Assembly: GCA_030619865.1 (NCBI GenBank)
Contig: JAUXAP010000005.1
Location: 1 to 49,076 of the forward strand
Source: Dehalococcoidia bacterium
Lineage (GTDB): Bacteria > Chloroflexota > Dehalococcoidia > Dehalococcoidales > JAUXAP01
Direction: 5' to 3'
DNA: 49,076 nucleotides
A program made the position numbers and the translations under genes. Under the pieces are notes generated by a model. That model worked only from the letters and a program-made list of their open reading frames with translations, made no database searches and was not told the origin of the DNA. Below, in pieces: positions 1 through 49,076 of this stretch. Within the stretch, counting starts at the first letter, position 1, and each line of letters starts with the position of its first letter.

Positions 1-191
1 ATCGGTAGTCCTAAAGATAATGCCTGCTGCTCCACCAGAGTTCGTCGCACACCGTGCATACTAACTCGGTCATAGTCCTCAGTTATCGTGGTTAGTAGAG
101 ATGTTATTTTATATTTGTTGTCTTTTTGAATTTCATATAGAGCCAGGGCACTATCCTTACCACCACTCCAGCAAAAGAGCACCTTTTCCAC
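1..191 (-). CDS. Partial (C-terminus beyond left edge) Dph6/MJ0570-type ATP-pyrophosphatase, diphthine-ammonia-ligase-like
   Basis: Reverse strand from GTG at 191 is open to the edge: VEKVLFCWSGGKDSALALYEIQKDNKYKITSLLTTITEDYDRVSMHGVRRTLVEQQALSLGLP. SGGKDS PP-loop motif and family-like N-terminus. Not in the ORF track. Confidence 0.85.
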   Translation of the reverse strand, partial: MEKVLFCWSGGKDSALALYEIQKDNKYKITSLLTTITEDYDRVSMHGVRRTLVEQQALSLGLP

Positions 192-213
192 TGTTAGGTT
201 CTATGAGGCAGCT

Positions 214-723
214 CTATTTCTTTGTTACGGATGATACTTCCTCAACCCTCTCTCTATTCTTCGTTACAAATTCCTCGAAATTATATATATAGCTTCCCTT
301 TTTTCTCTCTTTTGGCTCACCTCGCTGCCTTCTCCTTGCTTTTATAAAGTTTTCAGTCTTGTCCCAGCACTGCACCATTGAACCTCCCACAATTTCTAAA
401 ACGTCTTTCTTAGAGACAAGGCCCTTTAAAGCCAAAAAACTGGTTCTATCGTATATAGCTAACACTGACTCTACCTTCTTGCGAGAGTCATCCTCCAAAT
501 CTTCCAACTTGTCCTCTTCATCAAACTTGAACTCTCCTATCACATATCCTCGGTCTTCTCTTTGCTCTTTGTCGCCCCATTGCTGGAGCAGTGAGTTAAG
601 TGCGTTAAGCCTATTTTGATTTTTAATTAAACAAGCCTGCCAAATTATAAGAATTATGCCTAAACCCAATACACCAGTGGAAACTGAGGTGATAACATCC
701 CACCAACTTGTTATTTGCCACAT
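214..723 (-). CDS. Small membrane protein, one N-terminal TM helix plus soluble domain (DUF4760-like)
   Basis: 169-aa ORF with TM segment VSTGVLGLGIILIIWQACLI; charged C-terminal region. Confidence 0.6.
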   Translation of the reverse strand: MWQITSWWDVITSVSTGVLGLGIILIIWQACLIKNQNRLNALNSLLQQWGDKEQREDRGYVIGEFKFDEEDKLEDLEDDSRKKVESVLAIYDRTSFLALKGLVSKKDVLEIVGGSMVQCWDKTENFIKARRRQRGEPKERKKGSYIYNFEEFVTKNRERVEEVSSVTKK

Positions 724-747
724 CTCTAGAGCACTCCCTTATTCTTA

Positions 748-1956
748 CTAGCTACCTAGTGCCTCTTTCTTAAGGATTTTGGCTTTGTCGGTCTTCTCCC
801 AGGGGAGGTCAATGTCGTCCCGTCCAAAGTGCCCATAGCAAGCTGTAGACCTGTAAATGGGTCGGCGGAGGTCAAAGTGCCGAATAATAGCTTCCGGTCT
901 GAGGTCGAAGTGCTTGTTAATCAGATTAAGTATGACTTCTTGGTCAACCTTGGCGGTGCCAAAGGTTTCAACAGAGACAGAGAGGGGGTGGGCAACACCG
1001 ATAGCATAGGAAATTTGAATTTCTAACCGCTCGGCTAGTCCAGCCGCCACCATGTTCTTGGCGATATACCGGGCCATGTAGGCTGCTGAGCGATCGACCT
1101 TAGTTGGGTCTTTCCCTGAGAAGCAGCCACCACCGTGACGAGCAATGCCACCGTAGGTATCAACCAGAATCTTACGACCGGTAAAGCCAGTATCGGATAC
1201 CGGTCCACCAATTATGAAGCTGCCGGTAGCGTTAACATAATATTTGGTTCTATCATCTATCAGTGAGTCAGGAATAACTACATTGACAACCTGCTCAATG
1301 ATGTCTTGCTCAATCCTATCGCGGCTGACACCAGGGTTATGCTGAGCCCCGATAACTACACTATCCACTCGTTTGGGAACGCCATTAGTGTATTCTACAG
1401 TTACCTGTGATTTTCCGTCAGGGCGAAGGTAAGGCAGAATATTCTTCTTTCTGACCTGAGCCAGACGCTGGCATAGTTTATGTGACAGTGAAATAGGTAG
1501 AGGCATAAGTTCAGTCGTCTCGTTACAGGCAAAGCCAACCATCATCCCTTGGTCGCCGGCACCAATCTTATCCAGTTCATCGGCAGAGCCTTTCTTTGTT
1601 TCCTGAGACTGGCTTACCCCTTGAGCAATATCGGCAGATTGCGGATTGATGGAGACCATTATCCCGCAAGACTGATAATCAAAACCATATTCGGGGTGGG
1701 TATAACCTGCATCGTGAACCACTTCCCGTACCACCTGAGGAATTTCAACATAACAATCGGTGGTAATCTCCCCCATAATAACTATTAAACCGTTGGTTAC
1801 TGCTGTCTCACAGGCTACCCTGCCATATGGGTCCTTATCCAGAATGGTGTCAAGAATAGCATCTGATATCTGGTCGCATAACTTATCAGGGTGTCCCTCA
1901 GTAACTGACTCCGAGGTAAGCATATATTTGGACGAATTCTTAAAACTGCTGGTCAT
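748..1956 (-). CDS. metK: S-adenosylmethionine synthetase
   Basis: [61 protein letters not shown]. Confidence 0.97.
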
Positions 1957-1968
1957 TTTTAATCCTTT

Positions 1969-3947
<1,979 letters not shown>

Positions 3948-3956
3948 GTCCTTCCA

Positions 3957-4814
3957 TCACCCGAACTGCTCGGCAACGTAATCAGGTATATCCAACGTGC
4001 CCATAATTATCGGTTTTTGGTGACAATCACTGCCTCCTGTCATAATCAAACCGTGCTTCTTGGCGAACTCAATATAGTGGGCACTGGTCTCCTTATCATG
4101 CCTTGAGTGCCAGCACTCTATACCATCAATATAGTTTAGCATATATTCCTCAATAATTTTTGTTTGTTCGTCCAAATCAGGTGTTATGCTTACTAAAGAT
4201 GTACCGTTCGGGTCATTGGGGTGCGCATGCACCAGTATACCACCGGCGTTTCTGATCAATGTTGATGCTTCAGCAAGTGGAAGTGGGTACTTAGGCACAT
4301 TACACTTGACCAGATATTTGTCAAACGCTTCTTGCTTATTCTTCACAATCCCTTTTTCTATCAGGTAGTTGGCTATGTGAGGTCGGCCAAAGACACCGTC
4401 GACACTAGCCTGTATGTTCTTGAGGTCTTCGTCGGTGAATTTTTCAATATTCTCTTTATCAAATTCAATATTCAGTTTCTCTAAGATTTGACGAGCTCTC
4501 GTTTCTCTATGCTCTTTTATCAATTGAAGCTTGTTTTTTAGCTCTTGATTGCTGATATCATACTGGTATCCTAGAAAATCCAAAGGAACGGACTTATTAA
4601 GATACTGGAATGTCACATTCAATTCTACCCCGGTAATATAGTCTATGCCATATTCTTCAGCCAGAGTGATAGCTCTTTCCTGACAGTCTATAGAATCGTG
4701 GTCGGTTATTGACACTAAATTGATATTTCCTTTCTTTGCTTCCTTGAAAACCTCCTCAATAGAGAGATTACCATCCGAACCGGTCTTGGTGTGGATGTGT
4801 AAATCTATTTTCAT
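3957..4814 (-). CDS. PHP-domain phosphoesterase
   Basis: MKIDLHIHTKTGSDG, SITDHDSIDCQERA, GVELNV, VHAHPNDP, GGSDCH; ATG at 4814 preferred over the longer ORF start at 4847. Confidence 0.85.
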   Translation of the reverse strand: MKIDLHIHTKTGSDGNLSIEEVFKEAKKGNINLVSITDHDSIDCQERAITLAEEYGIDYITGVELNVTFQYLNKSVPLDFLGYQYDISNQELKNKLQLIKEHRETRARQILEKLNIEFDKENIEKFTDEDLKNIQASVDGVFGRPHIANYLIEKGIVKNKQEAFDKYLVKCNVPKYPLPLAEASTLIRNAGGILVHAHPNDPNGTSLVSITPDLDEQTKIIEEYMLNYIDGIECWHSRHDKETSAHYIEFAKKHGLIMTGGSDCHQKPIIMGTLDIPDYVAEQFG

Positions 4815-4816
4815 GG

Positions 4817-5419
4817 CTACTTCTTTTCCGCACCGATGATATACCAATCTTCTGACGAGTCATACCGGGTATCAACTATCAAGTGGGTGATATTAAGGTT
4901 GGGATACAAGTTCTTTAAGTCATTCAGGTCTACTTCTTCAAATCTCTTTTTATTGTTGAGGTAGGCTTGCTCGGTCAGTGCGTTTGATACATAATCCTCT
5001 TTAGTCCGCTCCAGTATCCGCCTGATTGATACCTCCTGCGGACAGTCGGTTTGAAGGATGACGAACCTCAGGTTGTGCTTAGCAGCTATGGCCGCAGCAC
5101 GCCTCCTTAATGACTGGGTGACGAAGGTGGCATCGAGTATCACACCATCACTCTTGTCTAGAGTCTCATCTGCCCGCCGGAACATCTCTTCATAGACCAT
5201 CATCCGCTTATCCATATTTGAGGCCACCTTTTCGTCGAAAATGTCCTCATTTTTCAGCACTTCCAGTCTAATCAGGTCAGAGCGAAGCAGGGGATAGCCC
5301 TTAATCTTAGCTACTTCCTCGGTTGTCTCCGTTTTCCAGGTGCCGGGAAGACCACAGGCGATAAGCAGAAAACCAGCACCCAGCTCTTTTTCCATGAATT
5401 TTACAAATGGTTCTCTCAA
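4817..5419 (-). CDS. P-loop kinase (AAA_33/COG0645-like) with atypical Walker A GLPGTWKT
   Basis: ACGLPGTWKTETTEEVA, LRSDLIRLEVL, ILDATFVTQSLRRRAAAIA; directly follows the APH-like gene. Confidence 0.75.
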   Translation of the reverse strand: MREPFVKFMEKELGAGFLLIACGLPGTWKTETTEEVAKIKGYPLLRSDLIRLEVLKNEDIFDEKVASNMDKRMMVYEEMFRRADETLDKSDGVILDATFVTQSLRRRAAAIAAKHNLRFVILQTDCPQEVSIRRILERTKEDYVSNALTEQAYLNNKKRFEEVDLNDLKNLYPNLNITHLIVDTRYDSSEDWYIIGAEKK

Positions 5420-5446
5420 TTTATCGCCTCCTTTACTAGATTTTTT

Positions 5447-6463
5447 TCAATCCCCTTCTAATATATACGCCTCGGCAAGCTCAAAATAGCTCCTGGCGAC
5501 AGCTAAAGTCTTTTTCTTTTCCTCTGTTGAGATGTACGGGTCATCAAGCTTAAAGCTCTCCACCTTGCCCCGCACATAAGCCCGGTAGCACTTGTAGAAA
5601 TTGAGTAGCGTTGATAGCTCCTTATCCTGGCTCTTATCCACATAGGCACTAACGAAGCTTTGTGATAGGTCAGCCCGCCCATAATGGTCTAGGTCCATCG
5701 CCAGAAAGGCAACCTCCGAGGCGACATCACAGTATCTAAACCTGTCATTAAATTCTATACAATCGTAGATGCAAATGCCATTAGTAAAGCAAATATGGGC
5801 GGCATGGAGGTCTCCGTGGCAATCCCTTATTTTGCCATTGGCTATCCGCCTACGAAATAGAGAGGCATTGTCCTCGATAAAGTTGTTAGTGTAGTCCTTG
5901 ATGTGCAGATACCTTTCTTGGGAAATGGTGTTACCGATGTATTTTTCAGTCTGGGTGAAGTTTTCCTCAGTATTTTGGGTGATAGTGTTAAGGTCGCCAA
6001 AGGCGCTGATATCGACATTAGTTTCTGCCTTTTGGTGGAACTCCACCAGCTTCTGCGCCACCCTAGTTGCCATTTGTGATGACACCTGATTATTGGCTAG
6101 TAGCACATCCATCATCGCCTCTTGAGGAAGACGACGCATTTTTACTGCATACTCTATAACCTCCCCCCCACCTCCTACAAGAATAGCATCCTTATCCCGA
6201 GTTATTGACACTACCCCCAGATAAGCCTGAGGACAAAGCCGCCGGTTGAGTTCAACCTCCCGCTGGCAGTAGAACTGGCGCTTATCTAAAGTGGTATAGT
6301 CAAGGTAGCCTAGATTCACCGGCTTCTTTACCTTATAGACATAGTCACCGGTCAGGAAAACAAATGACATCTGGGTCTGCACCAGCTCTATTCCTTGCGG
6401 GGTATCAGGATAGGCTTTGGGGTCTAATAGCGCCTGAACCAATTCTGGTAGCTGCAGTATCAC
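5447..6463 (-). CDS. Aminoglycoside-phosphotransferase-fold protein (COG2187-like)
   Basis: TGDYVYKVKKPVNLGYLDYTTLDKRQFYCQREVELNRRL; DCHGDLHAAHI; IYDCIEFNDRFRYCDVASEVAFLAMDLD. Confidence 0.85.
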   Translation of the reverse strand: MILQLPELVQALLDPKAYPDTPQGIELVQTQMSFVFLTGDYVYKVKKPVNLGYLDYTTLDKRQFYCQREVELNRRLCPQAYLGVVSITRDKDAILVGGGGEVIEYAVKMRRLPQEAMMDVLLANNQVSSQMATRVAQKLVEFHQKAETNVDISAFGDLNTITQNTEENFTQTEKYIGNTISQERYLHIKDYTNNFIEDNASLFRRRIANGKIRDCHGDLHAAHICFTNGICIYDCIEFNDRFRYCDVASEVAFLAMDLDHYGRADLSQSFVSAYVDKSQDKELSTLLNFYKCYRAYVRGKVESFKLDDPYISTEEKKKTLAVARSYFELAEAYILEGD

Positions 6464-6486
6464 ACCATCCTTTTAGAGCTTGAGCT

Positions 6487-7011
6487 TTAGTGCTCTTGGG
6501 TTTTTAGCCAGCGCAGTAGTTCGTCGAGTACCTGATGGTAGTTGGCTCTGGTTACCATTACTAAATTTACCCGAGGCCGGCGTTTGATAACATCTGCCCA
6601 CGGGTTGGGATTGAGCATAATAGTTCCTAAAACTCTCTTTTCGCTGTCGATAATCTGTAAGACGGCCTCCCTGAAGTTAGTCGAAAACAACTCCATTTTC
6701 CCGATTTCGTCAATGATTACTAAATCACACGCCTCGGCTGCCTTACGGAGGGCAGAAACACCTACCTTATCTAAACTATCAGTGTCAACCCCATATTTAC
6801 TTACCCGGTGTGGACTATGAATATTAATATGAGCCAGTATGGCTTCCTGCCCGTCCAGGGTAACCAGTCTGAAGCCTTCCCTTACCCCCTTACTTCGTAT
6901 TTCCTCGGTATAGAAGCCACCGGCTTTACCTTTCATACCAGTTACTGCCTGCTTGATCAGGCTGGTTTTCCCAGCCCCAGGTCTGCCGGTGAGGAGATAA
7001 ACTTGCTTCAT
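6487..7011 (-). CDS. THEP1-family nucleoside-triphosphatase
   Basis: LLTGRPGAGKTSLIKQA Walker A, GGFYTEEIR, DLVIIDEIGKMELFS Walker B. Confidence 0.88.
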   Translation of the reverse strand: MKQVYLLTGRPGAGKTSLIKQAVTGMKGKAGGFYTEEIRSKGVREGFRLVTLDGQEAILAHINIHSPHRVSKYGVDTDSLDKVGVSALRKAAEACDLVIIDEIGKMELFSTNFREAVLQIIDSEKRVLGTIMLNPNPWADVIKRRPRVNLVMVTRANYHQVLDELLRWLKTQEH

Positions 7012-7030
7012 AGGCTTTTACCGCTGTAGT

Positions 7031-7129
7031 CTATGACTTAGGCTGAAGCTTTGCCTGAGTCTTCTTTAATTCCAGCTTCTTTCTCTTGCGCCGGTGTTTA
7101 ATGAGAGCTACCCTTTTTCGCTTATTCAT
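7031..7129 (-). CDS. Unlisted 32-aa highly basic small protein, possibly ribosome- or RNA-associated
   Basis: Reverse-strand ATG at 7129 to TAG: MNKRKRVALIKHRRKRKKLELKKTQAKLQPKS. Fits the gap between the DUF6485-like gene and the THEP1 gene; weak Shine-Dalgarno. Confidence 0.6.
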   Translation of the reverse strand: MNKRKRVALIKHRRKRKKLELKKTQAKLQPKS

Positions 7130-7152
7130 CGTTAACAACAATATACCTTAAA

Positions 7153-7371
7153 TCAGGTTTTCCTACTACTCTTAGCTTTATTAGTAAAGACCTCGGCAAA
7201 TTTGGCAAAGGAGCGGTCGTAGGTCTTCTCCACCTCAGGAGGGAATACACAGGCAGGGAGTTCATCAAATTCCAGGTGGTAGGTAATGCACTCACAGCAC
7301 TTACCTTTTCTAGAACAGGGCTCATAGGTGCAGGAGCATTTGGCTTTATTGACTTCAATCTGGCACTCCAT
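7153..7371 (-). CDS. Small Cys-rich protein (DUF6485-like)
   Basis: MECQIEVNKAKCSCTYEPCSRKGKCCECITYHLEFDELPACVFPPEVEKTYDRSFAKF. Confidence 0.75.
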   Translation of the reverse strand: MECQIEVNKAKCSCTYEPCSRKGKCCECITYHLEFDELPACVFPPEVEKTYDRSFAKFAEVFTNKAKSSRKT

Positions 7372-7383
7372 TGGAATCCTCTC

Positions 7384-8412
7384 TTAAAGGTAGCGTGTTC
7401 TTATTGCTTTTGACAGCTCAGCCAGTAGCTCCAGGGCTTGGCCTGCTGCCTCATTGGTGGCTAGAGGTGCCAGCCCACAGCTGGGGGTAAGCAACCCCTG
7501 CTCTATCAATTGTTTGAAGCGAATACCATTTCTAGTAAAGGGTGCTATTGCCTCCTCCAAGCGGTCTTTTAGACTGGCTACCGATTCCTTAGCTAGCGAT
7601 TCTTCGTCATTAGGGATAATCCCCCAGGCAATAGTTCCTTTCCGGTCAAGGAATTTTTTTACTTCGGCTGGATAGAGACTTAGTGACTGAGCATAGTTGT
7701 AAGTGTCAAAGCTCAGTATATCGGCACTGGTGTCCAGCAAAACAGACCAGTCGGTATTGCCGCAGCAGTGAACCCCTTTCAGTCCACTGATTCCTTTAAA
7801 GACCTCCTCTAATAAGTTAGTAACCATCTCTTTAGATAAAGAGAAAAAGGCTGAGCCGAAGGACATCATATACGGTTCATCGACAAAGATAATGGTATTT
7901 CTGGAGATTTGGCTTAGCTGTTTTTCTTGCCAACTTGCTTTTAGCCTGAGCAGCTTGGCGGCAGCATCGGCAAGCATATCGTCATAGATTACAGACCGGC
8001 GGCTATCATCGGTAACGGTTAATCCCCAGCTAATCGGTCCCGTTATCTGCCCCTTAACTGCCAGAGGCGACAGGTTATCTAAGGCTAAGAAGCTATGTAG
8101 TCCCGCAGCATAGTCAGCACTAATGGGATATTTGTCAATGTCATTATCTAAATAGGCAGCGTAGAGCTTCTCCAGTGGGTTATCTAAGTCCTGAGAGCGG
8201 TCGACATAGATACGGTTCTCCTTAAGCACTATACCAGGGAAGCCCTCGCTGAACTGGGCATACATATTATCCAGAAAAGACCGTTTAGGTAGCTGGGGCC
8301 AGGCAGGAATGTCTTTAAGGTAGTGGCTGACTTGCGCGCATGCCTCAGACGGGTCAGTATGAGGCATACTGCCAATAATAGTCGGTAAACAGCCAAATTT
8401 TATATTGGGCAT
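7384..8412 (-). CDS. Short MetE-family protein (core methionine synthase-like, UROD/MetE fold)
   Basis: 342 aa; IIGSMPHTDP, VKGQITGPISWG, FVDEPYM, VHCCGNTDW and LTPSCGLAPL carry putative His/Cys zinc ligands; lacks a MetE N-terminal domain. Confidence 0.75.
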   Translation of the reverse strand: MPNIKFGCLPTIIGSMPHTDPSEACAQVSHYLKDIPAWPQLPKRSFLDNMYAQFSEGFPGIVLKENRIYVDRSQDLDNPLEKLYAAYLDNDIDKYPISADYAAGLHSFLALDNLSPLAVKGQITGPISWGLTVTDDSRRSVIYDDMLADAAAKLLRLKASWQEKQLSQISRNTIIFVDEPYMMSFGSAFFSLSKEMVTNLLEEVFKGISGLKGVHCCGNTDWSVLLDTSADILSFDTYNYAQSLSLYPAEVKKFLDRKGTIAWGIIPNDEESLAKESVASLKDRLEEAIAPFTRNGIRFKQLIEQGLLTPSCGLAPLATNEAAGQALELLAELSKAIRTRYL

Positions 8413-8417
8413 AAGGT

Positions 8418-9293
8418 TTAAGCCTTTCTATCTCTGATATACTTGCCTATTAGCAGGTCGAGTTTTTTCCTCTGCTCGGCTGGTATGCACTCCGGGTCAG
8501 TGACAATGGCTGTCTCCAGTGCTGTGGCGCAGTCACAATCGCGTTTCCCAGGTATTCTGCTGGCGGCTAGCTTGATAATTTTCTTGGCGATATCAATGTT
8601 TTTATAGAGAATACCTAAAATGATATCCACCGTTACTGGCTGATTTTTCTCATGCCAGCTATCATAATCAGTGACACAGCCGATGATAGCGTAGCAGATT
8701 TCCGCCTCTCGTGCCAGCTTGGCTTCGGGCAGTGCCGTCATACCAATGATGTCAGCTCCCCACGAGCGGTAGAGTCGTGATTCAGCTCGAGTAGAGAAAG
8801 CGGGACCTTCCATAGCTACGTAGGTGCCTCTTTGATGGACACTAGCTCCTACCTCTCGGGCTGCCTGATACAAAATGGAGCTTAGTTTTGGGCAAAAGGG
8901 TTCAGCGAAGGGGATATGGCTGACAATACCGTCACCGAAGAAGGTATTAACCCGGTTTCGGGTTCGGTCTATTAGCTGGTCGGGAATAACTATGTCGCCG
9001 GGCTTTATCTCTTTCTTAAAACTTCCCGCTGAGTTAACGGCAATAATCCACTCCACACCCAGCGACTTTAAGGCGTAGATGTTAGCTTGGTATGGTACCT
9101 CGGTAGGGGAGATGCGGTGCCCCTTGCCATGCCGGGACAAAAAGGCAATCCCTATCCTCTCTAGCCTGCCGGTGGTAATGGTATCACTCGGCTTGCCAAA
9201 GGGTGTATCTATATTAACCTCTTCAATATCAGTCATCCCTTCAATATCGTACAACCCTGTTCCTCCGATAACCCCTATCTTTGCCGGTGGCAT
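8418..9293 (-). CDS. mtnP: S-methyl-5'-thioadenosine phosphorylase
   Basis: IGVIGGTGLYDIEGM, FLSRHGKGHRISPTEVPYQANIYALKSLGVEWIIAVNSAGS, YVAMEGPAFSTRAESRLYRSWGADIIGMT. Confidence 0.95.
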   Translation of the reverse strand: MPPAKIGVIGGTGLYDIEGMTDIEEVNIDTPFGKPSDTITTGRLERIGIAFLSRHGKGHRISPTEVPYQANIYALKSLGVEWIIAVNSAGSFKKEIKPGDIVIPDQLIDRTRNRVNTFFGDGIVSHIPFAEPFCPKLSSILYQAAREVGASVHQRGTYVAMEGPAFSTRAESRLYRSWGADIIGMTALPEAKLAREAEICYAIIGCVTDYDSWHEKNQPVTVDIILGILYKNIDIAKKIIKLAASRIPGKRDCDCATALETAIVTDPECIPAEQRKKLDLLIGKYIRDRKA

Positions 9294-9346
9294 TAGGCAG
9301 TCTCCTTTTCTTGCATTATTATCCTCTGATAGCTATTACCTTAGCC

Positions 9347-9374
9347 AGTATATCACACAGCCTACTGTCGCCAA
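9347..9374 (-). promoter_or_regulatory. Candidate sigma70 promoter for the mtnP-to-metK operon
   Basis: Minus strand TTGGCG (9374-9369), 16-nt spacer, TATACT (9352-9347), upstream of mtnP. Confidence 0.5.
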
Positions 9375-9608
9375 TAACCCCCTGGCCCGCACCTAATTTT
9401 CTGGACACTCAATTAGCATAATACCACCGCCTTAGATCGTCACTCAAGTCTTAACCCTGGCTGGCTCAAACACTGAGGCTAGTTAAATAGTTGAGATTTT
9501 AATGAAAATTAAACGCCAGCTTTATGAGCAATTAATTCCGCAGTTTTAATATGAGTATATTACCAGTGAATAAAAGGACAGAAGTAGTTTAGGCAAAGGA
9601 GGACAATA

Positions 9609-9806
9609 ATGATTAAAACTGCTTTCAGGTTTCAAAACAATATGGTTATGGTATTTGATAAGAATGGGGAACAAATCCCTAAATATCAGGGGCAATACGA
9701 AAAAGTGAAGGAAAGCGTCTTAAGAGATGCTCCGCTAGGGGTAATATTTGCTCATGGTTTCACTAGTGCTGGGGAATTACGAAAAGTTACAAGAGAGGAA
9801 TGGTAG
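9609..9806 (+). CDS. Small hypothetical protein (65 aa)
   Basis: AAAGGAGGACAATAATG gives a good Shine-Dalgarno; MIKTAFRFQNNMVMVFDKNGEQIPKYQGQYEKVKESVLRDAPLGVIFAHGFTSAGELRKVTREEW. Confidence 0.7.
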   Translation: MIKTAFRFQNNMVMVFDKNGEQIPKYQGQYEKVKESVLRDAPLGVIFAHGFTSAGELRKVTREEW

Positions 9807-9979
9807 TCAAACGGATTATCTGCCACCGGTGAATGTTAAATGGTTAGGAAGAGATATGACCACTGGCATCCCCTAACTGAGGCTCTCTTCCTGGCTTATC
9901 TTTATCCCCTAGTTATCTCATCAGTCAGCTCTCTCTGTCACTAGATTTGCCTTTTATTAAGTTTATACACTATACTATA

Positions 9980-10001
9980 GGTGCCTATTGGCACCTTTTT
10001 T
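9980..10001 (+). terminator. Rho-independent terminator
   Basis: GGTGCC-TATT-GGCACC followed by TTTTTT. Confidence 0.75.
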
Positions 10002-10056
10002 GCTTTTATGATACAATTGGCATAAAAGCTGGTTGGTGATAGGCTAGGACTCTGAT

Positions 10057-10905
10057 ATGGAGAATACAGTTGACGGGCGTGATACTATAGCTCTTTATTC
10101 ACTTCTGGAGAAGGTATATCAAGACAGCGGGCACGATTTCAGAGGATATAAACGTGGAACGGTGACCCGTCGTCTAGAAGGGAGACTTTACACCACAGGA
10201 GCAAGAACATACCTAGACTACATGAAGTTTCTTGATGACCATCCCGAAGAGTATCAAAGGCTTGTCAATGCTCTTACCATAAAGATAAGTAGTTTCTTCA
10301 GGAGCCCATACGCCTTTCAGCAGGTAGCCAGTTTGGTGTTACCTGAGCTGGTGTCGCACAAAAAGGAGCGGGGAGAGCGAAGCTTAGGGTTTTGGAGCTC
10401 TGCCTGCGCCCGGGGAGAAGAGCCATACTCTATAGCCATACTGCTTGCCGAATTCCTAGGACACGAACTGAAGGACTTTGATGTATTAATCTATGCTACT
10501 GATGTTAGTCGGCAGGTTCTGAAAGAGGCGCAGGCAGGGATATACTCTCCACAGGATGTAGAAGGTCTGCCTTCAGCCATCCTGGAAAACTATTTTGCCC
10601 ACCGTGACCAATCATATGTAGTGAGAACTGACATCAGGCAAATGGTCAGCTTTTCTTATCTTGATTTGGTTTCAACTACAAAGCCGCCTTTTATGGGTGT
10701 TGATTGCATATTTTGCTGCAATGTCCTGATATATTTGCAAAGGCAGCTCCAGGAGAAGGTGCTGGGCATGCTGTATGATTCACTGGCTACCCCTGGCTAC
10801 CTGATTCTAGGCGAAGTGGAGACACCAACCAGTAGTCTGAATGAGAAATTGGAGTGCCTTGATACCAAGGCGAAGATATATAAGAAGGATAGAACGGGAG
10901 GATGA
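10057..10905 (+). CDS. CheR-type protein methyltransferase
   Basis: GYKRGTVTRRLEGRL, LTIKISSFFRSPYAF, WSSACARGEEPYSIAILL, IYATDVSRQVLKEAQAGIY, FCCNVLIYLQRQLQ. Confidence 0.9.
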   Translation: MENTVDGRDTIALYSLLEKVYQDSGHDFRGYKRGTVTRRLEGRLYTTGARTYLDYMKFLDDHPEEYQRLVNALTIKISSFFRSPYAFQQVASLVLPELVSHKKERGERSLGFWSSACARGEEPYSIAILLAEFLGHELKDFDVLIYATDVSRQVLKEAQAGIYSPQDVEGLPSAILENYFAHRDQSYVVRTDIRQMVSFSYLDLVSTTKPPFMGVDCIFCCNVLIYLQRQLQEKVLGMLYDSLATPGYLILGEVETPTSSLNEKLECLDTKAKIYKKDRTGG

Positions 10906-11291
10906 AAATGGAAGAAAAAGACAGAGAAATCATTATAGACGCAGGTAGATTGTATCTTGGTGAGGATAATATCCTATACACTACAGTAGTTGGAGAAGTT
11001 GATGAGAACACGGCAATTGCAATCCGTGAAGCTCACCTTAAATTTGTGGATATGGTTGAAGGAAAAGTTGATTTGTTAATAGATGCAAACAAAGCAGGAC
11101 AACCTTCATCAAGAGCTCGGAAGATAATTCAAGAAGGTGTTTTAAAATATGAAAAAACAGGGAAGGTTGCCCTTTTCGGAGCAAATCCAGTAGTAAGAGT
11201 GATTGCATCCTTTGTTATGGGGGTTACCAGAAAAAAAGATATGCGTTTTTTCAAGACAAAGGAAGAGGCTCTTACCTGGCTTAAGAAGTGA
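10902..11291 (+). CDS. SpoIIAA/STAS-like small protein
   Basis: 129 aa; VDLLIDANKAGQPSSRARKI, GKVALFGANPVVRVIASFVM, MRFFKTKEEALTWLK; ATGA overlap with cheR. Confidence 0.65.
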   Translation: MKMEEKDREIIIDAGRLYLGEDNILYTTVVGEVDENTAIAIREAHLKFVDMVEGKVDLLIDANKAGQPSSRARKIIQEGVLKYEKTGKVALFGANPVVRVIASFVMGVTRKKDMRFFKTKEEALTWLKK

Positions 11292-11318
11292 GACATGCAT
11301 ACCCTGAGGAGGCAAATG

Positions 11319-13520
11319 ATGGATAAGACAGCAGAAAAAGAGCGTATAGATGAGATGATTGAGGCTATTATAAAAGTGGCAAGGGGCGATTACTCTGCTC
11401 AGGTTGAACTTTCGGGTAAAAATGACGAGTTTGATTCACTGGCTATGGGCTTGAATATGATGGTTGACGACATCAGAGCAAGTGCGGAGGCGCTAAAAGA
11501 ATCTGAAGAAAAGTTCCGAACTTTTATGGAAACTGCAAGTGATTTAATGCATATTGCCGATAAAGATGGAAATATTACTTATGTGAACGAATCAATGGCT
11601 AGGACTTTAGGATACTCTAAAGAAGAGATGGTTGGAAAGCATGTTACCCAGTTTTTAAGTAAAGAAATTGTGGAAAAAGATTTCAAACCAAAGTGGGAGG
11701 AATTAATTGCCAAAGGGGACATTGCTCTTGAAGCTACTTGGGTAGCAAAAGATGGAAAGGAAATTTACGGTGAACAAAAGGTTGTTGCTATATATGATAG
11801 TGATGGCAAGTATTTAGGAAGCAGAGCAGTATTTCGTGACCTCACTGAGCGCAAGCGGATGGAGACTGAATTACGAAGCTCAGAGGAGCGGCTAAGGATT
11901 TTATTTGAATTTGCCCCAGATGCTTATTATTTAAGTGACTTAAAAGGTAACTTTGTCGATGGCAATAGGGCTGCAGAGGAAATAACCGGTTACAAGAGGG
12001 AAAAATTAATTGGGAAGAGCTTTTTAAAACTGCACTTGCTACAACCAAAACAAATCCCAAAAGCGGCTGCGCTTTTAGCCAAAAATGCTCTGGGGCGAGC
12101 CACTGGCCCGGATGAATTTATTCTAAATCGGAAAGACGGCAGCCAGTTTTTAGTGGAAATAAGGACATTCCCGGTAAAGATTCAAGGTAGAACTTTGGTG
12201 TTGGGCATTGCCCGCGACATCACCGAGCGTAAGCGGGCAGAGGAGGCGCTGCGGGAGTCCGAACAGAAATTCAGGAGCCTTGCCGAACAGTCCCCAAACA
12301 TGATTTACATTAATAACAAGGGCAGAGTAGTGTATGCCAATAAGAAATGCGAAGAGATTATGGGATACAAAAGGGAAGAGTTTTACTCCCCTGATTTTAA
12401 CTTCCTTGCCTTGATCGCCCCAGAATATGTGGATTTAGTAAAGGCAAGTCTCAGCAAGCACATGAGGGGTGAAGAGGTCGCTCCATACGAATGCGCACTT
12501 ATCACCAAAGAAGGTAAAAGAATCGAGGTAATAGAAACGACAACGTTGATAACATATGAAGGAGACAGCGTCATCCTTGGAGTAATAACCGACATCACCG
12601 AGCGCAAGCGGGCAGAGCAGGAACTTCAAGAAAAGAATGAGCAACTGGATGCCCAGAATGAGGAGCTTCAGTCGCAAGCTGAGGAACTGATGGCACAACA
12701 GCAGGAACTTCAGGAAAAGAATGAGCAATTAGATACCCAGAATGAGGAGCTCCAGGTGCAGGGTGAGGAACTGATGGCACAACAGCAGGAACTTATGGAT
12801 AAGACCAGGGAGGTGGAAGAGGCAAACCGGTTAAAGTCTGAATTTCTGGCTAACATGTCTCACGAGTTGCGCACCCCGCTCAATGTTGTCATCGGTTTTT
12901 CTGAGTTGATGGCAGATGAGGTGCCTGGAAAGATTAATAACGAGCAGAGGCAGTGGCTTAATGACATCCTGAACAGTGGCCGGCACCTGCTGAACCTGAT
13001 TAACGAAGTTCTTGACCTGTCTAAGATAGAATCGGGCAGGATGAAGTTCAGGCTGACAGATATTGCCCTGGCCGGTGTCATACAATCGTTAACCAGAACT
13101 ATGGTACCCGTACTCACACCCAGAAAGCAAAGCCTTGATATTGAGGTGGAAAAGGGGCTTCCCCTAGTTCATGCTAATAAAGCCAAAGTAAGACAGGTGC
13201 TCCTTAATCTAGTGGACAATGCGTCTAAGTTTACCCCGGAGGGAGGCAAGCTGAAGATTGAGGCAGTGAGGGCAGGTGATTGGTGTCAGGTTAGCGTGGT
13301 TGATAATGGTATTGGTATCGGGAAGGAGGACCAAAAAAGGATATTTGAACCTTTTCACCAGCTAGACAACCCGCTAGCCAAAGAAAAGAGCGGCACTGGG
13401 CTAGGACTGGCCCTTGTCAAACAAATCATAGAAAGGCACGGCGGGCGAATTTGGGTAGAGAGTGAGTATGGAAAGGGTAGCCGGTTTATCTTTACCCTCC
13501 CCTTGGCAACAGCCAGTTAG
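11319..13520 (+). CDS. Cytoplasmic sensor histidine kinase: HAMP-like, three PAS domains, duplicated coiled coil, HisKA, HATPase_c
   Basis: [31 protein letters not shown]; three (R/D)ITERKR PAS linkers; [55 protein letters not shown] at 11319 is preceded by GAGGAGG; ORF track start is 11295. Confidence 0.93.
12621..12788 (+). repeat. Tandem 84-bp (28-aa) duplication within the histidine kinase coiled coil
   Basis: [28 protein letters not shown] / [28 protein letters not shown]; units 12621-12704 and 12705-12788. Confidence 0.9.
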
Positions 13521-13546
13521 CCATACCCAAGGAATAGAAACAGGTA

Positions 13547-13945
13547 ATGCAAGAAAAGATATTGATAGTAGAAGACAACCCTCAAAATATGAAGTTGATT
13601 GAAATGACCCTTAGAGGCAAGGGCTACACTTTGCTCAAAGCAGCTGACGGAGAAGAGGCGCTGGATATGGCTATGAGAGAGCAACCAGACCTCATCATAA
13701 TGGACATGCAGCTTCCCAAATTGAATGGGCTTGAGGTAACCAAGCGACTTAGGAAGACCTCGGCATTCAGCCACACCCCCATTATTGCCCTTACCGCCTA
13801 TGCTATGAAGGGAGACGAGGAGAAGTTTATTAACGGCGGGTGCGATGCCTATGTATCAAAGCCCATTAATACCCGTGAACTGCCCGGAATGATTGCTGAG
13901 ATGTTGCGACAACGGCAAAAAGGTAACCCTTTGGATAAATGGTGA
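13547..13945 (+). CDS. Single-domain response regulator (CheY/DivK-like)
   Basis: ILIVEDNPQNMKLIEMTL, PDLIIMDMQLPKLNG, HTPIIALTAYAMKGDEEKF, CDAYVSKPIN. Confidence 0.92.
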   Translation: MQEKILIVEDNPQNMKLIEMTLRGKGYTLLKAADGEEALDMAMREQPDLIIMDMQLPKLNGLEVTKRLRKTSAFSHTPIIALTAYAMKGDEEKFINGGCDAYVSKPINTRELPGMIAEMLRQRQKGNPLDKW

Positions 13946-14652
13946 CGCCAGTGGGAAAGAAAGTTCTTGTAATTGATGATGACTCAGCCTTTGTGAGTCT
14001 GGTTGAGCAGGTTCTTACTCAAAAAGAATACGAGGTGCTCAAGGCCAGCAATGGACAGGAAGGGCTGCGGCTCTTGTTTAACCAGAGGCCGGATATAGTA
14101 CTTCTGGATATAGTCATGCCTGGGATGGATGGTTGGCAAACCTGTCAGCGTATCCGCGATATCTCCGATATGCCCATAATCATACTCACTGGTAAGCAGA
14201 GAGCTGAGGAAGATATAGTGCGTGGACTTGACTACGGAGCTGATGAGTACCTCCTTAAACCGGTGGGGAACAAGGAGCTGGTGGCGAGAGTACGGGCAGT
14301 ATTGCGACGCGCTGAGTTGGCCCCTTCGGTGGAGACGAAGAGGGAGGTTACCTATAGTGATGGCTTTCTCACGGTGAATGTTGCTGAGAGGAAGGTTATA
14401 GTGGGTGGAAAACGAGTGAAACTGACCCCGAGAGAGTTTCGCCTGTTTGCCCTCTTGGTAGAGAATGCTGGCCGTATTCTTACCCACAAGCAGGTCTTGG
14501 AAAAGGTGTGGGGCTGGGAATACACTGATGACCTTGATTATGTGCGCATCTATATTTCCCATTTACGTCAGAAGATAGAACCAGACTCTACCAAACCCAA
14601 ATATATTCTAACTGAACCCGGGGTCGGCTACTACTTCCAAAAGTCTGGTTGA
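13939..14652 (+). CDS. OmpR/PhoB-family response regulator
   Basis: VLVIDDDSAFVSLVEQVL, DIVLLDIVMPGMDGW, ADEYLLKPVGNKELVARVRAVLRR; wHTH LTPREFRLFALLVENAGRILTHKQVLEKVWG. Confidence 0.93.
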   Translation: MVTPVGKKVLVIDDDSAFVSLVEQVLTQKEYEVLKASNGQEGLRLLFNQRPDIVLLDIVMPGMDGWQTCQRIRDISDMPIIILTGKQRAEEDIVRGLDYGADEYLLKPVGNKELVARVRAVLRRAELAPSVETKREVTYSDGFLTVNVAERKVIVGGKRVKLTPREFRLFALLVENAGRILTHKQVLEKVWGWEYTDDLDYVRIYISHLRQKIEPDSTKPKYILTEPGVGYYFQKSG

Positions 14653-14668
14653 CAATTGGTCATTTCTG

Positions 14669-14743
14669 TGGAGCCAGCGAATGGATTCGAACCATCGACC
14701 TGCGGTTTACGAAACCGCTGCTCTCCCCCTGAGCTACGCTGGC
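14669..14743 (-). tRNA. tRNA-Thr(CGT), 3' CCA encoded
   Basis: GCCAGCG TA GCTC AGGGGGA GAGC A GCGGT TTCGTAA ACCGC AGGTC GATGG TTCGAAT CCATT CGCTGGC T CCA; full cloverleaf by eye. Confidence 0.93.
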
Positions 14744-14796
14744 TTTACCAAAGTATAACACAAAATAGCGCTCTCCTTTAATATCTCGGTTGATAC

Positions 14797-14826
14797 TTGT
14801 CGCTGACGCTTAAATAGGCGTATAAT
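14797..14826 (+). promoter_or_regulatory. Candidate sigma70 promoter upstream of ribF
   Basis: TTGTCG (14797-14802), 18-nt spacer, TATAAT (14821-14826). Confidence 0.4.
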
Positions 14827-14946
14827 AGTATTAAAGTGTTTCAACTATGAGATAACCACTGGGGTTCTATTAAATCTTCCCTTATTTATTGGTTCATTGG
14901 CTATCTAGTATAATATCCTATTAGTACTTGCTTGAGGAAAGGAGTT

Positions 14947-15879
14947 ATGCAGGTAGAGAAAGAGTTAGCTGAGTTATCACCTAGGAAAGATATGCTCCTA
15001 GCCATTGGGGTTTTCGATGGGGTTCACCTCGGTCACAAATTTCTGATTTCACAGCTAACAGAGCATGCCAAGCAGCAGAATTTGCTTAGTGGAGTGGTAA
15101 CCTTTGGCCAGCATCCTCAAGAAGTACTATCACCCCAGACTAAGCTGCCCTTCTTAACTAGCCTCGCAGAAAAAACCAATCTTCTCAAAAATGAAGGTGT
15201 TGAAGCTGTCATTACCTTGTCCTTCAGCCGTGAGTTAGCTCAGCTCAGCGCTCGCCAATTCGTCAGTCTGCTAAAGAAATACCTCAGAATGCGAGGCATG
15301 GTAATCGGACCTGACTTTGCTTTAGGCCGGGATAGAGAGGGCAACGCTAATAACCTCCGCACATTGGGGCAGGATATGGACTTCAGTGTAACCGTAATAC
15401 CCCCTATAATAGTAAACGGTGAAGTAGCAAGTAGCACTGCTATCAGGAATGCTCTAGCTGACGGGGATATGAAAAAGGCGCGTAATTTGGTAGGTCGTTC
15501 TTTTAGCCTTCAGGGACGTGTAACCACTGGTGTCGGCCGAGGCACAGAGTTAGGCTTCCCCACGGCTAATCTGGATGTAGACTTAGAGCAAGCCCTTCCT
15601 GCAGAAGGCGTTTATGCCACTTGGGCATATATTGGTGACAAAGCCTACCAATCAGTGACCAATATTGGCCAGCACCCTACTTTCGGTGGCGGCGGGCGCA
15701 CTGTAGAAGTTTATGTTTTTGACTACCATGGTGACCTATATGGGCGTGACCTAAAAATTGATATTATAGAGCGACTTCGTGATGAGATAAAATTTGATTC
15801 TACGGAGGCACTAAAGAAACAGATAACAGAGGATATAAAACAAGGTAGAACTGTGCTAAACTCGCAGAGTAGGGAATAA
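14947..15879 (+). CDS. ribF: Bifunctional riboflavin kinase/FAD synthetase
   Basis: AIGVFDGVHLGHKFLI, VVTFGQHPQEVL, IGPDFALGRDREGN, VASSTAIRNAL, GRGTELGFPTANL. ATG at 14947 has a GAGGAAAGGAG Shine-Dalgarno. Confidence 0.93.
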   Translation: MQVEKELAELSPRKDMLLAIGVFDGVHLGHKFLISQLTEHAKQQNLLSGVVTFGQHPQEVLSPQTKLPFLTSLAEKTNLLKNEGVEAVITLSFSRELAQLSARQFVSLLKKYLRMRGMVIGPDFALGRDREGNANNLRTLGQDMDFSVTVIPPIIVNGEVASSTAIRNALADGDMKKARNLVGRSFSLQGRVTTGVGRGTELGFPTANLDVDLEQALPAEGVYATWAYIGDKAYQSVTNIGQHPTFGGGGRTVEVYVFDYHGDLYGRDLKIDIIERLRDEIKFDSTEALKKQITEDIKQGRTVLNSQSRE

Positions 15880-15881
15880 AT

Positions 15882-17183
15882 ATGGATACAGGTGGAAAGT
15901 TTATGACCAATCAGGATATGAGCCGTTTACTCAAGCGGGGGGTAGCTGAAATCATTATTGAAGAAGAGCTGATAAAGCTACTACGCTCAGGCAAAAAACT
16001 GCGCCTGAAAGAGGGCTTCGACCCCAGTTTCCCCGATATTCACCTCGGGCACATGGTAACGTTGAGAAAGCTACGCCAATTTCAGGAGCTGGGGCATCAA
16101 GTTGTCCTCATTGTTGGCGACTGGACGGCCCAGATTGGTGACCCCAGTGGTGTTTCTGTTACCCGACCTATGTTATCTGCGGAAGAGGTTAAGGCTAACG
16201 CCGAAACCTATATGAAGCAGTTCTTCAAGGTGGTTGATAAAAAGAAGACAGAGGTGAGATGGCAAAGTGAGTGGTTTGGTAAGTTTACCCTCGCTGATGT
16301 AATTCAGCTCACCAGTAAGTTTACTGTTGCCCAATTAATGGCGAGGGAAGACTTCAGTAGCAGGTATAGTGCTGGGCGACCTATAGCTGTGACTGAATTA
16401 CTCTACCCATTGCTTCAAGCCTATGACTCGGTAGCGATACAGGCTGATGTTGAGTTTGGCGGTACTGACCAGAAGTTCAATTTGCTGGTGGGTAGGGAGC
16501 TTCAATCTATGGTGGGGCAGCATCCCCAGCAGCTCTTTTTAGTTCCCCTTCTTATCGGCACCGATGGTAGTCAAAAGATGAGCAAAAGCCTGGGCAACTA
16601 TATTGGTGTTGCTGAGCCGCCCGATGAAATTTATGGCAAGGTAATGTCTATTCCTGATAGCCTTATCCTGCAATACTTTGAATTAGTGACTGATGTTCCT
16701 GATGAGGAAGTAGGGGAATTCAGACAAGCGCTCAAGGGTGAAACCATTAATCCTATGACGCTCAAGAAGCGGCTGGCCAGAGAGATTGTGGCCTCGCTTT
16801 ATAGTCAAAAGAAGGCTACTGAAGCTGAGGAGCACTTTACTAGGGTATTTCAAAAAAAGGAGTTGCCTGAGGAAATACGGCAAGTAAAGATGACTCCAGA
16901 ATTGCTAAAAAAAATAAAGGCTAGCACATTTAGAGAGAATGGAATGTTGGGTAGCATTAGAGAGGTCGGCAAGCCTGAGACTGAGGAATGGATTGTACCA
17001 GTTCCTCTGCTGTTATGTGAGATAGGCCTAGCTAAAAGTCGTAGTGATGCTAAGCGTCTTATAGCACAAGAGTCTGTTCACATAGATAAAAAGACAATTT
17101 ATGAGACAAAGGGTAATATCAAGATAGGCAGCGTCATCAAGGTAGGCAAACGGCGTTTTGTGAAACTGGTTAGTCCTGATTAA
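15882..17183 (+). CDS. tyrS: Tyrosyl-tRNA synthetase
   Basis: LKEGFDPSFPDIHLGHMVTL HIGH region, FGGTDQKFNLLVGR, QKMSKSLGNYIGV, C-terminal S4-like domain. Confidence 0.94.
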   Translation: MDTGGKFMTNQDMSRLLKRGVAEIIIEEELIKLLRSGKKLRLKEGFDPSFPDIHLGHMVTLRKLRQFQELGHQVVLIVGDWTAQIGDPSGVSVTRPMLSAEEVKANAETYMKQFFKVVDKKKTEVRWQSEWFGKFTLADVIQLTSKFTVAQLMAREDFSSRYSAGRPIAVTELLYPLLQAYDSVAIQADVEFGGTDQKFNLLVGRELQSMVGQHPQQLFLVPLLIGTDGSQKMSKSLGNYIGVAEPPDEIYGKVMSIPDSLILQYFELVTDVPDEEVGEFRQALKGETINPMTLKKRLAREIVASLYSQKKATEAEEHFTRVFQKKELPEEIRQVKMTPELLKKIKASTFRENGMLGSIREVGKPETEEWIVPVPLLLCEIGLAKSRSDAKRLIAQESVHIDKKTIYETKGNIKIGSVIKVGKRRFVKLVSPD

Positions 17184-17334
17184 AAGGTAGGTAAACGCCG
17201 CTGGCGTAAAATTAAGATGGTTCTCCCAACTATACCTGGCACTGATTGAGACTGATACGCGGGCATAGTTGACACTGGTGTGCTTCCCAACCGCGCCAGC
17301 TCTAGCTATCATAGCAACAAACTGATAAGGGGGC

Positions 17335-18132
17335 ATGATTGTGAAATTTGATAATAAAGTGGCTATTGTCACCGGGGGTGGAGTAGGTATAGGTGAGGCT
17401 ATTTCCTTGGCTTTTGCTTCCGAAGGAGCGGCAGTAGTGGTAGCAGCCCGTACATTACCTAGGTTAAAGGCAGTAGTTGAGAAGATTAAGTCTGGAGGGG
17501 GAAAGGCAACAGCTATACAAACTGACGTTTCTGACGAGGGTCAAGTAAAAAGGATGGTGGCCCAGACTCTTAGTGAATATGGGCAGGTTGATATACTGGT
17601 CAATAATAGCGGCATTATGGGACCTACTGCTAGTGTGGTCGATATCAAATTAGAGGACTGGAATGAGGTACTGGCCATAAATCTTACTGGAGCCATGCTC
17701 TGCTCAAGAGAGGTGCTGAAGAGTATGGTCACTCGCCAAAGGGGTAATATTCTCAATATCTCCTCAAGGGCAGGTCAAAAGGGATTCCCGATGAGGAGTC
17801 CATATTGCGTCTCCAAATGGGGCATGATTGGGTTCACCCAGACTTTAGCTATGGAGGTGGGAAGGTATAATATTCGCGTCAACTGCATATCCCCTGGTCG
17901 TACCGAAGGAGAACGCATTGAAAATGTAAGGAAAGCCAGGGCTGAAGCTGCGGGCCTTACTTATGAGGAGATACTAAACAGAGAGAGAGCCACTACTACC
18001 TCTCCGCTGGGGAGAATAACAGTCACTACTGACGAGGTAGCTAATACTGCTGTATTTCTAGTCTCAGACGAATCTGGTGGTATCACCGGCGAAAACATTA
18101 GTGTCAGTGCCGGTACAGCGTTACAAACATAA
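17335..18132 (+). CDS. Short-chain dehydrogenase/reductase
   Basis: VAIVTGGGVGIGEAIS, DILVNNSGIMG, SPYCVSKWGMIGFTQTLAMEVGRYNIRVNCISPG. Confidence 0.9.
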   Translation: MIVKFDNKVAIVTGGGVGIGEAISLAFASEGAAVVVAARTLPRLKAVVEKIKSGGGKATAIQTDVSDEGQVKRMVAQTLSEYGQVDILVNNSGIMGPTASVVDIKLEDWNEVLAINLTGAMLCSREVLKSMVTRQRGNILNISSRAGQKGFPMRSPYCVSKWGMIGFTQTLAMEVGRYNIRVNCISPGRTEGERIENVRKARAEAAGLTYEEILNRERATTTSPLGRITVTTDEVANTAVFLVSDESGGITGENISVSAGTALQT

Positions 18133-18190
18133 GCCATAAAATCTGACTCACAAGTTTCAGCGTGAGTTTAGGAGCATGGCTATGCAATGA

Positions 18191-19195
18191 TTAGTCCAGC
18201 CCGAGCAATCGGCACAGCTCGTCTGACGTATATTTACCTGGTAGTTCACGTTTGGCTGCCATCTCTTGCGAGATGCGCACCAGTGCTTCGTTGACTGGTG
18301 CCTGCCTCCCCAGTCGCTTGGCCAATCGCACAATCTCCCCATTGAAGAAATCAGTCTCGATAGTGCCCTGCTGGCGAGTCAGGCTCTGCCAGGCTGAGCC
18401 TTGTGCCTCAACATCCAGACTTTTACGCTGTTGAACTTGCGCAGCTCTCTCGGGCCACTGCTTTGTCAGTTCCTCTTGCGATATCCATTTGATACCCGCT
18501 TGGGCAAGAATCTCTCGTGCTTCCTGCCGTGTCGTCTTGATGATGTGATTACTCTCATCTACCTTCTCATTGATGATAGCACTGATGGCGTTACCCAGAT
18601 TGAGCACCAATTTACCCCACTTGTGGGACATTATGTCTGATGTGACCAGGACAAGGAATCCAGCGGCACGCAGGTTCGCTGCCATAGTCTCGACTAGGTC
18701 ATCCGTGCCCGTGGGATAACGCCCCATAACGAGCTGACCCGGTGGGTCGTAGCGAACTATTACTTCGCCATTGGTAAGAAACACAACGCCCACATGTACC
18801 GTGACTCCGTAGACCTTCGGAAAGTACTGAGTGGCGACCTCCTCGTTCGGTACCCCATTTTGGAAGCAAAAGATGGGCACTTCTTCCGTCACCGTGCGCA
18901 GAGCACGGAGCGCCTCATCCGTATTCTGGCTCTTTACGCAGAGGAAGGCCACATCATTCGGCTTAAAGTCGATCTGGTCAGGGGCGGTAACCGCCGGCAG
19001 TTGCAGGATATGGGTGCCGGTAGGTGTGATAAGCCGCAAGCCGTGTTCACGAATGGCATTCACGTGACCGGGCCGTCCGATCAAAATCACATCGTTACCT
19101 GTGCGTGCCAGATGTCCACCCACCACACCCCCAATTGCCCCTGCTCCGTAGATAATTATTCGCCTGCTGTGGTTACTCTCGGTCAATCCACTCAT
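18191..19195 (-). CDS. Ketopantoate reductase family protein (ApbA/PanE)
   Basis: IIYGAGAIGGVVGGHLARTGNDVILIGR, FQNGVPNEE, KLVLNLGNAISAI, ETDFFNGEIVRLAKRLG. Confidence 0.88.
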   Translation of the reverse strand: MSGLTESNHSRRIIIYGAGAIGGVVGGHLARTGNDVILIGRPGHVNAIREHGLRLITPTGTHILQLPAVTAPDQIDFKPNDVAFLCVKSQNTDEALRALRTVTEEVPIFCFQNGVPNEEVATQYFPKVYGVTVHVGVVFLTNGEVIVRYDPPGQLVMGRYPTGTDDLVETMAANLRAAGFLVLVTSDIMSHKWGKLVLNLGNAISAIINEKVDESNHIIKTTRQEAREILAQAGIKWISQEELTKQWPERAAQVQQRKSLDVEAQGSAWQSLTRQQGTIETDFFNGEIVRLAKRLGRQAPVNEALVRISQEMAAKRELPGKYTSDELCRLLGLD

Positions 19196-19329
19196 CGCCC
19201 TTTCTCCTTTGCTCTTAATCTTACCAGCAAGAAGTCTGCTGTTTCAATCTCCATAGTATCAATAGTCTCTAACCCTCATATTATACCCGTTTATCTTTTG
19301 CGTAGCTATAAACTCTGATATACTTATAG

Positions 19330-21399
<2,070 letters not shown>

Positions 21400-21401
21400 A
21401 T

Positions 21402-21983
21402 ATGAAGTTAATTGTTGGCTTAGGTAATCCGGGGCGGAGCTATGTTCATAACCGCCATAATGCAGGCTTTATCTGCCTTAACTATTTTGCCAGAATGCAG
21501 GGCATCCGATTTGATAAGAAGCAGAGCCGAGCCCGAACTGGCTTAGGTGAGGTCGCTGGCAATGAGGTGGTAGTAGCTAAGCCCCAAACCTATATGAACC
21601 TGAGTGGTCAATCGGTTAGTCGGCTGGTAAAGAAATTTGATATCAATCTTGATAACCTTCTTGTCGTTCATGATGATCTTGATCTCCCCTTGGGTAAAAT
21701 TCGCATCCGCCAGGGCGGTGGTTCTGGTGGACACAAAGGGGTTAATTCCATCATTACTGAGTTGGGAAGCTGCGATTTTCTCCGCATTCGGGTAGGCATC
21801 GGACGACCAACCACCAGTGAAGGCTCTACTGAAGTCAGTGAAGATGATATTATTGCTTATGTGCTCAGTGATTTCACTGCGGAGGAAAAGCAGACCATCA
21901 CCAAGGTCATACCTGGGGTGAGCGAAGCTATCTATTGCCTCCTCACCGAGGGTCTGACGGCAGCTATGAATAAGTATAATTAG
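21402..21983 (+). CDS. pth: Peptidyl-tRNA hydrolase
   Basis: MKLIVGLGNPGRSYVHNRHNAGFICL, KPQTYMNLSGQSV, VVHDDLDLPLGKIRIRQGGGSGGHKGVNSI. Confidence 0.95.
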   Translation: MKLIVGLGNPGRSYVHNRHNAGFICLNYFARMQGIRFDKKQSRARTGLGEVAGNEVVVAKPQTYMNLSGQSVSRLVKKFDINLDNLLVVHDDLDLPLGKIRIRQGGGSGGHKGVNSIITELGSCDFLRIRVGIGRPTTSEGSTEVSEDDIIAYVLSDFTAEEKQTITKVIPGVSEAIYCLLTEGLTAAMNKYN

Positions 21984-22004
21984 AGAAAGTATGAGAGAGA
22001 CTTT

Positions 22005-23036
22005 ATGGGTAATCTAGCTATTGAATGGCTTGGTAACAAGGTGAAAATACTTGACCAGACTAAGCTTCCACAACAAGAGGTTTATCTGGAGCTTAGCGAC
22101 CACCAGAGTATAGCTTCAGCCATCACAGAATTGAAAATTAGAGGGGCTCCAGCCATTGGGATAGTTGGGGCTTATGCCATAGCCTTAGCTGCCCTAAAAA
22201 TTGAAGCTGGAAGCAAGGGGGGATTTCTGGAGAAGTTGAGAGGCGTCATTGAGACTATCGCTGCCACCAGACCTACGGCTAGAAACCTGTTTGCAGGTAT
22301 TGACCGAATGGAGGAAGTAGCTCAGGCCGATAATACTATTGAACAGACTAAGGCAGCACTGGTTGGTGAAGCAATAAAAATACACTCTGAAGAAGTTGAG
22401 GCAGACCAGAAGCTCAGTCAGATGGGCGCCGAGCTAATTGAGGACGGCTTTACCATCCTGACCCATTGTAACGCCGGGTCGTTGGCTACTGCTGGCTACG
22501 GCACTGCCCTGGGTGTAATCAAGCGGGCAGAAGAGCAGGGCAAGAAGATAAAGGTCCTAGCTACTGAGACCCGCCCCCTGCTTCAAGGGGCACGTCTCAC
22601 CACCTGGGAGCTAAAAAAGGCTAATATCCCGGTTACCCTCATCACCGACTCTATGGCTGGCTACTTTATGAGTCGTGGTGAGGTCAGCTGCGTCATTGTT
22701 GGTGCCGACCGCATTGCCGCTAATGGTGACACTGCCAACAAGATTGGCACCTATAGTCTGGCGGTGCTGGCTAAGGAAAACGGTATCCCATTCTATGTGG
22801 CTGCCCCCACTACAACCATTGACCTGTCTCTGGCTTCAGGAGACGAAATCCCCATCGAGCAGCGAAGCCCTGATGAGGTAACTCATATTCAGAGAGTAGG
22901 TATTGCTCCCGAGGGTGTAGATGCTGCCAACCCCGCCTTTGATGTTACCCCCCACCGTTATATAACCGCCATCATCACCGAAAGAGGTATAATAAAAGAG
23001 CCGTATGGGGGAGAGTTGAAGGAGATGGTGTTATGA
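22005..23036 (+). CDS. mtnA: Methylthioribose-1-phosphate isomerase
   Basis: LKIRGAPAIGIVGAYAIALA, ILTHCNAGSLATAGYGTALGVI, LATETRPLLQGARLTTWEL, VIVGADRIAANGDTANKIGTY. Confidence 0.93.
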   Translation: MGNLAIEWLGNKVKILDQTKLPQQEVYLELSDHQSIASAITELKIRGAPAIGIVGAYAIALAALKIEAGSKGGFLEKLRGVIETIAATRPTARNLFAGIDRMEEVAQADNTIEQTKAALVGEAIKIHSEEVEADQKLSQMGAELIEDGFTILTHCNAGSLATAGYGTALGVIKRAEEQGKKIKVLATETRPLLQGARLTTWELKKANIPVTLITDSMAGYFMSRGEVSCVIVGADRIAANGDTANKIGTYSLAVLAKENGIPFYVAAPTTTIDLSLASGDEIPIEQRSPDEVTHIQRVGIAPEGVDAANPAFDVTPHRYITAIITERGIIKEPYGGELKEMVL

Positions 23037-23809
23037 GCAAGTTTATAGATAAATTGAAGCAGGTTTCAGAGGCTGCGTCTCAGCCTATGGGGTTCAGGGC
23101 AACCCAACCGGCATTAAAGAAGCCCAAAATGATGCTTGTTGCCAGTTTAGCTCAGGCTAATATTGACAACCTGGCTGAATACGTAACCGGAGCTGATGCC
23201 GGGCTGTTGCAAATTGCCAAATTAAGCCTAGGTGCCAAAACCCTCCAGGAAATATCTCAAGCGGTGCCTGATATTCCCTGGGGTGGGTGGCTGAAAGAAA
23301 GTGGGCAGGGAGAAATAAAGCAAATGGCAGAGGCTGGCTGTGATTTTGTCGTTTTTCCAGTAGCCAATACCTCCCTGGCACTATTCCAAAGTGATGAAAT
23401 GGGCAAGATTTTGGAGGTAGAGTCATCACTTAGCGAAGGTCTGTTGAGGGCGGTTAATAAGTTGTCGGTAGATGCTGTGCTTATTGCCGGCGAACAGAAA
23501 GAGGGCTATTCCCTTACTTGGCATCACCTCATGCTCTTCCAGCGCTTTGCCGATTTGCTGACCAAGCCCTTGTTAGTCTTTATACCATCAACTGTGACTG
23601 CTAATGAGCTTCAGGCTCTATTGGAAACAGGGGTAAGCGGTGTGGTGGTAGAAGTAGGAGTCGGGCAACCTGCAGGTAGATTAAAGGAGTTGCGCCAGAT
23701 AATTGATAAACTACGTCCCCCATCACCACGTAAACGGGAAAAGGCAGAGGCGCTGCTACCTCAAATTGACAGAGAGACGAGTATAGAAACTGAAGAGGAA
23801 GAAGAGTAA
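23033..23809 (+). CDS. Uncharacterised 258-aa protein, TIM-barrel-like pattern with acidic C-terminal tail
   Basis: ATGA overlap with mtnA; alternating beta-like blocks (KMMLVASL, AGLLQIAKLS, GCDFVVFPV, DAVLIAG, KPLLVFIPS, GVSGVVVEVG); ends ETSIETEEEEE. Confidence 0.7.
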   Translation: MSKFIDKLKQVSEAASQPMGFRATQPALKKPKMMLVASLAQANIDNLAEYVTGADAGLLQIAKLSLGAKTLQEISQAVPDIPWGGWLKESGQGEIKQMAEAGCDFVVFPVANTSLALFQSDEMGKILEVESSLSEGLLRAVNKLSVDAVLIAGEQKEGYSLTWHHLMLFQRFADLLTKPLLVFIPSTVTANELQALLETGVSGVVVEVGVGQPAGRLKELRQIIDKLRPPSPRKREKAEALLPQIDRETSIETEEEEE

Positions 23810-23830
23810 CCAACCGGGAAGGTTGTTTGG

Positions 23831-24970
23831 CTATGATTGTGAGAGTTGCCAGGATTTGCCTTCGGTGGTGATAGCTGGAGCAACTACCATTTCAGCCTTG
23901 TGCATTTCTTGGATATTACGCACCCCACAGATGCCCATTGCGGCGCGAAGAGCCCCGACAAGGTTCTGACTACCATCGGTGACTGAAGTAGGACCGAAGA
24001 GGATTTGCTCTAAAGTGCCAGTGGTGCCAACCTTAACTCGGGTTCCTCGGGGGAGTGCTGGATGTGGATGAGCCATACCCCAGTTAAGACCAACACCTGG
24101 CGCCTCTTTGGCTTTAGCCAGGATTGAGCCTAGCATTACAGCGTCAGCCCCTGAAGCAAAGGCTTTACATAAGTCTCCACCCTTGCCAATACCACCGTCA
24201 GTAATTATCGGCACATAGCGCCCGGATTCTTGTTGATACGCATCTCTAGCCGCTGCACAGTCTATTGTGGCCGTTATCTGGGGAACACCAACGCCGAGGA
24301 CTTCTCTAGTGGTGCAAGCAGCACCCGGTCCCACACCTACCAGAACTCCGGAGATTCCGGTTCTCATAAGCTCTAAACAGGCATTATAGCTTACACAGTT
24401 ACCAACAATAATAGGCATGGATATAGATTCGCGAAGCTCGGAGAAGATAAGCCCCCGATAACTTTTAGATATATGGCGAGCACTGGTAACTGTAGATTGG
24501 ACTACGATAATATCAGCCTGAGCCTCAGCAGCTATTGGAGCAAACCGTTTGGTATTAGCTGGTACCACTGAAATGGCACATACTGCCCCTGCTTTTTTAA
24601 TCGATTGTATTCGTTCGCCAATGAGGTTTTCCTTAATCGGTTGGGAATAGACTTTTTGCAGTAAAGGGGTAACTTCGGCATCAGATGCTTGGGCAATCTC
24701 CGACAATATCTCCTGTGGGTTATCATACCGAGTTTGTATCCCATCCAAATTGAGAACGGCAAGACCACCCAGCTTGCTCATCAGGGCAGCCAGATTAACA
24801 TCAGTTACAGCATCCATTGCTGCTGCCAAGATAGGGATAGAAAAAGTAAAATTCTCTACCTTAAAATCAATATTGGTCTGGTCTGGATTGATGGTTACAT
24901 CTCCGGGCACTATAGCCACTTCATCAAATCCGTAAGACCGCCGAAGTTGCTTAAATTGAGGAGTAGCCAT
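23831..24970 (-). CDS. IMP dehydrogenase-family protein without CBS domains (GuaB3-like)
   Basis: FDEVAIVPGDVTINP, PILAAAMDAVTDVNLA, GVLVGVGPGAACTTREVLGVGVPQITA, PIITDGGIGKGGDLCKAFASGADAVMLG. Confidence 0.88.
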   Translation of the reverse strand: MATPQFKQLRRSYGFDEVAIVPGDVTINPDQTNIDFKVENFTFSIPILAAAMDAVTDVNLAALMSKLGGLAVLNLDGIQTRYDNPQEILSEIAQASDAEVTPLLQKVYSQPIKENLIGERIQSIKKAGAVCAISVVPANTKRFAPIAAEAQADIIVVQSTVTSARHISKSYRGLIFSELRESISMPIIVGNCVSYNACLELMRTGISGVLVGVGPGAACTTREVLGVGVPQITATIDCAAARDAYQQESGRYVPIITDGGIGKGGDLCKAFASGADAVMLGSILAKAKEAPGVGLNWGMAHPHPALPRGTRVKVGTTGTLEQILFGPTSVTDGSQNLVGALRAAMGICGVRNIQEMHKAEMVVAPAITTEGKSWQLSQS

Positions 24971-25038
24971 TTTGCTATCCCTCCTTAAGCGAAAACTATA
25001 TCAGAGGCGGCAGTTTAAAGTCAAGAAATTCTGGTATA

Positions 25039-25067
25039 TAGACGGGTGATGCAGCGTGGGTTATAAT
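25039..25067 (+). promoter_or_regulatory. Candidate promoter upstream of rsmI
   Basis: TAGACG, 17-nt spacer, TATAAT (25062-25067), ahead of ATG 25094. Confidence 0.4.
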
Positions 25068-25093
25068 AGCTAAGTTGAGGAAGATAAAAGGCA

Positions 25094-25909
25094 ATGTCGG
25101 CTCTTTATGTTGTGGCTACTCCTATTGGTAATTTGGAGGATATTTCCTTGCGTGCCCTTCGCACGTTGCGTGAGGTAAAACTTATTGCTGCTGAAGATAC
25201 TCGTAAGACGAAGCGACTGCTTACGACTCATGATATTAGGACGCCGGTGACGAGTTACCATGAGCACAATAAGTGGACTAAATTGGACTACATTTTAAAT
25301 TGTCTTGAAGGTGGAGATGTGGCTCTCGTTTCTAATGCTGGAACGCCAGGCATATCTGACCCCGGCTATGAACTAATCGTGGCGGCTAGCCAGCGGGGTA
25401 TCCCGATTGTTCCTATCCCTGGGCCGTCTGTTGTTATTACGGCACTTGTTATTTCTGGGCTGCCTACGGATAAATTTGTCTATCTTGGCTTTTTACCTCA
25501 TAAGACTAATGAGAGGCGGCGTCTCCTAGAATCCGTAGCTGACGAACAGGGTACTATTGTAGTCTTAGAATCTCCTCACCGCCTACTCGCTGCCCTGAAC
25601 GATATACTACTTGTTCTTGGGGATAGAAAAGTAGCCGTTTGCCGTGAACTTACTAAGATTCATGAGGAGATTTACCGAGGGACTATAAGCCAGGCCATAG
25701 AGCGCTTCACCGAGCCAAGGGGAGAGTTTACCCTGGTTATTGAGGGCACGGGAGAGAAGGATAAGCCACAGTTGACAGAAGATATTGAGAGGCAGTTACA
25801 TGAGTTGCGCTTATCAGGGGTGAAGGCTAAAGAAGCAACTGCCAGAATGGCAAAGGAAACAGGTTTGTCAAAGAAGGAGCTGTATCGCGCTTGGCTCAGA
25901 TTATCTTAA
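25094..25909 (+). CDS. rsmI: 16S rRNA 2'-O-methyltransferase RsmI
   Basis: LYVVATPIGNLEDISLRALRTLREVKLIAAEDTRKTKRLL, VSNAGTPGISDPGYELI, IPGPSVVITALVISGLPTDKFVYLGFLP. Confidence 0.96.
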   Translation: MSALYVVATPIGNLEDISLRALRTLREVKLIAAEDTRKTKRLLTTHDIRTPVTSYHEHNKWTKLDYILNCLEGGDVALVSNAGTPGISDPGYELIVAASQRGIPIVPIPGPSVVITALVISGLPTDKFVYLGFLPHKTNERRRLLESVADEQGTIVVLESPHRLLAALNDILLVLGDRKVAVCRELTKIHEEIYRGTISQAIERFTEPRGEFTLVIEGTGEKDKPQLTEDIERQLHELRLSGVKAKEATARMAKETGLSKKELYRAWLRLS

Positions 25910-25941
25910 GGTCTTGCTGAAGCTTGAGAGGAGATAAAAAA

Positions 25942-26175
25942 ATGTGGCGAGGATCTGTATCTTTAGGAAATGTCCAGTGTAATGAATGTCATCGCACAAT
26001 ACCATATCTTGAGCGCTACTTAGCCATTGACGAAAAGGATAGCGAGAAGGGCAAAAAGGGTGGGACGTTGTACTATTGTGTCGATTGCTGCCTGAAGAAG
26101 GGCTATGCTCGCTATAGAGACGAAAAGGACGAACAGATACTTACCTTCTTCCCTGAGCCTACGGTTGGGCCGTGA
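25942..26175 (+). CDS. Small zinc-ribbon-like protein
   Basis: MWRGSVSLGNVQCNECHRTIPYLERYL...LYYCVDCCLKKGYARYRDEKDEQ; CxxC pairs; GAGAGGAG Shine-Dalgarno before ATG 25942. Confidence 0.75.
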   Translation: MWRGSVSLGNVQCNECHRTIPYLERYLAIDEKDSEKGKKGGTLYYCVDCCLKKGYARYRDEKDEQILTFFPEPTVGP

Positions 26176-26209
26176 TGAGATATTAGCGGGCTTTGGCAGG
26201 AAATAAATT

Positions 26210-27874
26210 ATGAGCGAGAGAATTTTTATTGGGGTGGCTTGGCCTTATGCTGATGGGCCATTGCATTTGGGGCAAATTGCTGGAGCATATCTACCACCTG
26301 ACATATTTGCCCGCTACCACCGTACCAAGGGGAATGAGGTATTGATGGTATCGGGTTCAGACCAGCACGGCACACCAATAACCATCAAGGCTGAGCAGGA
26401 GGGAAAAAAGCCTAGTGAGATCGCAAACGATTATCATCAGCAGTTTCTTGACTCATGGCAGAAATTAGGTATTTCCTTTGATTTATTTACCACAACCGGT
26501 ACTGCCAATCATGCTGAGGTAACACAAGATATCTTCCTCACCCTCCTTGATAGAGGCCATATTTACAGGGCTACCGTATCTCTACCCTTCTGTCCTCAAT
26601 GCCAGCGCTTTTTGCCTGACCGTTATATTGAGGGCACCTGCCCACACTGTGGATTTTCCGGAACTCGGGGCGACCAGTGTGATGCCTGTGGCAAGCCACT
26701 AAACACCGCCGAACTGATTGACCCTCATTGTCGTTTGTGCGGTACCACCCCCCAGTTTAAGGACTCGGAACACTTCTTCTTAAAACTGAGTGCCTTTAGA
26801 GATAGGCTTTTAGCTTGGGTGAGGCAGCAGACCCATTGGAGGCGGAATGTCCTTAACTTCACAGTGCGCTATTTAGAGGAGGGACTAAAGGACAGGGCTA
26901 TCACCCGTGATATAGACTGGGGAGTCCCGGTGCCGGTTAGTGGCTTTGGGGCTAAGCGTATCTATGTCTGGTTTGAGGCTGTTATCGGCTACTTATCGGC
27001 GGCTAAGGAGTGGGCTAAGTCTAGTGGCGATGAGGAAAAGTGGCGTTCCTTCTGGCAGGGAGAGGTAAAGAGCTATTATTTCATTGGCAAGGATAATATT
27101 CCCTTTCATACTATTATCTGGCCGGCGATGCTGATGGGCTACGATGACCTTAACCTGCCTTATGATGTTCCGGCTAACGAGTTCTTAACTATTGAGGGAA
27201 GGAAACTTTCTACAAGTCGCAACTGGGCAGTCTGGCTACCTGATTACCTGTCACGCTATGACCCTGACCCACTACGTTACCTGCTATCCGTAAATATGCC
27301 GGAGACAAGCGATACCGATTTTTCTTGGCGGGAGTTCATTCGCCGTAATAATGATGAGCTGGTGGCTACCTATGGCAACCTGGTTCACCGGGTGCTTACC
27401 TTTGTCTATCGTAGTTTCGATGGCTGTGTGCCTCACTACGATCAAATTGATGCTAGGGGTAAGGCATTGGAAAGCACTGCTTATGCGCTCCTTAATGACG
27501 TAGGTAAGCTTCTCTCTGATTGCCATTTTAAGCAAGCAATAATGGAGGCTATGTCTTTAGCCCACGAGACAAACCGTTACCTCGACGAGAAGTCACCATG
27601 GAAGGTAATCAAAGATGACCCACAGGCTGCAGCCAACTATCTGTACGTGGCTCTTGAGGTAATTTCCTGCCTTAAAACGATGCTTTATCCCTTCCTGCCC
27701 TTCAGTTCCCAAAAGCTACACGAGTACCTCGGCTTTAAAGGAAATGTGGAAGATGACGGCTGGCAGCTACATTTGCCATCACCAGGGCAAGAATTACTTC
27801 CCCCCGAACCCCTGTTTTCTAAGTTGGATGAGGGGTTGGTAGAAGAAGAGACTAACCGATTAGGGCATGGCTAA
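26210..27874 (+). CDS. metG: Methionyl-tRNA synthetase, without C-terminal tRNA-binding domain
   Basis: VAWPYADGPLHLGQIAGAYLPPDIFARYHR, CPQC...CPHC...CDAC...CRLC zinc knuckles, YFIGKDNIPFHTIIWPAML, GRKLSTSRNWAVW. Confidence 0.95.
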   Translation: MSERIFIGVAWPYADGPLHLGQIAGAYLPPDIFARYHRTKGNEVLMVSGSDQHGTPITIKAEQEGKKPSEIANDYHQQFLDSWQKLGISFDLFTTTGTANHAEVTQDIFLTLLDRGHIYRATVSLPFCPQCQRFLPDRYIEGTCPHCGFSGTRGDQCDACGKPLNTAELIDPHCRLCGTTPQFKDSEHFFLKLSAFRDRLLAWVRQQTHWRRNVLNFTVRYLEEGLKDRAITRDIDWGVPVPVSGFGAKRIYVWFEAVIGYLSAAKEWAKSSGDEEKWRSFWQGEVKSYYFIGKDNIPFHTIIWPAMLMGYDDLNLPYDVPANEFLTIEGRKLSTSRNWAVWLPDYLSRYDPDPLRYLLSVNMPETSDTDFSWREFIRRNNDELVATYGNLVHRVLTFVYRSFDGCVPHYDQIDARGKALESTAYALLNDVGKLLSDCHFKQAIMEAMSLAHETNRYLDEKSPWKVIKDDPQAAANYLYVALEVISCLKTMLYPFLPFSSQKLHEYLGFKGNVEDDGWQLHLPSPGQELLPPEPLFSKLDEGLVEEETNRLGHG

Positions 27875-27892
27875 TTACTAGCAGAGCCGCCT

Positions 27893-29860
27893 CTAATCAG
27901 GTGTGGCTGGGGCTTGTTTCGGGAGTAGTTGAGGCATAGTTTGGGCTTTTTTAGCCCTACGCTTGGTTTTGGCTTTGTTCGCAGCCTTTACTGTTTCAGG
28001 AGCAGGTGTGACCGTGGCTTCTGGAGCAGGTTTGGGGGCGGTCTCATTAAATAGTGCCTCTAGTGCTTCGCCCTCTAAGGTCTCTTGAGCAATCAGCTTC
28101 TCTGCGATTTGGATTAATTTCGGCTTATTTTCGGTTAGAATCCTCTTGGCTACTTGATGAGCATTTCGGATAATCTTGTTGACTTCTTCATCAATTGCAT
28201 CGGCTATCTTGTCGCCATAGTCTTTTTGTTCAGAAATTTCACGGCCGAGGAAGACCATCTCTTGTTTATCACCAAAGGTTCTTGGGCCCAGCCTATCACT
28301 CATTCCAAAATCAGTTACCATCTTGCGAGCAAGTCCGGTCGCCCGCTTAATGTCATCTTGAGCCCCGGTCGTTATTTCACTTAAGATTAATTCTTCGGCG
28401 GCACGACCGCTAAGCAGGACTGCTAGCTCATCATTGAATTTAGGGCGAGACCACATGTACCTGTCTTCGCGTAGTGGTGTGGTATAACCAAGCCCCCTGC
28501 CCCGAGGTATTATAGTGACTTTGCGTGGCGGGTCAGCATTAGGCAAAATTTTAGCAACAAGGACATGTCCTGCCTCATGATAGGCGGTAATTTCCTTTTC
28601 CTTGGGGCTTATCTTCAGGCTTCTCCTTTCCGGGCCAGCGATCACCCGGTCTATGGATTCTTCAAGCTCCGGCATCTCAATAGCTTTGTGATTGCGTCTG
28701 GCAGCTAGAATAGCTGCCTCATTGACCAGGTTGGCCAGGTCAGCCCCGCTGAAACCAGCTGTCTGTTTAGCCAGTATCTCTAGATTAACTGATTCATCAA
28801 GTGGCTTGCCGTTGGAATGAACTTTGAGGATTGCAGTCCGACCGGTAACATCAGGTAGGTCAAGGACTACTCGTCGGTCAAAACGGCCGGGGCGAAGTAG
28901 AGCCGGGTCAAGTATATCAGGTCGGTTAGTAGCCGCCAGAATAATCACACTGGTATTGGTATCAAAGCCATCCATCTCGGTTAGAATCTGATTAAGTGTT
29001 TGCTCTCTTTCATCATGGCTGCCGCCTAACCCGGCGCCTCGATGGCGACCCACGGCATCAATCTCATCGATAAAGATAATACACGGGGTATTGCGTTTAG
29101 CCTGGTCAAAGAGGTCGCGTACCCTGGAGGCACCGACACCAACAAACATCTCAACAAATTCACTGCCACTGATAGAGAAGAAGGGTACATCGGCTTCACC
29201 AGCTACTGCCCGCGCCAGTAATGTCTTGCCTGTGCCTGGTGGACCTACTAACAATACGCCCTTCGGGATGCGTGCTCCGAGGCTTTGGAACTTCTCACGT
29301 GACTTGAGGAAATCTACTACTTCAAGCAATTCTTGCTTGGCCTCGTCTACCCCAGCCACATCGCTAAAGGTTACTGTGGTTTTATTGGCTGGGAACAGTC
29401 GGGCTCGGCTGCGACCGAAACCCATAGCCTGGGCGTTAGCCCCTTGTGCCCTGCGGAACAGGTAGAACAACAAGCCGCCAATGAATATGATGGGGAGTAA
29501 GGTAAATAGTATGCTACCCCACTCAAATCCTGATGCTTTTACCTCAACTTTTACTGGGGGGCCAAGTTTGAGCCCTTCGATATCATATATATTGGCGTTG
29601 CTTTCCTTAATGGTCGTTATTGTGCCACTGGTGGTAATCTCTCGGCCATCAATAGTGGTAACGGTGACCTCTCCAACAGGAGTAATGAGTAGCTCATCAC
29701 CATCTACCACGATCTTCTCTATTTCATTATTTTGTGACATCACTATAGCTTCGCTTAAAGCGATTTCAGTCGGCTTTTGAAGCGTAGAGAAGAGAAAGGT
29801 AGCAAAAACTACTATAGCAATTAGAAGAAGTATAAATATTAAGCTTTTACGCCGAAACAT
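27893..29860 (-). CDS. ftsH: ATP-dependent zinc metalloprotease FtsH
   Basis: [68 protein letters not shown] 29860 follows GGAGG. Confidence 0.97.
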
Positions 29861-29962
29861 CAGTTTCGTCCTCCACACCAGTAGTAATTAAATCCCAACT
29901 TAAGCTGCTTATATTATACCAGAAATGGTAGTGAATAGGAAAAATAGAAATTTAGGGATTGG

Positions 29963-30805
29963 TTATAAATCTACTTTGAGCAAGGTATTGTAGGTTGTTT
30001 GTAGAAGCAAGGCATCCTCTTCCAGGTTTGGACTTTCACAGATAACCAGACCCTTGATATTGTAGTCCCTTAATGCGGTGAGAAGTTCAACATACTGGAA
30101 ATCCGACTCTTTTAGATTCAGGTGTTTTGTTTCCCCCTTTTTACCATAGGCAATACCGGAAACATGGATGTGCATATTATTCAGAGCGACTCTGCCCAAC
30201 CGCTCTTTGATTCGTAGCAGAATAGAAACGAACTCCTGGTAAGAGTTGAATGTGTCAGTTCTGGCATGATAGTGAGCAAAGTCTATACACGGAGCTACCC
30301 CTTCTATCTCGGTGGATAGGTTAAGTATTTCTTCTAAAGTGCCAAACTGGGTGGGCTTGCCCATAAGTTCTGGTCTAATCCACACCTGATTTTTTTCTTT
30401 TCTCAGTTGGTTTAGCGTTTCCTCTAGGTATTTCTTTACCGTATTGTAGGCTTTATCGGGTGAGTCACCGAGGTAGAAAGCAGTGTGGAGAACAACGCTT
30501 TCAGCTCCACACAGAGCGGCAATACGGGCTGTCTGTAGTAGTCGCTCCTGGCTATTCCTTATCTTTTCCGGCTCATGGGCGTTAAAATTGATAAAGTAAG
30601 GGGCGTGAGCTGATAGCTTTACCTGTTCCCTGATAGCTGTGTCAGCAACTAGGCGAGCACCGTCTTCACCCATCCTTACCCCTTGGACAAATTCTATCTC
30701 CATGCAGCCCAACCCGAGCTCGGCAACGCGTTTAATTCCATCTACAGTGGTTTTGGTCTTAGAGCTGTGAGGGATGCCGCCAGACCCGAAAAGAAGCTCT
30801 GCCAT
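29963..30805 (-). CDS. AP endonuclease family 2/endonuclease IV-like TIM barrel protein
   Basis: FGSGGIPHSSK, LGCMEIEFV, LSAHAPYFINFN, VVLHTAFYLGDS, RPELMGKPTQFGTLEEIL, CIDFAHYHAR, NMHIHVSG, VICESP. Confidence 0.82.
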   Translation of the reverse strand: MAELLFGSGGIPHSSKTKTTVDGIKRVAELGLGCMEIEFVQGVRMGEDGARLVADTAIREQVKLSAHAPYFINFNAHEPEKIRNSQERLLQTARIAALCGAESVVLHTAFYLGDSPDKAYNTVKKYLEETLNQLRKEKNQVWIRPELMGKPTQFGTLEEILNLSTEIEGVAPCIDFAHYHARTDTFNSYQEFVSILLRIKERLGRVALNNMHIHVSGIAYGKKGETKHLNLKESDFQYVELLTALRDYNIKGLVICESPNLEEDALLLQTTYNTLLKVDL

Positions 30806-30930
30806 CTATTCCTACCCCTCTAATTTCCCCGATTAGTTTACATATAGTATAGCACAAAGCTAAGCAGGTAATAAGAACAAATTCGGAAAGCATCCTCTGT
30901 GCTCAGGACTTAGAATTACTCTGATTATGA

Positions 30931-30936
30931 TATAAT
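30931..30936 (+). promoter_or_regulatory. Candidate -10 box upstream of the HEAT-repeat gene
   Basis: Perfect TATAAT immediately before the ORF track TTG start at 30938; no clear -35. Confidence 0.35.
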
Positions 30937-30991
30937 ATTGCTAAATAGGCTGTTATACGCTACTGCTGTTGTAAATTTTAGGAGGGTGGAG

Positions 30992-31585
30992 ATAAGCGCT
31001 AAGGAAAATATTGAGCTGCTGATAAGTACCTTGAGGTTGCACCTTGATGTGGTTGGGTCTGATGTAGCTCGAGCGGGAGCAGCAAGGGCTCTTGGAGACA
31101 GGGGAAGTAAAAGAGGGGTAGGCCCCCTTATTGAGGCACTAGACGATGAATATAGGATTGTCCGAGGGGAGGCAGCAATAGCTCTCGGGAAGATAAGGGA
31201 TAAGAGAGGGGTAGAACCCCTTATCCGGTCTCTGAAGGATGTAGAGGAGCACGTTCGAGGGTTGGCAGCAATAGCTCTTGGGAAAATAGGGGATGCCGGG
31301 GCAGTAGAACCCCTTATTGAGACGCTAGAGGATGTAGATTGGCTTGTCCGAGGGAGGGCAGCATATGGTCTTGGGAAGATGGGGGATGCCAGGGCAGTAG
31401 AACCCCTCATTAAGGCGCTAGAGGATGTAAATGAGGTTGCTAGATGGAACGCGGCAGGTGCTCTTGGAGAGATAAAAGATGCAAGGGCGGTAGAGCCTCT
31501 TACTCAGGCTCTGGAGGATGTAGATGAAGAGGTTCGAGAGGCTGCAAAAGAGGCTTTAGAGAAGATAAAGGCAAAGGAAAGCTAA
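30992..31585 (+). CDS. HEAT-repeat protein (31-aa period); translation start uncertain
   Basis: Repeats such as [33 protein letters not shown] track start 30938 is a TTG without a Shine-Dalgarno; AGGAGG at 30980-30985 points to a start near 30992. Confidence 0.8.
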
Positions 31586-31609
31586 AATATGGTGTACGGA
31601 GGCTAAATT

Positions 31610-31954
31610 CTGGAAGCGATAGAAGTGGCACGCAGGGTGGTTGAGGCGGCTAGTGATAAGCAGGCTATTGATATTGTGCTGCTAGATGCCCGGGGGGTAT
31701 GTAGCTTTGCTGATTATTTTGTGATATGCACCGGTGATAGCGAGAGGCAGATTAAGACTATTTATGAAGAGATTGAGCATATATTAAAAAAGGAAGGTGT
31801 GCTACCCCATCATCGTGAGGGTACGATAGATTCAGGATGGTTCCTTCTTGATTTTGGTGATGTTATCGTCCATATTTTTGCTCCCGCTGAGCGGGAATAT
31901 TACCAACTGGATGAGCTGTGGAGCCAGGCTGTCCCAGTGGTTAGGATTCAGTAA
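31610..31954 (+). CDS. rsfS: Ribosomal silencing factor RsfS
   Basis: EVARRVVEAASDKQAIDIVLLDARGVCSFADYFVICTGDSERQIKTIYEEIE...REGTIDSGWFLLDFGDVIVHIF. Likely CTG start at 31610, 7 nt after GGAGG; ORF track gives GTG 31625. Confidence 0.9.
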   Translation: MEAIEVARRVVEAASDKQAIDIVLLDARGVCSFADYFVICTGDSERQIKTIYEEIEHILKKEGVLPHHREGTIDSGWFLLDFGDVIVHIFAPAEREYYQLDELWSQAVPVVRIQ

Positions 31955-32367
31955 CCTAAGATTTCTTCCTTAGTAAAAAATAGCTTGATTTCCTCCTCGG
32001 CAGTCTCAATTGAGTCAGAGCCGTGGACGGTATTATGTTCAATATCTAAGCCGAAGTCGCCCCTGATAGTTCCTGCCTTAGCTTTGGCTGGATCAGTTGC
32101 TCCCATTGTTTCTCTGATTGCCTCCACCGCCTTTTTACCCTCAAACACAGCGGCAATTATCGGTGCCGAGGTAATATAGTTGACTAAACTATCAAAGAAA
32201 GGCTTATTTTTGTGGATGGCATAGTGTCGTTTGGCTAATGCTTCATCCAGTTGAAGCATCTTAAGCGCCACTAGCTTAAGCCCCCGACTCTCCAGGTGAG
32301 TGATAATAGTGCCAGCTAACCCCCTTTGCATGGCATCAGGCTTGATAAGAACTAGAGACCTTTCCAT
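31948..32367 (-). CDS. ndk: Nucleoside diphosphate kinase
   Basis: MERSLVLIKPDAMQRGLAGTII, RETMGATDPAKAKAGTIRGDFG, NTVHGSDSIETAEEEI. Confidence 0.97.
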   Translation of the reverse strand: MERSLVLIKPDAMQRGLAGTIITHLESRGLKLVALKMLQLDEALAKRHYAIHKNKPFFDSLVNYITSAPIIAAVFEGKKAVEAIRETMGATDPAKAKAGTIRGDFGLDIEHNTVHGSDSIETAEEEIKLFFTKEEILGY

Positions 32368-32369
32368 GT

Positions 32370-33401
32370 TTAAGTCCCATTATTTTTCAATTGCACTTTA
32401 GTTCTTGTTATTAGAGGTTTCATTAGACCTACCACAGTTATGACTACATTTCCCTTTTTGTGCCCTTTTTCGACATACCTGTGGGCCTCGGCAATTTGTT
32501 CCAACGGATAGCGTCTATCTATGACCGATTTTAACTTTCCCGCCTCAATAAGCTCTCTGAGGAAAATTAAATTTTCAGTGTTTTCGCTTGATAACCCAAA
32601 TTTTACTTTCTTGCTGTTTGTCATTGAAGTCCACGGCGCTCGAACCATCTGTGACAGCCCAGGCTTACACATAAGATAGATTCCTATTTTCTTTAGCGAT
32701 CTTACACAACCTGAAAACGAACTCTTGCCTACCGTGTCAAAAATAATATCGTAGGTCTCACCGCTTCTGCTAAAATCCTCTTGAGTGTAATCAATTACCT
32801 TATCAGCTCCCAGAGATTTCACCAACTCTAAATTCGTGGTGCTGCATACTCCGGTAACTTCTGCCCCGAAGTACTTGGCAAGCTGTACCGCAAAAGTACC
32901 TACACTTCCAGAAGCGCCATAGATAAGGACTTTTTGTCCGCTCTGAATATTTCCCTTATCTCTAAGGAAAGACAATGCTGCAAGCCCCCCAACAGGAACA
33001 GCGGCGGCTTCCTCATAGGTCATATTGGCTGGTTTTATTGCCAGCGTCCCGTCCTCAGGCATACATCTGTACTCGGTATAAGTACCTGAACTCATCCCGG
33101 TAGATGCAAAAACCTGATCACCTTCTTTAAACAGCTTTACATCTTTGCCTACTGCTTCAATTTCCCCGGCTAACTCATGCCCCATTATTTTATTCCTTGG
33201 TTTTCTGAGACCCGCCAATATTCGCATGGGGAGCCACAAAAAGAAAGGGAATTTGAAACTTCGAATTTCACAGTCCGCTGGTGCTACTGTTGATGCAAAT
33301 ATTTTGATGAGTACTTCATTGTCCTTGGGAGTAGTTTTTTCTACCTCTTTGAGCTGAAGAACTTCCGGTGGTCCGTATCTCTCATATACAATCGCTTTCA
33401 T
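32370..33401 (-). CDS. NAD(P)H quinone oxidoreductase/MDR-family alcohol dehydrogenase
   Basis: [79 protein letters not shown]. Confidence 0.93.
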
Positions 33402-33571
33402 ATTATCCTTCTTCTAACCGGGATTTCTATATTTCAAAGATGTGATAATGTTAGTCTTGTTCTTACTGGATGTCAAGGCACCGAGTAGCCTGTTGTCAGT
33501 TCAATTGATATCTACGGCTAGATTGTCAGTTTATCCCCGTTCTAAATTATGTCTTTTCAACGAACTATTTA

Positions 33572-34252
33572 TTATCGGTGTTTTGGTTTAGTAATCGCTG
33601 GTCGCCTGAGATATAGTGGCTGTAAAGTAGCCAGGTCATCATAATTACCTGCTTTCAGCCGTTGTTGCCCCAGCTCAGCTAGAAAACTGGCTCGCCGCAA
33701 TCTAGCCGCTGAAGTTGATATTATTGCTCTTTGCTTAAGCTGCTTTCTTAGCCGGGTGGCGATAAATGGTATGAATTCACCGCAAAATATGGTTTTGGTA
33801 GTTATCTGTGAACATAATGCTTCGACAGTGGTTATATGCTCGGCAGTGAGCTGACGCCACCTATTACCTTTTTTCTGATATATGGCAGTGGCAATCTCTT
33901 CCCTACCGGCATTAAATATCGGGCAGATAGGCAAACCAGTCTCAGCATGCTGGTAAGCTTCTACTTCTAGAGTACTGATACCAACTATTGGGACTCCCAG
34001 ACTAAAAGCTAACCCCTTTGCCGTGCTGACTCCAACTCGTAATCCATTGAAGCTCCCCGGCCCTCTGGCTACGATAATGCAACTGACCGATTGAAGGCTT
34101 AACTTATTCTGATTTAGTAGATGGGTCAGGCGAGGTAGTAGCTCAATAGTATGGTTTTGTTCACAGCGCCAGGTTAATTCGACCAGCACTTCTCCGTCTT
34201 GGACGAGGGCCAAGCTAGCCGTAGTTGTTGAGGTATCTATGGCCAGTTGCAT
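33572..34252 (-). CDS. tsaB: tRNA threonylcarbamoyladenosine biosynthesis protein TsaB
   Basis: MQLAIDTSTTTASLALV, ARGPGSFNGLRVGVSTAKGLAFSLGVPIVGISTLE. Confidence 0.94.
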   Translation of the reverse strand: MQLAIDTSTTTASLALVQDGEVLVELTWRCEQNHTIELLPRLTHLLNQNKLSLQSVSCIIVARGPGSFNGLRVGVSTAKGLAFSLGVPIVGISTLEVEAYQHAETGLPICPIFNAGREEIATAIYQKKGNRWRQLTAEHITTVEALCSQITTKTIFCGEFIPFIATRLRKQLKQRAIISTSAARLRRASFLAELGQQRLKAGNYDDLATLQPLYLRRPAITKPKHR

Positions 34253-34255
34253 TAG

Positions 34256-34789
34256 CTATTCAGCCCTTTCCTTGAGTTGGGCTAGTATCTCTGAATAACG
34301 TTTGCCGCTGGGTTTAATTTGAAAACTACGCTCAGTATCAGAAAGATAGCTTATTTGAATCAGGAGGTGCTCTGTTGGCAGCGCACTTAATCCCTTTTCG
34401 GCCCATTCCACTACACAAACACCATTACCATATAGATATTCATCCAAGCCCAATTCCTCAATTTCTTCTATGTGGTCAAGCCGATACAGGTCTATATGAT
34501 ATAAAGGCAGCCTGCCGTAAAGTTCCCTCATGATGACAAAGGAGGGGCTTAGCGTGTATTCTTTAATATTTAGCCCCCAAGCAATACCCTGGGTGAGGCA
34601 GGTCTTACCTGTCCCCAAGCTGCCAACGAGGAGGAAAATATCGCCAAGTAGGGCTAACTTGCCGATACGGACTCCGAACCTCTGGGTCTGCTCCGGACTG
34701 CGACTAATTAGCTCAAAGCAGTTCATAGCTATTCTGTCTGGTGAATTTAGAGACTGACTTGGCTTCATCTTAAAGTAAAATGCTCCCAT
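34256..34789 (-). CDS. tsaE: tRNA threonylcarbamoyladenosine biosynthesis ATPase TsaE
   Basis: LVGSLGTGKTCLTQGIAWGLNI, SPSFVIMREL, LYHIDLYRLDHIEEIEELGLDEYL; start may be further downstream because it overlaps thiL. Confidence 0.93.
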   Translation of the reverse strand: MGAFYFKMKPSQSLNSPDRIAMNCFELISRSPEQTQRFGVRIGKLALLGDIFLLVGSLGTGKTCLTQGIAWGLNIKEYTLSPSFVIMRELYGRLPLYHIDLYRLDHIEEIEELGLDEYLYGNGVCVVEWAEKGLSALPTEHLLIQISYLSDTERSFQIKPSGKRYSEILAQLKERAE

Positions 34790-35760
34790 CCCACCTTAGT
34801 CAGATTAAAGGGATTCCCTTTGCTATCAACCAAGGTTACTGCGCCTATCTTATCAGCTACAACTTCACCGATTACTGTCACCGGGCGGGAGGTTGCTGTT
34901 CTTACTTTATCAACGACCTGAGCGCTTCCGGTAAATAGCAATTCATAGTCCTCGCCACCGGATAGGGCTAGCTCAAGCGCCCTATCACCGAAGTTAGTCT
35001 TAACTGTGGGCAGGATAGGCACACGGTCAACTTCTATTCGGGCGCTAACCTGGCTGGCTTTACATATATGGTCCAGGTCGGAAATAAGCCCATCGCTAAT
35101 ATCTATAGCTGTTTTCACCCCTTGTTCTACCAGTAGTTGTCCTTCAGCTATTCGGGGGTAGGGGCGAAGGAAAGCTTCTTTTAAGCAAGCAGTAGCTTCA
35201 GGGGAGAATTGAAGTTGCTTACTAAGCGTCTCTGCCCCAGCGGCGGCAGCACCTAAATAACCAGTAACAGCTACTTTCTCACCAGGCTTAGCTGCTGAGC
35301 GGCTGAGTACATGTTTATCCTGACTTTTGGTGCTGCCAAGAATAGTAATGCTAATAGTGACCAGAGGTGCACTACTTGTATCGCCACCGACTATAGCTAC
35401 TTCAAACTGCTTTGCCAGTTCAATTATTCCTTTGTAGAGGGCAATAACCTCTTCTACTTCGGTAGAGTCGGGTAAGGCTAATGATACCAATGCATACCTA
35501 GGCAAGCCGCCCATAGCGGCAATATCACTCAGGTTGACTGCCAGTGCTTTCCAACCCAGCTCTTCCCAGGAAATTATATCCAAGGAAAAGTGTACACCTT
35601 GAATAAGAGAATCAACAGTAGCTAGTTGAATTGAGGCATCGCCGTGCCAGGCAGCTGCGTCATCACCAATACCGATTAGAAGTTGATTATTGGGCGAAGT
35701 ACCAACCGTTTTAGCCAGGAGGTCAATCAGCCCGAATTCCCCCAGTTCCGAGAGCTTCAT
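34765..35760 (-). CDS. thiL: Thiamine-monophosphate kinase
   Basis: MKLSELGEFGLIDLLAK, GIGDDAAAWHG, AVNLSDIAAMGGLPRYALVSLALP, IVGGDTSSAPLVTISITILG, DISDGLISDLDHIC; ATG 35760 preferred. Confidence 0.94.
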   Translation of the reverse strand: MKLSELGEFGLIDLLAKTVGTSPNNQLLIGIGDDAAAWHGDASIQLATVDSLIQGVHFSLDIISWEELGWKALAVNLSDIAAMGGLPRYALVSLALPDSTEVEEVIALYKGIIELAKQFEVAIVGGDTSSAPLVTISITILGSTKSQDKHVLSRSAAKPGEKVAVTGYLGAAAAGAETLSKQLQFSPEATACLKEAFLRPYPRIAEGQLLVEQGVKTAIDISDGLISDLDHICKASQVSARIEVDRVPILPTVKTNFGDRALELALSGGEDYELLFTGSAQVVDKVRTATSRPVTVIGEVVADKIGAVTLVDSKGNPFNLTKVGWEHFTLR

Positions 35761-35856
35761 AGTGGGATTATAGCATGCCTGTATTCGAGCCACAAAAGTT
35801 AGATTTGAAAAGGTCGTCCATTTGCGTTATAAATATGTTGGAGCTTAAACTAAAGG

Positions 35857-36915
35857 GTGATGATGAAACCTGGAGTTCTGGTTAAGTATAGAGACTTCCT
35901 TCCGATTACCTCTAATACGCCGCTGTTTTCCTTGGGAGAGGGAGACACCCCTCTGGTCAGGTGCAGCCAGTTGGAGAAAGTAACCGGTTGCGGGGAACTG
36001 TACTTCAAGCTAGAGGGATGTAATCCTACCGGCTCATTTAAGGACAGGGGAATGGTGGTCGCTGTAGCTAAAGCATTGGAGGCAAGCAGCAGGGCGATAA
36101 TATGTGCCTCAACTGGCAATACCAGTGCCTCAGCTGCAGCTTATGCTGCTTACTGTGGGCTTACCGCTATTATTATCGTGCCCAAAGGTAAGATTGCGCT
36201 GGGTAAACTGGCTCAAGCTATTGTCTATGGAGCTAAAATAGTCACTATTGATGGAAATTTTGACCAGGCTCTGAATATAGTGCGAAGCCTAACTGAGAAG
36301 CACCCAGTTACTCTAGTAAACTCGGTTAATCCCCACCGGATAGAGGGACAAAAAACGGCTGCTTTTGAGATTGTTGATGCTTTAGGTGAGGCTCCTGACT
36401 ATCTTTTTATCCCGGTAGGTAATGCCGGTAATATCACCGCCTACTGGAAGGGTTTTGTGGAATACTTTCAAGTAGGTAGAGCTAAGAAGAAACCTAGAAT
36501 GATGGGCTTTCAAGCCGAGGGTGCTGCCCCTATTGTTCGGGATCATGTTATTGAAGAGCCGGAGACGGTTGCCTCAGCGATACGAATCGGCAATCCAGCT
36601 AGCTGGCAAAAGGCTGTTGCCGCTCGTGATGAGTCTGAAGGCATTATTGATATGGTCAGTGATGAAGAGATTATGGCGGCTCATCGGCTTCTGGCCACTA
36701 AAGGAGGGGTCTTTGGTGAACCAGCTTCAGCAGCTTCCTTAGCCGGGCTCATTAAGCTTTCTCAAAAAGGGATGAACCTTTCGCAAAAGAGGGTGGTTTG
36801 TGTGGTAACCGGTACCGGATTGAAGGATACCGATACCGTTCTGAAAAGTGCCGAGCCCTTTCTTGAGCTTCCGGTTGATTTAGGCGCTGTGGAGAAGGCT
36901 TTAGGCTGGGGTTAG
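35857..36915 (+). CDS. thrC: Threonine synthase
   Basis: SLGEGDTPLVRCSQLEK, YFKLEGCNPTGSFKDRGMVVAVAKA, CASTGNTSASAAAYAAYCGL, PVGNAGNITAYWKGF. Confidence 0.93.
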   Translation: MMMKPGVLVKYRDFLPITSNTPLFSLGEGDTPLVRCSQLEKVTGCGELYFKLEGCNPTGSFKDRGMVVAVAKALEASSRAIICASTGNTSASAAAYAAYCGLTAIIIVPKGKIALGKLAQAIVYGAKIVTIDGNFDQALNIVRSLTEKHPVTLVNSVNPHRIEGQKTAAFEIVDALGEAPDYLFIPVGNAGNITAYWKGFVEYFQVGRAKKKPRMMGFQAEGAAPIVRDHVIEEPETVASAIRIGNPASWQKAVAARDESEGIIDMVSDEEIMAAHRLLATKGGVFGEPASAASLAGLIKLSQKGMNLSQKRVVCVVTGTGLKDTDTVLKSAEPFLELPVDLGAVEKALGWG

Positions 36916-36990
36916 CAGTACCTCACATTAGGTCATTCAGATATAATTAGACAAGAACGAGCAACAATATCAATCTGAGGCGTATGGCTA

Positions 36991-38208
36991 ATGAAATTGA
37001 AACATTTACACTATGGCTGGGTTACGGTTATTATCGCTACCTGTCTCTTCGCTGTACAAGGAATTGTAGTTTACACTTTTGGCGTATTTTTAATCCCGTT
37101 GGCAACAGCCTTTACCTGGGACAGGGGAGTCTTATCAGGTGCTGTTTCAGTGGCTTGGTTAGTATCTGGACTTCTGGCTATCCTTAGCGGAAGATTAAGT
37201 GATAGATATGGTCCCCGTGTCTTGGTTACTATTAGTGGACTGCTAGTCGGAGCAGGATTTTTATTAATGTCACAGATTAACTCATTATGGCAAGTATATT
37301 TAGCCCGGGGATTTCTTATGGGGGTTGGTGGCGCTTGTGTTTTCATTCCTATTATGTCTACCATACCCAGGTGGTTTGCCAGTAAGAGAGGGATAGCTAT
37401 TGGAATTGTTTCTGCTGGGTTCGGCTTAGGTGGGATGTTTGCGCCACCCTTAGCTCAATGGCTTATATCTGGCTATGGTTGGCGCCAAGCCTTTCTTATT
37501 CTGGGCTTAATAGTCTTAGCCATCAATGTCCCCTTGGCGCAATTTATGAAACACAGCCCCCAACGGATGGGACTCAAGCCGTATGGGGAGGCTGAACCAA
37601 CAGAAACTAAACAACCCTCAGCTATAGAGGGGGTTTCTTTTAAACAAGCAATTAAAACCAGCCGCCTTTGGCTCTTTAGTGTAATACTAGCCGGCTTCTG
37701 GTTTTGTATGCAAGTGATAATTGTTCATCTTGCCCCTTACGCTACTGATATCGGAATTCCAGCGGCAATAGCCGCCAGTATGCTAGCTGTTATTGGTGGG
37801 TGTAGTGTTATCGGGCGGCTCTTCATGGGCTTTATCTCCGACAGGGTAAGCAGTAGGGTAGCCTTGATTGCCTGTGTTACCGCTGCAACATTAGCTCTAA
37901 TATGGCTTACATTTGCTAAAGAAATCTGGATGTTCTATATATTTGCTGTGGTCTTTGGCATTGCCTATGGGGCTATAGTTCCACTAGAAATAACCTTACC
38001 GGTGAAATTATTTGGTCTTCGCTCTTTAGGGGCGATACTTGGGGGCATCATGTTTATTAGTACTATTGGTGGAGCTTTAGGGGCGCCTGTAGCTGGAAGT
38101 ATCTTTGATGCAAAGGGAAGTTACGATTTAGCTTTACTAGCCAGTGTAATAGTTAGTGCGCTGGCTCTCATCCTTAGTCTGATTTTATTGCGTTCCAAGG
38201 AGACGTAG
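36991..38208 (+). CDS. MFS transporter (OFA/monocarboxylate-like)
   Basis: 12-TM pattern; GRLSDRYGPRVLV, PRWFASKRGIAIGIVSAGFGLGGMFAPPLAQWLI, GRLFMGFISDRVSSR. Confidence 0.92.
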   Translation: MKLKHLHYGWVTVIIATCLFAVQGIVVYTFGVFLIPLATAFTWDRGVLSGAVSVAWLVSGLLAILSGRLSDRYGPRVLVTISGLLVGAGFLLMSQINSLWQVYLARGFLMGVGGACVFIPIMSTIPRWFASKRGIAIGIVSAGFGLGGMFAPPLAQWLISGYGWRQAFLILGLIVLAINVPLAQFMKHSPQRMGLKPYGEAEPTETKQPSAIEGVSFKQAIKTSRLWLFSVILAGFWFCMQVIIVHLAPYATDIGIPAAIAASMLAVIGGCSVIGRLFMGFISDRVSSRVALIACVTAATLALIWLTFAKEIWMFYIFAVVFGIAYGAIVPLEITLPVKLFGLRSLGAILGGIMFISTIGGALGAPVAGSIFDAKGSYDLALLASVIVSALALILSLILLRSKET

Positions 38209-38241
38209 TGTCCTGTTGACCAAAACAAGGTATCCTAAAGA

Positions 38242-38254
38242 GCGTATCATACGC
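38242..38254. promoter_or_regulatory. Perfect dyad GCGTAT-C-ATACGC just upstream of a TATAAT box; candidate operator for folE
   Basis: 6-bp half-sites at 38242-38247 and 38249-38254; TATAAT at 38256-38261; folE start 38293. Confidence 0.4.
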
Positions 38255-38292
38255 CTATAATTATGTTGTAATAACGTTAAAGGAGGATTAAA

Positions 38293-38859
38293 GTGTTCAA
38301 CGAGGCTCAAATTATAAAAGCAGTAGCTTCTATCATTAAAGCTATTGGGGAAGACCCAAAAAGAGAAGGCTTGGTGGATACCCCCAAGCGTGTGGCAGAG
38401 ATGTATGCCGAGCTTTTTATGGGACTTGGTAAGGACCCGAAGGATGAACTAACGGCAAGTTATGAAGAAGGACACCGGGAAATGGTAATTGTGAGGGATA
38501 TCCCCTTTTATTCTATGTGTGAGCATCACCTTTTGCCGTTTTGCGGCACAGTTCATATAGGCTATGTCCCAGATGTTAGCGGGCGTATTGTTGGTATCAG
38601 CAAATTAGCCAGAGTGGTAGAAATCATTGCTAGGCGTCCTCAGATTCAGGAGAGAATGACTACTCAAATTGCTGATACCATTGTTGATGGAATTAAGCCT
38701 GATGGGGTAGGGGTAGTTGTTCAGGCTGAACATCAGTGTATGATTATGCGTGGTATCAAGAAACCAGGAAGCTCTATTATTACCTCGGCTCTGAGGGGCA
38801 CCTTCCGCAGTAAAGTAAAAACTAGGAACGAATTTTTCTCTCTATTAGAGGGTAGATAG
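38293..38859 (+). CDS. folE: GTP cyclohydrolase I
   Basis: LVDTPKRVAEMYAELFMGL, YSMCEHHLLPFCGTVHIGYVP, GISKLARVVEI, QAEHQCMIMRG; GTG start after AAAGGAGG. Confidence 0.97.
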   Translation: MFNEAQIIKAVASIIKAIGEDPKREGLVDTPKRVAEMYAELFMGLGKDPKDELTASYEEGHREMVIVRDIPFYSMCEHHLLPFCGTVHIGYVPDVSGRIVGISKLARVVEIIARRPQIQERMTTQIADTIVDGIKPDGVGVVVQAEHQCMIMRGIKKPGSSIITSALRGTFRSKVKTRNEFFSLLEGR

Positions 38860-38877
38860 GCTTATTATCTTTTTTAA

Positions 38878-39558
38878 TCACCCTTGAAGTAGGCAAAGCG
38901 CCTTGTTAAAAGCCGCTTGGTTACTGGTAACCACCGGTAGGCCGAAAGCTGCTTTCAATTGGGGGATAGCTTCCATGGCTCGGAAATTGGTGCAGGAAAA
39001 GAAGAGGCAATCGGGATTTAGCCCTTGAATCTTCTCTTTAGTGAATTGGACGATTTGGTCCACACCTACCTGTGCGATGGCGAAGTTCTCGGAGATTCCT
39101 AAGCCAAAGATACCAATGGCCTCCAGCCCTGACGCTTCAATACTGCTCTTGATGCGCTGATTGAGTTCGTCCACGTATGGGGTAAGGATGAGCACCTTCT
39201 TTGCCTCTGTTGCGACTAAGGCCTCATTAACGGATTCGATGACACTGACCACGGGGGATGTGGTCACAGCGGATATCTCGGCGCACATCTTCCGGGCGTA
39301 GTCACGCCCACGTAAGGCACCACCGGAGGTGCAACCAAAGACCACTACATGGGGACGCACCGTGCTTAAGTCCTTGGCTGCCGGAAGAGTAAACTCATCA
39401 AGCATGCGCTCCTCACCGGCGACGGTGGTCTCCTCCATATACATTCGTGCCGTGTGCAGGCTGACATTTTGGGGCAGATGGCGGTAGAAATCGGGCTCCA
39501 TCACGGAGTTAGAAGAGGGCACAATAAGCCCCATGCGCTGCTGCTCTTTGGCAATCAT
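38878..39558 (-). CDS. Arylmalonate decarboxylase/maleate isomerase-like Asp/Glu racemase-superfamily protein
   Basis: RMGLIVPSSNSVMEPDFYRHLP; two Cys motifs VVFGCTSGGALRG and FFSCTNFRAMEAI; LPVVTSNQAAF. Confidence 0.85.
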   Translation of the reverse strand: MIAKEQQRMGLIVPSSNSVMEPDFYRHLPQNVSLHTARMYMEETTVAGEERMLDEFTLPAAKDLSTVRPHVVVFGCTSGGALRGRDYARKMCAEISAVTTSPVVSVIESVNEALVATEAKKVLILTPYVDELNQRIKSSIEASGLEAIGIFGLGISENFAIAQVGVDQIVQFTKEKIQGLNPDCLFFSCTNFRAMEAIPQLKAAFGLPVVTSNQAAFNKALCLLQG

Positions 39559-39601
39559 ATTGAGTTCCTTTCCAGTTTAGGCAAAGCTCTCTCCACCTTT
39601 T

Positions 39602-40477
39602 CTAAAGTCCCAGAAGCTTTCTGGGGTTAGTCTTAATGAGCCGCTCCACATCCTTCTCTGGCATGCCCTTCTCATAAAGGCACTGGGCATAGATACGCAA
39701 GCCCTCATTGGGCATCGGGTTATGACGCTGACCACCATCGCTACTAATGACGCAATTATTTACCCCTAGAGCCTCGATGGTCTCCTTTACTCTGTCTATT
39801 GTGGTGTAAGCCCACATGGGTGAGACAGTGCAATAGACGAACTCGGGCATAGCGCCCAAAGAGAACATTTCTTTAAGGAAGTCTAGATCTTCCGCGCCCA
39901 CTGGGACACAGAAAAAGGGATGGGTAATCAGTATCTTTTTAACTCCCCGCTTGCGGGCTTCAGTCACGAGGAGGCGGATTTCGGGCACAGAAAGGTGAGC
40001 GGTACCCAGGATAGTATTATACTGGGCAATGAGTTCCAGTACCTCAATAGCTTCAGGAATAAGTTTGCCATTCTTAAGTACAGTAATACCTGCCTTGGTC
40101 TTTTTGCTTCCGCTTACCTGCACATCATAGACACCGGTGGAACCGTGCACTTCGGCATGGTGCGCCGAGTCAATAGTAGGCATCCAAACCTCCTTGGCTC
40201 CAATCCGCAGCGCCGCTTCCACTGCTGAGGGATTGATGCCTCCCACATAAGAATTTAGCACAATACCGCCGAAAATCTTGAGCTCCGGAAACTCGCTCTG
40301 CAAGAGATAAGCACGGCTGGCTGTGCTCTCATGGTGACATTTGAACATGATGGCGGCTATACCTGCCTCAGCTGCAGACTGAGCAATGGTTCGGTCATCC
40401 CCAATACGGGGGAAGAGGCAGGGGTGGGTGTGGATGTGAAGGTCAATGGCACCATGTATATCTATCAAACTAGGCAT
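39602..40477 (-). CDS. Amidohydrolase-like metal-dependent hydrolase (DUF6282-like)
   Basis: AIDLHIHTHPCLFPRIGDD, FKCHHESTASRAYLL, GTAHLSVPEIRLLVTEARKRGVKKILITHPFF, VISSDGGQRHNP. Confidence 0.82.
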   Translation of the reverse strand: MPSLIDIHGAIDLHIHTHPCLFPRIGDDRTIAQSAAEAGIAAIMFKCHHESTASRAYLLQSEFPELKIFGGIVLNSYVGGINPSAVEAALRIGAKEVWMPTIDSAHHAEVHGSTGVYDVQVSGSKKTKAGITVLKNGKLIPEAIEVLELIAQYNTILGTAHLSVPEIRLLVTEARKRGVKKILITHPFFCVPVGAEDLDFLKEMFSLGAMPEFVYCTVSPMWAYTTIDRVKETIEALGVNNCVISSDGGQRHNPMPNEGLRIYAQCLYEKGMPEKDVERLIKTNPRKLLGL

Positions 40478-40498
40478 ATCTTACTCCTTTCTTATTCC

Positions 40499-41662
40499 TT
40501 ATTTTAGGGAGAGGGCTTGGCGTGGGCACGTCTCCACGCAGAGGCCACAGCCATCACAGTTTTCCGGTCTGGTATTAAGATGTCCTTGCCTATCGGTGTA
40601 GAGGGCATCGTAGAAGCAGACCTTAAGACATAGACCACAGTCGTCACACTTTTCCTGTTCTAAAATCACATGCTTCGGAGGGCAGGCTGCATATTCTTGG
40701 ATAGTGGTGATATGGGGAAGGGTGATGCCCCGAAAGTCCTCAATAGAATTATACCCTTTGCGCTCCATAAACTGGCTAAGTCCGCTTACTAACTTGTCCA
40801 GGACTTCATAGCCATCCCACATGACAGCAGTAACGGTTTGTACCGTAGTCGCTCCCAGCATGATGTATTCCACTATGTCCTCCCAACTGCGCACTCCACC
40901 TACGGCCGAAATAGGAATGTCTACCGCCCGGGCTACCTCGGAAACGAAGCGCTGGATGATAGGCTTAATAGCTGGACCGGTATAGCCACCATAGGCTGGA
41001 AGGTAAGGTTTCCCCGTTTCTATATCTACCCCGGCCAGGGACTTTACCGAGTTGGATATAGTGAGAAAGTCAGCTCCGGCATCTTTAGCCGCCTGGGCGA
41101 TGGGTACCATGTCGGAGACATTGGGAGTCATCTTCACTCCCACTGGCAGACTGGTTGCCTCCTTTACTGCCCTGGTCTGAGTAACCACTATTTCGATATT
41201 TTGCTCTACCATATTTTGACCCACATGGGCATCAGACACAGGGCAGGAGACATTGAGTTCAAACATATCAACAAGGCCAGTGGCTTCCACTCTCTTGGCA
41301 AGTGCTACAGTCTCTTCTGGGGCACCCTCGGCTACGATGCTGGCAATTACTTTGGCTCCTCCCTCAGCGGCGATGGCTAGCTCTCGGTCGAGCCATTCTT
41401 CGAGGGGCATGGTGGAATAGAGCTCTGTATTTACCATGCCGAAAGGGCGCCTTCTGCCGTGGCGGACGAAATGCAGGCGTCCGCAGCGAGGATGCTGGCT
41501 CAAGAGAGCTGGCGTGGTGATGGTCTTGGGAATTATAGCCCCCGCTCCAGCCAGCCCTCCCTTTTTTGAAGCTTCACCATCCCGGCTGGGGGTCGCTGAC
41601 CCCAAAATAATGGGGTTACGTAACTTTACTCCGGCAAAGCTTACCTCTAGTCTGTCAGTCAT
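40499..41662 (-). CDS. Dihydroorotate/dihydropyrimidine dehydrogenase-like flavoprotein with C-terminal 2x[4Fe-4S] ferredoxin domain (PreA-like)
   Basis: KLRNPIILGSATPSRDGE, ELNVSCPVS, PVGVKMTPNVSDM, CDDCGLCLKVCFYDAL and CDGCGLCVETCPRQAL. Confidence 0.88.
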   Translation of the reverse strand: MTDRLEVSFAGVKLRNPIILGSATPSRDGEASKKGGLAGAGAIIPKTITTPALLSQHPRCGRLHFVRHGRRRPFGMVNTELYSTMPLEEWLDRELAIAAEGGAKVIASIVAEGAPEETVALAKRVEATGLVDMFELNVSCPVSDAHVGQNMVEQNIEIVVTQTRAVKEATSLPVGVKMTPNVSDMVPIAQAAKDAGADFLTISNSVKSLAGVDIETGKPYLPAYGGYTGPAIKPIIQRFVSEVARAVDIPISAVGGVRSWEDIVEYIMLGATTVQTVTAVMWDGYEVLDKLVSGLSQFMERKGYNSIEDFRGITLPHITTIQEYAACPPKHVILEQEKCDDCGLCLKVCFYDALYTDRQGHLNTRPENCDGCGLCVETCPRQALSLK

Positions 41663-41683
41663 ATTTCCTTCTTGGTGCCAAAG

Positions 41684-42769
41684 TCACACTGCATATTTGG
41701 CAATAACCTTTCTGTCCAGTTCAATCCCGAGCCCTGGTCTTTGAGGCGCGTTAATGTAGCCATCCTTCACCTCAAAACGGGAACCAGCTACCTCGTTAAT
41801 ATGTGTGTTCAATTTGGGAAGGGTCTCAGCGATCAAGGCATTAGGCACCGAGGCAAGTAGATGCACTGAGATGTGTGGTATGCCATGCGGTGCGAAATAT
41901 ATATGATGAGCGTCTGCCATCCCGGCGATTTTCCTGGATTCAGTAAACCCACCAGCTATCCCCACATCGGACTGGATTATATCCACAGCCCTGCTCTCTA
42001 TTAGTTCCCTGCATCCCCAACGGGTAAACTCATTCTCGCCGGAGGCAATTGGCACCCAGGTTGCCGCACGCAATTCCTGGTGCCCCCTGATATCGTCCGG
42101 CTGCACCGGCTCTTCGAACCAGAATGGATTAAATTGTTCCATACTCTTGATAAAATGCCTAGCTTCAGATGAGGTAAAACCGTTGTTAGCATCCAGCATA
42201 AGGTCTATATCATCTCCAATTGCCTCTCTCACCGCTTTTACCCGCTCTATGTCTTCTTTCAGACTGACCCTGCCGATTTTCATCTTAACTGCTGGATATC
42301 CCATACTAACGAAGCCGCACATCTCGTCTACTAGCTCTTTAACCCCCTCACCCTCCACATAGTAGCCACCACTGGCATAGGCTCGAATCTTGTCGCGGAA
42401 TCCCCCGAGGATTTTCCAGACCGGCTTTTCAACTGCTTTGCCTATGATGTCCCATACGGCGATGTCGATGGCACTAATAGCGCGGAAGAGGTCGCCTTTG
42501 GCTACAGGCTTTCGCCATGACCGGTACATCTTATGCCATATCCTCTCTACATCAAAGGGGTCTTCACCGCAGATAACATCCTTGAGGGGACCCTCGGCAT
42601 GCATAGCACTGGCTCGACCGCTAGCAATGCTCACGCCCGTTATGCCTTCGTTGGTGGAGACCTCCACTACAGATACAATTCGCGAAGTGTAGGTCAATAT
42701 GGCATTAGATATTGCTTTGGGTCTGTTACCGAAATCTAAAATTGTCGTTTTTACGTTGGTGATTTTCAT
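41684..42769 (-). CDS. Mandelate racemase/muconate lactonizing enzyme-family protein (KxK type)
   Basis: AVKMKIGR, LMLDANNGF, FWFEEPVQPDD, IASGENEF, QSDVGIAGG, YFAPHG. Confidence 0.92.
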   Translation of the reverse strand: MKITNVKTTILDFGNRPKAISNAILTYTSRIVSVVEVSTNEGITGVSIASGRASAMHAEGPLKDVICGEDPFDVERIWHKMYRSWRKPVAKGDLFRAISAIDIAVWDIIGKAVEKPVWKILGGFRDKIRAYASGGYYVEGEGVKELVDEMCGFVSMGYPAVKMKIGRVSLKEDIERVKAVREAIGDDIDLMLDANNGFTSSEARHFIKSMEQFNPFWFEEPVQPDDIRGHQELRAATWVPIASGENEFTRWGCRELIESRAVDIIQSDVGIAGGFTESRKIAGMADAHHIYFAPHGIPHISVHLLASVPNALIAETLPKLNTHINEVAGSRFEVKDGYINAPQRPGLGIELDRKVIAKYAV

Positions 42770-42870
42770 CTTCTCTCCTTTACTTGTAAGAAAGTTTGGT
42801 TAGCACATCAAAGAACTGACATTTCTTCATGTAACCTCGCTAGCTCATAGTATATCACCCCTGAAGTCGT

Positions 42871-43287
42871 TTATTCCCCCATAATCTGCACTATAATTTG
42901 TCTTGACCGGGGTCGGTTGTCAAAATCCACCAAGACTATCTGCTGCCAGGTACCCAGAGTCAGCTTCTTGTCATTGAAAGGAACTACTAAAGAGACACCC
43001 AGGAGTGAGGCACGGACGTGAGAGTATCCATTGCCATCACCCCAGCGGCGGTCATGGTCATAGGTAATATTCTGAGGAATATTACGCTCCCACATACCCT
43101 GGAAGTCAGAGAGTAAACCGGACTCAAATTCGATAGTAGTTATCCCGGCCGTTGAGCCGGCGACAAACAAGGTAGCCGTTCCACTATTTATATCTGCCGC
43201 AGCCACCTGTTGTTCTACCTGGGGTGTAATGTCAGTAATATCACACTGTCCTTTAGTTTGAAGGCTGATTTTCTTAGTGACTACCAT
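42871..43287 (-). CDS. YjbQ family protein
   Basis: GTATLFVAGSTAGITTIEFESGLLSDF, NGYSHVRASLLGVSLVVPFNDKKLTLGTWQQIVLVDFDNRPRSRQIIVQIMG. Confidence 0.92.
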   Translation of the reverse strand: MVVTKKISLQTKGQCDITDITPQVEQQVAAADINSGTATLFVAGSTAGITTIEFESGLLSDFQGMWERNIPQNITYDHDRRWGDGNGYSHVRASLLGVSLVVPFNDKKLTLGTWQQIVLVDFDNRPRSRQIIVQIMGE

Positions 43288-43443
43288 AGCAAACCTCCTA
43301 ATTGTGCTGCATATATTATAAGGAACGGTGACCAGAATTAAAAATGTGGAGATTAACAGTGCAATTGAGTTAAAATGATATTAAGATGTTAATAAGCTCA
43401 ATCAACAAGGAATTGGCTGATTTTTTAAAAAGGAGGTTGAACA

Positions 43444-44610
43444 ATGAACCCAGCCGTGGAATCTCTGAAAAAGCGGGGTGCCATTTATGAGAGGCTAGGA
43501 GTTAAACCAATTATTAATGCGGTGGGTACGTGGACAGACTACAGCGGCTCGACTATGGAGCCTGAAGTGGTACAGGCTATGGTAGAGGCCAGCCGTGTGA
43601 TGGTCAGGATGCGGGACCTTAACGAACGCGCAGGAGAGCTAATAGCGAAATATACGCACGCTGAGGCAGGCTTGGTTACTGCCGGTGCAACAGACGCGAT
43701 GTTACTCCAGGCGGCGGCGTGCATAGCTGGGAAAGACTTGGCAAAGATTAAGCAGCTTCCCGACACCGAAGGCATGAAGAACGAAATAATCATCAATTGG
43801 AACCATAACGTTTCTTTTGAGCGTGCTTGGCGTGCGGCAGGTGCTAAGCTAGTCTGGGTCGGCTCGAGTGCCAGTGGTGCCCGCAATGAAAAAAGCTGGC
43901 AAGTCGAGGCAGCGATAAACGATAGAAGTGCAGCTCTAGCGTTTATCGCCACCAGGGCATGTCCCGATTCGTTTGAGTGGCTAGACGAAATGGTGAAGAT
44001 AGCACGGCGCCATGGTCTACCGATGATAGTGGACGCGGCGGCAATGCTGCCACCGGTGGAGAATCTCTGGAGATTTATCGACCATGGGGCTGACATGGTA
44101 GCCTTCAGTGGTGGAAAAGCAATAAGGGGTCCTCAATCTACAGGGATTTTGTGTGGTCGGCGAGACCTGATAGAAGCGGCGGCTCTCAATCATAGTCCCA
44201 ATTCTATAGCAATCGGTCGAACGGCGAAGGTATGTAAGGAGGAGATTGCTGGTTTGATGGTGGCACTCGAGCGTTATATAAAGCGTGACCATATAGCAGA
44301 CCAGCGTAGGTGGCGTGAACGGTGCAACACGATAGCGACTGTGATAATGGACATCCGTGGAGTCAAGACAGCGATACTACAGGATGATTGGACTCGCCCC
44401 GTTCCGGAGCTAGGTATCCACCTCACTAGTGACTGGGCAGGACCGTCTCCGGACGAGATTGTCGATATCATGGCCAAAGGCGACCCTCCAATTTGCATCA
44501 GGAAGAGTCGGTGGTGGGGAGAACAATTGTTTATTAACCCGCATGGACTTGCGGAGGGCGAAGCTGAATTAGTGGGGCAGCGGCTATGCGCTGCCATGAT
44601 GGGGAAATAA
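43444..44610 (+). CDS. SelA-like PLP-dependent enzyme
   Basis: ERLGVKPIINAVGTWTDYSGS, MIVDAAAMLPPVENLWRFIDHGADMVAFSGGKAIRGPQSTGILCGRRDLI; AAAAAGGAGG Shine-Dalgarno. Confidence 0.88.
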   Translation: MNPAVESLKKRGAIYERLGVKPIINAVGTWTDYSGSTMEPEVVQAMVEASRVMVRMRDLNERAGELIAKYTHAEAGLVTAGATDAMLLQAAACIAGKDLAKIKQLPDTEGMKNEIIINWNHNVSFERAWRAAGAKLVWVGSSASGARNEKSWQVEAAINDRSAALAFIATRACPDSFEWLDEMVKIARRHGLPMIVDAAAMLPPVENLWRFIDHGADMVAFSGGKAIRGPQSTGILCGRRDLIEAAALNHSPNSIAIGRTAKVCKEEIAGLMVALERYIKRDHIADQRRWRERCNTIATVIMDIRGVKTAILQDDWTRPVPELGIHLTSDWAGPSPDEIVDIMAKGDPPICIRKSRWWGEQLFINPHGLAEGEAELVGQRLCAAMMGK

Positions 44611-44670
44611 CGCGATAGAAGAAACTGAGCAGTATGCCCGATTACCCCTAAGGCTCCAATCATGAGAGGA

Positions 44671-44702
44671 AGCAGCCACAATTAAGCTGATATGTGGCTG
44701 CT
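44671..44702. terminator. Perfect 10-bp stem hairpin between convergent SelA-like and VOC genes; possible bidirectional terminator
   Basis: AGCAGCCACA - 12 nt - TGTGGCTGCT; no strong U-tract. Confidence 0.5.
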
Positions 44703-44751
44703 CATTTAGCATCCTGGTTTCTCTTGGCAAGACCGGCTATCTTGAGTGCAT

Positions 44752-45156
44752 TTATTTTGGCTTTACTTCTTGTAGTTGAATCCATCTACGCCCATCGGCA
44801 TCGGAAATTCGGCCAAGTGTCCTGCCACTTTTGGGATTGTAATCTGGGGTAGATACGTATGTTACGCCCTTTTTTCTCAGCTCTTCACTCTCTTTGTGTA
44901 CATCTTCCACCTCAAAGGCGACATGACAGAGATATGGCCATCCCTTCACCGGTGCCTCTACTTCTTTCAGTTTATCGCTTACTTTGACAAAGTCAAAGAG
45001 CAAATCACCAGCGGGCGACATTAGCCCGACTGATGGTCGCCCTGGACGCTCGGCAAGGAGCTGAGGCTTAAATCCCAGTTTTTCGGTAAAGTATTTAACT
45101 GTTCCTTCTAAGTCGTCAACAGCAAAATGTAAGTGATTAACTTTTCCCAGAGCCAT
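44752..45156 (-). CDS. VOC (glyoxalase/dioxygenase) superfamily protein, copy A
   Basis: MALGKVNHLHFAVDDLEGTVKYFTEKLGF...HVAFEVEDVHKES...GRRWIQLQEVKPK; ATG 45156 after GGAGGTGTAAT. Confidence 0.88.
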   Translation of the reverse strand: MALGKVNHLHFAVDDLEGTVKYFTEKLGFKPQLLAERPGRPSVGLMSPAGDLLFDFVKVSDKLKEVEAPVKGWPYLCHVAFEVEDVHKESEELRKKGVTYVSTPDYNPKSGRTLGRISDADGRRWIQLQEVKPK

Positions 45157-45247
45157 ATTACACCTCCAATATAATATTATGTGATAGTAGAAGTTCAATT
45201 CTTCTCTAACTTCGGGTTATGAACCCTTGGGCCATATTACACCTCCA
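45152..45247 (-). repeat. 17-bp direct repeat duplicating the VOC copy A Shine-Dalgarno and start codon
   Basis: gccatattacacctcca at 45152-45168 and 45231-45247, offset 79 bp. Confidence 0.9.
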
Positions 45248-45258
45248 TCAAGCCTGCC

Positions 45259-46332
45259 TTAGTAACTCGCTATTGGCTTACCCAATGATTCCCAATCAAT
45301 CTCAACCCCAAGTCCAGGCTTTTGCGGCGCATGAATATAGCCTTCATTGTCGAGGACGGGGTATTCCTTGAGACCATATCTGAATTCGGGCCAGAACATT
45401 TCGTAAAATTCACAGTTTTTCGCCGCACACTCAACATGTAGATTCGGGAAGCCCCCTAGGTGAAGCTCACACTTCATCCCAAAGGCATCACACATGTCAG
45501 CAATCTTCTTACAGGGAGTAATGCCACCACTAATCCGAGTATCACAGCGAATTATATCACATGCCCCACGAAGCAGGTACTCAGGAATCATGCTCATTGG
45601 AGCCGACTCAGTAGCACAGATGGGAACATTGAGCTTTTCTCTGAGTTTAACTAAACCCTCAATATCATAATCCCAAATCGGCTCTTCATACCAGTAAAAA
45701 TTAAGTTTTTCTACTTCTTTACCCATTCTGAGTGCCTGTTCGCGGCTGTAATAGTGGCGGCCATCAAACATCAGTATCATATCATCACCAACCGCTTTTC
45801 TGACCGCCCGACAAACTTCAATGGCAATCGCTGGACGGACATGTATCTTATAACCAGCAATGCCTCGTCTTTGGCAGTCAAGGGCTTCATCTACATAGTC
45901 CTGAACAGTAGGCAGCCAATAGGAAGTGGCATATATCTTTATCTTATCCCGGTAGGCACCCAAAAGTTTATAAATCGGTTGTCCCAGCTCCTTGCCCGCA
46001 ATATCCCACAATGCGACATCTACAGCCGACAAAGCTCCTACAGGAACTTGCAAGCCCCATAATCTTTGCCAAATCCACTCCCTATCAAACGGGTCTCTGC
46101 CGATTATCTCTTCTTTAACTCTGTCGATATCGCGTTCAGCGACGGCTCTAGGATAACCCCAAGCAACAGCGCCTCCAAAATCGTAGCCCTCTATTCCATC
46201 ATCGGTAATAATCCTCATTATGGGGAAGAGTGGTTTACCAGTGGGGCGTGTAACAAATTCTCGCCATCCTTTGGGAGGTTCAAAGGGCTCCTTTTGGAGA
46301 TACACCTCATACCTAACATCTTTGATTTCCAT
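45259..46332 (-). CDS. Enolase-superfamily dehydratase/racemase paralog 1 (KxH type)
   Basis: GYKIHV, LMFDGRHYY, YWYEEPIWDYD, ICATESAPMS, RCDTRISGGITPCKKIADMCDAFGMKCELHLGG. Confidence 0.92.
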   Translation of the reverse strand: MEIKDVRYEVYLQKEPFEPPKGWREFVTRPTGKPLFPIMRIITDDGIEGYDFGGAVAWGYPRAVAERDIDRVKEEIIGRDPFDREWIWQRLWGLQVPVGALSAVDVALWDIAGKELGQPIYKLLGAYRDKIKIYATSYWLPTVQDYVDEALDCQRRGIAGYKIHVRPAIAIEVCRAVRKAVGDDMILMFDGRHYYSREQALRMGKEVEKLNFYWYEEPIWDYDIEGLVKLREKLNVPICATESAPMSMIPEYLLRGACDIIRCDTRISGGITPCKKIADMCDAFGMKCELHLGGFPNLHVECAAKNCEFYEMFWPEFRYGLKEYPVLDNEGYIHAPQKPGLGVEIDWESLGKPIASY

Positions 46333-46375
46333 AGTTATTCCCTCTTAACAGTTGATTTTTGGTGCATAGCCTCTC

Positions 46376-47476
46376 TTAGTAACTCGCTATCGGCTTACCC
46401 AGTGATTCCCAGTCAATCTCGACACCCAGCCCCGGTTTTTGCGGAACGTGAAGATAACCTTCATCATCGAGGACAGGGTATTCTTTGAGGCCATAATTTC
46501 TGACTTCCGGCCAGAACATCTCATGAAATGTGCAGTTTCTAATGGCACACTCAACGTGGAGATTTGGAATCTGACCGGCAAGATGAATCTCACACAGCAC
46601 ACCAAAAGCATCACACATATCGGCAATCTTTTTACAGGGGGTAATGCCCCCACTAATCAAACTATCACAACGCACCATATCACACGCCCCGCGAAGTAGA
46701 TATTCAGGAATACTAAACATACCGCCAGCAACACACTCAGTAGCGCAGATTGGTACAGTCAATTTCTCTCTGAGCCTGACCAAACCCTCAATATCATCAT
46801 CAGACAGTGGTTGCTCAAACCAGTAGAAGTTAAGTTCTTCCAGTACTCTGCCTACTCGAAGTGCCTGTTCACGACTGTTACCAGTGCCGCCATCAAGCAT
46901 TAATGTCATATCATCCCCCACTGCCTTACGCACGGCACGACAAGCGTCAATAGCAATATCTGAATCAACGTGCAGCTTATAGGCAGTAATGCCCTGTTCT
47001 TTACAGGAGAGGGCTTCCTCAGCATAATCTCCAGGAGTAGGCAGGCGATAAGAACTGGCATATATCCTTATTTTGTCACGATATCCGCCCAGAAGCTTAT
47101 AAATTGGCAACCCCAGTGCCTTGCCGGCAATATCCCACAAAGCGATGTCCACTGCCGCCAAATCACCTAAAGTCTCTCTCCCATATTCACCGTAGATGCG
47201 ACCCCAAGCATGCAATGTGGCGAATTCCTGCCAAATCCATTCTCTATTAAACGGATCCACGCCGATTATAATTCGCTTGATTTTATCGATTACCGGCTTA
47301 GGGATTACTTTGTAACTTAAAGAGTAACCTTCTATACCCTCATCAGTAATAATTTTTAATATCGGGAAAGGCATTTTACCTTTGGTAACACCCCAGTGTT
47401 TCCCTAGTATCCTGGGAGGTGGAGGTATAGGTGAATCTCGAAGGTATTCTTCATACTTGATGTCTTTAATCTTCAT
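46376..47476 (-). CDS. Enolase-superfamily dehydratase/racemase paralog 2 (KxH type)
   Basis: AYKLHVDSD, LMLDGGTGN, YWFEQPLSDDD, ICATECVAGG, RCDSLISGGITPCKKIADMCDAFGVLCEIHLAG. Confidence 0.92.
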   Translation of the reverse strand: MKIKDIKYEEYLRDSPIPPPPRILGKHWGVTKGKMPFPILKIITDEGIEGYSLSYKVIPKPVIDKIKRIIIGVDPFNREWIWQEFATLHAWGRIYGEYGRETLGDLAAVDIALWDIAGKALGLPIYKLLGGYRDKIRIYASSYRLPTPGDYAEEALSCKEQGITAYKLHVDSDIAIDACRAVRKAVGDDMTLMLDGGTGNSREQALRVGRVLEELNFYWFEQPLSDDDIEGLVRLREKLTVPICATECVAGGMFSIPEYLLRGACDMVRCDSLISGGITPCKKIADMCDAFGVLCEIHLAGQIPNLHVECAIRNCTFHEMFWPEVRNYGLKEYPVLDDEGYLHVPQKPGLGVEIDWESLGKPIASY

Positions 47477-47515
47477 AGTAACACACTCCTCAGGGATAAT
47501 TATTACTAGACTCTA

Positions 47516-48613
47516 CTAATAGCTGGCTACCGGTTCACCCAGTGACTCAAAATCAATCTCAATGCCTAGTCCCGGCTTTTGCGGAGCATGAATATAGCCT
47601 TCATCGTCAATGACGGGATATTCTTTGAGACCATATCTCTCTTCTGGCCATGACATTTCGTGAAATTCGCAGTTCTTTGCGGCACACTCGACATGGAGGT
47701 TGGATATATTGCAGGCCCACCCGTGGAGTTCACACTGCATACCGAAAGCGTTACATGTGTCGGCAATCTTCTTGCACGGAGTAATGCCACCATGAAACCG
47801 GGTATCACAGCGCACAATATCACATGCCCGGCGAAGCAAGTACTCAGGTATGCTGTACATACCCCTCAGGGGAGTCTCAGTGGAACAGATGGGAACATCG
47901 AGTTTTTCTCTGAGCATAACTAAGCCTTCGATATCATGGTCTTGAACCGGCAGTTCGAACCAATAGAAGTTGAGTTTGTCCAGTTCTTTACCCACCCACA
48001 GTGCCTCTTCACGGTTATAACGGCCAGCAGGGTCAAACATCAGTTTCATATCATCACCAACTGCCTTCCTGACTGCTCGACAGATTTCAATATCCTTCTC
48101 TCCAATTCCCCAATAAGGATGTATTTTGTAGGCGGCAATTCCTTGCTCTTTGCAGGAGACGGCCTCATCTACATATTCTTGGATGGTGAGTTTGCCATAG
48201 GAACTGGCATATATTTTTATTTTATCGCGATATCCGCCCAAAAGCTTATAAATTGGTTGCCCCAGTGCTTTGCCGGCAATGTCCCATAGGGCAATATCTA
48301 CCGCTGACAAAGCTCCTAAAGTAACTGGCGCACCGCCTCTGCCATGTAAATACCATAATCTTTGCCAAATCCATTCCCTGTCGAGAGGGTCTCTGCCCAC
48401 TATCTCTCGTTTGATTACACTAGTGGTTGGTTCAGTGATGTTGCTATAGCCAAAAACCTCAGTGGCAAAGCCCTCTATGCCATCATCGGTAATAATTCTC
48501 ATTAAGGCGAATGGTTTTTTCCCGGTGGGTTCTGGGACGTCTGCTCTATGTACTCTGGGTGCTGAAGGCTGCTCATGGAAATACACTTCATATCTGACAT
48601 CTTTAATCTTCAT
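47516..48613 (-). CDS. Enolase-superfamily dehydratase/racemase paralog 3 (KxH type)
   Basis: AYKIHPYWG, LMFDPAGRYN, YWFELPVQDHD, ICSTETPLRG, RCDTRFHGGITPCKKIADTCNAFGMQCELHGWAC; ATG 48613 preferred. Confidence 0.92.
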   Translation of the reverse strand: MKIKDVRYEVYFHEQPSAPRVHRADVPEPTGKKPFALMRIITDDGIEGFATEVFGYSNITEPTTSVIKREIVGRDPLDREWIWQRLWYLHGRGGAPVTLGALSAVDIALWDIAGKALGQPIYKLLGGYRDKIKIYASSYGKLTIQEYVDEAVSCKEQGIAAYKIHPYWGIGEKDIEICRAVRKAVGDDMKLMFDPAGRYNREEALWVGKELDKLNFYWFELPVQDHDIEGLVMLREKLDVPICSTETPLRGMYSIPEYLLRRACDIVRCDTRFHGGITPCKKIADTCNAFGMQCELHGWACNISNLHVECAAKNCEFHEMSWPEERYGLKEYPVIDDEGYIHAPQKPGLGIEIDFESLGEPVASY

Positions 48614-48674
48614 AGCTGCCCTTTCTAACCGTTGATATAGCATAACGTATGGTTGAAGGTAGTCAAAGAGTCAT

Positions 48675-49073
48675 TTATTTCTTTGGCTTCACTTCATGCA
48701 ATTGAATCCAACCACGCCCCTCGGCATCACGGACACCGGCAAGGCTTCTGCCAGTATGTTGTTCAAACTCTGGTCCATAGTGGAATGGGACTTCTTTACT
48801 TTTCAGCTCCTCACATTCTTTCTCTAAATCAGCCACTTCAAAGGCGAGATGTTCAAGATATGGTCTGTCAGGATTGTTCTTAGATTCCTCAGTTACCGGG
48901 ACAAAGTGAAATTCTAAATCACCGGCGGGTGAGGCTAGTTCGATATGCATATCACCTGTCGGACGCTTAACGCGTCTTACAACCTTAAATCCTAGCTTTT
49001 CAGTAAAGTACTTGACTGTCTTTTCTACGTTATCGACGTGGAACTGTAAGTGATTAACCTTTCCTAGAGCCAT
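48675..49073 (-). CDS. VOC (glyoxalase/dioxygenase) superfamily protein, copy B
   Basis: MALGKVNHLQFHVDNVEKTVKYFTEKLGFKVV...HLAFEVADLEKECEELK...GRGWIQLHEVKPKK; paralog of copy A. Confidence 0.88.
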   Translation of the reverse strand: MALGKVNHLQFHVDNVEKTVKYFTEKLGFKVVRRVKRPTGDMHIELASPAGDLEFHFVPVTEESKNNPDRPYLEHLAFEVADLEKECEELKSKEVPFHYGPEFEQHTGRSLAGVRDAEGRGWIQLHEVKPKK

Positions 49074-49076
49074 ATT

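Follow-up and report, generated by a model that had tools for sequence, protein, structure and literature searches.

A putative operon of diversified acid-sugar dehydratase/epimerase-type enolases with VOC partners in a Dehalococcoidales genome outside the SAR202 lineage

The window analyzed here, 49,076 bp, is the whole of contig C18 from an 823,101-bp Dehalococcoidales MAG (G000) that is 58% complete. Its right end carries five minus-strand genes, and the open reading frames and Pfam matches agree with an earlier note on this DNA in assigning them to three MR/MLE-type enolases and two paralogous VOC proteins (VOC1 and VOC2, 56% identical). VOC1 (44752..45156), a glyoxalase/methylmalonyl-CoA-epimerase-like metalloprotein (Pfam Glyoxalase, 9e-11), starts at an ATG at 45156 with GGAGGTGTAAT as its ribosome site; a spacer (45157..45258, minus strand) separates it from the enolases e1 (45259..46332), e2 (46376..47476) and e3 (47516..48613), which have KIH, KLH and KIH at strand 2, respectively, and VOC2 occupies 48675..49073. 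The gene coordinates given earlier hold, except that alignment with the paralogs places the start of e3 at 48613 and not at 48643. The array also runs on past the window. The last 141 bp of the window (48936..49076) match the right end of contig C19 exactly, sharing 122 20-mers over their full length, such that the reverse complement of C18 starts with the last 141 bases of C19; the join is made from sequence overlap and not from reads. The last complete genes on C19 are the UxuA-like one (L012 5658-6800) and enolase e4 (6803-7906), after which VOC2 begins. Rightward extension, which the earlier note had advised in the search for further units, thus adds a fourth enolase and the UxuA-like gene, and the joined transcription order is UxuA-like, e4, VOC2, e3, e2, e1, VOC1, a run of seven genes in one direction, separated by 2-109 bp. 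VOC2 follows e4 and VOC1 follows e1; the VOC genes do not bracket the array, and that impression was an artefact of the contig end. In any case, the array is real, and it is the contig end that distorts its appearance.

At the DNA level the array repeats are about 1.13 kb apart, with segments 61-81% identical. The e1-to-VOC1 and e4-to-VOC2 spacers are clearly homologous, and hence the enolase-spacer-VOC unit was duplicated. This is the homology that does extend beyond a stop codon; the similarity formerly read as continuing past the stop in copies 1 and 2 lies inside the gene, since TTAGTAACTCGCTAT, read on the opposite strand, is ATA GCG AGT TAC TAA, the last four codons (IASY) and the stop. 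We also considered whether the enolase-VOC spacer folds as a leader RNA, but z-scores of +0.7 and -0.9 do not support this. Elsewhere in the window, the minus strand at 38878-42769 holds a run of four genes, for an arylmalonate decarboxylase/EutA-like protein, a DUF6282 protein, a PreA-like protein with a dihydroorotate-dehydrogenase fold and a ferredoxin domain, and a K-x-K enolase, which looks like another organic-acid catabolic operon. Convergent with the array, on the plus strand at 43444-44610, is a DgaE/SelA-like PLP ammonia lyase gene whose product is related to D-glucosaminate-6-phosphate ammonia lyase, under the cut-off (214 of 600 bits).

The family assignment of the enolases is straightforward. 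They exceed the Pfam gathering scores for MR_MLE_C (PF13378) and MR_MLE_N, with 172-186 and 45 bits, respectively, and D195, E221, E247, K167, H169, D271 and H298 are invariant in nine of nine clade members (eight from G000 and one from a second genome of the order, G027). The mandelate racemase subgroup is recognizable in the metal ligands D195/E221/E247, modeled at or just past the ends of strands 3, 4 and 5 of the barrel, and in the Asp-His dyad of strands 6 and 7 (D271 and H298). Its K-x-K at strand 2 is replaced in all nine by K167-x-H169; some accepted acid-sugar dehydratases likewise have no K-x-K. In an AlphaFold model of e2 (pLDDT 87, pTM 0.88), the catalytic residues all sit where barrel strands 2-7 end or right next to these points. 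The earlier observation that all copies keep the Asp, Glu, Glu ligands and K-x-H, where the enolase at 41684 has K-x-K, is correct, but the motif is not peculiar to the array, being present in related Dehalococcoidia proteins (G052, G093-G096, G137 and G011) and in PDB entries 4jhm and 1rvk. Judged by this distribution, K-x-H is an inherited family trait and not a local innovation. The best match in both sequence and structure is 1rvk/4hch (E 3e-75 by profile, TM 0.88, 33-34% identity). None of the curated isofunctional NCBIfam models was reached (best 142-152 bits against cut-offs of 500-750) in a comparison with equivalogs that include the talarate/galactarate, gluconate/galactonate, arabinonate, mannonate and rhamnonate dehydratases; the copies thus do not fall into one shared characterized family, the outcome that would have told against diversification. 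The UxuA-like gene, at 98.6 bits, is likewise well below the NCBIfam mannonate-dehydratase cut-off of 191 bits.

The array is only part of the enolase complement of this MAG, which comprises at least 8 enolases of the array clade, 11 MR-type enolases overall and 10 VOCs. Contig C23 carries four more close paralogs (C23a-d, L009 9558-14103) and, upstream of that four-gene array and beside a creatininase-family gene, a 27-residue C-terminal remnant of a fifth enolase (L009 14209-14289, minus strand); hence copies have been both gained and lost. The eight copies of G000 and the one of G027 form a clade with 100/99 support, in which pairwise identity is 60-72% (64-70% among e1-e3), and dN is 0.19-0.30 against dS of 0.62-2.25 where computable. 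By these estimates the copies are old and under purifying selection. The C-termini, described earlier as near-identical, are indeed conserved as protein, but the silent sites of this region have diverged as much as those in the rest of the genes, and we therefore reject recent gene conversion as an explanation of the similarity. Trees in which each array forms its own clade are rejected in the case of C23 (p-AU 0.003) and, weakly, in that of C18/C19 (p 0.04); moreover, e3 of one array groups with C23b of the other (97/85), so that duplication would have preceded or crossed the present arrays. A tree constrained to hold the eight G000 copies as a clade without G027 gives p 0.43. There were no plasmid homologs above 60% identity. 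On the sequence evidence, the origin of these genes is an old, lineage-specific expansion of one K-x-H MR-type enolase family whose closest solved relative is Atu3453 (1rvk).

Divergence among the copies is concentrated where substrates would be expected to bind. The 20s, 50s and barrel-end loops show 2.33 times as much substitution as the rest of the protein (circular-shift p=0.002), for a loop set that follows the superfamily's general anatomy and was fixed after the alignment was seen and without coordinates. The loop/rest ratio is 2.0-3.2 in every array pair and 0.59-1.57 in six control sets (orthologs or other paralog pairs) that are not divergence-matched in every case; for the barrel ends alone, the ratio is 1.75 versus 0.44-1.22 in controls. 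The active-site differences pointed out previously (EEP/EQP/ELP and TESA/TECV/TETP) are real, and the loop excess bears out the proposal of amplification followed by substrate diversification. We take this as good evidence that the predicted pockets of the copies have diversified.

The VOC genes have a history of their own. Membership in the VOC superfamily is indicated by Pfam PF00903, by the secondary structure (paired beta-alpha-beta-beta-beta modules) of a model of modest confidence, by Foldseek and by the metal-ligand positions. The top Foldseek fold matches are methylmalonyl-CoA epimerases, found with a weak VOC model (pLDDT 66.5), and the two array VOCs, at 30.1 and 26.0 bits, miss the methylmalonyl-CoA epimerase cut-off of TIGR03081 (114.95 bits). 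Eight further intact genes of the same family stand in tandem on contig C16 (L044 4680-8571), and thus 8 of the 10 VOCs of the MAG are at a tRNA-fMet/queD/folK locus. In a third genome of the order, G018, a lone VOC gene lies directly 3' of an intact tRNA-fMet gene and upstream of queD and folK; the eight-gene array of G000 occupies this queD-folK locus too, and again an intact tRNA-fMet (L044 548-622) precedes the VOC genes. From 548 to 8621 of L044, this tRNA gene and fragments of it are interspersed with PIN, AKR, DinB and the eight VOC genes. The five fragments (1436-1489, 4609-4648, 5099-5132, 7112-7156 and 8589-8621) are all 3' pieces, in the orientation of the intact tRNA and missing its 5' part. 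This pattern suggests repeated site-specific integration at the tRNA 3' end, with unequal crossing-over as the alternative, and the locus resembles a hot spot for serial integration into the initiator tRNA gene, which would point to an island-style spread of VOC genes; no integrase was seen. The enolase-VOC spacers also contain a short tRNA-like stretch, matching at 16/17 and 18/20 positions (0/1000 shuffles as good), which in the e1-VOC1 spacer is a probable decayed tRNA-fMet piece at 45210-45226 (16/17 identical). Scores of that size also arise by chance in kilobase scans, and we consider a link of these spacers to tRNA-fMet probable. The C23 enolase array has no VOC gene, so the VOC is not an obligatory partner.

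Of the 156 genomes of the order, G000 and G027 alone contain the close enolase clade, and a scan of GTDB R220 yielded a single close relative, Dehalococcoidia CSMAG_1256, the same contig as that of G027. The VOC family is found in 3 of the 156 (G000, G018 and G027); in 393 genomes sampled from the class, none outside G000 carried it at E 1e-25. Both genomes with the enolase clade have the VOC family (hypergeometric p=2.5e-4, a small-number result from two genomes). The G027 contig reads ABC importer, AOR, SDR, VOC, ABC importer, enolase, with the VOC about 4.3 kb from the enolase, and so the linkage, the absence of which in related genomes had been named as grounds for doubt, recurs. That contig (C52) also has a repeated segment (CTGGTCCTG.CGGGG...GGTGCCGGG) in three copies around its VOC gene (L046 7470-7755, 8209-8760). 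The suggested connection with SAR202 does not hold for this genome, which is not placed in the SAR202 order: its own is taken to be the Dehalococcoides-type order, Dehalococcoidales, because it includes single-contig 1.5-1.7-Mb genomes with 19-27 reductive dehalogenases, and the genomes with 67-109 enolase candidates belong to another order and share only the class. Four of six other order members checked have only weak, sub-cut-off MR-type domain matches.

What the operon does can be proposed from its parts. In our reading, held with moderate confidence, the five array genes of the window are the distal portion of a catabolic operon of seven genes. It would encode acid-sugar dehydratases/epimerases that have diversified, together with VOC partners resembling methylmalonyl-CoA epimerase, in a genome outside the SAR202 lineage. 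Each enolase would have its own sugar acid or hydroxy acid as substrate and abstract the alpha proton from it with metal assistance, using K167/H169 as bases on one face and H298 on the other; mostly, expulsion of the beta-hydroxyl (loss of water) would then give a 2-keto-3-deoxy acid, although some copies may epimerize. Dehydration seems the most likely outcome in light of the nearest named relatives, the UxuA-like partner, the UxuA relatives in 8 other loci bearing distant enolase relatives, and the genes of HpcH/HpaI aldolase, AKR and RraA-like type in other parts of the MAG. These last genes, with the UxuA-like gene in the operon, also make a dedicated pathway plausible. The UxuA-like protein, the HpcH/HpaI aldolase and the AKR, together with enzymes such as the AOR and SDR of G027, would complete a non-phosphorylative route; the SAR202 proposal has the same kinds of partner, COG3836 and COG0667 (PMC10444878). 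The VOC partner would perform a second metal-enolate step, an epimerization or isomerization, on substrate or product. That it acts in this way on a sugar acid is a guess from the enolate chemistry common to both families, and the VOC role is the weakest part of the mechanism.

Other readings of the copies and their chemistry have to be weighed against this one. The copies could all catalyze the same reaction, kept by chance or for expression level, with loops that merely reflect relaxed constraint. A star-like tree with weak inner branches would fit, as would the degraded copy on C23, a sign that copies are also lost; yet the catalytic residues are all invariant while the loops nearest to them vary most, the 2.0-3.2-fold loop ratio holds in every pair versus 0.6-1.6 in control sets, and near-saturated silent sites imply long retention, all of which makes simple redundancy quite improbable. 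It is also rather improbable, if slightly less so, that the main role of the enolases is to interconvert the stereoisomers of alpha-hydroxy or amino acids, with the VOC as a second epimerase. Acid/base residues are retained on both faces (K167/H169 and H298), the VOC resembles methylmalonyl-CoA epimerase, and such a role has been put forward for the SAR202 enolases in the idea of chiral complexity (PMC6946804). Against a racemase/epimerase repertoire stand the named sugar-acid dehydratases among the nearest solved relatives and the UxuA-like dehydratase within the operon, and work on cultured SAR202 favors dehydration in non-phosphorylative sugar routes (PMC10444878).

The pairing of the two families admits an accidental origin too, in which VOC genes spread by tRNA-fMet-linked insertion and landed near enolases with no functional coupling. 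The concentration of 8 of 10 VOCs at the tRNA-fMet/queD/folK locus would agree with this, and the spacer homology can be taken as one linkage event, duplicated later; but enolase and VOC are linked in G027 as well, amid different surroundings, and the VOC genes have been kept intact inside a co-directional operon, so we think mere accident unlikely. A more ambitious reading, which we offer tentatively and as a doubtful case, is a paired repertoire: two unrelated metal-enolate families would have multiplied jointly (no fewer than 8 enolases and 10 VOCs in 58% of a small genome), the VOCs possibly through serial integration at the initiator tRNA 3' end, with each pair serving a different sugar-acid stereoisomer. 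The SAR202-type strategy would then have originated independently in the order known for organohalide respiration.

Expansion of acid-sugar enolase paralogs has so far been discussed as a SAR202 specialty, and the separate and compact expansion seen here in Dehalococcoidales suggests repeated evolution of the strategy. Four closely related enzymes in one operon, differing mainly in pocket loops, are a tractable system for loop-to-substrate rules, and the recurring VOC partner is a concrete lead for an unassigned VOC family. In the papers searched, we found nothing relevant on an enolase-glyoxalase tandem array. The COG4948 paralog expansion of SAR202 (Lucifugimonadales) shares with the array the class Dehalococcoidia, the superfamily and proposed parallel sugar-acid routes with aldolases and AKRs (PMC6946804, PMC10444878). 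It belongs to a different order; the array is a compact tandem operon with VOC and UxuA-like genes, and the array clade was not found in SAR202 at matching similarity (best class matches about 341 bits versus 647-691 for the array). With methylmalonyl-CoA epimerase and YaeR-type VOC metalloproteins, the array VOCs share the fold, invariant His8 and His75, and a second ligand position occupied by His or an acidic residue. Unlike them, the array proteins have Gln124 in all copies as the last ligand, usually Glu, fall far under the family cut-offs (30 versus 115 and 45 versus 140 bits), and have no CoA-pathway context. The closest parallel for the enolases is Agrobacterium Atu3453 (PDB 1rvk, 4hcd, 4hch, 4hcl and 4mmw; 4HCL is listed as Atu3453 in PMC13424184), named D-glucarate dehydratase by the depositors of 4hch. 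It has the same K-x-H at barrel strand 2, metal-ligand positions and His at strand 7, but only 33-34% identity, other substrate loops and no array membership known here, and because the position of D271, the Asp of the array's Asp-His dyad, is Gly in 1rvk, catalysis in the array enzymes may differ from that of 1rvk.
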